This document shows, piece after piece, positions 1 to 64,000 of a stretch of 64,000 nt of DNA. Each line of letters begins with the position of its first letter. Within the stretch, counting starts at the first letter, position 1. This DNA is from Diacronema lutheri (Eukaryota; Haptophyta; Pavlovophyceae; Pavlovales; Pavlovaceae), in assembly GCA_019448385.1 (NCBI GenBank), contig JAGTXO010000034.1, positions 106,001 to 170,000 of the forward strand, written 5' to 3'. The notes beneath the pieces were generated by a model. The model searched no databases. It had not been told where the DNA came from and saw only the letters and a program-made list of their open reading frames with translations. Made by a program: the position numbers and the translations under genes.

Positions 1-80
1 ACCGTGTGACTCGCGCGCAACCTCAGATCCCGACGTGATCTGCTTTCCGCATGATCCGACGTTCGGCCAACACGCGCGCG

Positions 81-545
81 TCACAGGAGCTCTATATTGT
101 CGTACCCCGCCCGCCGCTCGACCACGAGCGTGCCTACCAGCCGCGCGCGTACGAGCCGCCCCAGCAGCGCCGCGACGAGCCACGCCGCGGCACTCACGCC
201 GGTCGCGACGGCCCATGCGGGTGCAGCGGCAGGCGCGATGCCGGATCGCGCGCCGCGCAGGGTAACGAACATGTAGCACGACCAGCCCATCGCGAGCGCG
301 ACCGCGTCGAGTGCGAACACGTGTAGCAGCCGCGCGCTCGCGCCCGCCGCCCCGAGCGCGCCGAGGAGCGCGACGGGCGCGCCGAGCGCGACCGGCGCGA
401 AAAAGCGGCGGCGGAACTCAAGGTCGCACAGCGCGTAGCCAGCCGGCAGGCAGACGGCCACGGCGACGCCCACCAGCATCCGACGCGCCTCGGGCCAGCG
501 AAGCACCTGCTGCGGGCCAGCGAGTTGGCTGCCACGGGGCCCCAT
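81..545 (-). CDS. Small four-pass membrane protein, unrecognised
   Basis: The frame gives 154 residues from the ATG at 545; a second in-frame ATG at 479 would give 132 and put a hydrophobic helix directly at the N terminus. Four hydrophobic segments are visible (about residues 23-38, 48-68, 73-93 and 110-130), with positively charged linkers between them and a short polar tail ending in a GYDNIELL-like sequence. I recognise no family, so the function is unknown; an integral membrane location is inferred from hydropathy. It is divergent from the gene at 559 with only 13 bp between the two ATGs, which favours either a shared compact promoter or use of the downstream start at 479. Amino-acid content (few Arg runs, balanced hydrophobics) distinguishes it from the Arg/Ala shadow frames around it. 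Confidence 0.5.
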   Translation of the reverse strand: MGPRGSQLAGPQQVLRWPEARRMLVGVAVAVCLPAGYALCDLEFRRRFFAPVALGAPVALLGALGAAGASARLLHVFALDAVALAMGWSCYMFVTLRGARSGIAPAAAPAWAVATGVSAAAWLVAALLGRLVRARLVGTLVVERRAGYDNIELL

Positions 546-558
546 TGCCGGACGCACG

Positions 559-1107
559 ATGGGCGGCACGGCGAGCGCCGCTTTCCTGGTCGCGCTCGCT
601 TTCCACGCAGCGCGCGCGCAGCAGGCGGGGGCGTGCGCGGGCGCGCCGGCGCCGAGCGATGGCGGCTCGACGGCGGAAGAGCGCTGGCAGCGCATGCTCG
701 ACGCGCAGCGCGTGCAGCACGCGCCACTCACCGAGGGTGGGGTTGTGCACGGAGGCGCGGCCGCGCGTGCGCCGCACGTGCGCGCCGCGCCAACCGGCGC
801 GCACACGCTCGTGGCGGGTTTCATCGACACATCGATGCGGCGTGAGCCGACATGGACTGAGTGGCTGCGCGACGAGCCAGGGGCCGCGGCGCGCGCGCTC
901 TTTGCCGTCGCAGTTTCCGCGCTCGCGCTCGTCGTGCCGTTTGCAGCCGGACGACTGCGCATCTGCGCGGCCACGTGCAACGAACCGGCGGCTGGCACGC
1001 ACGTCGCCGCGGTGTCGCGAGCGGCTGCCGCCTCGCCTGCAGCCGCGGCCGCGCGGTTGGCTGCCGCCTCGCCTGCAGCTGCCGCGACACCAAGCGGCCA
1101 AACTTGA
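559..1107 (+). CDS. Secreted or single-pass membrane protein, unrecognised
   Basis: A 182-residue frame starting with ATG at 559. Residues 1-21 form a good signal peptide (hydrophobic core, then small residues before an Ala-Gln-Gln cleavage-like site). A second hydrophobic segment at about residues 110-128 is followed by an arginine, as expected for a type I membrane protein with a short cytoplasmic tail. The tail is Ala/Pro/Ser-rich and contains a repeated SPAAAA-type motif that matches a DNA direct repeat at about 1021-1085. The central part has some real-looking acidic and aromatic content (EERWQRM, WTEWLRDEP). No family is recognised. It could be a small surface or endomembrane protein. 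Confidence is limited because the sequence is short and compositionally biased. Confidence 0.5.
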   Translation: MGGTASAAFLVALAFHAARAQQAGACAGAPAPSDGGSTAEERWQRMLDAQRVQHAPLTEGGVVHGGAAARAPHVRAAPTGAHTLVAGFIDTSMRREPTWTEWLRDEPGAAARALFAVAVSALALVVPFAAGRLRICAATCNEPAAGTHVAAVSRAAAASPAAAAARLAAASPAAAATPSGQT

Positions 1108-1283
1108 GCGCAAGACGAACTTCCGCGCGCCCGGCCGACGGGCGCGACACTAGGGCGCTACACCCCCACCACCCACCTCCTCAGGGCGGGCCAGCAACTG
1201 TGCAATGCCGTTCTGATTCAGTCAGTGGGCGCGCTAAAAGAGTGCGGCCCTGCGGCCAGCCACCGGCGCGGCGGCGCGCACGC
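1108..1283. other. Short intergenic segment
   Basis: This is 176 bp between convergent genes. It contains a less GC-biased stretch (about 1195-1225) that probably holds 3' untranslated sequence of one or both neighbours. No RNA gene or repeat was seen. Confidence 0.4.
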
Positions 1284-4200
1284 TCACGACGACGTGTGGA
1301 TCGGCCGCCAGGGCGGGCGCACGTCAATCGGCAAGCCGCGCCCGTCGGCCGCCGAGCGGAGCGGCAGGAGGAGCGGCTGCGTTGACACGTTGCGCGAGCG
1401 CGACGCGGCCGTGTGCGACGCGGCGCCGAGCGAGAGCGGCCGGCCGCCGCGCCGCGCGCGCCCGCCCGACTGCTGCCTGCCTGCGGGCGAGCGGCCGGCG
1501 CCGGCAGCGCCGAGCGAGCGGCGCGGCGTCGGCGGCGACGCGGAGCACGAGCTGCGCCCGCCGCCGCCACCACCCGCGCCGTCGAGCGCGCCGCCGAGCG
1601 CACCCGCCGACGCGCGCAGCAGGCCGTGCACGGCGTGGTGCGCCTGCGAGAGCTGCGACAGTGAACTGAGACGCTGGTCAAGCTCCTCGATCATCCCGTC
1701 CTCGAACGCGAGCAGCTGCGCGAAGCGCTCGTTCTGCGTGCGGTACCGGCGGCGCGCGGCCGCGCGCAGCTGCCAATGCGCGTGCGACGCGACGAGGTCT
1801 ATGCGCGCGGGCAGCGCCTGCGGCGGCGCGCCCGCGCGCGCGCGCGCCGGCTCGCGCGCGCCGCGCCGCGCGCTGAGCTCGCCGGCGGCGGTGGCGCGCG
1901 CGCCGTGCGCCGTGGCCACGCGCCGCCAGCGCGTGAGCGCCGTCGCCGCCTCGCTTGCATGCTCGGCGCGCCACGCCGCCGCGCGCGCCGCGACCGCACG
2001 CGCGGCGGCCGCACGTGCACGCAGCGCGCGCAGCGCACGCAGTGCGCGCCCAGCGGCCGCGCGCGAGTATGCGACGCCGACGCGGCGGCGGGCCACGTCG
2101 GGCGAGACGCGCGGCGCCCAGCGAAGCCACGGCGCCCTGCGCGACGCCGGCGTCGCGCGCCGCCAGCGCCGGAGCGCGGCCGCGGCCGCCACGCGCGCGC
2201 GTGCGTCGCCCTGCGCGCGCGCGGCGGCGCGCCATGCGCGCATCGCCGCGGCGCGCCACGCGCGCAGCGCGGCGAACCGCGGCGCGCGCAAACCGCCCAT
2301 CGCGCCGACGCGTGCGAGCGCGCGCCCAACTGCCGCGCGCGCGGCCGTGGGCGGAGCCCAGCGGCGAAGCGCGCGCGCGAGCGCGGCGGCGCGCCACCGC
2401 GCGGCCGCGCGACGCGCCGCCGGCGCGGCCGCGCGCGCCGCCTTCGCGCCACGCCAGCGGCGGAGTGCGCGGAACTGCCCGCCGGCGCGAAGCGCACGCA
2501 CCGCCGTACGGCCGAGCGCGCGCCGTCGCGCGCCCGCCTCCCAGCCGCGCAGCGCGCGCGCGGCTGCGGGCGGGCGAAGCGCGGCCGTCACGCGCGCGCG
2601 CGCGCGCGCCGTGCGCGCGCGCGCCGACGCACGCAAACCCCACGCGCGGAAGGCGGCGGCGGCGCGCGGGCCAAGGCGCAGCGCCCGAAGTGCCGCACCG
2701 GCGATCGCGCGCGTCGTGGCCGCGTTGCGCCACGTGCGCAGCGCGCGGCCGCACGCCGAGCGGCGCAGCGCGCGGCCCGCGCGGACGGCGACGCCACCGG
2801 CGCCAAGCCGGCCGCGCGCCGCGGCCGTCGCGCGGAGCCAGCGGCGGAGCGCGCGGCCGGCGCGCGCGGTGCGCAGCGAGCGCACTGCTCGTCGCATCGT
2901 GCGCAGTGCCCCCGCGTTGGCACGCCACGTGCGCAGCGCTCGAGCGGCGCGCATGCCGCGCAGAGCGCGCGCGGCGCGGTCGAGAGCGCCGCCCGCCCGC
3001 GACGCGCGCCGGCGCGCGGCCGCGAGCTCACGCCACTGGCGGAATGTGCGACTACGCATGCCGCCACGCAGCGAGCGCGCCGCCTCGGTCAACTCGTGCA
3101 GCTCATCCGCGTTGGCGTGCCACGCGCGCAGCGCGGCGCCCGCGCGTGTGGCGCGCAGCGCGCGGCCCGCGCGCTCCGCGGCGCCACCCACCGCGGTCGC
3201 GCGCCGGCGCGCGGCCGCGAGCTCACGCCACTGGCGGAATGTGCGACTACGCATGCCGCCACGCAGCGAGCGCGCCGCCTCGGTCAACTTGTGCAGCTCA
3301 TCCGCGTTGGCGTGCCACGCGCGCAGCGCGGCGCCCGCGCGTGTGGCGCGCAGCGCGGCGCCCGCGCGCTCGGCGGCGCCACCCACCGCGGTCGCGCGCC
3401 GGCGCGCACGGCAAACGTCGCGCCAATGGCAAAGCGCGCGCAAGGCGGCGCCACCAAGCAGCACGCGCAGCGCCACGTCTCCAACGCGCCTTGCTGCCGC
3501 GTTGGCGTGCCACGCGCGCAGCGCGGCGCCCGCTCGTACGGCGCGCAGCGCGCGGCCCGCGCGCTCGGCGGCGCCACCCGGCGCGGTCGCGCGCCGGCGC
3601 GCGGCCGCAAGCTCACGCCACTGGCGGAATGTGCGACTACGCATGCCGCCACGCAGCAAGCGCGCCGCCTCGGTCAACTTGTGCAGCTCATCCGCGTTGG
3701 CGTGCCACGCGCGCAGCGCGGCGCCCGCGCGTGTGGCGCGCAGCGCGGCGCCCGCGCGCTCGGCGGCGCCACCCACCGCGGTCGCGCGCCGGCGCGCACG
3801 GCAAACGTCGCGCCAATGGCAAAGCGCGCGCAAGGCGGCGCCACCAAGCAGCACGCGCAGCGCCACGTCTCCAACGCGCCTTGCTGCCGCGTTGGCGTGC
3901 CACGCGCGCAGCGCGGCGCCCGCTCGTACGGCGCGGAGCGCGCGGCCCGCGCGCTCGGCGGCGCCACCCGGCGCGGTCGCGCGCCGGCGCGCACGGCAAA
4001 CGTCGCGCCAATGGCGAAGCGCGCGCAAGGCATCGCCACCGCGGGCGACGCTCGCCGTTGCGCGCAGCGCGCGATGCTCGGCCGCACCACGCCGCCACGC
4101 GCGCAGCGCGCGGCCGGCGTGCTCGGCGCGGAGCGCACGGCCAGCGCGCTCGCCTCTGGCGAGCACCGCGCGGCGCGCGCGGGCGGTGGCTCGCCATTGG

Positions 4201-7200
4201 CCGAGCGCCCGCCGCGCGGCACCGCCGCGCAGCGCAACCCACGCGCGCCGACGCACCGCGTGCCGCGCGCCCTCCGCCGCCCAGAGCGCGTGCGCGCTGC
4301 CGAGTGCGCCCGCCACCCAGCGCGCGCCCGCTGCGCGCGCCGCGCGCCGCTCGAGCGCAGCGCGCGCGACGAGGTGAAGCCACGCGCCGAGCGCGCGGCC
4401 ACGCGCACCCGCGGCCCAGCGTGCGGCCGGCGCGGCGAGTGCGCGCCGCGCGTGCACGGCGGCTGCGGCGTGCGCGGCGAGCGCGCGGAGCGCGCGGCCG
4501 CGCGCGCCCGCACGCAGCGCGCGGCCGGCTGTCGCGAGCAGCGCGCCAGCGCGCGCGGCGGCGTGCCAGGCGCGCAGCGCGGCGGCCGCACTGGCCGAGG
4601 CAAGCGGTCGCGCGGCCGCGCGCAGCAGCGCGAGCTCGGTCGCGACCGCCGCCCAGCGCGCGAACGCGCCACCGGACGCGCCGACGCGCCAGCGCCGGCC
4701 GACGCGGCGCGCGCCGGCACGCGCGGCCGCCTCGTCCGCCCACGTGCGCAGCGCGCGGGCGGCGGCGGCGCCGGCGGCGCCGCCCGCGGCGAGCGCGACG
4801 AAGCGCGCAGCGAGCGCCGCGCCGCGTGCCGCGTGCCGCCACTCGAGCAGCGCGAGCCGGCGGCGTGCGTCGCGCGCGCCGACCGATAGCGCGGCGCGCG
4901 CGGCGGGCGATGGGCGCGCCGCAGCCGCCCAGCGCGCGAAGGCGCCGCGCGCGCCGCGCGCGCCGGCAGCGCGGCGGAGCGCGCGCGATCCGAGCGCGCG
5001 CCGCGCCGCGCCGTCGTGCCAGCTACGTAGCGCCGCCGCCGCTCGGCCGCCTGAGAGCACGCGCAGCGCGCGCGCGCGCGTGGCCTCGTCCGCGCCGCGC
5101 TGCGCCGCTTCGTCCGCCCACGCGCGGAGCGCACGCGCGGCGGCGGCGCCGTCGGCGCCGGCGGCGGCGAGCGAGGCGAAGCGGCGGCCGAGCGCGCGCG
5201 CGCGCGCGGCGTGGCGCCATCCGGCGAGCGCACGCTTGAGGCCGCGGCCGGCACGCGCGAGCAGCGCGCGTCCAACGAGCGCGCGCGCGGCCGTGCGCGC
5301 CGCGGCGCCGTCGGCGAGCGCGCGCAGCGCGCGGTGGGCGGGGCCAGCGACGCGCAGCGTGGCGAGCGCGGCGCGCATCGGCCCCTCCTCGCGCGCGCGC
5401 CGCCGCCACGCGCGCACCGCCGCCATGGCGGCGGGCTGCCGCCAGCGGGCGGCGGCACGGCGCGCGGCGCGCGCGTCGGCCGCGCCATCGCGCCACGCGC
5501 GCAGCGCCGCGCCGACGCCCGCCTGCGAGAGCTGCACGATGGCGGAGAGGCGCACGCCCATCGCCACCTCCTCGCGCCGCCAAGCGCGCCACGAGCCGCC
5601 GAGCGCGCCGCTCGCCCACGCGTCCGCCGCACCGCCCACACCGGCCGCCGCGCGCGCGCGCGCCGACGCAGCCGCCGCCCACGCTGCGAGCGCGCGCGCG
5701 GCGGCCGCGCCGGCGCGAAGGCGGCCGGCGGCGCGACGGCCGGCGCGGCGCGCGCGCGCGGCGGCGCGCCAGCCGCGCATCGCCGCCGCAGCTCCGCGCG
5801 CGCCCCACAGCGCCGCGCCGCGCGCGACGAGCGCCGCGGGCTCGGCGGCGGCGCGCCAGCCGCGCAGCGCGCGCGCGGCGGCCGCGGCGCCTCCGCCGCC
5901 GAGCGCAAGCGCGCCACCGGCGATGAGCGCGCGCGCGCGCAGCGCGCGCTCTCGCGCGGCGTCGTGCCAACCGCGCAGCGCGCGCCGAAGCCGCGCGCCG
6001 CCCAGCTCGAGCACGACGAGCAGCTGGCGGTGCAGCTCGTCGGCCACGCCCGCCCACACGAGCCACGACTCGTGCAGCGCGCCGCCCGCCCACGACGTCG
6101 CGGCGCGCTCGCCGCCGCGCAGCAGCGCGCGCGCCTCGGCCGCCGCGCCACGCCACGCGCGCAGCGCGCGGCCCGCGTCTCCGCCGCGCCAGCGCGCGAG
6201 CGCGCGCGCGCGCCGGCCGACGATGCGCGCGCCCGCGCGCCACGCGAAGAGCGCGGCCGCGACGCCGTCGGCGCGCGCGGCGGCCGCGACGCGGCGCGCG
6301 CTCATCTCGTGCGTGACGGTCGAGCGCCAGCCCGCCCATGACGAGTACAGCGCGCCGCCCGCCCACACGCGCACGCCGCCGCCGAGCGTGCGGCGCGCGT
6401 CGGCGCCGGCACGCGCCGCCTCGCCGAGCGCGCGCAGCGCGGCGCCGAGCGCTGCGCTATGCCACAGCCGCGCGGCGCGCGCAGCGACGCGCCGCTCGGC
6501 GGCTGCGCCGCACCAGCCGCGCCATGCGCCCACGAGCGCGCGGCCAAGCAGCGCGCGCGCCGCGCGCGCGGCCGCGCGCTGCCGCACGGCCGCGCCGCGC
6601 CACGCGCGCAGCGCGGCACGCTCGGCGCCGCCGAGGTCTACGCCGCCCGCGCCGAGCGCGCGCCGCGCGGAGCGTCGCTCGGCGGCCGCGTCGCGCCACG
6701 CGCGCAGCGCCCGGCCGCGCGCCCGGCCGCGCAGCGCGCGCGCCGCGCGCGCCGTTGCGCGCACGGCCGCGGCCGCGCCGCGCCACGCGCACAGCGCGCC
6801 GCGCTCGCGGCCGCCGAGGTCGATCCCGCCGGCGTTGAGCGCGCGCCGCGCGGAGCGTCGCTCGGCGGCCGCGTCGCGCCACGCGCGCAGCGCACGGCCG
6901 CGCGCCCGGCCGCGCAGCGCGCGCGCCGCGCGCGCCATTGCGCGCACGGCCGCGGCCGCGCCGCGCCACGCGCGCAGCGCGCCGCGCTCGCGGCCGCCGA
7001 GGTCGATCCCGCCGGCGTTGAGCGCGCGCTGCGCGGAGCGTCGCTCGGCGGCCGCGTCGCGCCACGCGCGCAGCGCGCGGCCAGACGCGCGCCCGCGCAG
7101 CGCGCGCGCCGCGCGCGCCGCGAGCCTGCGGTCGGCGAGCGCAGAGCGCCAGCTGTGCCAGGAGCCGCCCAGCGCGCCGCTCGCCCAGAGCAGCGCCGCG

Positions 7201-10200
7201 CGCGCACGGCCGGCGCGCGCGTGCGCGACGCGTGCGGCCCACGCGCGCCATGCGGCCGCGTGCGCGGCGGCGCGCCACTGGCGCACGGCCGTGCGGCCGT
7301 CCGCCGCCTGCGCCGCGCCGCTCGCCCAACCTCGGAGCGCGCGCGCGCTCGCGCCGTCGCGCAGCGCCGTTATGGCGCGCCGCGCGAGCGCGCGCGCTGC
7401 GCGGGCGCTCGCCGCGCGGATGGCCCACGCGCGCAGCGCGCGCGCGACGGCCGCGTCGCGCCACGCCAGCACGGCGCCGAGCGCGCCGCCCACGCGCGCG
7501 AGCTGCTCGACCCACGCCGCCCACGTCCACGCGAGCTCGCGCGCCGACCAACGGTACGCCGCGCGGCCGAGCGTGCGCGCGCCGTCCACGCGTGCGCCCG
7601 CCACGCCTTGCAAGGCGCGCCAGCCGCGCGCAAGCGCGCGTGCACCGCGCCGCCGGTTCAGCCGCGCGCCCGTCGCGCCGAGCACACCGCGCGCAGCGCG
7701 CCACGCGGCCCACGCGCGCACGCCGTGGCCGAGCGCGCGGCCGCGCCAGCGGCGGAGCGCGTGCCGCAGCGCGCTGCCGCCCGTCGATGGGCGCCACGCG
7801 CGCCACGCGCCGCCGAGCGCGATGCCCGTCCATGCGGCCGCGGCGCGCACGAGCGCAGCGCGCGCGGCCGCCGCGTCTCCCGCAGAAGCGCGCAGCGCGC
7901 GCAGCGCGCGCGCCACGCTCGACGCGCGCAGCGCGAGTACGGCGGCGAGCAGTGAACGCAGCTCGGCTTCGCGCGCGCGCCACGCGTGCCACGAGGTGCC
8001 GAGCGCGCCGCCCGCCCACGCGAGCGCGCCACCGCGCAGCCGGCGCGCGGAGGCGGCGGCGCGCTCGCACGCGTCCACCAGGCCGCGCCAGCCGCGCGCG
8101 AGCTCGCCGCGCGTGCCGATCGCGAGCGCATGGCGGGCGGTGCGTGCGGCGCGTGCGGCGACCCGCCAGCCGATCAGCAGCCGCCGCTGCGGCGCCGTGC
8201 GCAGCTTGCGCATGGCAAGGAGGAGGAGCGCATGGTCCGCCTCGGCCGCGCGCCACGCAACCCACGACGCGCCGAGCGCGCCGCCGGCCCATGCGCGCGC
8301 GCCCACTCGCCCAACCTCGGCCACGGCATGCGCGGCGGCCCACGCGCGCCACGCGGCGCCGACGGCCTTGCGCGAGAGCCGGCGCACCGCGCGCCGGCCG
8401 AGCGACAGGTGCGACGCGTCGGCGCGCCACGCGCGCAGCGCACTGCCGAGCGCGCCGCCCGCCCACACGCGCACGCTGCGGCCGAGCGCGCGACGCGCGT
8501 CGGCCGCGCCCTCGCGCGCCGCAGCGAGCGCGCGAAGCGCGCGCGCCACGCCGCGCGAGCGCAGCGCGCGCGCCGCGCGCGCGCCCAGCGCGCGCACCGC
8601 GCGCTCGGCGGCCCACGCAACCCACGACGCGCCGAGCGCGCCGCCCGCCCAGCGCCGCGCGCCGCGCGCGAGCGCGCGCCGCTGGCCGCCGAGCGGCGCC
8701 CACGTGCGCAGCGCGGCGGCCTCGGCGCGCCGGCGCATGCGCGGCGCGAGGCGCGCTTCGGCGCGCGCGCACGCGCGCGCCCACGCCCAGTGCGCCCACG
8801 AGCCGCGCAGGCTGCCAAAGAAGGCGGCCGCGTCGGCGCGGCGCGCGTTGCTCGCGGCCGACGCGGTCGCGCGCCGCCACGCACCAAACGCGGCGCGCTG
8901 CTCGGCGGCGAAGACGGCGACGCTCGCCTCGAGGTATCGCCGCTCCGCGCCGAGCGCCCACAGCCACGCGCCCACCGCGCGCGCCGCCGCGACGACGCGC
9001 ATGCGCCGCACGGCGCGGCGCGCGACGCGCGCGCGCGCCGCCTCACCCGCCCAGTCGGCCCACGAAACGCCAAGCGCGCCTCCCGCCCACGCGAGCGCGC
9101 CACCGCGCAGCCGGCGCGCGGAGGCGTTGGCGCGCTCGCACGCGTCCGCCAGGCCGCGCCAGCCGCGCGCGAGCTCGCCGCGCATGCCGATCGCGAGCGC
9201 ATGGCGGGCGGTGCGTGCGGCGCGTGCGGCGACCCGCCAGCCGATCAGCAGCCGACGCTGCGGCGCCGTGCGCAGCTTGCGCATGGCAAGGAGGAGGAGC
9301 GCATGGTCCGCCTCGGCCGCGCGCCACGCAACCCACGACGCGCCGAGCGCGCCGCCGGCCCATGCGCGCGCGCCCACTCGCCCAACCTCGGCCACGGCAT
9401 GCGCGGCGGCCCACGCGCGCCACGCGGCGCCGACGGCCTTGCGCGAGAGCCGGCGCACCGCGCGCCGGCCGAGCGACAGGTGCGACGCGTCGGCGCGCCA
9501 CGCGCGCAGCGCACTGCCGAGCGCGCCGCCCGCCCACACGCGCACGCTGCGGCCGAGGGCGCGACGCGCGTCGGCCGCGCCCTCGCGCGCCGCGGCGAGC
9601 GCGCGAAGCGCGCGCGCCACGCCGCGCGAGCGCAGCGCGCGCGCCGCGCGCGCGCCCAGCGCGCGCGCCGCGCGCTCGGCGGCCCACGCGGCCCACGACG
9701 CGAGCAGCGCGCCACCCGCCCAGCGCCGCGCGCCGCGCGCGAGCGCGCGCCGCTCGGCGCCGAGCGGCGCCCACGTGCGCAGCGCGGCGGCCTCGGCGCG
9801 CCGGCGCATGCGCGGCGCGAGGCGCGCTTCGGCGCGCGCGCACGCGCGCGCCCACGCCCAGTGCGCCCACGAGCCGCGCAGGCTGCCAAAGAAGGCGGCC
9901 GCGTCGGCGCGGCGCGCGTTGCTCGCGGCCGACGCGGTCGCGCGCCGCCACGCGCCAAACGCGGCGCGCTGCTCGGCGGCAAAGACGGCGACGCTCGCCT
10001 CGAGGTATCGCCGCTCCGCGCCGAGCGCCCACAGCCACGCGCCCACCGCGCGCGCCGCCGCGACGGCGCGCATGCGCCGCACGGCGCGGCGCGCGACGCG
10101 CGCGCGCACCGCCTCGCCCGCCCAGTCGGCCCACGAGGCGCCGAGCGCGCCGCCCGCCCACGCGAGCGCCGCGCGCCGGTCGGCGGCGCGCGCGCCGCTC

Positions 10201-13200
10201 GCACGCGCGCGGTGCGCCGACCGCGCGCCGAGCCAGCTGTCGAGCGCCGCGCGCGCGCCTCGCAGTAGTACGCGGCGCGCGGCGCGCGCGAGCGCGCGCC
10301 GCTCGGCGGCCGCTGCGCGCCAGCCGGCCAGGCCGCGCGCCTCGGCGCCGTGACGCAGCCGACCGACGAAGCGCAGCGTCGCGCGCGCGGCCGCACGAGC
10401 GCGCCGCCAAGCCGCCCACGAGCCGCGCAGCGCACCGCCAAGCGCGGCGCCGACGGCCGCGCGCATCGCCGGCCGCACCGCCGCCGCGCCACGCCACGCG
10501 CCGAGCGCACGCGCGGCGTCGAGGTGGTAGATGCGCAGCGCGGCGCCGAGGCGGAGGCGCGCGGTCGCCTCCGCCTCGCGCCACGCGCGCCACGACGGCG
10601 CGAATGCGGCCGCCGCAAAGCCCGCCGCGCCGCGCGTGAGGTGGGCGCGCCGCCGGCGCGCCGCGTCGAGCGCACGCAGCGCCGGCCGCGCGGGCGCGAG
10701 CCGCATCGACATGAGCGCGCGTGCGAGCGCGCGCTCGGCCGCGCGCCGCGCGCGCCATGCGCGCCAGCCCGCGCCGAGCGCGCGGCCGAGCAGCGCGCGC
10801 GCCGCCGCGCCGCCGCGCGCGGCGAACGCTGCGTCGGCGCGCCAGCCGCGCAGCGCGCCGCCCAGCGCGCCGCCCGCCCAGCGCCGCGCGCCGCGCGCGA
10901 GCGCGCGCCGCTCGGCGCCGAGCGGCGCCCACGTGCGCAGCGCGGCGGCGAGGCGCGGGTGCGTAAAGCGCGGCAGCGCGTCAGCGAGCGTGCGCCACAC
11001 GCGCAGCTCGGCCGCCCAGTGCGCCCACGAGCCGCGCAGGCTGCCAAAGAAGGCGGCCGCGTCGGCGCGGCGCGCGTTGCTCGCGGCCGATGCGGTCGCG
11101 CGCCGCCACGCACCAAACGCGGCGCGCTGCTCGGCGGCGAAGACGGCGACGCTCGCCTCGAGGTATCGGCGCTCCGCGCCGAGCGCCCACAGCCACGCGC
11201 CCACCGCGCGCGCCGCCGCGACGACGCGCATGCGCCGCACGGCGCGGCGCGCGACGCGCGCGCGCGCCGCCTCACCCGCCCAGTCGGCCCACGAGGCGCC
11301 GAGCGCGCCGCCCGCCCACGCGAGCGCCGCGCCGCTCAACGCCGCGCGTCGGTCGAGCGCGTCGGCGGCGGCGGCGCGCCACGCGCCGAGCGCGCGGCCG
11401 ACGTCCGCGTGGCGGAAGCGCCAGACGGTGCGGAGCGCGACCAGCACGCCGGCGAGCTCCGCGCGCCAAGCGGCGTGCGCGCCGGCGAGCGTGCGCGACG
11501 CCCACGCGCCGCCGCCCGCGCGGAGCGCACGGTCGGTGGCGGCGGCGCGCTCGACGGCATGCCGCCAGCCGCGCCACGCGCGCGCCGCCGCGCGGTCGAG
11601 CGCGAACGCGCGCGCGCCCGCGCGCAGTCGGCGCGCGTCGGCTGCGACCGCGGCGAGCGTGCGCCATGCGCGCGCCTCGGCCCCGGCCGCGCGGCCGTGC
11701 GCGAGCGCGCGGCCGGCCGCGTGCCGCCGGCGCGCGCCGTCCGCCGCGCCGGCGAGCGTGCGCCACGCGCGCAGCTGGTGCGAATGCGTCGCCCAGAGCG
11801 CGACGGTTGCGAGCGCCGACGCGAACGCGGCGCGCGAGCGGAGCGCGTCGCGCCAGCGCGGGAGCGCGCGCGCGAGCGCGGCGCGCGCGCTCGTCGCCGC
11901 CACTTCGGCGCCTGCCGCCGTGTTCGCCCAGAAGGCCCACGAGAGACGGAGCGACTCGCCGGCGGACGGCGCGCCGCGCCCAACGGTCGCGTGCGCGCTC
12001 GGCGAGAGGACGAGCTCGGCGCGGTCGTCAAGCCAGCCGCCGAAGGCGCGCGCGAGCGCGCGCCAGCGCTCGCGCGCCGCCGCGTGCGCGACGAGCGCCG
12101 CGCCCGCCGCGCGCTCGTCGAGCGCGCGGCGCCACGCGTCGAGCGCGAGCGCGGGCGCGATCGCGCGCCAGCGCGCCGCCGCGCGCGCCGCGCGCCGCCG
12201 GCGCGCGGCAAGGCCACGCCAGACGCCGAGCGCGAGCGCGGCGGCGAGCGTCGCCGCGCGCAGCGTCGCGAGCGAGCGCAGGGCGCGGAACTCCACGGCG
12301 CGCTCCGCCGCGTCCGCCCACGTGCGCACCGCGCCGCCCGTGCGGTTGCCCGCGACGCGCGCGCCCGCGCGCCGGAAGCCGCGCGCCGCGCGCGCGCGCG
12401 CCGCCGCGCGCGCGCGCCAGCGGCCGCCAAAGAGCGCGGCGGCCGAGCGGCGGCGCGCCTGACCGAGGAGCAGCGCGCCCACGCGCGCGTCGCGCCGCGC
12501 GCCGATCGCGCGCGCGCGCCACCGCGCGAGCGTACGCCCGCACGCCATCGTGAGGAGCGCGTGCGCCGCGCGGCGCGGCGCGCGACGCGCGTACGCGCCC
12601 GCCTCCCACGCTCGCAACGCGCGCGCCTCGGGCGGGCGCGCGAGCGCGCCCGCCGTAGCGGCGGCCGCCGCCGCCGCATCGCGCGCGCGCGTGCGCCGGA
12701 CGCGCCGCGCCGCGAGGCGGAGCGACGCGAGCGTGACGGCGGTCGCGTGCAGCTCGGCGAGGCGGACAAGTGCCGCGCCGCGCCGGCGCGGCAGCCAGCG
12801 GCGCAGCCAGCGGCGGAGCGGTGCAGCGTGCCGCGGGAGCAGCTGCGCACGCGCGGCCGTTGCCGCACGCCGTGCGCGCCGGCGCGCCGCTCGCGCCCAC
12901 CGGCGCAGCTCGCCGCCCGAGCGCCCGAAGCGCGCGCCGCGCGCGAGCGCCGAGCGCCGAGCCGCCGCCGCGCGCGCCGCACGCCACGAGCGCAGCGCGC
13001 GGCCGAGGGCGTACGCCATGGCGGCAGCGAAGAGGAGCCGCAGCCGCGCGGCGCGCACGCGCGCGGCGCTCCACGCGCGCACCGCGCGCCAGCCGCCGCT
13101 CAGCGCCGCGCGCGACACGACCGCGCGGACGAGCGCCACGCCGAGCCGCGCCTCGCGCCCGACGTGCGCCCACGCGTTGAAGCGCATCGCGAGCTCGGCG

Positions 13201-13335
13201 CGCGCGCCGCGCGCGGCCGACGCCTCCAGCGCGAGCGCGGCCGCGCGCGCCGCCGCAGCGCGCGCGGCCGCTCGCGCGTCGCCGCCGGCCCCAGCAGCGA
13301 GCAGCGGGCGCTTGGCGACGGTCGCAGTGCCGCGC

Positions 13336-13369
<34 letters not shown>

Positions 13370-16202
13370 GCGCGTCAGGCGGCGGCGCCTGCACCGGCGC
13401 CGGCGCCGGTGGGAGCGGCTGCTGCGGCGGCCGCGCCTCGCTCGCGCCGAGCGCGCCAAAGCTCCCGCCGCGCTCGGGCCGTGGCGCGGCGGCCGGCGCC
13501 GCGGCGGCCGGCGCGCCCGCCGCCGAGCTGCCGCTCGCGCGGCCAAGCGAACGCAGTGCGGTGAGCGCAAACGCGGCCACAGAGAAGGAGCGCGGCCGGT
13601 CGGCGCACGCAGCCGCGCCCGTGCCGGCCGCGACCAGCGAAGCGGCGGGCGGTGGCGCCTCCGAACGGGCGCGCGCGCGGTGGGGCGACGGTGCGTCGCT
13701 GCTCGTGCTCTCGCCCGCGAGCCCTGCCGAGGGCGACGTCGCGCGCGCCGCGAGCACGCGCGACTGCCGCTGCGGCGCGCTGCCGGCAGCCGGCGCGCTC
13801 GGGACGGTTGCGCCGAGCGCGCACGCGCGCGACGAGGCGGCGGCGGCGGCCGCCGCCGCCGCTCCGTCGTCCGTCGGGCGTGGCGGAGGCGGTGGCGGCT
13901 GCGGCGCGCGCCCGAGCAGCGCGCGCGCGCGCTGCTGCGCCACCGCCGCGTCGCGCGCGAGTGCCGCAGCCGCCGCCGTCTCGCGCGCGAGCGCATCGCG
14001 GCGCACGGCGGCCGCAGCGGCGGACGCAGCCTCCGCCTCCGCCTCGACCAGGCGCGGCGAGCGCGCGGCGGCGGCGGCTGACGCGGACGAAGTGCCGCCA
14101 TGCGCGGTCGGCGGATCATACGAGCGAGCGGCCGTCTGCGCGCGCAGCGCAAGCGCGGCCGGAAGCGCGAGCGTCGTCGCCGCGGCGCGCACGGCGGCGC
14201 GCGACGGAGCGGCCGACGAGCCGCGCGCCAACGGCCGCGGCGTGTCCGCAGCGGCGGCCACGCCGACCGCTCCCGCGCGCGCGCCGCCGGCGTTGCGCGC
14301 CTCGTCGCACGCGTCCGCGTACAAGAACGCGGCCTCGGCCGCGCGCTCGTCCGCCGCGCGACGCGCGGCCATCGTGGCGAGCGCAGATGCGGCGCGCGCT
14401 GCGCTGGCCGCTCCCCCGAGCGTTGATGCGCTGGTGCGTCCGTCCATGCCGCCGTCGAACGATGCCATTGGCGTGATGGACGCGGGAGGCGAGTCGCAGC
14501 CGGTGTCGCCCGCGCCGCCGCCGCCAGCAGAGCTGCCCTCATCCGCCTCGTCCATGAAAAAGTCCGCCTCCGCCTCGCGCCGCACAGCGCGCTGCCGCGT
14601 GGCCGACGCGGCGAGCGCGGTCGTCACGCGCACGGCAGCCGCCGCGCGCCCAAGCGGAGCGCGCGCGCGCGGCTCGCCAAGCGCCTCCTGCGCAGCGTTC
14701 TGCTGCGCAGTGTCCGCTTCATCCGCCTCGGCCGCCTCGTCCATGACGAAGCCCATATCCGCCTCCGCCTCCGCGTGAGAGTTAGCCACCGCTATCCCCA
14801 CCAGACCCTCGTCCTCCTGGAACGAGCCCGCATCCGCCGACGTGCGCGCGCCCGTCCGCCGGTCCCCTGCCGCCGAGAGCGTGGACGTCGCGCGGAGCGT
14901 CGTGGCCGCGCGGCTCAGGCCGAGCGACGCGCTCGAGTTGCGCGGCGAGCGTGGCGGCGGGCCAGGCCCAGCGCCGGAGTCGAGCGTGTCGTCGCCGAGC
15001 CCGCGCGCACTCGCGCCACGCCCGCCCGTGCCGCAGCCAATGACGCCCGCGCCAGCCGGCCCGCAGCCGTTGACGCCCGCGCTGCCCCATCCCACGCACG
15101 CGACGGCGGCCTCGCTCGCGACGTGCGCAGTCGCGTGCGGCCGCTCGTCGGCGTCGTCGTCGGCGGCGGCGTCTGCAACGGTGGCCGGCGGCCGACCGCG
15201 CGGCGGGCGGTTCGACGGAGCGGACGCCACGCCGGCATCGCGTCCGCATCCCTCGCCCTTGTCGCCCGCGCCGCCGAGCGTGCGCTCGCCGGCCGACGCC
15301 CGCGGCGCGCTTGGCCGGCATGTGCCTGTGCGGCTGGTACCGCCGTTGCCGACCGGCCGGAGACTAGCAATGGCGGACGTGAGCGCGTCCGGATCAGCGA
15401 AGAGGCCGCCTTGGGACGGGACCGGCGCCAACACCAGCGCACGCCCGGCCGGCGCCTGCGAGGGAGCGGCGAGCGGCGGCGCGCGAGCTGCGCCGCGCGC
15501 CGGCAGCTGGCGCCGCAACGCGCCGGCAGCGACGGCGCGCTCGTCGTCATCGCCGTCAGCGCACGCAACCGCGCCGGCGCCGGCTCCGTAGCCGGTACAC
15601 GTGACAAGCGCGGCCACCGCGACCGCGTCGCCCGCGCAGCTGCCACCGACGCCACCGCCAACGCTCGCTTCGGTCATGGCCGTGCGCCGCAGCGCCATCG
15701 CCGCAACCTCGCTCGCGATCGAGCCGATCGGCGGGCAGACAAGCGCCCGCGCGCCAGCGCCGGTTGTCGTCGATCCGGCGCTGTGCGCGCGGCGCGGATG
15801 CAACGGTGCCGGCGGCAGCCCGAGCAAGCCGCCGCCGCCACCGCCGCTGTCGTCATCGTCGTCGCCGCCGATCCCGTCGAGCATGCGCCCGTGCTCGCCG
15901 AGCGGGCGCGCGCCGAGCGCGCCGGCGGCCGCGTCGTCGCGCGGTGAGTCGCGTGGAGAGGGCTCAGAGCTGCGACGGCGCGCGACGATCGCGTCAATGT
16001 CGGCCGCGATCGGGGCCAGCCCACCGCCGCTCGCGCGGTGCGCGGGCGACGCCGGCGGCGCGCCGTCGGACGACGACGCCGCACGCGCGCACGGCTCGGT
16101 CGCGTCGCGGCGAGCGGCCTGGGCGCGCGCGTGCGCATCCGCGGCGGCCGCGATGGCCGTGCTCGCAGCGCGATCGCGGAGCGAGCCGCTCGCGAGGTCC
16201 AT
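1284..16202 (-). CDS. Giant SFI1-like Trp-repeat protein, 4,972 aa
   Basis: One uninterrupted frame of 4,972 codons starts at the ATG at 16202. Residues 1 to about 1000 are low-complexity Ala/Gly/Ser/Asp. From about residue 1000 to 4830 there is a continuous series of short helical repeats of the form ALRAWR followed by 20-30 Ala/Arg residues. This matches the pattern of SFI1 repeats, which bind centrin along a long helix at the half-bridge, basal body or centriole (family knowledge). The C-terminal 140 residues begin with a more ordinary, possibly coiled segment (RRYRTQNERFAQLLAFEDG) and end in Gly/Ser-rich sequence. Yeast and human SFI1 are about 950-1,250 residues, so this is four to five times longer. 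Internal DNA-level duplications (3021-4020, 6650-7090, 8022-10163) indicate growth by unequal exchange. Large plus-strand open frames over it are shadows of the composition. Centrin binding is inferred, not shown. Confidence 0.8.
3021..4020. repeat. 195-bp tandem repeats in the SFI1-like gene
   Basis: The string gagctcacgccactggcgga occurs near 3023 and 3218 (195 bp apart), and a near copy lies near 3608 (gagctc becomes aagctc). A second marker, cgccaatggcaaagcgcgcg, occurs at 3421 and 3811 (390 bp apart). The segment is therefore a 195-bp (65-codon) repeat that was itself duplicated as a 390-bp dimer. Frame is kept throughout. Confidence 0.85.
6650..7090. repeat. 183-bp tandem repeat, three units
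   Basis: The marker agcgtcgctcggcggccgcg lies at 6671, 6854 and 7037, a strict 183-bp (61-codon) spacing. Units are nearly identical, so amplification or homogenisation is recent. They encode successive Trp repeats of the giant protein. Confidence 0.85.
8022..10163. repeat. 1,071-bp direct duplication in the SFI1-like gene
   Basis: Two adjacent copies (about 8022-9092 and 9093-10163) are almost identical. The landmark ccgatcagcagccg is at 8170 and a near copy at 9241, exactly 1,071 bp (357 codons) apart. A partial third copy lies at about 10868-11330, sharing the block that reads caggctgccaaagaaggcgg at about 8808, 9879 and 11037. The copies differ by scattered substitutions only. Confidence 0.85.
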
Positions 16203-16377
16203 CCTCTCGGTCGCCCGACGTGCCGAGCTGCTGCTCGGAGGCGAGTTTGAGCAGGCAGGCGTGCGACCAGTGGCGAGTCACGCCTTGCCTTGTTACGGAA
16301 ACAGGATGACGAAATCTTCACGATTTGAAAAACGGGCGCGCAATTTGCGTGTCGTGGCCTGCGCGGCCGTGTGCCGC
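16203..16377. promoter_or_regulatory. Bidirectional promoter, SFI1-like gene / FKBP
   Basis: This is the only space between two divergent start codons (16202 minus, 16378 plus). It includes a local AT-rich island at about 16294-16332, unusual in this window. An in-frame upstream ATG for the FKBP at 16306 falls inside it. Confidence 0.4.
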
Positions 16378-16965
16378 ATGGGCGAGGACACGGCGGCTGC
16401 TGCTCCGGCCGCCGAGCCGCCCGGCGGCGGCGTGACGCACGAGATCGTCCGGCCAGGCAACGGCGTGACGCGCCCGCGCGTCGGCTCGCTCGTCACCGTG
16501 CATTACGTCGGCACGCTCCGCTCGTCGGGGAAGACGTTTGACACGTCGCGCACCGCCGGCAAGAAGCCCATCTCGTTCCGGATTGGCGAGGACCAGGTGA
16601 TTCGCGGCTGCGAGATCGGCGTGCTGCGCATGTCCCTCGGCGAGCGTGCCCTTCTCACCATCCCGAGTCGGCTGGGCTATGGCGACGCGGGCGGCGGCGG
16701 CGGGATCGTGCCGCCCAACGCCGACCTCGTCTTTGACGTCGAGTTGCTCGAGATCGAGGGGCGCTCGGTTGCGGCAATCGGTCGGTACGAGGCCGAGGTG
16801 CGCAAATGGGCCACCACGAAGCTCGACGCCTTCGACGCCGACGACAAGTTCCGCGCCAAGCGGCTGCGCGAGCACGGGACGCGCGACGGGTATGCGGCAT
16901 TTCTCGACGCGAAGGTGCGCGAGAAGCTGAGCGCCGTGCCCATGCACAAGGTCGGCGGCGCGTAG
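16378..16965 (+). CDS. FKBP-type peptidyl-prolyl cis-trans isomerase
   Basis: A 195-residue protein. Residues about 20-125 form a complete FKBP12-like domain: HYVGTL (Tyr26 equivalent), KTFDTS (Phe36, Asp37), ISFRIGEDQVIRG (Phe46, Val55, Ile56), then GYGDAGGGGGIVPPNADLVF with Tyr82 and Phe99 equivalents. The Trp59 position at the floor of the pocket is Cys (VIRGCEIGV), which should alter FK506/rapamycin affinity. A charged helical C-terminal extension of about 65 residues follows, with no recognised motif. The family isomerises Xaa-Pro bonds. I chose ATG 16378. An in-frame ATG at 16306 would add 24 basic residues (KSSRFEKRARNLRV...) that could act as a targeting leader. No intron is needed. 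Confidence 0.9.
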   Translation: MGEDTAAAAPAAEPPGGGVTHEIVRPGNGVTRPRVGSLVTVHYVGTLRSSGKTFDTSRTAGKKPISFRIGEDQVIRGCEIGVLRMSLGERALLTIPSRLGYGDAGGGGGIVPPNADLVFDVELLEIEGRSVAAIGRYEAEVRKWATTKLDAFDADDKFRAKRLREHGTRDGYAAFLDAKVREKLSAVPMHKVGGA

Positions 16966-17081
16966 GCAGCAGTGGACAGCCGCGCGCGCATTGGACGTTC
17001 CTCCGGCTTGCTGCGCTGGGCGGCGCTCGGTATCGGCACACGTGTCTGCACGGAGCACTCTACTCTGAAAACTGTGCACGA

Positions 17082-18687
17082 CTAGAAGCGCTGCAGCAGC
17101 CGCGCGGCCGTCGTGCGCATCGAATTGTACACCTTGCCCGGCGGCGAGCCGAGGATGAGCGCGCAGATTGCATCGCGCGCCACTCGGATGTGCGCGACCG
17201 AGCCGAGGATGTGCACCTTCTGCTCGCGGGCGGCGCCAGACGCGGCGGTAGGAGCGCGCGGGCGGCAGGTAAGCACGCGCGCAGCCACCCAGTCGCGCCG
17301 CGCGGCGGGGCTCTCGCGCGCTTGGCGTGCGAGCCGCGCGCCCGACGCGCGCGGCGGCGGGCGCGGCGCGCGCCTGGTCGGCGAGCACGATGCGCGTGCG
17401 CGTCGCGTTCTCGATCGCGAATTTCGTTTTGCCGTCCTTGCCGGCGACGCGCCCGACCGCGCGGCCGAGGTGATCGCCGTGCAGCAGCTTCACGTCCGTC
17501 ACCTGCAACGAGAGGGGGCGCGTTGGAGAGGGAAAGAGGGGAGGGGTGGAGGGGTGGAGATGGGGAGGTGGAGGGGGACGCGGGGGGGGGGGGGGGGGGA
17601 GAGGGATGAGGGAAGAGGGGGGGGGGGGGGGGGGGGGGGAAGGGGAGGACACGTGCCCGCAAAAGGGCTGAGGGTACGAGAGGACGCAAGCGCATAACGC
17701 GCGCACGCCCGCGGCCCACCAAGGGCTGCAGAGGCGGGGCACGCAACTACGGCGCGCGCGCACGCCTCACGTCGAAGGACTCGACGAAGAGGTCGTCGAG
17801 CCGCAGGAGCGCGAGCGCGTCCGGCACGTCGAAGCCGAGCATGAAGGCCTTTAAAAAGTCGGCGGCCTTCTGCAGCACCTCCGCCTCCATCGTGTGCGCC
17901 GACGTGCGCAGCTCCACGCACCGCCGGCGCGGGTTCATCCTGCGCGCGCGCCGCGCCGCGCGCCGCGCGGTGTCGCAGTGGGCGCGCGCACGCAGTCGGC
18001 GCGCGCACACGGTCGGCGCGAGCGCGTCGCGCGAGCGGCGGTTGCGAGCCAAGCAGGCCCTCGGCAGTCGTCGTCGTGCAGCCGTGTGCTGGCGCGGTGT
18101 TGTGTTCGCCGACGCTGAGCAGCAGGCCGCGGCGCACGCAAGCCCGCCGCCCATCCGGCCCGGCCGTGCGCCCGCGCGCTCGCCGCTGGCCTCCTGGCGC
18201 AGCGCACGCGCGCACCGAATATCAAGTTTGAGCTGCTCGACGATGGGCGTGTACAGAGCCATCCAGTTCTGCTTGAGCGGCGTCATACGGTGCGGCGGCA
18301 CGAGCACGATCCGGTGCTCGGACGCCGCGCCCTGCGCGCGTCGGCGCGGCGAGGCGGCGCGCGCCGCGCGTGAGCGTGCATTCCACGCGCAGCGGGCGCG
18401 AGGCGGGTCAGGTGGCCGGGGCGGCACGGCGCGGCGTCGAGTGGCGCGCGCACGGCCTGCTGCTTGAGCCGCGGAAAGTCGGGCTTGGCCGCGCTGCCGT
18501 CCGCCGCGCGCGTGCGCTTCCCGCCGCCACCCATCTCCGCGTCCGCATCGCCGTCGGCGTCGCCGGCGTCGTCGTCGTCGTCGTCATGCTCGGGCGCGGC
18601 GGCGTCGCGGTCGGCCATGCGCGCGTCGCGCGCAGCGGCGGCCGAGGCGCGCAGCTCGTCGGGCGCGATCGTTCGCGCCCCCTCCAT
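17082..18687 (-). CDS. PNO1: PNO1/Dim2 KH-domain 40S ribosome assembly factor, five exons
   Basis: Exons on the minus strand: 18687-18454, 18331-18216, 17939-17771, 17502-17374 and 17219-17082. They splice in consistent phase to 261 residues, the usual PNO1 length. Diagnostic blocks are VPPHRMTPLKQNWM, VEQLKLDIRMN, LQKAADFLKAFMLGFDV, LRLDDLFVESFDVTDVK, GDHLGRAVGRVAGKDGKTKF, TRTRIVLADQKVHILGS and AICALILGSPPGKVY. The family partners NOB1 and Dim1 in pre-40S maturation in nucleolus and cytoplasm, binding 18S rRNA 3' sequence by the KH domain. The N terminus is acidic and poorly conserved, as usual. Introns 1-3 are GT-AG. Intron 4 (17220-17373) has a GC donor, fixed by the conserved ADQ/KVHILGS junction. 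Intron 3 (17503-17770) carries two long runs that are poly-C on the coding strand. The gene is divergent from the carrier gene at 18782. Confidence 0.95.
17582..17639. repeat. Poly-G runs (poly-C on the PNO1 sense strand)
   Basis: Runs of 18 G (17582-17599) and 23 G (17617-17639) sit in PNO1 intron 3, upstream of the acceptor at 17503. They act as an exaggerated pyrimidine tract on the transcribed sense strand. Confidence 0.9.
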
Positions 18688-18781
18688 GCTTTGCTTGGAA
18701 CGTCGAGGGCGCCTCGTGGAAGGGTGAGCCGCTCCGTTTCAAAGGGCCGGAGCGGTGGGGGAGCGACTCGCGCGCGACGGC
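18688..18781. promoter_or_regulatory. Bidirectional promoter, PNO1 / mitochondrial carrier
   Basis: These 94 bp separate two divergent ATGs. There is no TATA box. The segment includes the sequence gtttcaaagggccgg and must hold both 5' untranslated leaders. Confidence 0.4.
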
Positions 18782-20059
18782 ATGTCGGAGAGGCTGTCGG
18801 CCGAGGAGAACGTGGCGATCGCGGCGGCGTCGGCGGTGATCACGACCCTCACGCTGCAGCCCACCCTCTACTGGAAGACGGCCGCCGCGCATCGGCTGCC
18901 CTTTTCGCTCAATCCGGCCGTCGTGTACCGCGGCACGGGCGCGTCGCTCGCCAACGAGGTCGTGCAGATGGGCATGCAGTTCTTCGTCACGGGCGTGGCC
19001 AAGCGCGCGTTTGCCGCGCGCGCCGATGGCGCCGCGCCACCCGCCAGCGCCGACCCGGCCACCGACAACCCTGCCCCCGCACCCATCGCGTGCGTCGCGC
19101 CGCTCGAGCTGCCCGTCGCCGGGATCGGCTCGACGTCGGCCGCGCTCCCGCCTTCGCGGCTGATCGCGCAGCGCGCGTCCGAGCGGCTCGAGCGCGCCGA
19201 GCACACGCCGCCGCCGCCGCCCTGCTCGCCGCCACCGTGCGCCCCGCCCGCGCGCGCGTCGCCCATCGCGACGATTGGCGCGGCGATGCTCGGCGGTGCG
19301 CTCACGGCGGTGGTGGCGTGCCCGATCGAGCTGGTGATGATCCAGCAGCAGATGCACGGGACGCGCGGCTTTCAGACCATCGCGCACATCGTCGCCGCGC
19401 GCCCGCTGCACCCGCCGCCCGCCGCGCGCGCGCTCGCCGCGGCGGCCGCGGCCGCCGCCAGCGCGGCGCGCTCGGTGGCCGACGAGGGCCTCGCGACGCA
19501 GCGGGGGAGCGCAGCGGGCGCGCCGCGCCGGCTGCTCCGCGGCCTCGCGCCAACGATGGCGCGCGACGCGGGCTACGTCGGCGGCATGCTCGGCGTGACG
19601 CCGCTCGTGCAGCACGCGCTCGAGGAGCGGCGGGCGCAGCGCGCCAACGGCGCGCACGGCGCGGCGTGGGCGAGGGCGGCGGGTGGAGGCGCGCAGCGCG
19701 GCGGCGACGGGCGCGGCGCGGGCGCTGACGAGGGCGGCGGGCCGAGCGGCGCGCCCGGCGCGCCGCACGGCGCCGGCCCGCCGTCGCGCGCCACGTCGCT
19801 GTGCGCGTCGGTCGTGGGCGGCACGTCGGGCGCGCTGCTCTCGCACCCGTTTGACGTCGTCAAGTCGTGCATGCAGGGCGACCTGTGCGGCAGCCGGTAC
19901 GGCGCGCGCGCGGCGGACGTGGCGCTCGCGCTCGTGCGCGAGCGTGGGCTGCGCGGGCTGATGGCGGGCTGCTGGTGGCGCACGCTCAACATCACGATCT
20001 CGGTCTTCATCGTGAACGAGTGCTTCAACAGGCTCGCGCCGGCCGCCGCCGCGCGCTGA
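18782..20059 (+). CDS. Mitochondrial carrier (SLC25) family protein
   Basis: A 425-residue single-exon protein starting at the ATG at 18782 (the frame is open to a GTG at 18755). Three carrier repeats are recognisable by their Px[DE]xx[KR] signatures: PTLYWK near residue 25 (acidic position lost), PIELVM near 182 (basic position lost) and PFDVVK near 358 (complete). Paired helices follow each. A GLAPTMARDAGYVGGMLGV segment resembles the even-helix RG(x)4PxxxRxxP-type motif. Long Ala/Gly/Pro-rich inserts between repeats explain the extra 100-120 residues over the usual 300. The family exchanges metabolites across the inner mitochondrial membrane; some members sit in peroxisomes or other membranes. 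The substrate cannot be read from this sequence. Two degenerate signatures suggest a divergent subfamily. Confidence 0.8.
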   Translation: MSERLSAEENVAIAAASAVITTLTLQPTLYWKTAAAHRLPFSLNPAVVYRGTGASLANEVVQMGMQFFVTGVAKRAFAARADGAAPPASADPATDNPAPAPIACVAPLELPVAGIGSTSAALPPSRLIAQRASERLERAEHTPPPPPCSPPPCAPPARASPIATIGAAMLGGALTAVVACPIELVMIQQQMHGTRGFQTIAHIVAARPLHPPPAARALAAAAAAAASAARSVADEGLATQRGSAAGAPRRLLRGLAPTMARDAGYVGGMLGVTPLVQHALEERRAQRANGAHGAAWARAAGGGAQRGGDGRGAGADEGGGPSGAPGAPHGAGPPSRATSLCASVVGGTSGALLSHPFDVVKSCMQGDLCGSRYGARAADVALALVRERGLRGLMAGCWWRTLNITISVFIVNECFNRLAPAAAAR

Positions 20060-20186
20060 CGGGCCGCGCGCGCGCGCGCGCCGTGGGGGCGTTGTACTAA
20101 GGTTGTCCGAGTGACGGCCATGCAAAGTTGCGAACGCACTGTGAGAAGCATGTGCCCATGGCGCTGCGGGCTCTGGGCCTCTGGCG
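20060..20186. other. Convergent 3' ends of carrier and MADS genes
   Basis: A 127-bp gap with a GC dinucleotide run (about 20066-20082) followed by a less GC-rich segment. No gene is seen; terminator or polyadenylation signals cannot be assigned. Confidence 0.4.
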
Positions 20187-20801
20187 TCAAGCCGCCCCGC
20201 TGCCCGCCACTGCGTGCATTCCCGCGCGCCACACGCGGCCGTTACTGCACGCGCCATCAGCCCCCGACTTGCCGCGCTCGCCTTCGTCCGCGCCGCCGTG
20301 CTGCGCGCCGAGCTCGCCGTGTGCGCTGCCGCCGCAGCCATTCGCCCAGCCGCCTCCGCCGCGCCCACCGCCCGCCGCGCCGCCTTCCGGCGCGCCGCCG
20401 GTCGTGTCGCGCGGCGACGGCATGCACGAGTCAAGCAACGAGGGCGGGTGCGAGGACGGGCGCGACGCCGCGGGCGAGAGCATGCACGGCGTGTGGTACA
20501 GCCCGGTAGGGACGGCGCATGCCGCCATTGCTGCCGCCGCCATGCCGCCGTGCGAAACGGCGTCGTCGCCCTCTCCGCCGTCCGCGCCCACGCCGTCTGC
20601 AGCTGCGCCCGCGCCAGCGGCGAGCAGGCCCGCCGAATGCGCGAGGATGCCCAGGGCGCTCGGCGAGCCCGAGAGGCAGCCGTCGCCTTCACGCACGCCA
20701 CCACCGACGCTTCCGTACCCGTCCGCGCCGTCCGCGCCGTCCGCTCCGTTCGCGCGGGCGGCGGGCGCGGCGGCGCGCGCGGCCGCGCTCGTCAAGGCGG
20801 C

Positions 20802-20844
<43 letters not shown>

Positions 20845-20857
20845 ACCTGCTGCTGCA

Positions 20858-20904
<47 letters not shown>

Positions 20905-23900
20905 AGCAGCTGCTGCTGCTGCTGCTGCAGCAGCAGCTGCTGCTGCTGCTGCTGCTGTGGGCAGCTGCCGGGCGCGGACGCGCGCACGCACAGCCGCGCC
21001 GTGCCGGCCTGGAAGGACGCGCGCGGGGGCTGGGGCAGCGCGTGCGGCGAAGGCGCGAAGGGAGCGCGCTGCGCGGGCGGCAGCTGCTGCTGCTGTTGGT
21101 GCTGCTGCTGCTGCTGTTGGTGCTGCTGCTGCGCGCTCGCGCCGGCGCACCAGTGCTGTGCGTGCTGCGTTGGCCTTGCGCACACGTGCTGCAGCTGCAG
21201 CTGCATTTGCGGCTGCGGCTGCGGCTGCGGCTGGTGCGGCTGGTGCGGCTGGTGCTGGTGCAGCTGCAGCTGCAGCCGCTGCTGCACCTGCAGCTGAGTC
21301 TCCGCGCCACTGGCCGCGCCGCAGTACTGCTGCGATGGCGGCGGCGGCTGCGATGGCGGCGGCTGCTGCGATGGCGGCGGCTGCTGCGATGGCGGCGGCG
21401 CGTCGCCCTGCCAGCCCGTGCCCGGCGGCGCGTGCGCGTGCGCATGCGGCGAAAGAAGCGGCGCGCAGCCGGCCGACGCGGGCACAAATTGCCACTGCTG
21501 CTGCGTCGCGTGCTGCTGCTGCGCAGGGTGCAGCTGCCAAAGCGGCTGCGTGGCATAGTCGCTACCACCGCTGCCGCGGCCGTTGCGTGCGCCGTGCGCC
21601 CCGCCGCCCGCCGGCGCGTACACACCGCCGGCGCCCACGCCGCCGCACGGCGCCGGCACCTGATGTGCGAGGGCACAGCGCGACGGCACGTAGTAGCAGC
21701 CGCCCGCGTGCGCAGCGTGCGCCGCGTGCAGGGCGTGCGCGTGGCTCAGCTGCGCACATGCGGACGGGCCACCACCGCCGCCATGGCCGCCGCCGCCACC
21801 GCCGCCGCCGCCACCGCCACCGCCGCCGGACGTGCACCCGTCGCGCGCGTGCCACGCGCCAGCGCCACCGCGCGCGTCATCCGCCGGCTGCAGCTGCAGG
21901 CAGCATGGCGCGTACACGCCCGGGCAGTACATGCCGCCGCCGCCGCCGCCTGCGGCAATGCGCCCGCCAAAGCCAAAGGATGGCGGCGCGGGCGCGCACG
22001 ACAGCGCAGCGTGCGGTAATGCCAACCGGCAAAAGCCGCCGCCATGGCCGGCGTGGTCAGCATGGCCGCCATGGCCGCCATGGCCGCCATGGCCGGCGTG
22101 CTCAGCATGGCCGCCATGGCCGCCATGGCCGCCATGGCCGGCGTGCTCAGCATGGCCGCCATGGCCACCATGACCGCGCGCGAAGTCGCGGAACGCGGCG
22201 TATTCGGCGATGAGCTGCTGCTGGCCGTGCTGGCCGTGCTGGCCGTGCTGGCCGTGCCCCAGCTCACGCAGCCGCAGCCGCTGCCGCGTCGTCGTGGCGT
22301 GCAGCAACGTCGCGTGCAACTGCGCTGACGCAGCGCGTTGCGACTCGGCGGCGCGCTGGTCGGCGTGCGCGCCGGCGCCAACGCTCGCACTGCCCCCGCC
22401 CCCACCGCCGGCAGCGGCGGCAATGGCGGCCGTGCACGCAGCCGCCGGCACGATCGCGCCCGCGACCGCGACCGCGTCGCGCGCCATGCCCTCGTTGCGT
22501 CCGATGCCGATGGCGTCGGGCGCCGGGCGCGGCAGCTTGCGTCGGCGCGCGCCGTCGCCGTCGCCGTCGCCGTTCGCGCCAGCGTCGGCGCGCGCGCGCA
22601 CGCCGCCCGACCCGATCGCGCGGCTGCCGGCCTCGTCGCACCCGTCGGCAGAGGTATCGGACGCCGCCGCGTCGCCGCACGCGTCCGCGTAGGCGACACG
22701 CCTGCCCGTCGCGTCGCCGGCCCGCGCACCGTCGCGCGCCGACGCGGCGGCGGCGAGCGGCGCGCGCGGCATCGCGGCGTTGCCGTTGCCCACCTCGGCG
22801 TCGTCGCTGCCGCCCGCGATGGGCGAGGGCGGTGGCGCGCGGCCGTCGGCGCCGCCGCCGCCGCCGCCGCCGCCGTCGGCGCCGCCGCCGCCCGCACCGC
22901 AGCCCACGTCGGCAACGCCCATTGGTCCCAACAGCAACGTGGAAGAGAGGCGAGCGCGCGCGGAGGACGACGGGTTGACCTCGGCGACGGCGTTCGTCGC
23001 GCCGCGCGCGTGCGCCTCCGCGCCGGCCGTGCGGCCCGGCGCGCCGAGCCGTGCAGCGACGGCCTCGGGCTCGGGCTCCGCGTCCGAGTCGCGCCCGCCA
23101 TCATCGTCGTCGGATGGGACAGTCGATGCGTTCTTCGAGTCGTCTGCATTGTCTGACGCGGCGTGGCGTGCGGCGCGGCGTATGCGCGGACAACGCGAGC
23201 CGCGGTGAGGCTGGTGTGTTGTGTCGCACTTCGCTCAGTGGAGCCGGCGATGGCGCGAGCCCGGGCGCGCGGCGGCGCGCGGCGCACCTCGCATCAGGTC
23301 GTCGTTGGTCTTGACGACTTCGGGAAAGCCGGGCGTCTGGATCCAGCGAAGCATCATCTCCTCCATCGAGAGCGCCTCGCTCGACGTGTACTGCATCAGC
23401 TTTTGTGAGCCCTCGCCTGCGGGCACGCGCGCGTCGCGCGGCGCGCACAAGACGTACGACGCGGCGTGCGCGCATGCGTGCCCAACCCGACTCGCCTCAG
23501 TGGGCGGACGGGCGGGCAGAGAGGGGGCTGCGCGTGCGCTTGGCGCGGCGCGTAACGCGCGCACCCATCACGAAGAGGCCGATCTCGCACTCGCACAGCA
23601 CACTCAGCTCGATCGCTTTCTTGACCAAACCCTGAGCGCAAGGCGGGGCGGCGGGGCGGCGGGGCGGCGGCCGTCGGGCGTGACAGCGGTGGTGGCGGTG
23701 GCGAGCGGTGCGCGCGTAAAAGGCAGGGCTCAGGCGAATGCGGCGCAGATGGAGGGTAGCGCGCGGCCGCAACCGAGCTGACCAGTCGCCCGGCTCGCGC
23801 ACGTGCGCTGTGCGTCGAGCGACGCGCCGACCCGGCCGGCGCGCGCGGCGTAAGCGTCGCGCGCCGCCGGGTGGCTGGTGGAAAACACGCGCGGTGCAGC

Positions 23901-24132
23901 AAGAAGAGGCGCGTCCGCAACGGCGCGCGCGCCGCCCACGCCGCGCGAACGCCAGCCCCGCGTTCACGCGCCGCGCGCGGCGCGCACGCCGTCGCGACCG
24001 AACGCCGTCGCCCGGCGCTCGGTAACGACGCGGGGCGCGGGCAGCGCGGCGCACCGCGGCGCGCTTTTTGAGGGTTATCTTTCGCCGGTTGTACTCCTTG
24101 ATCGGCTTGATGTCGATCTTGCGCCGGCCCAT
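20187..24132 (-). CDS. MEF2-type MADS-box transcription factor, four exons
   Basis: Exons: 24132-24055, 23631-23565, 23416-23288 and about 23152-20187 (alternative acceptor leaves 23143). Phases match and give about 1,079 residues. Exons 1-3 reconstruct a MADS domain with MEF2-like extension: MGRRKIDIKPIKEYNRRKIT, LKKRAA joined to GLVKKAIELSVLCECEIGLF, then KLMQYTSSEALSMEEMMLRW and KTNDDLM. The family binds CC(A/T)6GG-like or CTA(A/T)4TAG sites as dimers in the nucleus. Exon 4 encodes nearly 1,000 residues of low complexity: acidic start (PSDDDDGGRDSDAE), Gly runs, a His/Gly repeat, then long polyGln tracts typical of activation domains. Intron 1 is 423 bp, and introns 2-3 about 150 bp. The MADS core is certain. 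Joining exon 4 is inferred from continuous frame, phase and absence of another start. Confidence 0.85.
20805..20956. repeat. CTG/CAG trinucleotide tract (polyGln)
   Basis: Near-pure ctg repeats, interrupted by a few ctgcac and cag units, encode about 45 residues of mostly Gln in exon 4 of the MADS gene (minus strand). Shorter CAG tracts follow at 21080-21130. Length polymorphism is expected. Confidence 0.9.
22044..22178. repeat. 45-bp coding minisatellite, His/Gly-rich
   Basis: Three units of a 45-bp repeat (atggccgccatggccgccat core) encode a GHGGHGGHGGHAEHA pattern on the minus strand. The unit is a multiple of three, so the MADS frame is kept. Confidence 0.85.
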
Positions 24133-24366
24133 CGTGCGCGCGCGCGGCGGACCCTCCACAAAAAGGTTTCGACTTTAGCCAGCTCGGGCGAGGTGGCGGC
24201 CGCTGCTTTTTTTATTCGTAGGGGGGCCCAAAAAGGGTTCGCCATCAGCGCTTTTGGCACAAGAGCGCTGATGGCGGAGGTTTCTCGGCCACTTCGGCGC
24301 AAGCGACCACAGTCGTAATCGACTCTCGCAGGAAAATGACCGACTCGGACCGAGTGGGCGGGCGGC
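24133..24366. promoter_or_regulatory. MADS gene upstream region with perfect hairpin
   Basis: These 234 bp lie between the SDR stop (24367) and the MADS ATG (24132), both minus strand. They contain a 12-bp perfect inverted repeat, gccatcagcgct at 24241-24252 and agcgctgatggc at 24264-24275, with an 11-nt loop. A T7 run (24206-24214 area) and a C-G-poor stretch flank it. The segment must hold the SDR 3' end and the MADS promoter. Confidence 0.5.
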
Positions 24367-26755
24367 TCACAGCAGCTCGAGCCGCGCCGCGCGCGCGCGC
24401 GGCGCCGCACCGCCGTTGCCGCCACCGTCGCCGCGCACGCCGGCGGGTGCGCCCGCGTCGTCGTCGCCGCCGCCGCCGCCGGCGCCGCTCGCGCGCGCGC
24501 TCGGCCGGCGGCTGTGCGAACGAGAGCGCGCGCCAGCGGCGCGGGCGGACGCGCGCCGGAGCGTCGGCGGCAGCAGCACGTCGAGCGCGGCGCCGACGGC
24601 AGACGGCTCCTCGCCGCAGCCGCGCACGTCGTCGCCGCCCGCGTCGTCGACGGCGATGGCAGGCACGCCGCCGCGCGGCGCGCGCGCGCCGCCGCCCGCC
24701 GCCTTGGCGCCCGCCAGCTCGGCGGCGCGCGCCGGATGCGCGCGCAACGTGCCGCCACCGCCGCCAAAGGGGCCAACCGCGCTCTCGCCAAGCGCCCAGA
24801 GCAGCGCGCGCTCGCGCGCGCGCGCCGCGTCATTGCGCGCGACGGCCGCGCCGCCGCTGCCTGCCGCGCGCGCCACGAGGCGGACGGGCCACGGCGCGTC
24901 GGCCAGCCCACCCGCACCTCGCACGAACTGCATCGGCGGGCCGCGCGTGCGGCCGCGCGGGCAGAAGTGGCCGCCCGGCACGGCGCTCTCGTCGAAGCAC
25001 GCCATGAGCAGCGGGAGCGCCGCGTCCTCGACGGGCTGCGCGAAGAGCCGCGCGCACCAGCCGCGCGCCGCGCCGCCGCAGCAGCCGCGACCAGCGCCGC
25101 CGGCGCGCGCAGGCGCGGGCGCGCGCACCGCCGAGCCGGGCACACCCGCCGTCACGCCCGCCGGCGCGTCGGCCTCGTCGGGCGACAGGAGCAGCACAGG
25201 GTCGAGCGTGCCGGGGTCGGCGGTGAGCGCGAGCACGGGCGCGCGCGGCGTACACGCGCCAGCGGGCCCGCCGGCCGCCGCGGCGGCGGCGGCAGCGGCG
25301 GCGAGCGCGAGCCGCTCGGTGAGCGCTGCGGCGAGGACAGCGCATGCGAGCTTGGACTGTTGGTGCCGCCGCCATGCGCCACCTGCACGCACGATGGCGG
25401 TGGGCGGGCGCGGGCGCGCGGTGAGGCGCGCAGCCGCGGCGCGGCGCGCGGCGCGGCGCGGCGCGGCGCGGCGCGGCGCGCAGCGCGGCGCGGCCCACCA
25501 GCACGCGCCAGGTCCGTCGAGTCGCCGCCGAGCTGCTCGCGCCGGCAGAGCTGGCCAAAGAAGGTGGGCTGCAAGGGCAGCGGCGGCCAATACCGAAGCA
25601 GGCTGCGGCGCGCGCGCGCGCCCGCAGCGCGCGCGCGGCGCATCGCTGAGTGGTCATGGCCATGGAGGGCATGCCGCGCAATGCGCGCATGTGCCCGGCG
25701 ACGAGTGGCGCGCTGCGCACCTGGTGAGCAGGACGATGCGCGCGGCGTGCCCGCTCCGCTCGGCGGCGCGCGTGAGGAGCGGCAGACATTCGCCTGCGCC
25801 GGCAAGCCGGGGCCGCGCGCATCCCCCGAGGCGGTCAGGCGGGAGGCAGGCGGCGCGCACGGCGCTGCACTGGGCAGCCACTCGAACGCGCACGTTGGGC
25901 GAACGCGGGCGCGGGCGCGGGCGCAGGCGCGGGCGCGGGCGCGGGCGCGGGCACGGGCGCGGGCGCGGACGCGGGCGCAGGCGCGGGCGGACCTATCAGC
26001 GTGAAATGCGAGAGAAAGTTCACCTGGAGCTGCACGTCGAAGCCGTCGGCGGTGATCGCCTCGGCCGACGGCGCGACCGCGCCGGCGCACGCGAGCACGT
26101 CGAGGCCGCAGCCGGCGAGCGGCTGCAGCGCGGGCGCAAGCGGCGCGGTCGGCGCGGGCGGCGCGAACGGCGCAAGCGACGCCACGCCGCGCGACGCTTC
26201 GCCGGGCTCGGCGGCGCCGGCCTCGGTGCCGTCGGCGCCGCTGCCGGTGCGCACTTTGCCGACCGCGTCTATGGACGCATCGGCGCCGGCATCGTCCGCG
26301 CAGGGCGTGCCCGCAACGTCGGCGGGGCCGAGCAGGTTGGCGAGCTCGGCGGCCGCGGCACGCACCGATCGCAGCCGCGTCAGATCACACAAGACTGTGC
26401 GCACGTAGCAGCCCGGCGCCGCCGCCGCGCGCACGGAGCTCTCCGCCGCGCGTGCGCGCTCCGATGGCCGGTTGAGGAGGAGCACGGCGCGCGCGCCGAG
26501 CGCGGCGGCGGCCACAGCGGCGTGCAGCGCGACGCCTGACGTGCAGCCGGTGAGTGCGATCACCTTGCCGCGCACCGCGCTCGACTCGTCGAGCTGCTCC
26601 ACGTGCTCGGCGTACCACACGGGAGAGCCGCCCTCCATTCCCGCACGGGCGATTTCCAACCGGTGCATGGGGATACTACCCCCATAGTAAATCCCATTCC
26701 ATACGTACTCATAGGGTGAGCAGCATGGCGCAGTGCGCACGTGCTGTGTCGTCAT
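24367..26755 (-). CDS. Short-chain dehydrogenase/reductase, four exons
   Basis: Exons: 26755-25993, 25793-25721, 25602-25505 and 25382-24367; phases agree and give 649 residues. Features resemble the WWOX/retinol-dehydrogenase-like SDRs: cofactor loop GKVIALTGCTSGVA (third Gly of TGxxxGxG is Ala) near residue 65, CDLTRLRSV, LACAGAV in place of NNAG, VNFLSHFTL, IVLLTS with the catalytic Ser formed across the exon 2/3 junction, and WRRHQQSKLACAVLAAAL near residue 321. The YxxxK tyrosine is His here, while Lys is kept. The later LTADPGTLDP and PGGHFCPRG blocks also fit the family. A long Ala/Gly tail extends it about 250 residues beyond a typical SDR. NAD(P)-dependent oxidoreduction is the family role, but the Tyr-to-His change questions activity. 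Intron 1 holds a (gcgggc)n microsatellite at 25906-25990. Confidence 0.8.
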
Positions 26756-26954
26756 GTGCCGGCTCCTTCCAGCAGTCGCCGAGTCCGCCCGTCAGCGAGT
26801 CCAAATCGTCCGGCGAATGCTTGACGCCTCCATAAGACGCGCATGCGACTGCCGTCAGTGGCGCGTCGTCCTCGCTGCTCAGCGTGCGCGCCGCGCGCGT
26901 GAGCAGTGCGCCTTCGTCCTCGCGCGACCGGTCGGCGCTTAACGTGTGCGCGCA
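26756..26954. promoter_or_regulatory. Region upstream of SDR gene
   Basis: About 200 bp upstream of the SDR ATG, shared with the uncertain plus-strand gene that follows. No motif is recognised. A short plus-strand frame from 26754 reads plausibly but has no support. Confidence 0.3.
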
Positions 26955-27680
26955 ATGCTGCGGCTGGGCGGCGCGACGTGCGCGCAAGAGAGCGCGCAGG
27001 AGGACGAATTGCGCGCGGGCGCGCAGCTGCGCGATGTCGTCGCGAAATACGACTCGTCGCCCTTCAACTACAGCAACGCACCGGCTGCTCGCGGAGTTTG
27101 AGCTCGCCGCGCGCCGCAAGCGCGTATCGCGCATGGACCTGTCAGTGGCGGGCGCGGGCGGCAGCGGCGGCGGCGGCTGCGGCGGCGGTGGCGCATGCGC
27201 GCTCCCAACCCCCCCCCCCCCCCCCCCCCCCGGCGCTCCGCAGGCGCTAGCGCGGGTGTGGCGGTCGCGGCACCGGCAAATCCGCCGCGCACGTCGTCCT
27301 TTTGCACGAGCATGCGCGCCAGGCTGCACTCGGCGCGCACGGACGTGACGGGCGCGCCGACAGCCTCGAATGAGGTGCGCACGACAGCCTCGAATGAGGT
27401 GCGCACGACAGCCTCGAATGAGGTGCGCACGACAGCCTCGAATGAGGTGCGCACGACAGCCTCGAATGAGGTGCGCACGACAGCGGACGTCGAGCGGCGC
27501 GCGCGGCTGACGGGGGACGAGCTGCGCGCGACGCTGCAATGGCGAGGGCAGCGCAGCGTGTTTCATGGGCCCTCTTATACAGATGGCCCAGGGCGCCGAG
27601 GTGCGCAGTGGCGCCGCCTGAAGCGAGGCGCGCCAAGCTCGGCACTCGTGCTGAGTCATCCGAACTTCAATTTCTCGTAA
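26955..27680 (+). CDS. Possible small two-exon gene, unrecognised
   Basis: From ATG 26955 one frame has strongly GC-biased third positions and normal amino-acid content (ESAQEDELRAGAQLRD, VVAKYDSSPFNYSN), ending at a stop near 27090. Downstream, a poly-C run (27209-27231) is followed by a good acceptor (ctccgcag, ending at 27242). A second open frame then runs to 27680 and contains five copies of TASNEVRT and then DVERRARLTGDELRATL. I infer an intron across the poly-C run. The donor is uncertain: a GC donor in the tacagcaac region would keep phase. No family is recognised. Alternatively the two parts are separate, or the locus is non-coding. Confidence 0.35.
27209..27231. repeat. Poly-C run (23 nt)
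   Basis: A homopolymer C run sits just upstream of a plausible 3' splice site of the plus-strand gene at 26955-27680. It fits the window-wide pattern of sense-strand poly-C in introns. Confidence 0.9.
27360..27479. repeat. 24-bp tandem repeat, five copies
   Basis: The unit acagcctcgaatgaggtgcg plus cacg is repeated five times without change. Being a multiple of three, it is open in several frames; on the plus strand it encodes TASNEVRT. Perfect identity means recent expansion. Confidence 0.9.
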
Positions 27681-27734
27681 ATCAAGCGGCGGAGCGCTAG
27701 CAGCCATTTTTCTTTTTCTTTTTTTCCGGGGGGT

Positions 27735-30700
27735 TCAGCTTAGGGCGCCGAGCGGCCATGAGGCGGCGTGGACCGCGTTGGCGCCTACGGCGAGCTCGGC
27801 GGGCGAGATGAACGCCGAGCCGCTGCTCACCGTCACGCCGCTCAGCTGCGTGCCACTGGCGGCACTGCTGCCAGCCGAGCGCGGGTCGCCACCACCCAGA
27901 CCGCCCGTCGGTCCACCACGCGTGCCGCCGCGCACGGCGCGCACGGCGGCGTCGGCGTCGTCCGCAGCGGCCGCGGCGAGGATGCGCCTGCCGCGCTCCG
28001 CAGAATTCCACCCGAACGTGATGACGAGCGCGGTGATGTTGTCGCTGCTCCCCTGGTCGTAGGCGGCGGCGGCGACCGCGCGCGCGGCCGCGGCCGCGTC
28101 GGGCCAGCGAGACGCCGCGATCGCGACGACCTGCTCGTTGGTCAGCACGTCGGTGACGCCGTCGGAGACGCAGACGGCGAAGAGGTCATCGCGCTGCGGC
28201 AACGGTGAAGGAGGGGAGCGGGTGGGGCGGGTGGGACGGGGACGGTTGGGCGCGGCGCGTGCGCAAGTGTGTGCAACGCACCGGGCGAAGGCGCGTTCGC
28301 ACGCGCGTGGGTCACGGCCGGCCGTGTCGCTGCGGCCACGCGTGGCGGCGGGCGAGCCGGGCATCGCGGCGCGGCTGTCTGAACGGCAGCTGGAGCGGAG
28401 CGCTGTTCGCCTCGCCCGCCGCCACGATGGCCCGAGTGAGGGGGACATAGAGAGAGAGGGGGGGGGGGGGGGCGGGGCGAGGCGCGGCGCGGCGCGGCGG
28501 TGGCGCGGCGCGCAGTGCGAGAGGCGAGGGGCGAGGGGCGAGGGCGGCCGGGCACCTGCAGCGGCGCGGCGAGCGCGACCTCCGGCACGGCGGAGCAGAT
28601 GGCGAGCGGCCGCTTGAGCGGCAGGTCGCCCAGACAGCGGCTCATCGCGAGGTATGGACGGAGCCTGCGGAGTGTAGGCGTGGGCAGCCCACACGCGCCG
28701 TCCGCTGACTGCGCGGGCGCGGGCGCGCGCGCGCGCGGCTCCGGCGCGGGCACGGGCGCGCCGCCGCAGCCGGCGGCGCTCGCCACGCCACTGCTCGCGC
28801 CCGCCGCCGCAGCCGCCGGCGGCGCCGCGGGCGTCGTGACGCGCAGCACGCCCTGCAGGTTGACGACGCGCCCGCCCGCCGCACGCACACGCAGCGCCTC
28901 GTCATGGCGGTCGGGCCGGTGGTCGGCGGTGAGGGGCAGCGCGCGGCCGCCGCGGCAGAGGAGCGCACGGCAGTCGCCGACGTGCGCGACCGCAAGCGCG
29001 GTCGCCGCCGCCGCGCGCTCCGCCTCGCAGTCGTCGTCGCCGTCACCATCGTCGTCGCGCGCGCGCGCATCCGCGCGCTCGTCGGGCAGGCGGCAGAGGA
29101 CGAGGGCGAGCGCCGTGCTCCCGCCGCCGCCGCTGCTCGCAATCTGCCGCAGCGCGCATGGCGTCGCGCACGGCATCCGCGCCGCCGCTGCGCGCGCGCG
29201 CGCGTCCGCCTCGGCCGCGCGCGCCTCGTGGCCGCGCGCGGCCATCTCGAGGAATTCGTCATCGCATCGGCTGAAGGCGGCGGCGAGCGCCGAGCCGACG
29301 CGCTCGGCGAGGCGCGAGAGGAGCTGCGCCCTGACATCGCAGTGCCCTCGCCCTGACATCAGACGCGATGACGGGCTTGGCGAGAGGAGCTGCGCGGGCT
29401 GCGCCACCGCCGGCGCAGCCGCCGGCAACGGCGGCGGCAGCACGGGCGTGTGCGCGGCCGCGCTCGCGCCTGCCCCGTGCGTCGTCGCGAGTGCCTCGCC
29501 GAGCGCACCGTGCAGGCGCGCGGCGGCGTACTCGGCGCAGGCCGTACCGCCGTGCCCGTCGAAGAGCGCGTAGAAGAGGAGGTCCGGGAGGTCCGGAGAA
29601 GCTCCTCGCGCGGATGAGGCTGGCATGCGCGCCGTGCCGCCATGCCCGTCGACGGGCGCGTCGAAGAGGAGGTCCGGGAGGTCCGGGAGCTCCGGACAGG
29701 CAGCAGCCGCCGGGCTGGGCGGCGCTTGGCTGGGCGGCGCGGCGTGGCTCGGCGGCGACATGGCGCGCGCGTTGCACGAGAACGGCCCGTCGTCGGCGTT
29801 CGTCGCGCGCGCGGCGCGCGCCTCGCCCGCGCCCGCTCCGCCCTCGGCAGCGTCGTGCGCGTGCCCTGTGCGCAGGCGTGCGGCTGGCGGCGCTGCGCCG
29901 GCGTCGGCCGCGCCCTCCGCTCGATCCGCCGCGCCGCGCCGTGCGCCGGCGTGCGCGGCTCCGCTGGGCGGAGGCGGAAACGACGCCGCGCCGGGCGGAG
30001 GCGGGTGCGGCGTGTCTCGTGCCGGAGCTTCGCCGACCCAACCTTCCTCGTCCGACGGCGGCGGCGCGCTGCTCGGCTCCGCCTCGGCGGCGACCGTGCG
30101 AGGCCACAGCCAGCCCCCGCCTGAGCAACCACGCGCCGCGCCCACTACGCCGCCACGCACGGCGCCTCTGCACGCGGCGTCGGCGTAAGCAACGGCGGCA
30201 TTCGTGTCGGCATCGGCGCTGTCGTCCATCAGCGCGCCCGACGCCGCCTCGTCTGCCGCCGCCGCGCCCGCCGTGGGCGCGACGGGCGCGCCGGCGGCTG
30301 TCGCCGCACCGACGCGCGGCCAAAATGCGCAGGCGGGCGCGCGTGGCGGCGCGCGCGGCACGCGGATGCGCACGTGCGCGGAGAAGCGGTCCTCCTGCTG
30401 CGCGCGCCGCCCTTGCCACGTCTCGCCGCCGAACGAGACGAGCTGCGCGAGCCCGGCGCGCGCCGCGCCAGCCGGAGGCGCGCGCTCGTCGGCCGCGGCG
30501 ACGCGCTTGGGCGCGGCCGGAAATGCGGGGCCGGGCGCCGGTCGCTTGACGCGGCCGTCCATGGCGCTCGCAGCGGCTTCGGCAGCGCCGATGATCATTT
30601 CGCCCTCGCGCGCACGCAGCGTCTCGATCGACGGCGCGCCGAGCGCGCGCGGCGGATGCGGCATGACGCGCGAGTCGCCTCGAAAAATTGCGCCGGCCGT

Positions 30701-31057
30701 AGAGGCGGCAGCGTGAGCCGTGGCCGCCACCGACACGGCCATTGTCATCGCCTCGGCGGTCGGGTCGGCTGCGCTCGTATACTGGCGCATCGCGGCGCTC
30801 ATTGGGCCATTGGCGGCCGCGTCGCCGTCGGACGCCGCTCCCGAAGAGGCGTACGCGCGCCGCTCGCGCCCGCCGCCGTCCGTGCCGCCGTCCGCTTGGC
30901 CGGCAGCGCACGCTTCGTGCGCGCCGGAGCACATGCCGCCGGAGCAGGCGGCGAGCGGCGCGTGCCGCGCGTGCGCCGCGCCGTGCGGCGCCGCGCCATG
31001 CGGCGGCTCATCATCGCGCATGGTATTGGCGGCCGCCGGCGCGGTTTCAAGTGCCAT
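27735..31057 (-). CDS. PP2C (PPM-type) Ser/Thr phosphatase, two exons
   Basis: Exons: 31057-28556 (834 codons) and 28193-27735 (152 residues plus stop), joined in phase 0. PPM motifs in order: [10 protein letters not shown] near residue 215 (motif I Arg and Asp), [11 protein letters not shown] near 490 (metal-binding DGHGG), [12 protein letters not shown] near 635, [15 protein letters not shown] near 690, [25 protein letters not shown] near 815, and in exon 2 [15 protein letters not shown] (DGxxD) and [13 protein letters not shown]. Metal-dependent dephosphorylation of pSer/pThr is the family activity, and all key Asp residues are present. A 214-residue low-complexity N terminus and a large Ala/Gly/Ser insert make it far longer than the usual 300-400 residues. 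A second DGHGG-containing segment lies just before the real one (about residue 465). The intron 28194-28555 contains a poly-C run on the sense strand. Confidence 0.93.
28458..28472. repeat. Poly-G run (poly-C on PP2C sense strand)
   Basis: A 15-nt G run lies inside the PP2C intron, 5' of the acceptor on the minus strand. Confidence 0.9.
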
Positions 31058-31873
31058 GTGGGTACGTCATTTAAATACTAACGACGCTTACAGGCGGGTC
31101 AGCAGGAGGGGCGCGCACGGGGCCGAGGCTGGACAAACGGAGCGAGCATTTTAATACTAACGGCGCTTACGTCAGGACAGCGGGGTCAGCACCAGCTGCG
31201 GGGGAATCGAGTAGCCACCAATGTCGTCGATTCCCGCGCATCCCGGTCACCAGCGAGCGGGCAGCGAGGCCCGACGGGCCCAAAGGGCCCGCACGTGCCT
31301 AACCGCCGCACGTCATTTTAATGAAGCGGCCGGGAGGGAAGGCGAGGCCGGCGTGTGGGGCACGTGTGGGGCACGTGTGCGCACGCCCGCGGTGTGCCGC
31401 TGGTGACGGGCCCCTTGGTGGACGTGGACTGCGCGCGGACGCTCCGTCCGAGCGTTGTCAAGCCGCGCACACCGCGGCGCTTCGAAGCATAATGATGCTT
31501 CCAAGTTGGAAGCCCGCGCGGCGCGCGCGCATCGCGTGAAGTGCCGCGCACGGGCGGCACGGCGCAGCACGGCGCAGCCCGGCGCGGCCATGTGGCGCGA
31601 TGCGCGGTTCGCCTCGTGGCGCCGGTACGCGGGCAAGCTTCGCACTCCACGTCAACCGACAGACTCGCCACCGCCCACCGCCTTCCCCCCGCAACGCGTT
31701 GACGAGTGCAACGAAACTCGAGTCCAACGAAACTCGACGTCGAGTTTCGTTGCGCTGCGTTTCAAACCTTTGCGCTGCGTTTCAAAAAAGGTGCTTGGGC
31801 GCGAAAGCCGCCCAGGGGTCGTTGGCTCACAGGGTGGGAGCGAGCACCGCACCGCGGCTGGTCTCGGGGCGAC
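31058..31873. promoter_or_regulatory. 816-bp divergent intergenic region with repeats
   Basis: This separates PP2C (minus) from the claspin-like gene (plus). Contents seen: a repeated AT-rich element (about 31065-31091 and 31149-31172) sharing aatactaacg and gcgcttac-like sequence, with a third partial copy (cgtcattttaat) at about 31312; short hairpins at 31273-31290 (cgggccc/gggcccg) and 31485-31502 (gaagcat/atgcttc); and a perfect 28-bp palindrome at 31725-31752. A doubled gcgctgcgtttcaaa follows. Short open frames here have no coding character. The repeats probably belong to the two promoters; that is inference. Confidence 0.5.
31725..31752. repeat. Perfect 28-bp palindrome
   Basis: The half-site caacgaaactcgac (31725-31738) is followed directly by its exact reverse complement. 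A near copy of the half-site (caacgaaactcgag) lies 16 bp upstream at 31709. It is located 120 bp before the ATG at 31874. Confidence 0.95.
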
Positions 31874-32784
31874 ATGTCCGACTCGGAGGAGGACGTGCCG
31901 CTCGGCAGCGTGATCGCGTCGTTCATTAAGCCGCCTCTCGCGCACGCCTCGCCACCGCAGCACGCTGCCGCCGCTGCGCTCGCCGCGGCGGATTCGTCGC
32001 CGGCGCCGAGAGTGCTCGTCGGCGCGGACGCGCCGCGCGCGCCGGCGCACACGGTCGCGGACGACGAGCAGCTGGAGGAGCTGGATGAGGCGAAGACTAG
32101 CGCTGTACCGGTCGCTCCACTGGCTGCGCCGCCACCGGCCGTGCCGCCGCCGGCCGCGAGTGGCGCGGCCGCGCCGGTGCCCGCCGCGTGGCGCGGCGCG
32201 GGCACGAGCGCGAGCGCCGCGGGCGCCGATAGCTCCGAGTCCGAGTCGGACGAGGACATCGACCTGTTCCAGCTCGCCAGTCGCGTTGCTGCTGCCGCCA
32301 CCACCAGCGGCAGCGCCGCGCCGCTGCCGCCCACAACGCCGACGGCATTGCCGCCCGAGCGCGCGCCGGCATCGGCGCCTGCCGCTTCATCCGGCGCGCC
32401 GGCGGCCGCGCGGCGCGCGCGCGCCATCGTGGACGAGAGCGAGTCGGAGAGCGATTTGGACGACTCTGCGCGCGCGCCGACCGCCAGCGCCACGCCGCAT
32501 TCCGCGCGCGCATCTGCTGCGGCCGCGCGCGCGCGACGGCGTGTCGCACGTCCTGCTGCGGCGCCACGCTCAGTCAAGGGCGCCGTCAAAGCCAAGGGCG
32601 CCGTCACAGCCAAGGGTGCGCGCAGGCCGCGCGGTGGCGGTGCGCGGCGCGAGGCGGCTGCAGCCGGACGCGTCGCAGGCCCTGACGACGACGACGACGA
32701 CGACGACGACGTCGAGAACGCGACCGCGGTGGCGAACGGCGCCGACGGCGCGCCGCGCCGCGTGCGGCCGGCCTTGGCCGCCGC

Positions 32785-32859
<75 letters not shown>

Positions 32860-34204
32860 CGGCGTCGACGACGATGCTAGCGGCATTCGTAACGGCGCGG
32901 CCGCGGTGGCGCGCGCTCTCGCGGCGACCGCGCGCGCGCGCGCCGCGCTGCCAGGCGCGCACGGCGCGGACAAGTGGAAGCGTGCAGACGAGTACGCTCG
33001 CGCCGGACGCGCGGCGCCGGACGCGCGGCCGGTCGCGCGCGACGCGACGCCGGCGGACGCGCGCGAGGCGGACGCGCACTCGGACGCGGACGGGGCGGAG
33101 GAGGCGGCGCGGCGCGGCGCGAGCGCACGGCGCGCGGGCAAAGCTGCGCGCGCCGCGCGACGCACGCGGCGCGGCGCGGACGACGGCGAGGAGGCGGCGC
33201 AGTCGGCGCGCGCGCGCCGCGCGCGCAGCAGCTCCGGCGATGAGTCCGATGCCGGCGTGTCGGAGCCGGCGTCGGAGCCGGCGTCGGACGTCATGTCGGA
33301 CGCCGTGTCGGACGCCGTGTCGGACGCCGAGTCGGATGCAAGCTGGGACGACGTGCTCTCGCGCCGCTCCCGCGCCAGGGCCAAGGCCAAGGCCGCCAGG
33401 GCCAAGGCGAAAGCCGCCAAGGAGGCGGCGGCGCCCGCGCGGCGTGCGGCCGGCGCCGGCGTTGGCGCGCGCCAGCGCGCGCGCGCCGGTCCCCCGAACG
33501 ACATTCCGGTGAGTGGCTCCAGCGGTGGCGGCAATGGCGTCCGCAGCCATGCGCGCGTGAGTTGTCCCCCCCCCCCCCCCCCCCCCCGGGCCCCCGACGC
33601 GACCGTTACCTAACCGGCTGCAACCGCGAGTTGTCCCCCCCCCCCCCCCACCCCCCCCCCGTCCTCCAACGCGACCGTTACCTAACCGGCTGCAACCGCG
33701 AGTTGTCCCCCCCCCCCCCCCCCCCCGGGCCCCGACGCGACCGTTACCTCACCGGCAATAACCGCCACACGCGCGCGCGCTCGTGCTCGTGCGCGGGCCG
33801 CGCGCGCGCCGCCGCTCACCGGCCGCCGCCGCCGTCGACTCGCGCGCGCGCGCGCATGCGCCGCCCTGCACGCGTGCCCGCCTCCTTTCGGCTCGTCGTT
33901 TCAGGCCGACGAGATACGCCCAGATGAATTTAGCAGCGTGGCGCGCGGTGCGAGCCTCGGAGGCGGCGGTGGCGCGGGCGGCGACCGCGGACTCGGGGGC
34001 CACGATGGGGGAGATGCAAGCGCACGATGGAGCATCGATCGATCGCGGCTGCCGTCGTCTGCCTTCCTCGTGAAGGGCAACCTTGGTGCGTGTGGCGGGA
34101 TGACGGGCGGGCGGCGGCTTGTGCGGCGTTGTGGCGCAGCGCAACGCCACCGGGGGCGTGCGGCGCTCCGCTGAAGCGCGATCGCCCGCGGCCCTCTGAT
34201 CCCC

Positions 34205-34242
<38 letters not shown>

Positions 34243-36711
34243 ACCACCCCACCCCCACCCCCACCCCTTTCCCATGGCGTCGGCACGCGCGCGCGCAGCG
34301 AGCAAGGCGACGTGGCTTCTGCCGGTGCGCGATGTCAAGGGGCGGTATTCGCTGCAGCTCATCCGTAAGGCCGTCGCGCTCCTCGCGCGCGACGACGCCG
34401 CGCGCGCCGCGCTCGACGCGGGTGGAGGAGGAGGCGGCGCGGGCAAGCCTGCGGGCAAGAGGGCACGCAACGCGCTGCTGCCGGCGACGGTCGATGCGGG
34501 CGTGCGCGCGCGCGTCGCGGAGCTGAGCGCGCGCGCGGAGGCGTGGGCCTACTACTACGACGCGCCGGCGGCCGAGGCCGCGGCCGCGGCCGCGGCTGAG
34601 GCGGCGGCTGCGCGCGAGCGCACGCGCGCGCACGCCGGCGACGGCGGCGGTGAGGCGACGGACGGCGAGGCCTCGCAGCCGCCATCGCCCGCGCGCGAGC
34701 CCGACGGTGGCGCGGACGACGCGCGCGCGGGTCGCGCGGACGAGGCGGACGCGAGTGCGGCGCCGCCGTCCGCGGCCGACGCAGCGGCGGCGGCCGCCGC
34801 CGGCGCACGCGCGCGCGCGCGCGGCGAGCGCGCGCGCATGGCGGGCGCGGGCACGGGTGGCATGGACAGCGCGCGGCGCGCGCGCGCGAGCGGCGGCGCC
34901 GCCGCGGTGCCCGACGACGACGACGAGGAGGGCGCGTACGTGCGCGCGCTCGAGGCGGAAGACAAGAAGCGGCGAAAGGCGGAAACGTTTTGGCGGCGCG
35001 GGAATGAGAGAGCGCGCTTACCGGGCGAGGAGAGCGATGGCGGCGGGGACGAGGCAGACGGCGACGGCGACGGCGAGGAGGGCGGCGGCAGCGACGAGGG
35101 CAGCGACGGCGAGAGCGATATCGCCGCCGCCGCCGACGCGCGCCGCCGGCGCGAGCGGCGCGCGGCCGCGGCCGCCGCGCGCGGCGCCGATGCGGCCGAC
35201 GCGGCCGCGGCGGCGCTGCTGAACTCGGACGATGACGAATCGTACGATGGCGGCGCGGCGGCGCGCGCGGCACGGCGTGGCGCGGGCGAGGCCGATGCGT
35301 CGGACGCCGGCTCGGATGATGAGGGCGGCGAGGGCCTTGCGCGCGCGCGCGAGCGGCGCGCGCCGGCGTCGCGCGTCGACGCGCTCGCTTCCGGCGCGGC
35401 AGCGCTGCTCCGCTCGCAGCCCCTCGCGATGAGCGGCGGCGCGGCGGCGGCGGGCGAGCGGGCCGATACGGCGGCAACGTTGCGCGCGCTCCTCGCCAAG
35501 CTGCGCGCCGGCCCGAACGCGCGCGCGCCGGCCGGCGCGCGCGAGCGGCCGGGCGCGCCCGCACCTTCGCGCCGCCCATCAGAAATGGCTGCGCCCGCGC
35601 GCGCCGGCGCGACGGCCGCGGCTCAGGCCGCGGGCACGCACGACGCGCGCTGCACGCTCTGCGCCAAGCCGCTCAGCGCCACCGACCGCGTCGTGCGCGC
35701 GCTCCGCCGCCCGTTCTGCTCGCCCCTCTGCGCGCACCGCGCGGCGGAGGCGGCCGCGCGCGACGCGGCCGCGGACGCCGCGCGCGCCAAGCGCGCGCAC
35801 GCGGCTACGCGCGACGAGGCGAACGGCGAGGCGGTCGACGCGCTGGCTTCGGCCGCTGGCCCCGGCGTCGGCGCGTCCGCGGTCGAGCCAGCGCCGGCCG
35901 CCGACGGCGGCACGGCCAGCAACGAGACCGGCTCGGTGCACGGCGCGGCGGCGGGCGGCTCGGCGGCGGACGCGGCGGCGCAGGCGGAGGCGGCGCGCGG
36001 CGCGGACGCGCGGCACGCGCGCGCGCGCGGAGAGGCGGCGGCAACGGCGGCGGCGGCGGCGCAGGCGGCGCAGGGTGGCGGCGAGACGGACGACGAGGCG
36101 GACGAGCTCATGATTCTCCCGTCAGAGGCCGCCGTGCGCCTCGCCACCGGACGTGCGCGCCGCGCCGCGCCGCGCCGCCGCGCCGCCGCGCCGCCGCCGC
36201 CGCCGCCGCCGCCTCCGCGCCCGCGGTCCCTGCCGGGTGACCGTCGCAGCCATGGCGCGGCTGCATGCCGCCATCGCTCGCCTCTGGCTGCCGTCGGCTG
36301 ATTCACGCGACGCTTTTCCCGGCCCTCCCCACCCGCCCCTCCGCCCTCGCCCGCCCTCGCACCCGCCCGCCCGCCCGCCCGCCCTCGCACCCGCCCGCTT
36401 GCCCGCCCACTCTCGCCCGCCCGCCCGCCCACTCTCGCCCGCCCGCCCGCCCGCCCGCCCGCCCGCGCGACAGGCACGATGGCTGCCATGGCTGCCGATG
36501 CTTCCCGCCATTCATCAGCCCTCGCGCTCGCCGCGGGCCGCGCGCGGCTGCGCGCGCGCCTCGTCGAGGAGGCGGCTGCGGCGAAGCTGGCGCTCGCCGT
36601 TGAGCGCGGCGCTCTGCCGGCGGAGGCGGACGCGCGGCGCGCGATGGTGAGCGCGCTCGAGGCGGGCGTGGGGGCCGAGGGCGGGGCGGGCGGGTGGAGC
36701 GACGAGGAGGG

Positions 36712-36742
<31 letters not shown>

Positions 36743-39700
36743 AGCGGGGCGGACGAGGAGGAGGAGGAGGAGGAGGAGGAGGAGGAAGACGCGCCCGTGG
36801 CGCAGTTCGTGCGCCCGCCAACCACCGCGGCGCCCGAGCCGACCGGCGCGCCCGTCGATGCGCAGCCGGTGGTGGCAGCGGCCGCCGCCGCGACCGAGAA
36901 CGCGCGCACGGACGGCGTGCCGATCGGCTCGGCAGACCCGGGCGCCGCGCCGATCGGCGAGGGCGGAGCTAGCGCCGCTGCAGCGGAGGGAGGCCGTGGC
37001 GGTCCTGGCGGCGCGCGCGCGCCCCCGCGCGCGTGCGTGCTCGAGTCGCAGGCGCTCTGGGGCGAGGAGGTGGACAGCGCGGCCGCCGGCGCGGCCCCCC
37101 CGGCCGGCGCGGCAGCTGCGAACGGGGCCGGCGCAGAGGCTGCCGGCGGGCCCGGCGCGGCGGCGGGCACGGCGGGCATGGCTGGCGTGAGGGACGGGGC
37201 TGGCGATGACCCCGCGACTGGCGCGTGTGGTGCGGGCACATCCGCGCCGGGCGCCGAGCCCGCGGCTGGAGCGATGGCGTCGGCGACGGGTGCCGAGGGG
37301 TCCGGTGCGCACGCGCCGGACTCGGCAGCGGGGGCCGACGCTGGGGACGCGGACGTCGATGCCGGGGCGCTCGCGGCGGAGCTGGCGGAGGCGGAGGCGG
37401 CGGCGCTCGCGGCGGAGCTCGCGGAGGCCGAGGCGGCGGAGGCGGCGGACGCGCAGGCGGCGGACGGCGGCGGCGACGCGGTGGGCGGTGCGGCCGACGC
37501 GGTGCGCGCCGCGGCTGCGCAGCCGGTGCTGGCAGCGTCTGCGCCCGCGCGCGCCGCGCCAGTCGAGTCAAGGAGCAAGCGGCCGCGCGAGCGCCGCGCG
37601 CCGCTGCGCGCGTGCGCGCTCATCGACGCCGAGGCGGACGAGTCCGGTGCCGAGTCCGGTGCCGAGTCCGATGACGGGTCCGACGAGGTGTCGGAAGAGG
37701 AATCGGACCGCGCGCGCGCCTTCGTCGCTTCGGGCGACGACGCGGACGGGGGCAGCGGCGGCGGCGGAGGCGGCGACGACGACGTGAGCGGCCGCGGCGG
37801 CCGGTCGGCCGACGGCGCGCGCGCGGCGGCGGAGGCGGCGCTCGACGCGCGCGACGCCGTCGGCGGCGGCCACCGCCCGCCGAACCGCCTCCGGCGGTTC
37901 GGCGGACGCGCGGCTGCGCGCGCGCGCGACGGCGTCGGCGACGGCGACGGCGGCGGCGACGACGACGACGACGCCGGCGCGGGCGGCGGTGGCGTCGCGC
38001 GCGCCGGCGCGCGCGCTCGCGCCGGCTCGGACGCGTGTTCCGACACCGATTCCGACAGCTTCGTCGCATCGGACTCGGACTCGGACGTGGACCTTGCGGA
38101 GCTGCACGCGCGCGCCGACTTGGAGGCGGCGGAGCACGCGCTCGGCGCAGCCGACGGCTTCGGCACGGCCGCGAGGCGGCGGGGCGACGGCGATGGCGAC
38201 GGCGAGGTCGCATACGCCCCGCATCTGATGGTGGGTGTCGCCGCAGCAGCATGTGCCCCAGCAGCGACAGCGGGGCAGCAGCGACGGCGGGCGGGTGCCC
38301 CCCGTCGCAGCTGCTGCTGCTGCCCCGCACGCGCGCGCGCCTGCTGCTGCTGCGCGCACGCGCGCGCGTGAGCAGCGCGCGCTCGTCGCTCCGCGTGTGG
38401 CGATGCGCTCGCGCCTCGCCAGCCCCGCTGCATTGTGCACGCCATGCGCCCCTCCCCCCCCCATCCCCCCCCCCCCCCCCCCCCCCCTTGCCACTGTGGC
38501 TTAAGCGCGTCATCGCGCCTCGCCTCCCCTTCCGATTGCGCCGTACCCTCCTCCTGCGCTCTGTGGCCCCTCTGATCCCCTCCCTCCCCCCCGCCCCTCC
38601 CCCCCCCCCCCCCCCCCCCCCATCCCCTCCCCCCATCCCCTCCCCCCCCTCTCCTCACCTTCCGCGCGCCGCCGCGGCGCGAGCGCAGTGCTGCGACGCG
38701 CGCCCGACGCTGGACCTGTCCGACGGGTCCGACGACGATTCCGACACGTGCGGTGGCGAGGTTGGCGGCGACTCGATGGCAACGGGCGCGCGCCCCTCCA
38801 AGCGCGCGCGCTCGCTGCTCGACGCGTCCGCCGACCCCGCGCGCGCGGGCGCCGACGGAGGGGACGAGCGCGGCGCTGGTGCGGAGGTGCGGCGGCGCCT
38901 TCGGCTGCGGGTGGCGCCCCGTGGCAAGCGGCCAGGGCATAGGCGGTGGCGCGGCGGCGGCGGCGCGGACGCGGAGGGCGGACGGGACGGCGCGATCCTT
39001 CGCCTTCTCGCTGCGGACGAGAGCTCGCAGCACATGTGCGTTCGATCCCGCCACGCGCGCCATCTGCGCCACGCTCGCCACCCTGTTTGCAAACTGCGCC
39101 ACGCCCGCCGCCCTGTTTGCAAACTGTGCCACGCTCGCCACCCTGCTTGCAAACTGTGCCACATTCGCCACCCTGCTTGCAAACTGTGCCACGCTCGCCA
39201 CCCTGCTTGCAAACTGTGCCACATTCGCCACCCTGCTTGCAAACTGTGCCACATTCGCCACCCTGCTTGCAAACTGTGCCACATTCGCCACCCTGCTTGC
39301 AAACTGTGCCACATTCGCCACCCTGCTTGCAAACTGTGCCACATTCGCCACCCTGCTTGCAAACTGTGCCACATTCGCCACCCTGCTTGCAAACTGTGCC
39401 ACATTCGCCACCCTGCTTGCAAACTGTGCCACGCTCGCCACCCTGCTTGCAAACTGTGCCACATTCGCCACCCTGCTTGCAAACTGTGCCACATTCGCCA
39501 CCCTGCTTGCAAACTGTGCCACATTCGCCACCCTGCTTGCAAACTGTGCCACATTCGCCACCCTGCTTGCAAACTGTGCCACATTCGCCACCCTGCTTGC
39601 AAACTGTGCCACATTCGCCACCCTGCTTGCAAACTGTGCCACATTCGCCACCCTGCTTGCAAACTGTGCCACATTCGCCACCCTGCTTGCAAACTGTGCC

Positions 39701-41488
39701 ACATTCGCCACCCTGCTTGCAAACTGTGCCACATTCGCCACCCTGCTTGCAAACTGTGCCACATTCGCCACCCTGCTTGCAAACTGTGCCACATTCGCCA
39801 CCCTGCTTGCAAACTGTGCCACATTCGCCACCCTGCTTGCAAACTGTGCCACATTCGCCACCCTGCTTGCAAACTGTGCCACGCTCGCCCGCCGCACGCG
39901 CAGCAGCCGCCGTTGCAATGCGCTGCATCTGCAGCGGCTGCACCTTTGCCGATGCCGCTGCCGCTGCACCCCGGCCTCGTCCCACCCCGGGTTCCCCTGG
40001 TCCCTGCCCCCTGCACCCACCCTCTCACCCGCCCACCCACCCACACCCCACACGCCGCCGCGCACCCACGCGCGCCCGCGCCGCGCCGCGCTGCACGCGC
40101 GCAGGCTTGCCCTGCTCGGCGACAGCCAGGAGACGATGACGGGCAACTCCCTTGGCAGCAGCCTCGAGCACAACTCCACGCTCGGCGGCGGCGGCGGCAC
40201 GTTGGGCGGCGGCGGAGGGGGCGGAGGCGGCGGTGGAGGCGGAGGGGGCGGCGGAGGCGGTGGGCGCACCGGCGGCCTTCGCGGCGGTTTGGCGGGCGGT
40301 GGCGCGCTCAGCCGACAGCCATCGCTGCTGCACCCGACACCCCTCTCTCGGCACAACACGCTCACCGGCTTTGGCGCCGCCACGCTGCAGACGCCGACGC
40401 TCGGCAACGGCCGGTCCAAGCCTCCGAACGCCGCCGCCGCCGCCGCCACCGCCACCGCCACCGCCACCGCCACCGCCGCTACCGGCGGCGCCGGCGCCGG
40501 CGGCGCCGGCGGCCCGCCGGACGCCGAGCGCTTCCCGACGGCGTCCCACAGCGGCGCGGCCGCCGCGGCCGCCGCGGCCGCGCTCGGGCCAGCTGCAGGC
40601 GGAGGCGGCGGCGCGAACGGCGGCGGCGGCCTCTTTGGTCGGCTGCTCGAGGCGGAGCGCAGCGGGCGCCTCGCCGGGTGCGCGCGGCGGGGCGCGCGAA
40701 CGGACCCGGCGCGCGCGTGCGCGGCGGTGGACGCGGCGGGGCGCGCGGTGGGCTATGCGAGCGCGTGTGGGGCCCTGTTGCGCGGCTTGGGGGACCCCGT
40801 CCGCCCTCGCCCACGCGCCCGGCTGCCATGGCGCCCTTGCCAACGCTCGATGTGTGAACGATCGTCTGCAACCTCGCCCGCCCCGCCGGCCCCTACCCCT
40901 ACGCCCGCGCCCGCGCCCGCCCGCCTGCCATCCACCCACCCACCCACGCCCGCCCTGCCGCGCCCGCCCTACCACGCCCGCCCTACCATCCACGCTCCCA
41001 CGCCCGCCCGCCCGCCCGCCCCCCCCCCCCTCCCCCCCCCCGGCCCACCGCCCGCTCGCCCCGCCCCTTGGCCTTCGCCCGCGCTGCGCAGTGGAGGCGT
41101 GGGCACGTCGTTTTCCCGCTCTTTTGTGTTCACACGCGGAGCCGACTCGCGCTCGCGCCCGCCAGCGGCGTGCGGCGGCGCAGCCGACAGCGACTTTGGC
41201 GGTGGCGGTGGCGGAAGGCACGGCGCCGTCGGGAGCGTAGACGGCGGCGCTGGCGGCGGCGCTGGCGGCGGCGCTGGCGGCGGCGGTGGCGGTGGCAGTT
41301 GGGGTGGCGGTGGCGGCCTGATGGATGGGAACGCTGCAGCGCATGGCAAGAAGCGCAGCGCGGCGGCGGCGGCGGTGGGCGCCGGCGGCTTCGCAACCCA
41401 CGCGCCGGCGCGCGGCGGCGCGCTGGCCGGCCCGACAGTTGCGTCGCGCGGTTCGCTTCTCGAGAGAGTCCTCGCAGGCGCGCGCTGA
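31874..41488 (+). CDS. Large acidic protein, claspin/Mrc1-like candidate, seven exons
   Basis: Exons: 31874-33508, 33905-34085, 34299-36152, 36474-38230, 38689-38945, 40105-40677 and 41092-41488. Phases close exactly, giving 2,217 residues. The protein is mostly disordered, with Asp/Glu/Ser acidic patches ([26 protein letters not shown]) alternating with Ala/Arg/Lys. The segment near residues 1605-1650 ([13 protein letters not shown], then [12 protein letters not shown]), with [15 protein letters not shown] about 160 residues later, resembles the MRC1-like domain of claspin/Mrc1. The C terminus has [10 protein letters not shown], as in claspin tails (recalled similarity). If correct it would be the replication-fork checkpoint adaptor for ATR/Chk1-type kinases. 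A CTLCAKPL...RPFCSPLC motif near residue 1055 looks like a small zinc knuckle and is not expected in claspin. The gene structure is well supported; the name is tentative. Introns 1, 2, 4 and 6 are poly-C rich. Confidence 0.6.
33558..33760. repeat. Three approximately 70-bp repeats with poly-C in intron 1
   Basis: Three consecutive units share gagttgt, a poly-C run (22, 15+10 and 20 C at 33566, 33635 and 33707), then cgacgcgaccgttacctaac and cggctgcaaccgc. They lie in the first intron of the claspin-like gene. Confidence 0.9.
34206..34242. repeat. Poly-C run (37 nt)
   Basis: This is the longest C run in the window. It lies in intron 2 of the claspin-like gene, about 55 bp before the acceptor at 34298. 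Confidence 0.9.
38453..38649. repeat. Poly-C tracts in intron 4
   Basis: Several C runs occur, the longest about 23 nt each at 38465-38487 and 38599-38621, in the intron that ends at 38688. Confidence 0.9.
39065..39889. repeat. 30-bp minisatellite, about 27 copies, intronic
   Basis: The unit gtgccacattcgccaccctg plus cttgcaaact is repeated in register for 825 bp with very few changes: five cgctc/cgccc variants, and one ccctgtttgc at each of the first two units. All frames through it are open on both strands because 30 is divisible by three and the unit lacks stops; translations include [10 protein letters not shown]. The phase-2 junction from 38945 to 40105 places it inside intron 5 of the claspin-like gene, so I treat it as non-coding. 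Confidence 0.9.
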
Positions 41489-41658
41489 CGTTCCGGCCGG
41501 TCAGCGGGACACTGGCGCGTGCACAGAGGCGTGCAGCTGCAGGTGCAGTGGTGGTAGGCGCGTGCCGCCGCCTGTGCTGGAGTGAAACACCGATTCGACG
41601 GCCATGTCGGCCGGGTACACAACGCGGCAACGCCCGGCTCCAGTGCGGTCCTGCCGAC

Positions 41659-43150
41659 ATGGGCGGGGTCGTAAGCGAGGCGTCAAAAAAAATGGCGACG
41701 GCTGCGGCGGCGACGAGCGCGCAACAACTCTTTTCGTTTGCACAGAACGCGAACACGGAGGTGCGGCGGTACCCGCCGCGCCCGCGCGTCTTCATGGACA
41801 TCCAGATCGGGATGGTCCCCTCTGGCCGCATCGTCTTCGAGCTGTACGACGACGTCGCGCCGCGCACAGCCGAAAACTTTCGCGCGCTCTGCACGGGCGA
41901 GAAGGGCATCGGCGCGGTGACCAAGGCGCCGCTGCACTACAAGGGGAGCATCTTCCACCGGGTAGTGCAGGGCTTCGTGTGCCAGGGCGGCGACTTCCAA
42001 TTCAAGAACGGCACCGGCGGCGAGTCAATCTACGGCGCGCGCTTTGACGACGAGGTGCGCGCGGCCGGGTGCGCGCGGTACTTGCCGATGGCGAGAGGTC
42101 GATTTTCACGACGCGTGCTCGGTGCCCAGCGTGGAGAACTCACCTGTCCGAAGCAGCGCGCCGTCGTGTGTTGGCCAAGCGCGCTCGCCTGAGCAGAGCG
42201 AGCTGGCTTCTGGAAAGGGGGAGGCGGGGGGGTTTGTGGCTCGCACCGCCATCCTCAGCGCCTCGCCGAGCGGCTTTGAGCAGCGCGCTCGTCTGCGGCG
42301 GTCGCGCACCCCTCTCATTCGCGCGCTCCGCCCACCCGCGTACCCACTCGCCGGATGCCGACGTCACCCACGTGCCGCTTCCAGGAATTTTCGTTGCTGC
42401 ACAACGGGCCTGGCCTCCTGTCCATGGCCAACAAGGGGTCGGACACGAACGGTGTGTGCATGCACACACGCACGTGCAAAGGGGTGCGGGCCGATGTGAG
42501 GGCAGTACTTGGGGGGCGATGGGAGTGTATGGGGGGCGATGGGAGGGAAACACTGGGAGAGGGGTGGGAGTTGTGGTCGTGGTGTTCCGCGCGTTGCGTG
42601 CTCAAAAACACTTTCCCCTCCTCCCCTTGCCGGCACCGTAGGCTCCCAATTCTTCATCACGCTCAAAAAGGCGCCGCACCTCGATGGCAAGCACGTCGTC
42701 TTTGGAAAGGCACGACGCAGGGCACCCGTGTTGCCCCCCCCCCCCCCCCCCGCCGCCCCCATGCGCCGGCTTCGCGCGCAGCGGGTCACGGGTGCGTAGC
42801 TCCCTGTCGGCCCCTGCCGGGCTGCGCCGCACAAGTCCATCGCTCAGCCACGCGCGCCCTCCTGCCCTCTGCCCTTGTCGCCGCTTTTCAAATGGACGAA
42901 TCGCATCACTGCGTTTTTTGAATGTGGGCAGGTGGTCGAGGGCATGGTGCTTGTGCGCAAGATGGAGGCGAGCGAGGTCACGCCCGACGGCCACCGCCCG
43001 CTCGAGCCGATCATCATCGCGCACTGCGGCGAGCTCGAGCTCGTGATCCCACCGCGGCTGAAGCGACACCTCGCGGCGGCCGAGGAGCGGGATCGGCGGA
43101 AGGTGGGACGCGCCGAGGGGAAAAAGTCCGCCAGGGCGTTGCACTCGTGA
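41659..43150 (+). CDS. Cyclophilin peptidyl-prolyl isomerase, four exons
   Basis: Exons: 41659-42054, 42385-42451, 42642-42709 and 42932-43150; phases agree and give 249 residues. The cyclophilin core starts near residue 49: [52 protein letters not shown] (catalytic Arg55, Phe60 and Gln63 equivalents), [20 protein letters not shown], and [16 protein letters not shown]. The cyclosporin-contact Trp121 position is His, common in divergent members. The family catalyses Xaa-Pro isomerisation. N-terminal 48 residues begin [11 protein letters not shown], which fits the MGxxxS N-myristoylation pattern. The C-terminal 35 residues are Lys/Arg/Glu-rich. Intron 3 (42710-42931) has a GC donor, fixed by the conserved FGK/VVEG junction, and a poly-C run. 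Confidence 0.95.
42734..42751. repeat. Poly-C run (18 nt)
   Basis: Located in cyclophilin intron 3, sense strand. Confidence 0.9.
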
Positions 43151-43278
43151 GGCGCCGCACCGACGTTGTGAATCCTTGCGGGCATGGTGCCCCAAGCTCT
43201 CGGTCTGCAGTCACCCCCCTCTGGGGCCCAGTGTCTGCCCAAAACTGGCGCTGTCGTTCAGTCGGTGCGGGGCGTGTG

Positions 43279-44836
43279 ATGGCGCCCGAGCGGCGAGATG
43301 AGGCGACGGCCGCGCGGCGGCGGCTGTGGAGCGGCGAGCGCGCGAGCGCGAGCGGGATGGGCGTGCCCCTCGTCGTCGTGCTCGCGATCGGCGCGGCCGC
43401 GCACGCCGTGCTGCTCTGCGGGCGCGCGCGCGACGCCGCGGCCGCGCGCACGCGCGCGCTGCCGTGGCCGGCGGCCGACGGCGAGCGCGGCGCGCCGCCG
43501 GCCGCGTGCGAGCGCGCGCGCGCGAACCCGGTCGCGCACGTGGTGCACGTGGACCAGGCGGGGCGCTTCCGCCTTCTCCGCCTCGAGGAGGGCGGTGGCG
43601 CGCCGACCAAGCCGCAGCGCGCGCTCGGCGGCTCTGCCCTCCTCTTCGTGCCAGACCGCGACGGCCAGTGGGCGGACGCGCGCGCGCTCGTCGCGGCGCA
43701 CGCGCGGCTTGCGGCGGCGGCGGCCGCGGAGGTTGATCGCGGTGCGCACGGGTTTGACGCTCGCGCGCGTGGCGCTGCCGCCGCGAGCGCCGCCGGCGAC
43801 GCGCGGGCGTCGGCGGCGGCCGACGGCGGCGGCGGGTGGGCGCCACCGCAGCGCGGCGACGCCAAATGGGCGCCGCCCCTTGCGCTCTACGCGCTCGAGT
43901 TTGGCGGGGGTGACGCGCAGGTGCGTGCGGCCGCCGCCGCCACCGCGCGCGCGCGCAGCGCGCGCCCGGCGCGTCAGCGCCTCCGCGCGGCGCGCGTCGC
44001 GAGGCGGCGGCGGGGCGACACGCACCCCTTCCACCTTCGCCAAATGGGCGCCGCCCCTCGCTGACACGCAGCAGCAGCGGGTCGCGGAGCAGCAGCAGCG
44101 GGGTGACACGCGCGTCAGCGCCTCCGCGCGGCGCGCGTCGCCCACCTTCGCTCGCTTCCGACACGCGCCGCTCGCAGGTGCACGGCGCGATCGCCGAGGG
44201 CCACGCTGCGTGCGTCTCCGACGCGCTCCGGCTGCTCACGCTGCGGCACGACGCGCAGCTCGCGCAGCTTGCGGCGGCGGAGGCGCGCGACGCGGCGGAG
44301 GCGGCGGAGGCGGCGGAGGCGGCGCAATACGGCGGAGCGCGCGGCGGGCGCGGAGGTGGCACGGGCGCAGCGGGCAGCGGAGCGGCGGGCGCAGCGCGCG
44401 CCGGCGCGGGCGTGCACGGCGGCAGCAGCGCGCGCGCGGCGGGCGCGCGCCGGCACACGCTGCTGCCGCCGCTGCCGCCGCCGAGCGCGCAGCGGCCGGC
44501 TCGGATCCACCTCTTTGTCGTCGGCCATGGCTTTGGCGGCACGCTCGCCGTGCGCGCGCTTGCGCACACGGCGTTGCCACCGGCGCTCTTTGGCCAGGGC
44601 GGCAGGTACGGCGGATCCGGTCGTGTCGGCGAGTCCGGCCGTGTCGGCGAGTCCGGCCGTGTCGGCGAGTCCGGTCGTGTCGGCGAGTCCGGCCGTGTCG
44701 GCGCGCGCGATCGGGCGCACGCGCGAGAGGGGGGCGGGGCCTCTGCGGCGGAGCACGGCGACGGTGCGGCGGCGCGCGCGCGCGCAGCTGGCTCAGCGGG
44801 CGTCGGCGCGGGCGTGAGCGGCGACACCGACGACGA

Positions 44837-44872
<36 letters not shown>

Positions 44873-47800
44873 CTGGCACCGGCTGTGCGTGCACGTCGTC
44901 GCGCTCAACTCGCCGCTCGTTGCGCACCCGACGGGCGGCGGCCATCGTTCGATGGGCGCCTTCTACCGGACAGTCCGGCTCGTGCTGCTGCGCGTGCGCT
45001 CTGCGGCGACGAGTGGCCTCACAGACGGCGGTACGGCGCGGCGCGCGGCCGGGCGCCGCCGGCGCGGGCGCGCGCGCGCGGCCGGCGCGGACGACGCGGT
45101 GCTGGCGGCGGCGGCCGACGCGGAGGCGGACGCGGCGGACGGTGCGACGGCCGCGGCCGCCGACGAGGAGACCGTCGCGGCCGCCGACGACTCGCCCGTC
45201 GCGTGGGCCCGGTGGGGAATCGAGTGCGTGCGCGCGCTGCTCGCGTGGGCGGCGGCGCGCGGCGGGCTCGGCGGCGGGCTCGGCGCGCTGCTCGCGAGCG
45301 TCGATGGAGGGGAGGGCGAGGATGGTGGCGCGCTCGCCGTTGCCGGCGCGGCCGTCGACGCGGCGGCAGACGTCGTGGGCGCGAGCGCGGGCGCGCGCGG
45401 CGTCGGCGTCGCGTTTGGCAACGGCCCGTCGAGCGCCCGCGGCGTGGTCGACGGTGCCCTCGACGCGGACGCGCTGCGCGCGGCGTGGCTGTGGACGTCG
45501 CACTCGTGGCTCGCCTCCGCGCACGTGACCGTCAGGTACGCCGAGCCGGCGCGCGCGAAACCGAAGCGCACGCCACCTGTGTCCTGGCATGGCAGCCATG
45601 CCTTACGTCCATGCGCGCCGCTGCGTGGCGCATCTCCTTGGCCGCTCTTCACTCGCGTGCGATGGCGCCGCTCACGCGCGCGCGCACGCCGCGCTGTCGC
45701 CCGCGCCGCTCACGCGCGCGCGCACGCCGCGCTGTCGCCCGCGCCGCTCGCGCCGCCCGCGCCGCCCACGTCGCCCGCGCGCGCGGCGGGCGTGCAGCTC
45801 GCTGTCGTCAGGCTGGCTGGACGACGTCGTGCCCCCGCCGCTCGCCGACGCGTCCGACGCGGCCGTGGCCGCCGCGTCGCGCCATGCAGGCATGGCGAGC
45901 GGCGCGCCGGCGGCGCGATTCGCCGAGGTGGAGGCGGACGCGGACGCGGACGTGAACGCGCTGGTCGATGGTGCCGACGTCGCGCGCGCGCGCGGCGAGC
46001 GGCGCGCGGCGGCGGCGGCGCGCGCGGCGCGCGTCGCCGCCGAGGCCGAGGCGTTTGAGGCGGCGCGCGCGCGCGTCGCGGTCGATGCGCTCGTCCTCCG
46101 TGCCGAGCGTGCGATGGGCCACGCCGCGCCGCTCCGCTGCGCGGCGCTCGCCGTGCAGGTCGTCGGCGCGGCGCTGCAGACCGTCGTCGAGGCGGAGGCG
46201 GGCTGTGGCGCCGGCGCGCTCGCCGCCGCCGCCGGCGGCGGCGAAGGCAGCGGCGGGGGCGGCGGCGCGCGGCCGCGCGGCGCGCGGCCTTGCAACGAGC
46301 CGCCCCGGCGCGCGGTGGTGCGCGCGGCGCGCACGCCCAGCTTGGCGCGCGTCCTCCGCGCGCGCCTCGCCGACGCGGGCTGGATTGGCGCCGGCGACGG
46401 CGTCGAGTTGCTCGTACGGCCGCGCGCGTCCGCCGCGCGCGCCACGCGCCGCGCCGGGGCGCAAGTTGACGACGGCGATGGTGTCGCGCCCGGCGCCGTC
46501 GCATTCGTTGGCGCACCTGACAGCGCCGACGTGTCCACGGGGCCGTACGGAGCGCTGGCCGGCGCACACTATGGCCTCGAGGGCCACGGCCCTGCCGAGC
46601 ACGTGGGCGCGCAGCCGGCGCACCTCGGCGCGGCGCGCGCCACGCCGGCGGCTATCGCTGCCGCGGCGGCGGCCGACGCGGCGGCGGCGAGGCGGTCCGC
46701 GGCGGAGACGGAGGCGGAGGCCGCGGAGGAGGCGGACGCGGCCGCGCGCGCCGCAGCCGCGGTGGCGGCGCGGCGCGAGCGGGTGGCGCTCCTGCGCGAG
46801 CGCCACCTCGCGAGGCGCGTGCGCCCGCGTCACGACGCGGACGAGGCGCGCGCGCGCGCGGACGTCGGCGCGGACGGCGCCGGCGCGGACGGCGCGGACG
46901 GTGCGGACGGTGGCCAACTCGACCCGCTGGCGCGCGCGTGGGCGTCGTCGGGGCCGAGCAGCGGCCTCGCCGCGGCCCAGCGGCCCGTGGGCGCATTCGT
47001 CACTGCTCTCCTCTGGCCGAGCGCGCCGCGCGCGGCGCAGCCGACAGACGGCGCGGCGCGCAACAACGCGACCGTGGCCGAGCGGCGCGCAGCGTGGCGC
47101 GCGCGCTCGAATGGCGCGCGGGCTGACGATGGTGGGGCCGCAGTCGATGACGCCGACGGCAGCGGCGTCAATGACGGCGAGGACGACGGCGACGGCGACG
47201 ACGAGGCGTTCGGCGGCTCGGACGAGGACGAGATCGCGCGCAAGGTGGTCGCCTGGCTGCCCGCGGTGCCCGCGCTCGCGCTCGCGCTCGCCATGAGCGT
47301 TGCCGCGGATGCGGCCGCGCGCGCCGAGCGCACGCGCGCGGCGGCGGACGAAGCCAGAGAGCTCGCGGCCGAGGCGGAGGCCGCCGCTGCGGACGAGGCT
47401 GTCTGCTCGGTCGCCGCCGGTGCTGACGGCGGCTGGCCGCCGCTCGGCGACGCGGCGCGCGTGGGCGGCGGCGGCGGCGGCGCGCAGTGCACGCTGCTCA
47501 CGCCGAAGCGCGCGAGCTGCGGCGGCGGCGGGGGCGGCAGCGCCGACGGCGCCGTCGGCACCGTCGGCACCGTCGGCGTCAGCATCGCAGCGGGCAAGGT
47601 GTTCGGCCCGTTGTCGCCCGGTGCTGGCGGCGACCGCGCCGCCGCCTACGCCTCGGCGTCCAGCCTGGCGGCGGCGTCGGCGCGCCGAGCGGCGCTCGAC
47701 GCGGCGCGCAGCTCGGACGTGAGCAGGTCCGACAGCCGCCGCTCGGGCAACGTGTCGGACGCGTCCGACGGTCGCGGCGATGGCGGTTACGGCGCTTCCT

Positions 47801-50198
47801 GTGGGCACGGCGCGGAGAATTCGTCAAGTGCGTTTGGCGCGGATGCCGGCGTCAAGGCGTGCGCGGGCGCACTCTCGGCGGACGCGCTGCCGCTGAGCAG
47901 CACGGCCGCCGTGATGGGGCCGGCCGGCGCCGCGTGCCGGCGCCGGTCGCAGTCGGGCGGTGAGGCGATGGTGGCGGCTGCGGACGCGGCGCTTGCGCGG
48001 TACCGGCGCTGGGAGGCCGAGCAGGTCGAGACCGCCGGCAGCACGGCGGCGGCGGCGACGGTCGCAGCCGCAGCCGCGGCCACCGGCGCGGGCGGCGCGG
48101 GCGCGGCCGGCGCGGCCGGTACAGACAGCACGGCGGGTGGCGTCGACCGCTGGCTGCGCGCACACGCGTCGCTGCCGCGCGCGCAGTCGCTGCCGCTCGG
48201 CCCCGCCGCGTGCGCGCACGCTGTGTTGGGTGAGGGCTATTCGCCGCGCTCGCCACCCGCGTTGGCGTGCGACACCGTGGCGCGCGCGCTCGCGGCGCAC
48301 CTGGGAGTGCGCGCGCGGCGCGCGCTGCCGCCGCAGTTTCCGCGCGGCTTTTACGGGCTCGCGTTCGTCTCCATGTTTGCTGCCGTCGCCGCCGTGCGCG
48401 CCGCGCTCGAGTCGCGCGCGCGTGGCAGTGCACCGGCCGGCGCGCGCGCGGTGAACCTGCTCGAGCTCGCCGAGGTCGACCCTGGCGCAGCGCTCGTGCT
48501 TGGCGCGGTCGACGGCGCGCGGCGCTCGGCGCACGGCTTGCACGCCGCGCTGCTCGCGCTTGCGCTCGCCGTCGTCGCGTGCGGCGCGCTGCACGCGCTC
48601 GCGTGCGCGGCGATCGTCGGCCCGGCCGCGGCCGAGTCGGCGGCGCGCGCGCTGCTCGGCGCGCCGTGGACCGCGGCGCGGCGCGACGGCGAGGCGGCGG
48701 AGAGCAGCAGCGCCGACGACGATGAGGCGGAGGGCAAGGACGAGGGCGCTGGCGCCGGCGCGCGCGCGCGCGTGCGCCGATCGAGCCAGATGGTCGGCAC
48801 GACGGTCTTGTACACCCTCCGTCGTTCGCGCGCGATGCGCACGGTTGCAGCGCTGCCGCTTGTCGCGCAGCTCACGTCGGCGGCGGTGTGGCTCGGGCGG
48901 CGCGCGTCGCTTCTCTACTTGCAGGCCGTGACCACTCGCCGGCGGCAGCACAAGCGGCACAAGTCGGACGGCATCGTGGGGCTCGCGCGCGGCGCGCGCG
49001 GCGCGGGCGCGCGCGGCGCGGGCGCGCTGGGCGGCGGCGAGCGCGCCGGAGCAATGGCGGGCGCGGACGGGCACGAGCATGGTGGCGGTGGAGGTAAAGA
49101 CGGCGGTGGCAGCGGCGGCGGCGGCGGCGAAGCCGGCGGCGCAGGCGGCGGAGGCTGTGCGGGCGGGAAGGATGGCGGCGCGGTGGGCCTCGCCGAGTTG
49201 CGCCAGTTACGCGCTGAGCTGCAGCTGTGCGTCTCGCCCACGCGCTCCGACAGGGGCTCGTCGCACCGCGCGTCGCGCGATGGCGCTGGAGGGCGCTCGT
49301 CGCCGTTGAAATATGGATCACAGCGGAACCGTTACACGCCGCGCGTGGACGGCGGCACGGGTGGCGCTGATGGCGGCGGCGGCAGCGGAGGCGCAGGCGG
49401 CGTGGAGCGCGCACAATCCGCGCGCGCGGCGCTAGACCCTGAGCCTGACGCCAGCGTCGGGTGGCCGCCGCTGGCGCAGCCGCAGCCGCAGCCGCAGCAG
49501 CCGCCGCCGCCGTTCCCTCCGCCTCACAGCCTGCCGCTCTCGCAGCCAGGCCGCGGCTGCTTCGTGCCCGGCGCGCCGCCGCCGCCACCACCGCCGCGCG
49601 CGCACACGCCGCCGCCCGCGCTCGCGCCCGGTCCCGCACGCGCCGAGCACTCGCGCAAAAGCAGCGGCGGGTGCGGAAGCGGGTACGGGAGCGGGTACGG
49701 GAGTGGGTACGGAAGCGGGTACGGGAGTGGGTACGGGAGCGGCGGTGAGAGGGACGCGCGCGACGGCGGATGCGGTGGGTGGGGCGGTAATTCCACGATC
49801 GCGCCGAAACGGGCGGGAGGCCTCGCCGGCTGCGGCGGCAGCTGCCCGTGGCTGGCGGGCGGAGGCGGCGGTTGGGCTAGCGGTGCGAATGGCGGAGGGT
49901 GCGGCAGCTGTGGTCACGGGCCCGGCGTACCGGTTGCCAACGGCTGTGGCGGCGGTGGCGGCGCGCGCGGCGGTGGTCTCGCCGGCTGTGGCGGCAGCTG
50001 CCCGTGGCTTGCGGGCTGCGGCAGCGGCAGCTGCGCTGGCTGGTGCGGAGCGGCAACCGCGATCGCCGCCGCCGCGCCGTCGGCGTGTGACGACGACGAC
50101 GCGGCCGCGGCAGCCGCCGCCGGCGCGCCGTATCCACCGCCACTGCCACCGCTCGCGCCACCGCCGCCGCCTCCGGCTGTGCGCGTGCCCGGTGGCGA

Positions 50199-50240
<42 letters not shown>

Positions 50241-52929
50241 TGCGGCCGAGCTCCACGCCTGCGTAGGCGCGGGCGCGGGCGTGCTCGCGCCATGCGGCGC
50301 CAGCCGCCGCCATTGCCCCGTCGTGCTGGAGGTTCCTTCGCCGCTCGCCTCGCCCATGTCGTGCGCCGACGGCTCGCCGGCGGCGAGCGCGCGCGCGCCA
50401 CCGGACGACGGCGCGCGTGACGCAGCCGGCGCACCGGCCGCGTTGGCAGCCATGGCGCAGCGCTTGCGGTCCGGCGCGGATGGCGCCGAGCGGCAGTCCG
50501 GCGCGAAGCGTGCGGCGACGGGCGGCTCGGCCGGCGCGTCGCCGACGGAGCGCGCGGCGCCCATGGACGGGCGCACGCCCGTGGACTTGCGCTCCGAGCG
50601 GCGGCGGCGGCAGCAGCTCGCGGCGGGCGCGGGCGGCAACGTCGGAGGCGGAGGTGTGGGCGGCGTGCGAGCGCAGCGATGCGTCACGTTTGACGGCCTT
50701 GCGCCCGAGGGCGCAAAGGCGGCCGACGCCGACGACGACGCCAACAGTGGCGACGGTGGCGGTCGCCGCCGCGGCGACGGCGAGAATGCGACCGCGACGC
50801 TGGCGGGCGCGCGCGTACCGTTTGGTGCGGCGGCGGTGGTGCGGCCGTCGGCTGCGCCGGTGCACGGCGGCGGTGAGGGCGGCGTGGCGCGAGCGCCCGC
50901 CGGCGTTGGTGGCCAGTGCGTCACGCCGCAGCCGCAGCCGCAGTCGTTCGCACGTGGCGGCACGGGCGGCACGGGCGGGTCTGGCGGCGGGTCGAGCGGG
51001 GACGATGTTGCGTCGGGCCGTGGCGACCGGCTACGCGCGCGCCGATCGCGCGGCGGCGGGTACGGCGGTGGGTGCGGCGGGCAGATCTTGGAGGAGGCGA
51101 CGAGCGCGGGCTCCGGCGTCGACCGTCCGGGCGCAATCGCGGGCGCGCGCGCGCGCGCGCGCCGGCTACGCGAGGCATCGACGTCCAACCCGTTCCCGCC
51201 CGCAATCCTGCTGGCAGGGGCCCTTGGCTTCACGATGGCGGACGTGACGGCGGCGGTGCGCACGCGCGCGCGCGCGCTCGCGCGCTCGGCGCGCGTCCGA
51301 GCGGGCGTGCGCGCGCTCGGCGCGCTCGCGCTGCAGGTCACCTTCCCGCCGCTTGCGATCGCGTCGACGACCGCGCGCGCGCTCGGCGCGCGCGCGGCCG
51401 CGGAATCTGCGGTCGCGCGACACATCGCGGCGCGCGCGGATGCCGGGGCGGGTTCGGGCGGGAGCGACGCGCGCCGACGCGCGCGCCGGAGCAGCCATAC
51501 GCTCGGCAGTCCGCAGGGCCACGCGCTCGGCACGCCATCGCGCTCGCGCTCGCCGCATGAGCCGGTTGTCGGCTCGCCGTGCGCGCCGGATGCGGGCGGC
51601 TGGGCGGGCGGCGCGCGGGGCGGCGGCAGCGCGAGTGGCGGCGGCGCGCAGCGGCGGCAGGTCGTCTCGTCGAACAGCGTGCTCTCGCCGCGCTCGCTCG
51701 AGGAGGGGCCAAGCTGGCGCGCGCAGGCGCGCGGTGGCGCCGACGGCGGCCCCGCGCCAAGCGCCGCGACCGCCGCGGCACGGCGCGCGGCGGCCGCCGC
51801 CGCCGCCGCGTCGGCCGAGGCGGCGCGCGCGGCGCACGCGGAGGAGGCGGCAGTGTGGGTGGTGGCGCTCATAGTGCTCTGCCTCGTCGAGCGCGCGGCG
51901 CTCTCGCTCTCCGCGGCGCGGCTGTGCCGGCTGCTCGTCGTGGCGGTCGGCGCTCGCGCCTGGTGGCCGCGCGACGCGGCCGGCCAGTGGCGCGGTCTCG
52001 GAAGCTGCGGTGGCTGGGGCAGCGCGCGCGCATTTGGCTCGGCGTGCGGGCACGGCGGCTGGTATGGCGGCGCGTACGCGTATGCAGGCGCGAGCGCGCC
52101 CGCCTGGCAGCAGCTAGCGGCCGCGGCCGCGGCCGCGGCGGCAGAGCCCTTCGCCGCCGGCGCGCGCGGCGCGGACGTCGGCGGCGTTGGCGTTGGGTTT
52201 CTCGGCCGCCTCGGGGGGCCGGCGCGCGGGAGTTTGCGCGGAGATTTGCACGCGGCGGCGTTGGCGGGTATGGCGGGCCGCGCGGGCGGCACGGCGGGTG
52301 GTGGCGGCAGCGGCGCGGGTGGTGCAGGCGGCGGATTTGGTGGGCTGAACGGCACCATTCACCCGATTGACGAATTCTCGGTCTTGGCCGCGCTCCTCTG
52401 CGCGCTCATGGCGCGGCCGGAGCGCGCGCGCGCGGCCGCGGCGGCGCAGCGCGCGGAGCGGCGTGCGGCGCGCGCTGCCGCCGCGGCGGGCGCCGCCGAC
52501 GGTGGCAGCGGCGGCGGCGGCGACGGCGGCGGCGGCACGGCGGCGGCCGGCGCGAGCTGGCGCTGGCCGTCGGTAGAGCGTGGCGCGCGCACTGGTGCGA
52601 CGATCCTCCCGTTTGGAGCGGCCGACCCGATCGCCCCGCGCCGCGCCGAGGCGCGCGCCGCGCACGCGCCACCCACGCACGGCGTGCCGGCCGCGACGAT
52701 TTGGGCGATCGGCGCGGCGGCCGTTGGCGGTTGCGCGTGCGCGCCGCGCGCACACCACCTCACCCTGCTTGCGTTGAGCGCGACGGTGGCATTGCTCCTG
52801 CTCGCGCCGCCGCACGGCAGCTCGCGCGCGCCACGCGCGCGCGCGCGCGTCGCGGGTGGCGCGCTTTGGCGATCGTTCCGGCCGCCGGTCGCGCCACGCG
52901 TGCGCAACTCTCCGCTCTCTCGCGCGTGA
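43279..52929 (+). CDS. PGAP1/Bst1-like protein lacking the nucleophile Ser, three exons
   Basis: Exons: 43279-43920, 44178-45535 and 45798-52929; phases agree and give 3,043 residues. Family features: N-terminal membrane anchor (residues 27-48); SALLFVPDRDGQWADARALV where PGAP1 has a VPGHGGSY-type loop; ALYALEFGG; IHLFVVGHGFGGTLAVRAL near residue 325; VVALNSPLVAHP; and, restored across intron 2, HVTVSSLSSGWLDDVVPPPL near 665, matching the SxxGGxxDxxVP region with the catalytic Asp neighbourhood. PGAP1 removes the inositol acyl chain of GPI anchors in the ER. Here the GHSMGG elbow reads GHGFGG, so the nucleophilic Ser is Gly. The remaining 2,300 residues hold at least eight hydrophobic segments (between 47240 and 52820) separated by Gly/Ala/Pro low-complexity loops, agreeing with a multi-pass C-terminal half. 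Human PGAP1 is about 920 residues. The family call is moderate; activity is doubtful. Confidence 0.7.
44616..44703. repeat. 18-bp coding tandem repeat
   Basis: Five units of tccggccgtgtcggcgag encode SGRVGE repeats within an insertion directly after the GHGFGG block of the PGAP1-like protein. A (gac)n tract encoding 13 consecutive Asp follows at about 44830-44869. Confidence 0.9.
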
Positions 52930-52963
52930 GGACTCGATAGCCAAGAGCATCGCCTGCTCTCAT

Positions 52964-52995
52964 CTCAACTGCGAACCATCGCAGGTCACCCCGGC
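52964..52995 (-). pseudogene. Truncated tRNA-Sec copy at array edge
   Basis: Only the 5' acceptor strand, D arm and first half of the anticodon arm are present. The rest is replaced by unrelated sequence (gatagccaagagcatcgcct) at the array boundary. Confidence 0.85.
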
Positions 52996-53088
52996 AACGG
53001 GCCCACGCCTCGCATGCGCGTGACGCGGCCCAGCCCGCACGCACTGCACGGCGTGCGGGAGCCCACGAGGAAGGGGAAAGCACACATG

Positions 53089-53176
53089 CGCCGGTGAGGC
53101 TGAATCGAACAGCTACGGCGGTGAGCCGTCCTGGGGTTTGAAGCCTCAACTGCGAACCATCGCAGGTCACCCCGGC
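53089..53176 (-). tRNA. tRNA-Sec(UCA), copy 1, anticodon-stem variant
   Basis: Same 88-nt body as the intact copies described at 53455, except that the 3' strand of the anticodon stem reads CCCCA instead of CCTCA. This creates an A-C mismatch in the middle of that stem. The copy may be weakened or non-functional. Confidence 0.8.
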
Positions 53177-53270
53177 AACGGGCCACGCCTCGCATGCGCA
53201 AGACGCGGCCCAGCCCGCACGCACTGCACGGCGTGCGGGAGCCCACGAGGAAAAAGGGAAAGCACACATG

Positions 53271-53358
53271 CGCCGGTGAGGCTGAATCGAACAGCTACGG
53301 CGGTGAGCCGTCCTGGGGTTTGAAGCCTCAACTGCGAACCATCGCAGGTCACCCCGGC
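53271..53358 (-). tRNA. tRNA-Sec(UCA), copy 2, anticodon-stem variant
   Basis: Identical in the tRNA body to copy 1, including the CCCCA change in the anticodon stem. The two variant copies are adjacent at one end of the array, suggesting local duplication after the mutation. It differs from copy 1 in its flank, where it has a T5 run downstream of the tRNA. Confidence 0.8.
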
Positions 53359-53454
53359 AACGGGCCACGCCTCGCATGCGCAAGACGCGGCCCAGCCCGC
53401 ACGCGGCAATGCATTGCGTGTGGGAGCCCACGAGGAAAGGGGAAAGCACGCATG

Positions 53455-53542
53455 CGCCGGTGAGGCTGAATCGAACAGCTACGGCGGTGAGCCGTCCTGA
53501 GGTTTGAAGCCTCAACTGCGAACCATCGCAGGTCACCCCGGC
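53455..53542 (-). tRNA. tRNA-Sec(UCA), copy 3, intact
   Basis: Read 5'->3' on the minus strand. Acceptor strand GCCGGGGTG pairs with CTCACCGGC over nine positions, with a U-U at position 8 (as in human tRNA-Sec) and a G-A at position 6. The D stem has six pairs, CTGCGA/TCGCAG, closed by a TGGT loop. The anticodon stem is TGAGG/CCTCA with loop CTTCAAA, giving anticodon TCA. The long variable arm is ACGGC/GCCGT with a 5-nt loop. The T stem has four pairs, GCTG/CAGC, with loop TTCGATT, then discriminator G. The 9/4 acceptor/T layout, 6-bp D stem, long extra arm and UCA anticodon are the hallmarks of eukaryotic selenocysteine tRNA, which decodes UGA at SECIS-directed sites after Ser charging and conversion by PSTK and SEPSECS. 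Confidence 0.95.
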
Positions 53543-53635
53543 AACGGGCCGCGCCTCGCATGCGCACGACGCGGCCCAGCCCGCACGCACTGCACGGCGT
53601 GCGGGAGCCCACGAGGAAAGGGGAAAGCACACATG

Positions 53636-53723
53636 CGCCGGTGAGGCTGAATCGAACAGCTACGGCGGTGAGCCGTCCTGAGGTTTGAAGCCTCAACTGC
53701 GAACCATCGCAGGTCACCCCGGC
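53636..53723 (-). tRNA. tRNA-Sec(UCA), copy 4, intact
   Basis: Body identical to copy 3 in all stems and loops. The adjacent spacer carries a small insertion (cgcgggatgc) next to the 5' flank of the next unit. Confidence 0.93.
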
Positions 53724-53819
53724 AACGGGCCGCGCCTCGCGGGATGCGCAAGACGCGGCCCAGCCCGCACGCACTGCACGGCGTGCGGGAGCCCACGAGG
53801 AAAGGGGAAAGCACACATG

Positions 53820-53907
53820 CGCCGGTGAGGCTGAATCGAACAGCTACGGCGGTGAGCCGTCCTGAGGTTTGAAGCCTCAACTGCGAACCATCGCAGGTCA
53901 CCCCGGC
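53820..53907 (-). tRNA. tRNA-Sec(UCA), copy 5, intact
   Basis: Body identical to copy 3. Confidence 0.93.
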
Positions 53908-54000
53908 AACGGGCCACGCCTCGCATGCGCAAGACGCGGCCCAGCCCGCACGCACTGCACGGCGTGCGGGAGCCCACGAGGAAAGGGGAAAGCACACATG

Positions 54001-54088
54001 CGCCGGTGAGGCTGAATCGAACAGCTACGGCGGTGAGCCGTCCTGAGGTTTGAAGCCTCAACTGCGAACCATCGCAGGTCACCCCGGC
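54001..54088 (-). tRNA. tRNA-Sec(UCA), copy 6, intact
   Basis: Body identical to copy 3. The 3' flank on the minus strand is CATGTGTGCTTTCCCC, with only T3 runs as possible Pol III terminators. Confidence 0.93.
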
Positions 54089-54182
54089 AACGGGCCGCGC
54101 CTCGCATGCGCAAGACGCGGCCCAGCCCGCACGCACTGCACGGCGTGCGGGAGCCCACGAGGAAAAAGGGAAAGCACACATG

Positions 54183-54270
54183 CGCCGGTGAGGCTGAATC
54201 GAACAGCTACGGCGGTGAGCCGTCCTGAGGTTTGAAGCCTCAACTGCGAACCATCGCAGGTCACCCCGGC
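54183..54270 (-). tRNA. tRNA-Sec(UCA), copy 7, intact
   Basis: Body identical to copy 3. The 3' flank includes a T5 run (aaaaa on the plus strand, near 54163-54167), a better Pol III terminator than in most copies. Confidence 0.93.
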
Positions 54271-54366
54271 AACGGGCCGCGCCTCGCATGCGCACGACGC
54301 GGCCCAGCCCGCACGCGGCAATGCATTGCGTGCGGGAGCCCACGAGGAAAGGGGAAGGCACACATG

Positions 54367-54454
54367 CGCCGGTGAGGCTGAATCGAACAGCTACGGCGGT
54401 GAGCCGTCCTGAGGTTTGAAGCCTCAACTGCGAACCATCGCAGGTCACCCCGGC
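54367..54454 (-). tRNA. tRNA-Sec(UCA), copy 8, intact
   Basis: Body identical to copy 3. The spacer hairpin loop is the ggcaatgcatt type. Confidence 0.93.
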
Positions 54455-54550
54455 AACGGGCCACGCCTCGCATGCGCGTGGCGCGGCCCAGCCCGCACGC
54501 GGCAATGCATTGCGTGCGGGAGCCCACGAGGAAAGGGGAAAGCACACATG

Positions 54551-54638
54551 CGCCGGTGAGGCTGAATCGAACAGCTACGGCGGTGAGCCGTCCTGAGGTT
54601 TGAAGCCTCAACTGCGAACCATCGCAGGTCACCCCGGC
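54551..54638 (-). tRNA. tRNA-Sec(UCA), copy 9, intact, array edge
   Basis: Body identical to copy 3. Sequence upstream of its 5' end (minus strand) is unique, starting at 54639, so it lacks the array-type 5' flank. If upstream elements drive transcription, as for animal tRNA-Sec, this copy may be expressed differently. Confidence 0.92.
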
Positions 54639-54903
54639 AGAGCAGCACGCGCAGTGCGGAAGGGCGTTTGCACACCGTCGCGGGTATTGAACACGTGCAG
54701 AGCGCGCAGGGCAGGTGACGCAAGCGGCGTGTGCACGCGGCCGCAACGTGCAGAGCAACGCACACTGGCGGGCACATCGCGGCACAAGCGCCGGTCCACG
54801 CGCCGCTCGAGTCCCCGCACCGCGCATCAAGCACTCTGAGATTGGCATGTGCCGCGTGTCTCGAAGCCGCTCTCCGTCGATTTTCAAAAGCACAATACTA
54901 CGC
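54639..54903. other. Spacer between tRNA array and foldback element
   Basis: 265 bp of unique sequence, without coding character or recognisable RNA. Confidence 0.4.
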
Positions 54904-55937
54904 GTTGGGTTGGGGAAGTCCACTCGCGAAAAAAAAAGGAAAAGCAGCCGAGCGGGAAGAGATGTCACGCACGCGTGCCGGCGGGCGCGCGGGCGGCGGG
55001 CCGGAGCTCGCAGTGGCCAATGCGGCCGATGCGCGTGTCGCGCGCTCGGCTGTGGGTGCATCATCAGCCGACGCACCCGGAGCCGAGCGCGCGACACGCG
55101 CTTCGGCCGACTCGCCGACTTCCGCATCGGAGGGCGCGCCGGCGGATGCGCCGGTGCGCGCGCCGGCCGCGCACGACGCATCGGACGGTGATGCTCATGA
55201 CGGCGACGGCGCGTTTCTCTGCAAGGTGCGCATGCTAAGCGGCCCGGCGACCGTAAGCGGCGCATCACCCCGCAGCTCATGCACGTGTGGGTATACCAGC
55301 GAGACGTGCTCGGATGGACGGCCAAGTACATCGCCGGCGCATCCGCCAGCGTGGGCGCGCGCGAGCCGGCCTCTTGGACGCCGGACGTCCCAGCCAATAA
55401 GCCAGCTCGGGAGCTGGCTTATTTTTGGCTCGTCGACCTCTTCCTCCTCCTCTGCCGCCTCCTCCTCGTCCGTCTGCGTGGGCGCGCGCGAGCCGGCGCG
55501 CCAGTGGGCGAGCTGTCGCCCCTCGGCTTGGCTTGGCGAGAGGCGCATGGGCGCCTTTGAGACGCGCCGGCCGACGAGCGGCTGTGCGCCACGCGCCTGG
55601 TCCACCGCACGCTCCACCACCCGAGCGGCCCGGCTCGACTTGTCGGCGCCCACCTTGTTGCGCGGCGCGGCCGGCGCGCGCACCGGCGCATCCGCCGGCG
55701 CGCCCTCCGATGCGGAAGTCGGTGAGTCGGCCGAAGCGCGTGTCGCGCGCTCGGCTCCGGGTGCGTCGGCTGATGATGCACCCACAGCCGAGGGCGCGAC
55801 ACGCGCATCGGCCGCATTGGCCACTGCGAGCTCCGGCCCGCCGCCCGCGCGCCCGCCGGCACGCGTGCGTGACATCATTCTCTTCCCGCTCGGCTGCTTT
55901 TCCTTTTTTTTTCGCGCTGGGACTTCCCCAACCCAAC
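54904..55937. mobile_element. Foldback element with approximately 270-bp inverted arms
   Basis: The left arm 54904-55172 and right arm 55665-55937 are near-perfect reverse complements. Outer ends are gttgggttggggaagtc at 54904 and its complement ending at 55937; inner ends lie at the shared gcgcgccggccgcgc block. The arms flank about 490 bp of unique sequence. No target-site duplication is obvious beside the ends. The layout matches foldback or MITE-like elements, or a local inverted duplication of a gene's 5' part. The arms contain an open frame starting ATGTCACGCACGCG in both orientations. An in-core hairpin (55396-55408 with 55411-55423) is followed by T5. Confidence 0.75.
55195..55878 (-). 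CDS. Possible 227-aa protein within the foldback element
   Basis: A continuous minus-strand frame from ATG 55878 (second ATG at 55875) runs through the right arm into the core and stops at 55195. The N-terminal 70 residues are Ala/Gly/Arg/Asp-rich. The core part has normal-looking sequence: VVERAVDQARGAQPLVGRR, then PTQTDEEEAAEEEEEVDEPK and SLVYPHVHELRGD. I recognise no transposase or other family. The left arm repeats the same N terminus on the plus strand and runs on into different sequence, so one of the two is a rearranged copy. It may be a remnant or not translated. Confidence 0.35.
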   Translation of the reverse strand: MMSRTRAGGRAGGGPELAVANAADARVAPSAVGASSADAPGAERATRASADSPTSASEGAPADAPVRAPAAPRNKVGADKSSRAARVVERAVDQARGAQPLVGRRVSKAPMRLSPSQAEGRQLAHWRAGSRAPTQTDEEEAAEEEEEVDEPKISQLPSWLIGWDVRRPRGRLARAHAGGCAGDVLGRPSEHVSLVYPHVHELRGDAPLTVAGPLSMRTLQRNAPSPS

Positions 55938-56671
55938 CAGGGAATGAGATTTCGGGGCGAAATACAAATTTGCCATTTCGCCCCCCGAAATTTCGCCCCG
56001 AAATGGGGCGAATTTCGGTTTTCTTTCGGGGGGCGAAATTTCGGGCGAATTTTGCCCCGAAATCCGTTTCGGGGCGAAATTCGGGGCGAATTTCGCCCGG
56101 CAGCATTCGCAGCAACGGCCCATATGTACACATACTAACGTCGCGCGATGTTCATGTTGTCATGCTCAAGGCGGCGTGGGCGGGATGAAGCCGCCACCTG
56201 CGAGTCACAGTCGACTCGCAGAAGCGCGACTCATCGGCAGCGCGACGGAGCACCGTGCAAAAGGTCTTCAAGTCGGGCAGCCTGCCGGTCAAGGTCTTGT
56301 TTGAGGACGGAATGTGCCGCTGCTGCCTCGAGGCTGACACCTACGGCGTCACCGGTGGGCGGCTCTGGGCCCTCGTCCCACGCTCGCCGATCGCGCACGG
56401 GACCCTTTGGAGCGCTGACGCGGGGCGCGTCGTGATTGACGACTCCGAGTATGCAGCATGACACTGAATTTTTCGCCCCCCGAAATTTCGCCCCCCGAAA
56501 TTCGCCCCCCGAAATTTCGCCCCGAAATGGTCATTTCGCCCCGAATTTGGCCCGAAATTTCGCCCCCCGAATTTCGCCCCGAAACGGAACCCAAAACCGG
56601 CATTTCGTTTCGGGGCGAATTCGGGGGCGAAACGTTTCGCCCCGAAATTTCGCCTCATTCCCTGCCAACGC
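55938..56671. mobile_element. Second inverted-repeat element with ttcggggcgaaa clusters
   Basis: Two A/T-richer clusters, 55940-56098 and 56465-56665, are built from many copies of the palindrome-like unit tttcgccccgaaa in both orientations. The outer ends mirror each other: cagggaatgag at 55938 and ctcattccctg at 56659-56669. Between them lie about 360 bp with normal composition and a short open frame (56255-56461). It abuts the first element directly. This looks like a foldback transposon with subterminal repeats, but I see no transposase. Composition differs sharply from the rest of the window. Confidence 0.6.
56255..56461 (+). CDS. Orphan exon-like frame inside second element
   Basis: A 68-codon frame with strong GC third positions reads like a folded domain end (VFKSGSLPVKVLFEDGMCRC, GGRLWALVPRSP, VVIDDSEYAA) and stops at 56461. 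There is no ATG near its start. An acceptor-like caaaag at 56258-56263 could begin an exon, but I could not find a convincing upstream exon. No family is recognised. It may be a captured gene fragment. Confidence 0.35.
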   Translation: MQKVFKSGSLPVKVLFEDGMCRCCLEADTYGVTGGRLWALVPRSPIAHGTLWSADAGRVVIDDSEYAA

Positions 56672-56710
56672 GTACTACTCATATGAGGATAACAAGGGTC
56701 CCAGAGAGAC

Positions 56711-57348
56711 TTACATGTCCTCAAGCGTGTACGTCTGTGTCTCCACGTGAGAAAGGCCGCTGACCGCGCCAAGCTTGTCGAGGAAAGCGGCTTCGCCAGC
56801 AAAGCCGTCCGCCTCGAACGCGCCAAACTTGTCCGCATTGACTTTCGTGATGATTTTGAAGTCGCGGCAGCCGCCGCATACGACGCGCTGAACGCTCACA
56901 ACACCATCCACGCCCTTCAGCTCGGCCAGATGCTCTATGCACGTCGCGTCGCAGCAAGGGCAGCGCAGCAGGAGCGTGAGGGCATTGCGCGTGACTCGCA
57001 CGCGCCCATCGCCTCGCGCGGCCTCGCACGCGCGCTCGCACTGGAGCGTGCGCGTGCAGCAGCAGCGGCGCCTCGTGTGAGCGCGAGCGGCGGCATGCTC
57101 ACCTGCGAGCAGCTGCTGCGCGGCCTGCAGCGAGGCCTTGTCGTCGTCCATTGACCACTTGCAGCGGACCTCGCGTGCAACGTGGTGGAACTCGACACTG
57201 TGCGGACAGGCGGGCGCCGCGATAGGATGGCGTGGCTTGCAGCGTGAGCGGCGCGCGCATCCCCAGGTGAAGGGACGGAGGTGGGTGACCGCAGCCGCAT
57301 CACATCTCTTCCTCCCTACAGCGCTCACCCACGCGTGAGGACGCCCAT
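56711..57348 (-). CDS. Small conserved-looking Cys-containing protein, three exons
   Basis: Exons: 57348-57329 (20 nt only), 57197-57103 and 56934-56711; phases agree and give 112 residues. The sequence starts MGVLTRGVEFHHVAREVRCK, followed by WSMDDDKASLQAAQQLLAEH, VQRVVCGGCRDFKIITKV and FLDKLGAVSGLSHVETQTYT. It reads as a compact alpha/beta protein of two halves with a CGGC pair. I recall similar uncharacterised proteins in algae but cannot name a domain, so no function is assigned. Introns are GT-AG: 57198-57328, and 56935-57102 with donor GTGAGC. The three-exon model is supported by removal of an Arg/Cys-rich stretch that would otherwise interrupt the protein. The CGGC pair could be redox or metal binding (inference). 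Confidence 0.65.
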
Positions 57349-57447
57349 CGTTTGATTCGTTTCTCCTCTGCCGAACAATCTAGGCCAGCGAACTTTCCAG
57401 AACGCTCCTGACGGCGCGCACGGCGCACGGCTCCGAGGCCGTCTCGA

Positions 57448-60400
57448 TCACTTGGACGTGAGCTCGCGGACGCCGCGCCAGCCGGGTGGCGGCGCGAGCG
57501 ACCGGCGCTCCATGTACGTGAGTAGCGTCGTCGATGGGCCGTCGCCAGGCACGAGCGCGAGCGCCTCGCGGAAGAGGCGCGCCGCGCTGCGCCAGTCGCC
57601 GAGCAGGTAGGCCGCAAGCGCGCGCGCGTGCGTCGCGCCAAAATCGGGCGGGCATGCGCGCCGGAGGGAGAATATGGCCTCGACCGCTGCTCGATTGGGC
57701 GGCGTGCGGCGAGCGCGCGCGCGCCGGCCGCACGTGCGCGCGTGAGCGGCGGCGAGCGGCGCGCGCACGCGTGCTGTGGGCGTGCGCAGCGGCGTAGCGC
57801 GGGCAACGCGAGCGCCGGCAGGCAGCGCGCCTGGCGGTGCGTCGGGCGAGCACGCGGCGAGCTGCGCGCACAGGCATCAACGCGGTCGCGGTACGTGAGG
57901 CTGGCGTCGTCGTCGGCGCATGCGCTCTCATCGGCGCCGACGGAGCGGCCCGACTTCCAGTGGCGCTGCGTGTCGATCCAGCGCTCGGTCAGCGCGGCGG
58001 CCGCGCGCACATTGGCCGCGTCAAGCGCGATGTCGTACGTGTACAGCGTCATCGGCTCCTTGGAGCCCTTCACGGTCACGACGTCCACCTTGCGGCAGAG
58101 CGCCGCACGTCGCGGCGACAGTAGATCGTAGACCTGTCGTCGAGTTGGCGCGACACATGGCGGCCGGAAGCGAGCCGGACGTCAGCGCGCCCGCCCGCTC
58201 GCCCGCACGCGCTGCGGCGCGCACCGTCGTGCCCGTCGGAACGGAGCGCGCGGCGCGGCGATGAGCCGGCGCGCGCTGCAAGGGCGCGCAGCAGCGCGCG
58301 CACGTCGCTCGAGAAGAGGAGGGGCACGCGGTACTGCTTGGTCGCCGCCTCGAGGCGGCTGGCGAGGTTGACGTTTGGCGAGAGGTATGACGCGTCAATC
58401 TTGAGGTCTGAGCCGATCGCGCCCTCGATCGCCCAGCCCGAGTGCAGGCCGTAGCCCATGCTGATCTCGTAGCCGGGCGAAGCTCGCTGCAGCTCGGCGC
58501 GCTGCGAGAGCTGCGCGATCTGATCATTCCCCTTGATGAGCAGCGGCGCAAGCGCAAAGGCCGCGACCGCGCAGTCCGCCGTCGTGTGACCCGTGCCACC
58601 CGTTAGCGCCTCAACCTCGCTGCCGCGCGGCAGGACCGCGCCCGAGTCTGTCGCCGACTTGAGCGGCCAAACGACGAGCCACGCCTCGCCAATGTTCTTG
58701 TTGCACGAGCCTGCATGGCCATGCACCACCTTGTGCACGACGCCCGCGACGTGGTTGACGAAAAGCATGATCGACTCTTGCAGGCAGTCCGTGAGGAGCG
58801 CGAACTGGAAGACGACCACAAAGCTGCACACGGTAGAGTCACGCCGGCGCCGCACGTGCGCGAGAGCGAGGCACGAGCGCGGTCGGTATGGACCACGCGC
58901 CGCGCGGCGGCGCGAGGTTGCGGCGCACGAAGCGGGGCGCGCGTGCGCTCTCGAACTGTGGCGCGCGGCCGCGCTTGCGCGCAAATGTGCAGCACTGCTC
59001 ACCCCGCGCGCGCGCTGGGCGCGCGCCGCGGCGAGGTTGGGGGGGGGGTGGGGGGTTGGGGGGGGTGGGGGGGGTGGGAGGGGGGGGGGGGGGGGGGGGG
59101 GGTGGGCTGAGGCGCGTGAGCGCTCGCAAGCGCACCCAAAGATGGCGTGGATGCGAGTGCCGGGCATTCGCGTGTTGAGCTGGCCGTCGCGCGACGCGAG
59201 GTTCGCGCCGATGATCCGCCCGCCCGCGTCGCCAAAGCCGATGCGCAGCAAATCGCCGATCTTGCTGATCGAGCGCTTGAGCCCGCCAGCCTCGTCTTTT
59301 GCACCGCCGCCACCGCCGCCACCACCGCCTTCGCCGTCGCCATCCGCGTCGTCGCCCTGCCCGCCAAGCCGGGCGAGCGGGTTCTTGGCAAAGTCGCGCA
59401 TCATCGCCATGATCGCCTCGATCGGCTCGATGCAGTACCTGCGCGGCCGTGGCGTGCGCACGCGCAGGGGCGAGAGGTGGGCCGGTGTCATGGTTTGGCG
59501 CGCGCGAGCGCGAACCGCGCGCGCGCCGCGAGCCGTGCGGAATGGCGCCACGGCTGGTGGCGCGGCGCGCGTTGCGCGCGCTGCGCGCGCGTGACGCGCT
59601 CGAGTGGCGCGCCACGCGCGGCGCGCGCGGCGCGCGCACGTGTTGGACGAGGCGGAGAAGAGGTACGCGCCGAGAGCAAAGAGAACGACGAGCACGACAG
59701 TTGCGGCCGACTTGAGCCGCGCAGCTGCACGCACGTCATCGCTTAGGTCGAAGCGTGCGACGATCTCCGGCGCGCCGGGCAGGAGCGACGAGGCGTAACG
59801 GACGTGCGCCACCTCCTGGCGGCGGTACGGGCGTGCGAGGTAGTTTGTGTCGGCGGATGGGAACGACACGGGCGAGCCCGGCAGCTCGAGCTGCACGACG
59901 CCATCGAAGGCGCGCAGCCGCTCGTAGGCGAACGAGATGGGCCCACTCAGGTCGAGCGAAGGCGTGAGGGCGCCCGACCCGCCGCCCGCGGCACCTCCAT
60001 GGACATGCGCGGCGACGAGGCCCTCGACGACGCGGATTGCCTGCAGCCGCCGGTCGTCGCTCTCAAGCAGCTCATGCCGGTTGAGCATCGAGAAGCCGAC
60101 GAGGAACGCGAGGCAGCCGATGATCGTGTTCTGCGTCAGCTTCTCGGCGAGCAGCCGGCCCGTGTGCGACGTCGCCGTCTGTGCGCGCGCGCGCGCGCGC
60201 GCGACGGGCGAGGATGCACCGGTGGCGAGGCGGCAATCGTGCGCGCGCGCAAGGCGGCGCGCCCAAGCAGCGAGCGCACGCGAGAGTCGCACGCCGCGCG
60301 CAAGCCGGCCCGCCTTGGCGCCGAGCATCGCGATGCGGCCGGCACGCGCGGCGACGGTCTGCGACGCGGCGGTGAGCGCGTTCTTCGGGTCGGCGGACGA

Positions 60401-61246
60401 GACAGTGGCGAAGAATCCAATGAGTGGGTCCATTACGAAGGGCATATCGACCACGAGCGACACCGTCGCGAGCGCGTCGAGCCAGAAGAAGAAGGACCAC
60501 CTGAACGCCGGCCGCGCCCATGCGCGCGCGCCGAGCTCGACCGCAAACATTGCAAACGCGAGCACGGTGAGCGTGATGAAGCCAACGTCGGCCTCGACGG
60601 GCGCGGCCGCGAGGCGCACGTCGGGCGCAAAGAGCACAAACACCGTGACCACCGTCGTCCACGCCGTCCAAGCATCCGAGTCGAGCGCGCCAAGCACGCG
60701 CGCCTTGCGCCGCTCGGCCGGCGGCAGCGCGGCAAGCGTCGATTCGTGCGCGTGGCGCGCGGCCGCGCGCGCGCGCGACGCGGCGGCCGTGGGCGAGCCG
60801 AGGGATGCAAAGCCGCGCGAGCGCGATGTTGTCGACGAGCGCGCCGGTGTCGACGGCGAGCACGCTCCGCCGTACCCGCCCTTGGCGTCGGCGCCCGACG
60901 TGCGCTCGCGCATCGCAAAGTGCGATTGGAGTGTGAACGCGCGCGTGAGGCGCTTCGAGGGGCTTGCGCACGAGCTTGGACTGCACGGCGCACCGGGTGA
61001 CGTGTCAAGCACCGCCCACGCGTCAAGCGCTCCGTCCGGCGACGCGCGCGCCGCGGCGTGTGGTCCGCGCGCTGCGCCATGCGCGCGCGACGGCGTGGAC
61101 CACCCTGGCGGCGACGGCGGGAGCACGGCTGCGGTTCGAAGCTCATACGCGCTTGCTGGCCGTGCGATTGCGCGGTCGCTGTGCGGCGCGGCGCCGCCGT
61201 CGGGCGGCAGCGCGATCGCGGCTGGGGGAGTGGCGCTGGTGTGCAT
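57448..61246 (-). CDS. Voltage-sensor/class III adenylyl cyclase-like fusion, five exons
   Basis: Exons: 61246-59640, 59438-59136, 58823-58304, 58133-57882 and 57678-57448, about 970 residues. The last junction is the least certain. Residues 1-170 are disordered. Residues about 185-330 hold four helices like a voltage-sensor domain, the last with Lys/Arg every third residue (KAGRLARGVRLSR). Helices near 375 and 515-533 bracket an extracytoplasmic segment. SSNTYCIEPIEAIMAMMRDF leads into a cyclase homology domain: RIHAIFGFVVVFQFALLTDC, NKNIGEAWLVVW, SYLSPNVNLASRLEAATKQY, YDLLSPRRAALCRKVDVVTV and KGSKEPMTLYTYDI. The C terminus (AAYLLGDWRSAARLFREAL, DGPSTTLL, PPGWRGVRELTSK) is typical of protist cyclases. 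The first metal Asp (DIRxFT) is Val and the second is Glu, so catalysis is doubtful. Asn and Arg of the transition-state pair remain. Intron 2 is poly-C on the sense strand. Confidence 0.85.
59041..59102. repeat. Poly-G tracts (poly-C on the cyclase sense strand)
   Basis: G runs, the longest 23 nt at 59080-59102, lie in intron 2 (58824-59135) of the minus-strand cyclase-like gene. Confidence 0.9.
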
Positions 61247-61719
61247 TCGCACCACAAACCCCGGAAGGGTTGAGATCAGAGATCTGGTGGCGCGAAAGCG
61301 CCTCTTTTCAAATGGGGGCCGTTTCGGCTCTACATGGGCTGGCGCGGGTCGGTGCCGCGGCCCGCGGGCCGCGGTGCCCATGGACGCGTGCTGCGTGGGC
61401 GGCCTCCACGCCGATGTGGGTGTGAGCGTCTGGCGGCGTCTGCGGCTGCGGGCTACACGAGCGCAGAATGAGAGCTCGCACGCGCAGCACGGATTCGGCC
61501 TCAGGCACGTGGGTCTGAGGCTCTCAGCGTCTGGCGGGCGGTGGCGGCGCCTGCGCGGCGACAAAACTGCGCGGCGACAACTGCCCGCCGCGCAGCAGAT
61601 GTGGTCGCGGGCGCTTGTCGGAAATCTGAGTACAAACCTGAGTCGTCGACGCCCCTCATCTCGGGCCGCTCGTCCGAGCTCCCGGCCGTCGGCCGCTCCA
61701 CCGGCCTGATCGGACGGTT
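61247..61719. other. Intergenic region upstream of cyclase-like gene
   Basis: 473 bp between the PcfJ-like gene's stop and the cyclase-like ATG, both minus strand. It should hold the 3' end of the former and the promoter of the latter. It has a small direct repeat (tgcgcggcgacaaaactgcg, about 61552-61580) and no convincing reading frame or RNA gene. Confidence 0.4.
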
Positions 61720-63909
61720 TCAGATGCGGCCCGTACGCGCAAACTCGTCGGGCGCGATCGGCACCTCGACGCGCGAGTAGCAGTCCCACGTGCCCAGGTT
61801 GACGTCGTTCGCCTCGCACCAGCGCGAGACCCAATAGAAGGCGTCCGCGGACGGGATCGTGCGCGGGCGTGGCCCCTCCGCCTGCCGGACAACGTCGCCC
61901 TCGCGCAGGTGCCATACTTCAACAAGGCAGCGATGCACGATGGCGCCCTCCGCCGGCCGCGCGTACGTGAGCGACCAGAAGGACGAGACGCGCTGCCGCG
62001 CGCGCGAGATGTACTTCACCTGCGAGTCGACCTTGTTCTGCAGGCAGTTGTTCAACGCGCGCCCCTCGTAGAGCAACCGGCGGAGCGAGCGGATTTCCGT
62101 CATCGCGACGGTCACGGGCTCCGAGCCGCGCTCGTTGGGCCCGCCCAGCGTATACGCCCCCTTTTGTCCGCCATGCGCGGGCGAATCGTAGGGCACGCGC
62201 AGCCTCGTGCCCGCCGGGATGGTCGCGCCCTCGACGAAGAGGGGCGAGAGGCCCGTCGGGTTGGGCTCGAACTCCTCGTCGTCTGCCGGGTCGCCCCCGA
62301 GCTCGATCGCCGCGCCGAGCGCCCACGTGTCGAGCGCGCCGAGCACGCGCTTGGGCGTGCGCCCGCCCATTTCAAAATCGGCGCGCGCCGCGCGCTGCTC
62401 GCACGCGTAATCGAGGAGCGCACGCGCCTGCAGTTCGCCGCCCGCGTCGAGCTCGCGCTCGTGCGTCTTCACCCACAGGAGGACGGACTGGGCGAAGGCC
62501 TCGGATTGCTCCGACGGCGCGATCGCGCCGCCGATCCGCGCGCCGCACGCCGCCGCGATCGCCCACGCGGGCAGGCCGAGCGCGCGGCACTGCGCCTCGC
62601 GCCACGCGTGCAGCGGCGACAGCCGCGCAAGGGCCTCGGCGGCGAGGGGCGACAGCGGCGCAGCGACGCCGTCGCCGTGCGCGACGGCGGCGTCGAGGCC
62701 GACGGCCGCTGCGGCGGACGCGGCGATCGCCGCCGAAACGGACGGCGGCGCCGCCGGCTCGGCGCCGGCCGCGCCGGCCGCGCCGGCCGCGCCGGTCGCG
62801 CCGGCTGACGGTGCGAGGAGAGCGGAAAATTCCTTCGCCTCGCGCTTCGTCACGGCATAACCGCGCAGCGCGCGGCCGAGCGCGTCGCGCACGGAGGCCT
62901 CGCCCGCACCGCACGCGACGAGCGCGCCGAAGAAGGCGCACGCCACGCGGTGGCTCGCTTCCGCGCACGGCGGCGCGCGCGCGGCGGAGACGCGCGCCGC
63001 GTACGTCGACGCCGAGGACGCGCCGACGAGGCGAAGCAGCGACGCAGCGGCGCCGCCCATCGCCGGACTCGGCCGGACGCCGCCACTGCCGCTGCCACCG
63101 CCGCCGGCGCCGCCGCCGCCGCCGCCGCTCGCGCCGCGCCGACCGCGCGGCGCGAGCGCCGCGTGGTCTGCGTGTGTCAGCGCGCCGTGCAACGCCCGTG
63201 GCGTCTCGAATCGTTCCAGAAGGTGCGCTTGCAGGGAGCGGGAGATCGCCTCGGGCGAATGCGGCGCGGGCGGCGCGCGCCACTCGGCGAGCGGGCGCAC
63301 CCAACGCGACGCGGGCGCCCACGCCGCCAGCCGGCCGAGCGCGAGCACGAGCAGCTGCTCGATTTCGCACGCACGCGCCGCCTCGCTGAGCCGCACGCCG
63401 CCCGCGAGCCAGTCGTCGTCGGCCGGCGCGCGCCCGTCGGCGAGCGCGGCGGCGGCGCGCGCGCGCTCGGGCTCGACCTCGATGCCGCGCGGCACGCGCA
63501 CGAGCGCGCCCGGCGCGCGCTGCGCCACCGCGCCGACGAGCTCGGCGAGCGCGGGCTCGGCGGCGCCGACGGCGTCGCGCAGCGCAGCCGCGAGCCGCGG
63601 CGCGCGCGCGTCCGACGAGAAGTCGGCGAGCTGCTCGGAGAGATTGATGGCGCACGCGGTCACGAGCGCCTGCCGCGCAAGCAGCAGCGCGCGCGTGGCG
63701 AGCGCCGCCGTCGCCGACGACGGCGTGAGCGGCGCATCGGCGGCGGCGTCGTCGCCGCTCGCCAGCGCGCGCGCGCGCGCGCCGGCGCGCGCGCGCGCGC
63801 AGCGCGTGCCGCGCGGCAACGTCACCACGCGCCGCCCGAGTGCGGTTGCGGCGCGTGGCGACGAGCTCGCCACGCCCGCCGCGAGCAGCGCGAGGAGCAC
63901 CGCGCGCAT
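61720..63909 (-). CDS. PcfJ-like-domain protein with N-terminal targeting leader
   Basis: A single-exon frame of 729 residues from ATG 63909 (the frame is open to a GTG at 63933). Residues 1-18 form a signal peptide (MRAVLLALLAAGVASSS), followed by an Arg/Ala-rich, acid-poor stretch, as in bipartite plastid leaders of algae with secondary plastids (inference). The middle is Ala-rich helical sequence. Residues about 600-690 match the PcfJ-like pattern: LRRLLYEGRALNNCLQNKVD, YISRARQRVSSFWSLTYA, CLVEVWHLREGDVVRQAEGP and AFYWVSRWCEAN. PcfJ domains are known from bacterial mobile elements and from some algal proteins; their biochemical role is not established. Third-position GC and length support a real gene. 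The domain call rests on the (L)xxEGxxLxNCL...S...SL...VEV...V.Q..G spacing. Confidence 0.75.
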   Translation of the reverse strand: MRAVLLALLAAGVASSSPRAATALGRRVVTLPRGTRCARARAGARARALASGDDAAADAPLTPSSATAALATRALLLARQALVTACAINLSEQLADFSSDARAPRLAAALRDAVGAAEPALAELVGAVAQRAPGALVRVPRGIEVEPERARAAAALADGRAPADDDWLAGGVRLSEAARACEIEQLLVLALGRLAAWAPASRWVRPLAEWRAPPAPHSPEAISRSLQAHLLERFETPRALHGALTHADHAALAPRGRRGASGGGGGGAGGGGSGSGGVRPSPAMGGAAASLLRLVGASSASTYAARVSAARAPPCAEASHRVACAFFGALVACGAGEASVRDALGRALRGYAVTKREAKEFSALLAPSAGATGAAGAAGAAGAEPAAPPSVSAAIAASAAAAVGLDAAVAHGDGVAAPLSPLAAEALARLSPLHAWREAQCRALGLPAWAIAAACGARIGGAIAPSEQSEAFAQSVLLWVKTHERELDAGGELQARALLDYACEQRAARADFEMGGRTPKRVLGALDTWALGAAIELGGDPADDEEFEPNPTGLSPLFVEGATIPAGTRLRVPYDSPAHGGQKGAYTLGGPNERGSEPVTVAMTEIRSLRRLLYEGRALNNCLQNKVDSQVKYISRARQRVSSFWSLTYARPAEGAIVHRCLVEVWHLREGDVVRQAEGPRPRTIPSADAFYWVSRWCEANDVNLGTWDCYSRVEVPIAPDEFARTGRI

Positions 63910-64000
63910 CGCACCGCGTGTGCAGGTGCGCACTGTGCGCGCCTTCTCGGCGGTTGCTTTCGGATCGGGGGGTTGCTCATGTCACCGTCACCGTCACGTG
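63910..64000. other. Upstream region of PcfJ-like gene, window end
   Basis: 91 bp including a (caccgt)n-like direct repeat at 63980-63998. Likely promoter or leader. Confidence 0.35.

What the first reader, a model, noticed from the sequence alone, without database searches (positions are those of the whole stretch)
52964..54638. Tandem amplification of selenocysteine tRNA genes
Nine complete tRNA-Sec(UCA) genes lie in head-to-tail units of about 182 bp on the minus strand. The fold is read directly: 9-position acceptor stem with the U-U mismatch seen in human tRNA-Sec, 6-bp D stem with TGGT loop, long extra arm, 4-bp T stem, and loop CTTCAAA. Eukaryotes normally carry one or very few tRNA-Sec genes. 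A homogenised array would give a dosage unusual for UGA recoding and suggests heavy selenoprotein use.
Basis: partly seen in the sequence, partly recalled or inferred. Interest (0 to 1): 0.92.

Follow-up and report, generated by a model that had tools for sequence, protein, structure and literature searches.

The report
Nine tandem selenocysteine tRNA genes
A marine alga carries nine head-to-tail copies of the gene for the tRNA that inserts selenocysteine, more than for any other tRNA found in its genome, and these nine lack a control element seen at nearly all the other small-RNA genes examined, which hints at an unusual way of making this tRNA.

Summary
ARAGORN and Rfam RF01852 both find nine tRNA-Sec(UCA) genes on the minus strand at 53088-54638, plus a truncated tenth at 52964-52995. 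The genome matches Diacronema lutheri, a haptophyte. No other tRNA-Sec was found; other anticodons found have one to four genes. The tRNA varies at 1 of 88 columns, the spacers at 21 of 101: the copies look constrained. Selenocysteine is used: SepSecS, SelD and eight loci with in-frame TGA at catalytic positions. New here: an AT-rich upstream element marks 30/30 training tRNA genes, 9/10 unique held-out ones (8/10 at the training minimum), U6 and 6/6 fetched 5S loci, but 0/9 tRNA-Sec copies. T4 follows 2/9 copies, but 5/6 fetched 5S loci lack it too. The array is probably transcribed differently from other Pol III genes; expression was not testable. Precedent exists: Trypanosoma cruzi has eleven tandem tRNA-Sec genes and three listed selenoproteins. 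Heavy selenoprotein use is not established.

The parts
54550..54638 (-). tRNA-Sec(UCA) copy 1 (head of array; unique upstream)
   Evidence: 71.1 bits
54366..54454 (-). tRNA-Sec copy 2
   Evidence: 71.1 bits
54182..54270 (-). tRNA-Sec copy 3 (followed by T5)
   Evidence: (71.1 bits)
54000..54088 (-). tRNA-Sec copy 4
   Evidence: 71.1 bits
53819..53907 (-). tRNA-Sec copy 5
   Evidence: 71.1 bits
53635..53723 (-). tRNA-Sec copy 6
   Evidence: 71.1 bits
53454..53542 (-). tRNA-Sec copy 7
   Evidence: 71.1 bits
53270..53358 (-). tRNA-Sec copy 8, A.C mismatch in anticodon stem; followed by T5
   Evidence: (67.0 bits)
53088..53176 (-). tRNA-Sec copy 9, A.C mismatch in anticodon stem
   Evidence: (67.0 bits)
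52964..52995 (-). truncated tenth copy, first 32 nt of the tRNA
   Evidence: sequence read directly
54455..54550 (-). spacer 1: short T runs, then two hairpin-forming stretches; spacers 2-9 alike at 54271-54366, 54089-54182, 53908-54000, 53724-53819, 53543-53635, 53359-53454, 53177-53270, 52996-53088
   Evidence: (five of nine folded)
54639..54903 (-). unique upstream region of the array head, up to the arm of an inverted duplication; no convincing match to the upstream element of the other Pol III genes

Best explanation
This is the genome's only detected source of tRNA-Sec: nine intact genes and one remnant, made by tandem duplication of a tRNA plus its 3' flank and kept alike by unequal exchange or gene conversion with purifying selection on the tRNA part (the sequence contrast is shown; the process is inferred). 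It serves a selenocysteine system (two machinery genes and Sec codons shown; use inferred). Because none of the nine copies has the upstream element found at nearly every other Pol III gene examined here, and seven of nine lack a T4 run, I infer that the copies are made in another way: either as a precursor holding several tRNAs, by Pol II or by Pol III read-through, cut out by the usual tRNA end-processing enzymes, or by weak Pol III initiation at the internal B box. Amplification would then compensate for low output per copy. The array itself is near certain; the atypical transcription is likely; which polymerase is open. The confidence is for the whole statement including atypical transcription.
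For: Nine hits by two methods; only these nine in the genome, and the array DNA matches only itself there. tRNA 1 of 88 variable columns against spacer 21 of 101, Fisher P 1.3e-5 (copies are related, so P is optimistic). SepSecS on C48, SelD on C9; in-frame TGA at catalytic positions in 2 GPx, 2 SelT-like and 1 SelW-like loci and 3 MsrA loci; SECIS-like hairpins near TGA genes. Upstream element: 30 of 30 tRNA loci used to find it; held-out tRNA loci 10 of 12 (9 of 10 unique) at 16.3 bits or more, or 9 of 12 (8 of 10 unique) at the training minimum of 16.5; U6 23.6 bits; 6 of 6 fetched 5S loci (of 12 hits) 25-32 bits; but 0 of 9 Sec copies (best 5.6 bits) and U2 only 5.9 bits. 9/10 or 8/10 against 0/9 gives Fisher P 1.2e-4 or 7e-4. 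T4 or longer downstream: 30 of 30 and 11 of 12 tRNA loci against 2 of 9 Sec copies.
Against: No expression data could be used. The B-box core is intact in Sec (GTTCGATTC) as in 30 of 30 other tRNAs tested, so internal Pol III initiation is possible. Five of six fetched 5S loci also lack T4 within 60 nt, so a missing T4 does not by itself argue against Pol III. Not every other Pol III gene has the element: the second gene of the Leu-AAG pair lacks it (-2.2 bits). Copy 1 has a half match GTTCAATAC at -54 (7.3 bits, chance 0.05), and a T-rich stretch at -308 scores 14.2 bits. The spacer hairpins show no compensatory change. Held-out n is small and the nine copies are not independent.
Confidence: 0.55

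Rival explanations
1. An ordinary Pol III tandem tRNA cluster: each copy is transcribed on its own from internal boxes, T3 runs suffice to stop, and the copies are a neutral by-product of unequal exchange.
For: B box intact in Sec and in 30 of 30 others tested; 5S loci in the same genome also often lack T4 (5 of 6 fetched); the second Leu-AAG gene also lacks the upstream element; no correlation of tRNA-Sec number with selenoprotein number in the survey.
Against: Absence of the upstream element in 9 of 9 copies against its presence in 9 of 10 unique held-out tRNA genes (P 1.2e-4; 8 of 10, P 7e-4, at the stricter cut-off); T4 in 2 of 9 against 39 of 40 unique tRNA genes (P 3.2e-6).
Confidence: 0.35
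2. Adaptive dosage increase for heavy selenoprotein use.
For: Eight Sec-coding loci in three families searched; the haptophyte E. huxleyi is reported with 96 selenoprotein genes (PMC7539508 passages).
Against: No correlation in the survey; T. cruzi with eleven tandem copies and three listed selenoproteins; the whole selenoproteome of this genome was not counted here.
Confidence: 0.2
3. An assembly artefact or an array of dead copies.
For: Two of nine copies have an A.C mismatch; no reads could be examined.
Against: All nine units differ from each other (2-15 alignment columns), which false repetition of one unit would not give; the array (1,675 bp) is shorter than the minimum PacBio read length of 3,000 set for assembly, at about x315 coverage (PMC8379373); the tRNA part is conserved while spacers vary.
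Confidence: 0.04

Closest known systems
Trypanosoma cruzi Dm28c tRNA-Sec tandem cluster (PMC12421993, passages)
   Same: Eleven tandem tRNA-Sec(TCA) copies on one contig while the majority of tRNA species have one or two; the paper also reports that tDNA-Sec loci differ from other tDNAs in nucleosome occupancy.
   Different: Unrelated lineage. An earlier study counted eight T. cruzi tRNA-Sec genes, described as independent genes, and reported T runs downstream of all 269 Tritryp tRNA genes (PMC2695483 passages), whereas T4 is missing at seven of nine copies here.
Fragilariopsis cylindrus multiple tRNA-Sec predictions (PMC5330540, section 11)
   Same: Eleven non-identical tRNA-Sec predictions in a eukaryotic alga, two of them with disrupted structure.
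   Different: A tandem layout is not mentioned in the section read; three copies there carry compensatory changes, here none does.
Leishmania major tRNA-Sec, transcribed by Pol II and Pol III (title in the reference list of PMC6463643)
   Same: A protist tRNA-Sec gene departing from pure Pol III transcription (title seen; the paper itself was not held).
   Different: One gene in L. major, no array; here transcription is inferred only.
Vertebrate tRNA-Sec with external TATA/PSE promoter
   Same: tRNA-Sec uses a promoter unlike that of other tRNA genes (PMC2695483 passage on Xenopus).
   Different: Reverse situation: here nearly all other tRNA genes examined, the fetched 5S loci and U6 carry an external AT-rich element and tRNA-Sec does not.

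Membership tests
Eukaryotic tRNA-Sec (RF01852) | UCA anticodon, 9/4 fold, covariance score over gathering threshold | tested here: met
   9 of 9 copies
Eukaryotic tRNA-Sec (RF01852) | G73 discriminator (said to be essential in PMC5330540) | tested here: met
   9 of 9
Eukaryotic tRNA-Sec (RF01852) | Sec machinery and Sec codons in the same genome | tested here: met
   SepSecS, SelD, TGA genes; eEFSec, PSTK and SBP2 not searched
Eukaryotic tRNA-Sec (RF01852) | Expressed and charged with serine, converted to Sec | not testable with these tools
   no RNA data
Amplified tandem tRNA-Sec array (as in T. cruzi Dm28c) | Many head-to-tail copies, other tRNAs at low copy | tested here: met
   compared; the tRNA list is incomplete (no Val or Ile gene among the 42)
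Amplified tandem tRNA-Sec array (as in T. cruzi Dm28c) | Chromatin unlike other tRNA genes | not testable with these tools
   no chromatin data
Standard Pol III gene of this genome | AT-rich upstream element near -40 to -20 | tested here: not met
   0 of 9 copies
Standard Pol III gene of this genome | T4 or longer terminator | tested here: inconclusive
   2 of 9 copies; but 5 of 6 fetched 5S loci lack it too
Standard Pol III gene of this genome | B box core | tested here: met

The most novel reading that the evidence does not exclude
tRNA-Sec has left the normal Pol III programme in this alga: the nine genes form one or a few multi-tRNA transcripts, with hairpins between the tRNAs marking or aiding processing, and gene amplification compensates for low output. 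Together with T. cruzi this would make escape from Pol III followed by tandem amplification a repeated route of tRNA-Sec evolution.
Probability: 0.3. Interest if true: 0.75.

Novelty: new variant of a known kind. Interest (0 to 1): 0.55.

Why it matters
tRNA-Sec is generally assumed to be a single-copy gene (stated in PMC5330540, section 11). Here is a second, distant protist lineage in which it is the amplified tRNA, and in which every copy lacks the upstream element found at nearly all other Pol III genes examined. That makes a testable link between odd transcription of tRNA-Sec and its amplification. The shared upstream element of tRNA, 5S and U6 genes in a haptophyte may also be of practical use, for example for Pol III expression cassettes in an aquaculture alga.

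Tried and rejected
Assembly artefact: disfavoured by unit differences and read length, though no reads were seen. Mobile or dispersed repeat: the array DNA matched only itself in the genome (that search skips simple repeats and very common words), and nothing in the plasmid collection. Viral source: one degenerate eukaryotic tRNA-Sec pattern gave 0 matches in viral contigs. Rfam SECIS_1 found nothing in the genome, so SECIS elements were sought with a script and a small model instead. Spacer hairpins as conserved RNA: 5 of 9 spacers folded, four with z of -2.45 or lower and one -0.63; 22 pairs, 0 with changes on both sides, 3 with one-sided changes, 2 broken once: inconclusive. Shared promoter words with U2: eight shared 8-mers, GC-rich, not informative. 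Pfam on five long open frames around the array: 0 families. Dictyostelium (one tRNA-Sec gene; PMC13063481 passages) and Schistosoma (PMC2770079 passages) papers gave no array; PMC12077095 (passage) and PMC7595633 (passages) gave nothing on copy number. My last paper search was too broad to be useful: 3,450 papers, 20 listed, none of the listed titles on Diacronema selenoproteins.

Full report
WHAT WAS CHECKED. ARAGORN calls nine tRNA-Sec(tca) genes on the minus strand between 53088 and 54638 and no other tRNA in the window. Rfam's gathering-threshold scan returns nine hits in the whole window, all RF01852: seven at 71.1 and two at 67.0 bits against a cut-off of 47. The sequence also shows a truncated tenth copy, the first 32 nt of the tRNA, at 52995 down to 52964.

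WHERE IT IS. The window is contig C19:106001-170000 of a 43,492,796-base genome in 103 contigs. The paper on Diacronema lutheri NIVA-4/92 (PMC8379373; part 1 of 4 of the full text read, and 12 of 14 passages found) gives 43.503 Mb, 103 contigs, a longest contig of 3.042 Mb and an 852.26-kb contig statistic; contigs of 3,042,068 and 852,258 bases are among the loci held here. I take the genome to be this haptophyte. The paper reports 37 tRNAs for the standard 20 amino acids, and a term beginning 'selen' occurs 0 times in its main text.

COPY NUMBER IN CONTEXT. RF01852 finds only these nine in the genome (53 of 3,878 first-look candidates scored). RF00005 gives 42 tRNA genes (63 of 193 candidates scored, so a lower bound). 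All 42 were read with ARAGORN (30, 12). No Val or Ile gene is among them, so the list is incomplete. Most anticodons found occur once; Met, Gly-GCC, Ala-CGC and Leu-CAG occur twice; the highest is Leu-AAG with four hits, which are two pairs with identical 683-base surroundings on C77 and C78 and may be one redundant stretch. tRNA-Sec thus has more genes than any other anticodon found.

ARE THE COPIES REAL AND CONSTRAINED? Units are 181-184 bp and differ pairwise at 2 to 15 alignment columns. In the tRNA 1 of 88 columns varies; in the spacer 21 of 101 (Fisher P 1.3e-5; 17 events if adjacent gaps are merged, P 7e-5). The copies are related, so these P values are optimistic. Spacer types run long-long-short(T5)-short-short-short-long-short(T5)-short; copies 2-3-4 and 7-8-9 share the pattern, and copies 3 and 8 differ at only 2 columns (as do 4 and 6), as unequal exchange of a block of about five units could give (reading; inference). 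Copies 8 and 9 share a T-to-C change that breaks one anticodon-stem pair. PacBio coverage was about x315, with a minimum read length of 3,000 set for assembly, longer than the array, so collapse or false expansion is unlikely, but I saw no reads.

IS SELENOCYSTEINE USED? SepSecS matches lie on C48 (best E 1.5e-47), and SelD on C9 without an internal stop in the matched parts; one matched part starts RCGGCGAK, which I read as a cysteine form. Five in-frame TGA hits have the expected Sec contexts: two GPx (ASC*GATD, ASK*GLTD), two SelT-like (YCAS*) and one SelW-like (YCGG*GY); the SelT and SelW names rest on recalled motifs. MsrA adds three: G*FW on C6 and an inverted pair on C3 whose matched 147 bases are identical. 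That is eight loci in three families searched. Not every member is a Sec form: among the same hits are GPx, Rdx and MsrA matches without TGA. eEFSec, PSTK and SBP2 were not searched.

SECIS. A script for SECIS-like hairpins, run downstream of the five GPx and SelT/SelW loci, found an AA-type with nine or more lower pairs in 3 of 5 loci and a CC-type with ten in one. The control of 87,000 bases gave 10 hits, 2 AA-type with seven pairs each and 8 CC-type, three of these with nine or more pairs; none of the ten is at -20 kcal/mol or below with nine or more pairs, as the four are. These quality cuts were set after seeing the hits. The fifth locus, L045, gave none by script; a candidate was picked by eye and has AG where AA is usual. 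The consensus fold of the five has 15 pairs, 8 with changes on both sides, but the covariation term is slightly unfavourable, +0.84. A model built from these five hits its own five by construction and, out of sample, an MsrA locus L071 at 20.2 bits and the C3 MsrA locus at 14.3 bits. In a control of 125,481 bases (window and 20 of 30 tRNA loci) the best scores were 18.3 and 18.1, so only the L071 hit stands above background, and narrowly. Rfam's SECIS_1 found none in the genome.

AN UPSTREAM ELEMENT THAT THE ARRAY LACKS. In 30 of 30 fetched non-Sec tRNA loci a T4 or longer run begins within 25 nt downstream, and the upstream DNA is AT-rich around -40 to -20. A Gibbs sampler gave an 18-base motif, TTcAtGTACgCTaAATTT, scoring 16.5-37 bits in the 30 training genes, with 0.03 background hits per kb at that level in the window. 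Held out: 10 of 12 further tRNA loci (9 of 10 unique) score 16.3 or more; at the training minimum of 16.5, which one gene misses by 0.2 bits, it is 9 of 12 (8 of 10 unique). The two clear misses are the identical second copies of the Leu-AAG pair. U6 scores 23.6 at -30. All six fetched 5S loci (of 12 hits) score 25.3 or 32.1 at -30, with two upstream types of motif. U2 scores 5.9. The nine Sec copies score at most 5.6 within 100 nt upstream. Within 600 nt of the array head the best is a T-rich stretch of 14.2 bits at -308, at about the 1-in-10,000 background level. A half match, GTTCAATAC, sits at -54 of copy 1 (chance about 0.05). Unique held-out tRNA genes against Sec copies: P 1.2e-4 for 9/10, 7e-4 for 8/10. 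This is the strongest new result. That U6, 5S and tRNA genes are Pol III genes and U2 a Pol II gene is established knowledge, not tested here.

TERMINATORS. T4 or longer occurs in 2 of 9 spacers (T5 in 3 and 8); the rest have at most T3. Other tRNA loci: 30 of 30 within 50 nt and 11 of 12 within 60 nt. Against this reading, 5 of 6 fetched 5S loci also lack T4 in 60 nt, so lack of T4 does not exclude Pol III. If T5 alone stops Pol III here, read-through would give transcripts of copies 1-3 and 4-8 (inference).

SPACER HAIRPINS. The spacer consensus can form a 9-pair hairpin and a 13-pair hairpin ending 3 nt before the next tRNA; of five spacers folded singly, not all keep both in the minimum-energy fold. 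Pairing is kept in 99% of cells, but there is no compensatory change and shuffles cannot discriminate. In so GC-rich a genome this is suggestive at most.

MECHANISM. Shown: a conserved nine-gene array, the only tRNA-Sec source found, in a genome with Sec machinery genes and Sec codons; no standard upstream element. Inferred: transcription unlike other Pol III genes, either as a multi-tRNA precursor (Pol II or Pol III read-through) or by weak internal-box initiation, with copy number making up for low output. Leishmania tRNA-Sec is reported, by the title of a cited paper, to be transcribed by Pol II and Pol III; that T. brucei tRNA-Sec is a Pol II transcript is recalled, not read.

WHAT IS KNOWN. 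Eleven tandem tRNA-Sec genes in T. cruzi Dm28c, the majority of other tRNAs having one or two copies, with nucleosome occupancy at tDNA-Sec unlike other tDNAs (PMC12421993, passages). Eleven tRNA-Sec predictions in Fragilariopsis cylindrus, and no correlation of copy number with selenoprotein number (PMC5330540, section 11). So amplification, and even tandem amplification, is known; what appears new is the haptophyte case and its promoter difference. My searches listed no title or abstract start on tRNA-Sec in Diacronema or Pavlova; they cover open-licence papers only, several lists were capped, and beyond listings I read only the parts named here.

VERDICT. Real, surprising in its genome, partly precedented; a new variant of a known kind. 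Heavy selenoprotein use is not established.

Noticed in passing
window 54904-55172 and 55665-55937: A nearly perfect inverted duplication (212-nt arms 99% and adjoining 59-nt arms 95% complementary) begins 266 nt upstream of the array head, suggesting recent rearrangement next to the array.
   Followed up: partly
L010-L039, L040, L057-L068, L077-L082: A shared upstream element TTcAtGTACgCTaAATTT at about -40 to -20 of most tRNA genes examined, U6 and the fetched 5S loci in this haptophyte genome.
   Followed up: partly
G000 C3:331119-332221 (L072-L075): Two Sec-type MsrA genes in head-to-head inverted duplication, G*FW with TGA in both.
   Followed up: partly
G000 C36:509222-577411 (L077-L082): 5S rRNA genes as several scattered, partly inverted copies rather than one long tandem array; 5 of 6 fetched lack T4 within 60 nt.
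   Followed up: no
G000 C77:96151-97303 and C78:18121-19273: Identical stretches with paired Leu-AAG tRNA genes on two contigs; the second gene of each pair lacks the upstream element. Possibly redundant contig ends.
   Followed up: no
window 55980-56650: Dense short palindromic repeats of the type TTTCGGGGGGCGAAATTTCG.
   Followed up: no
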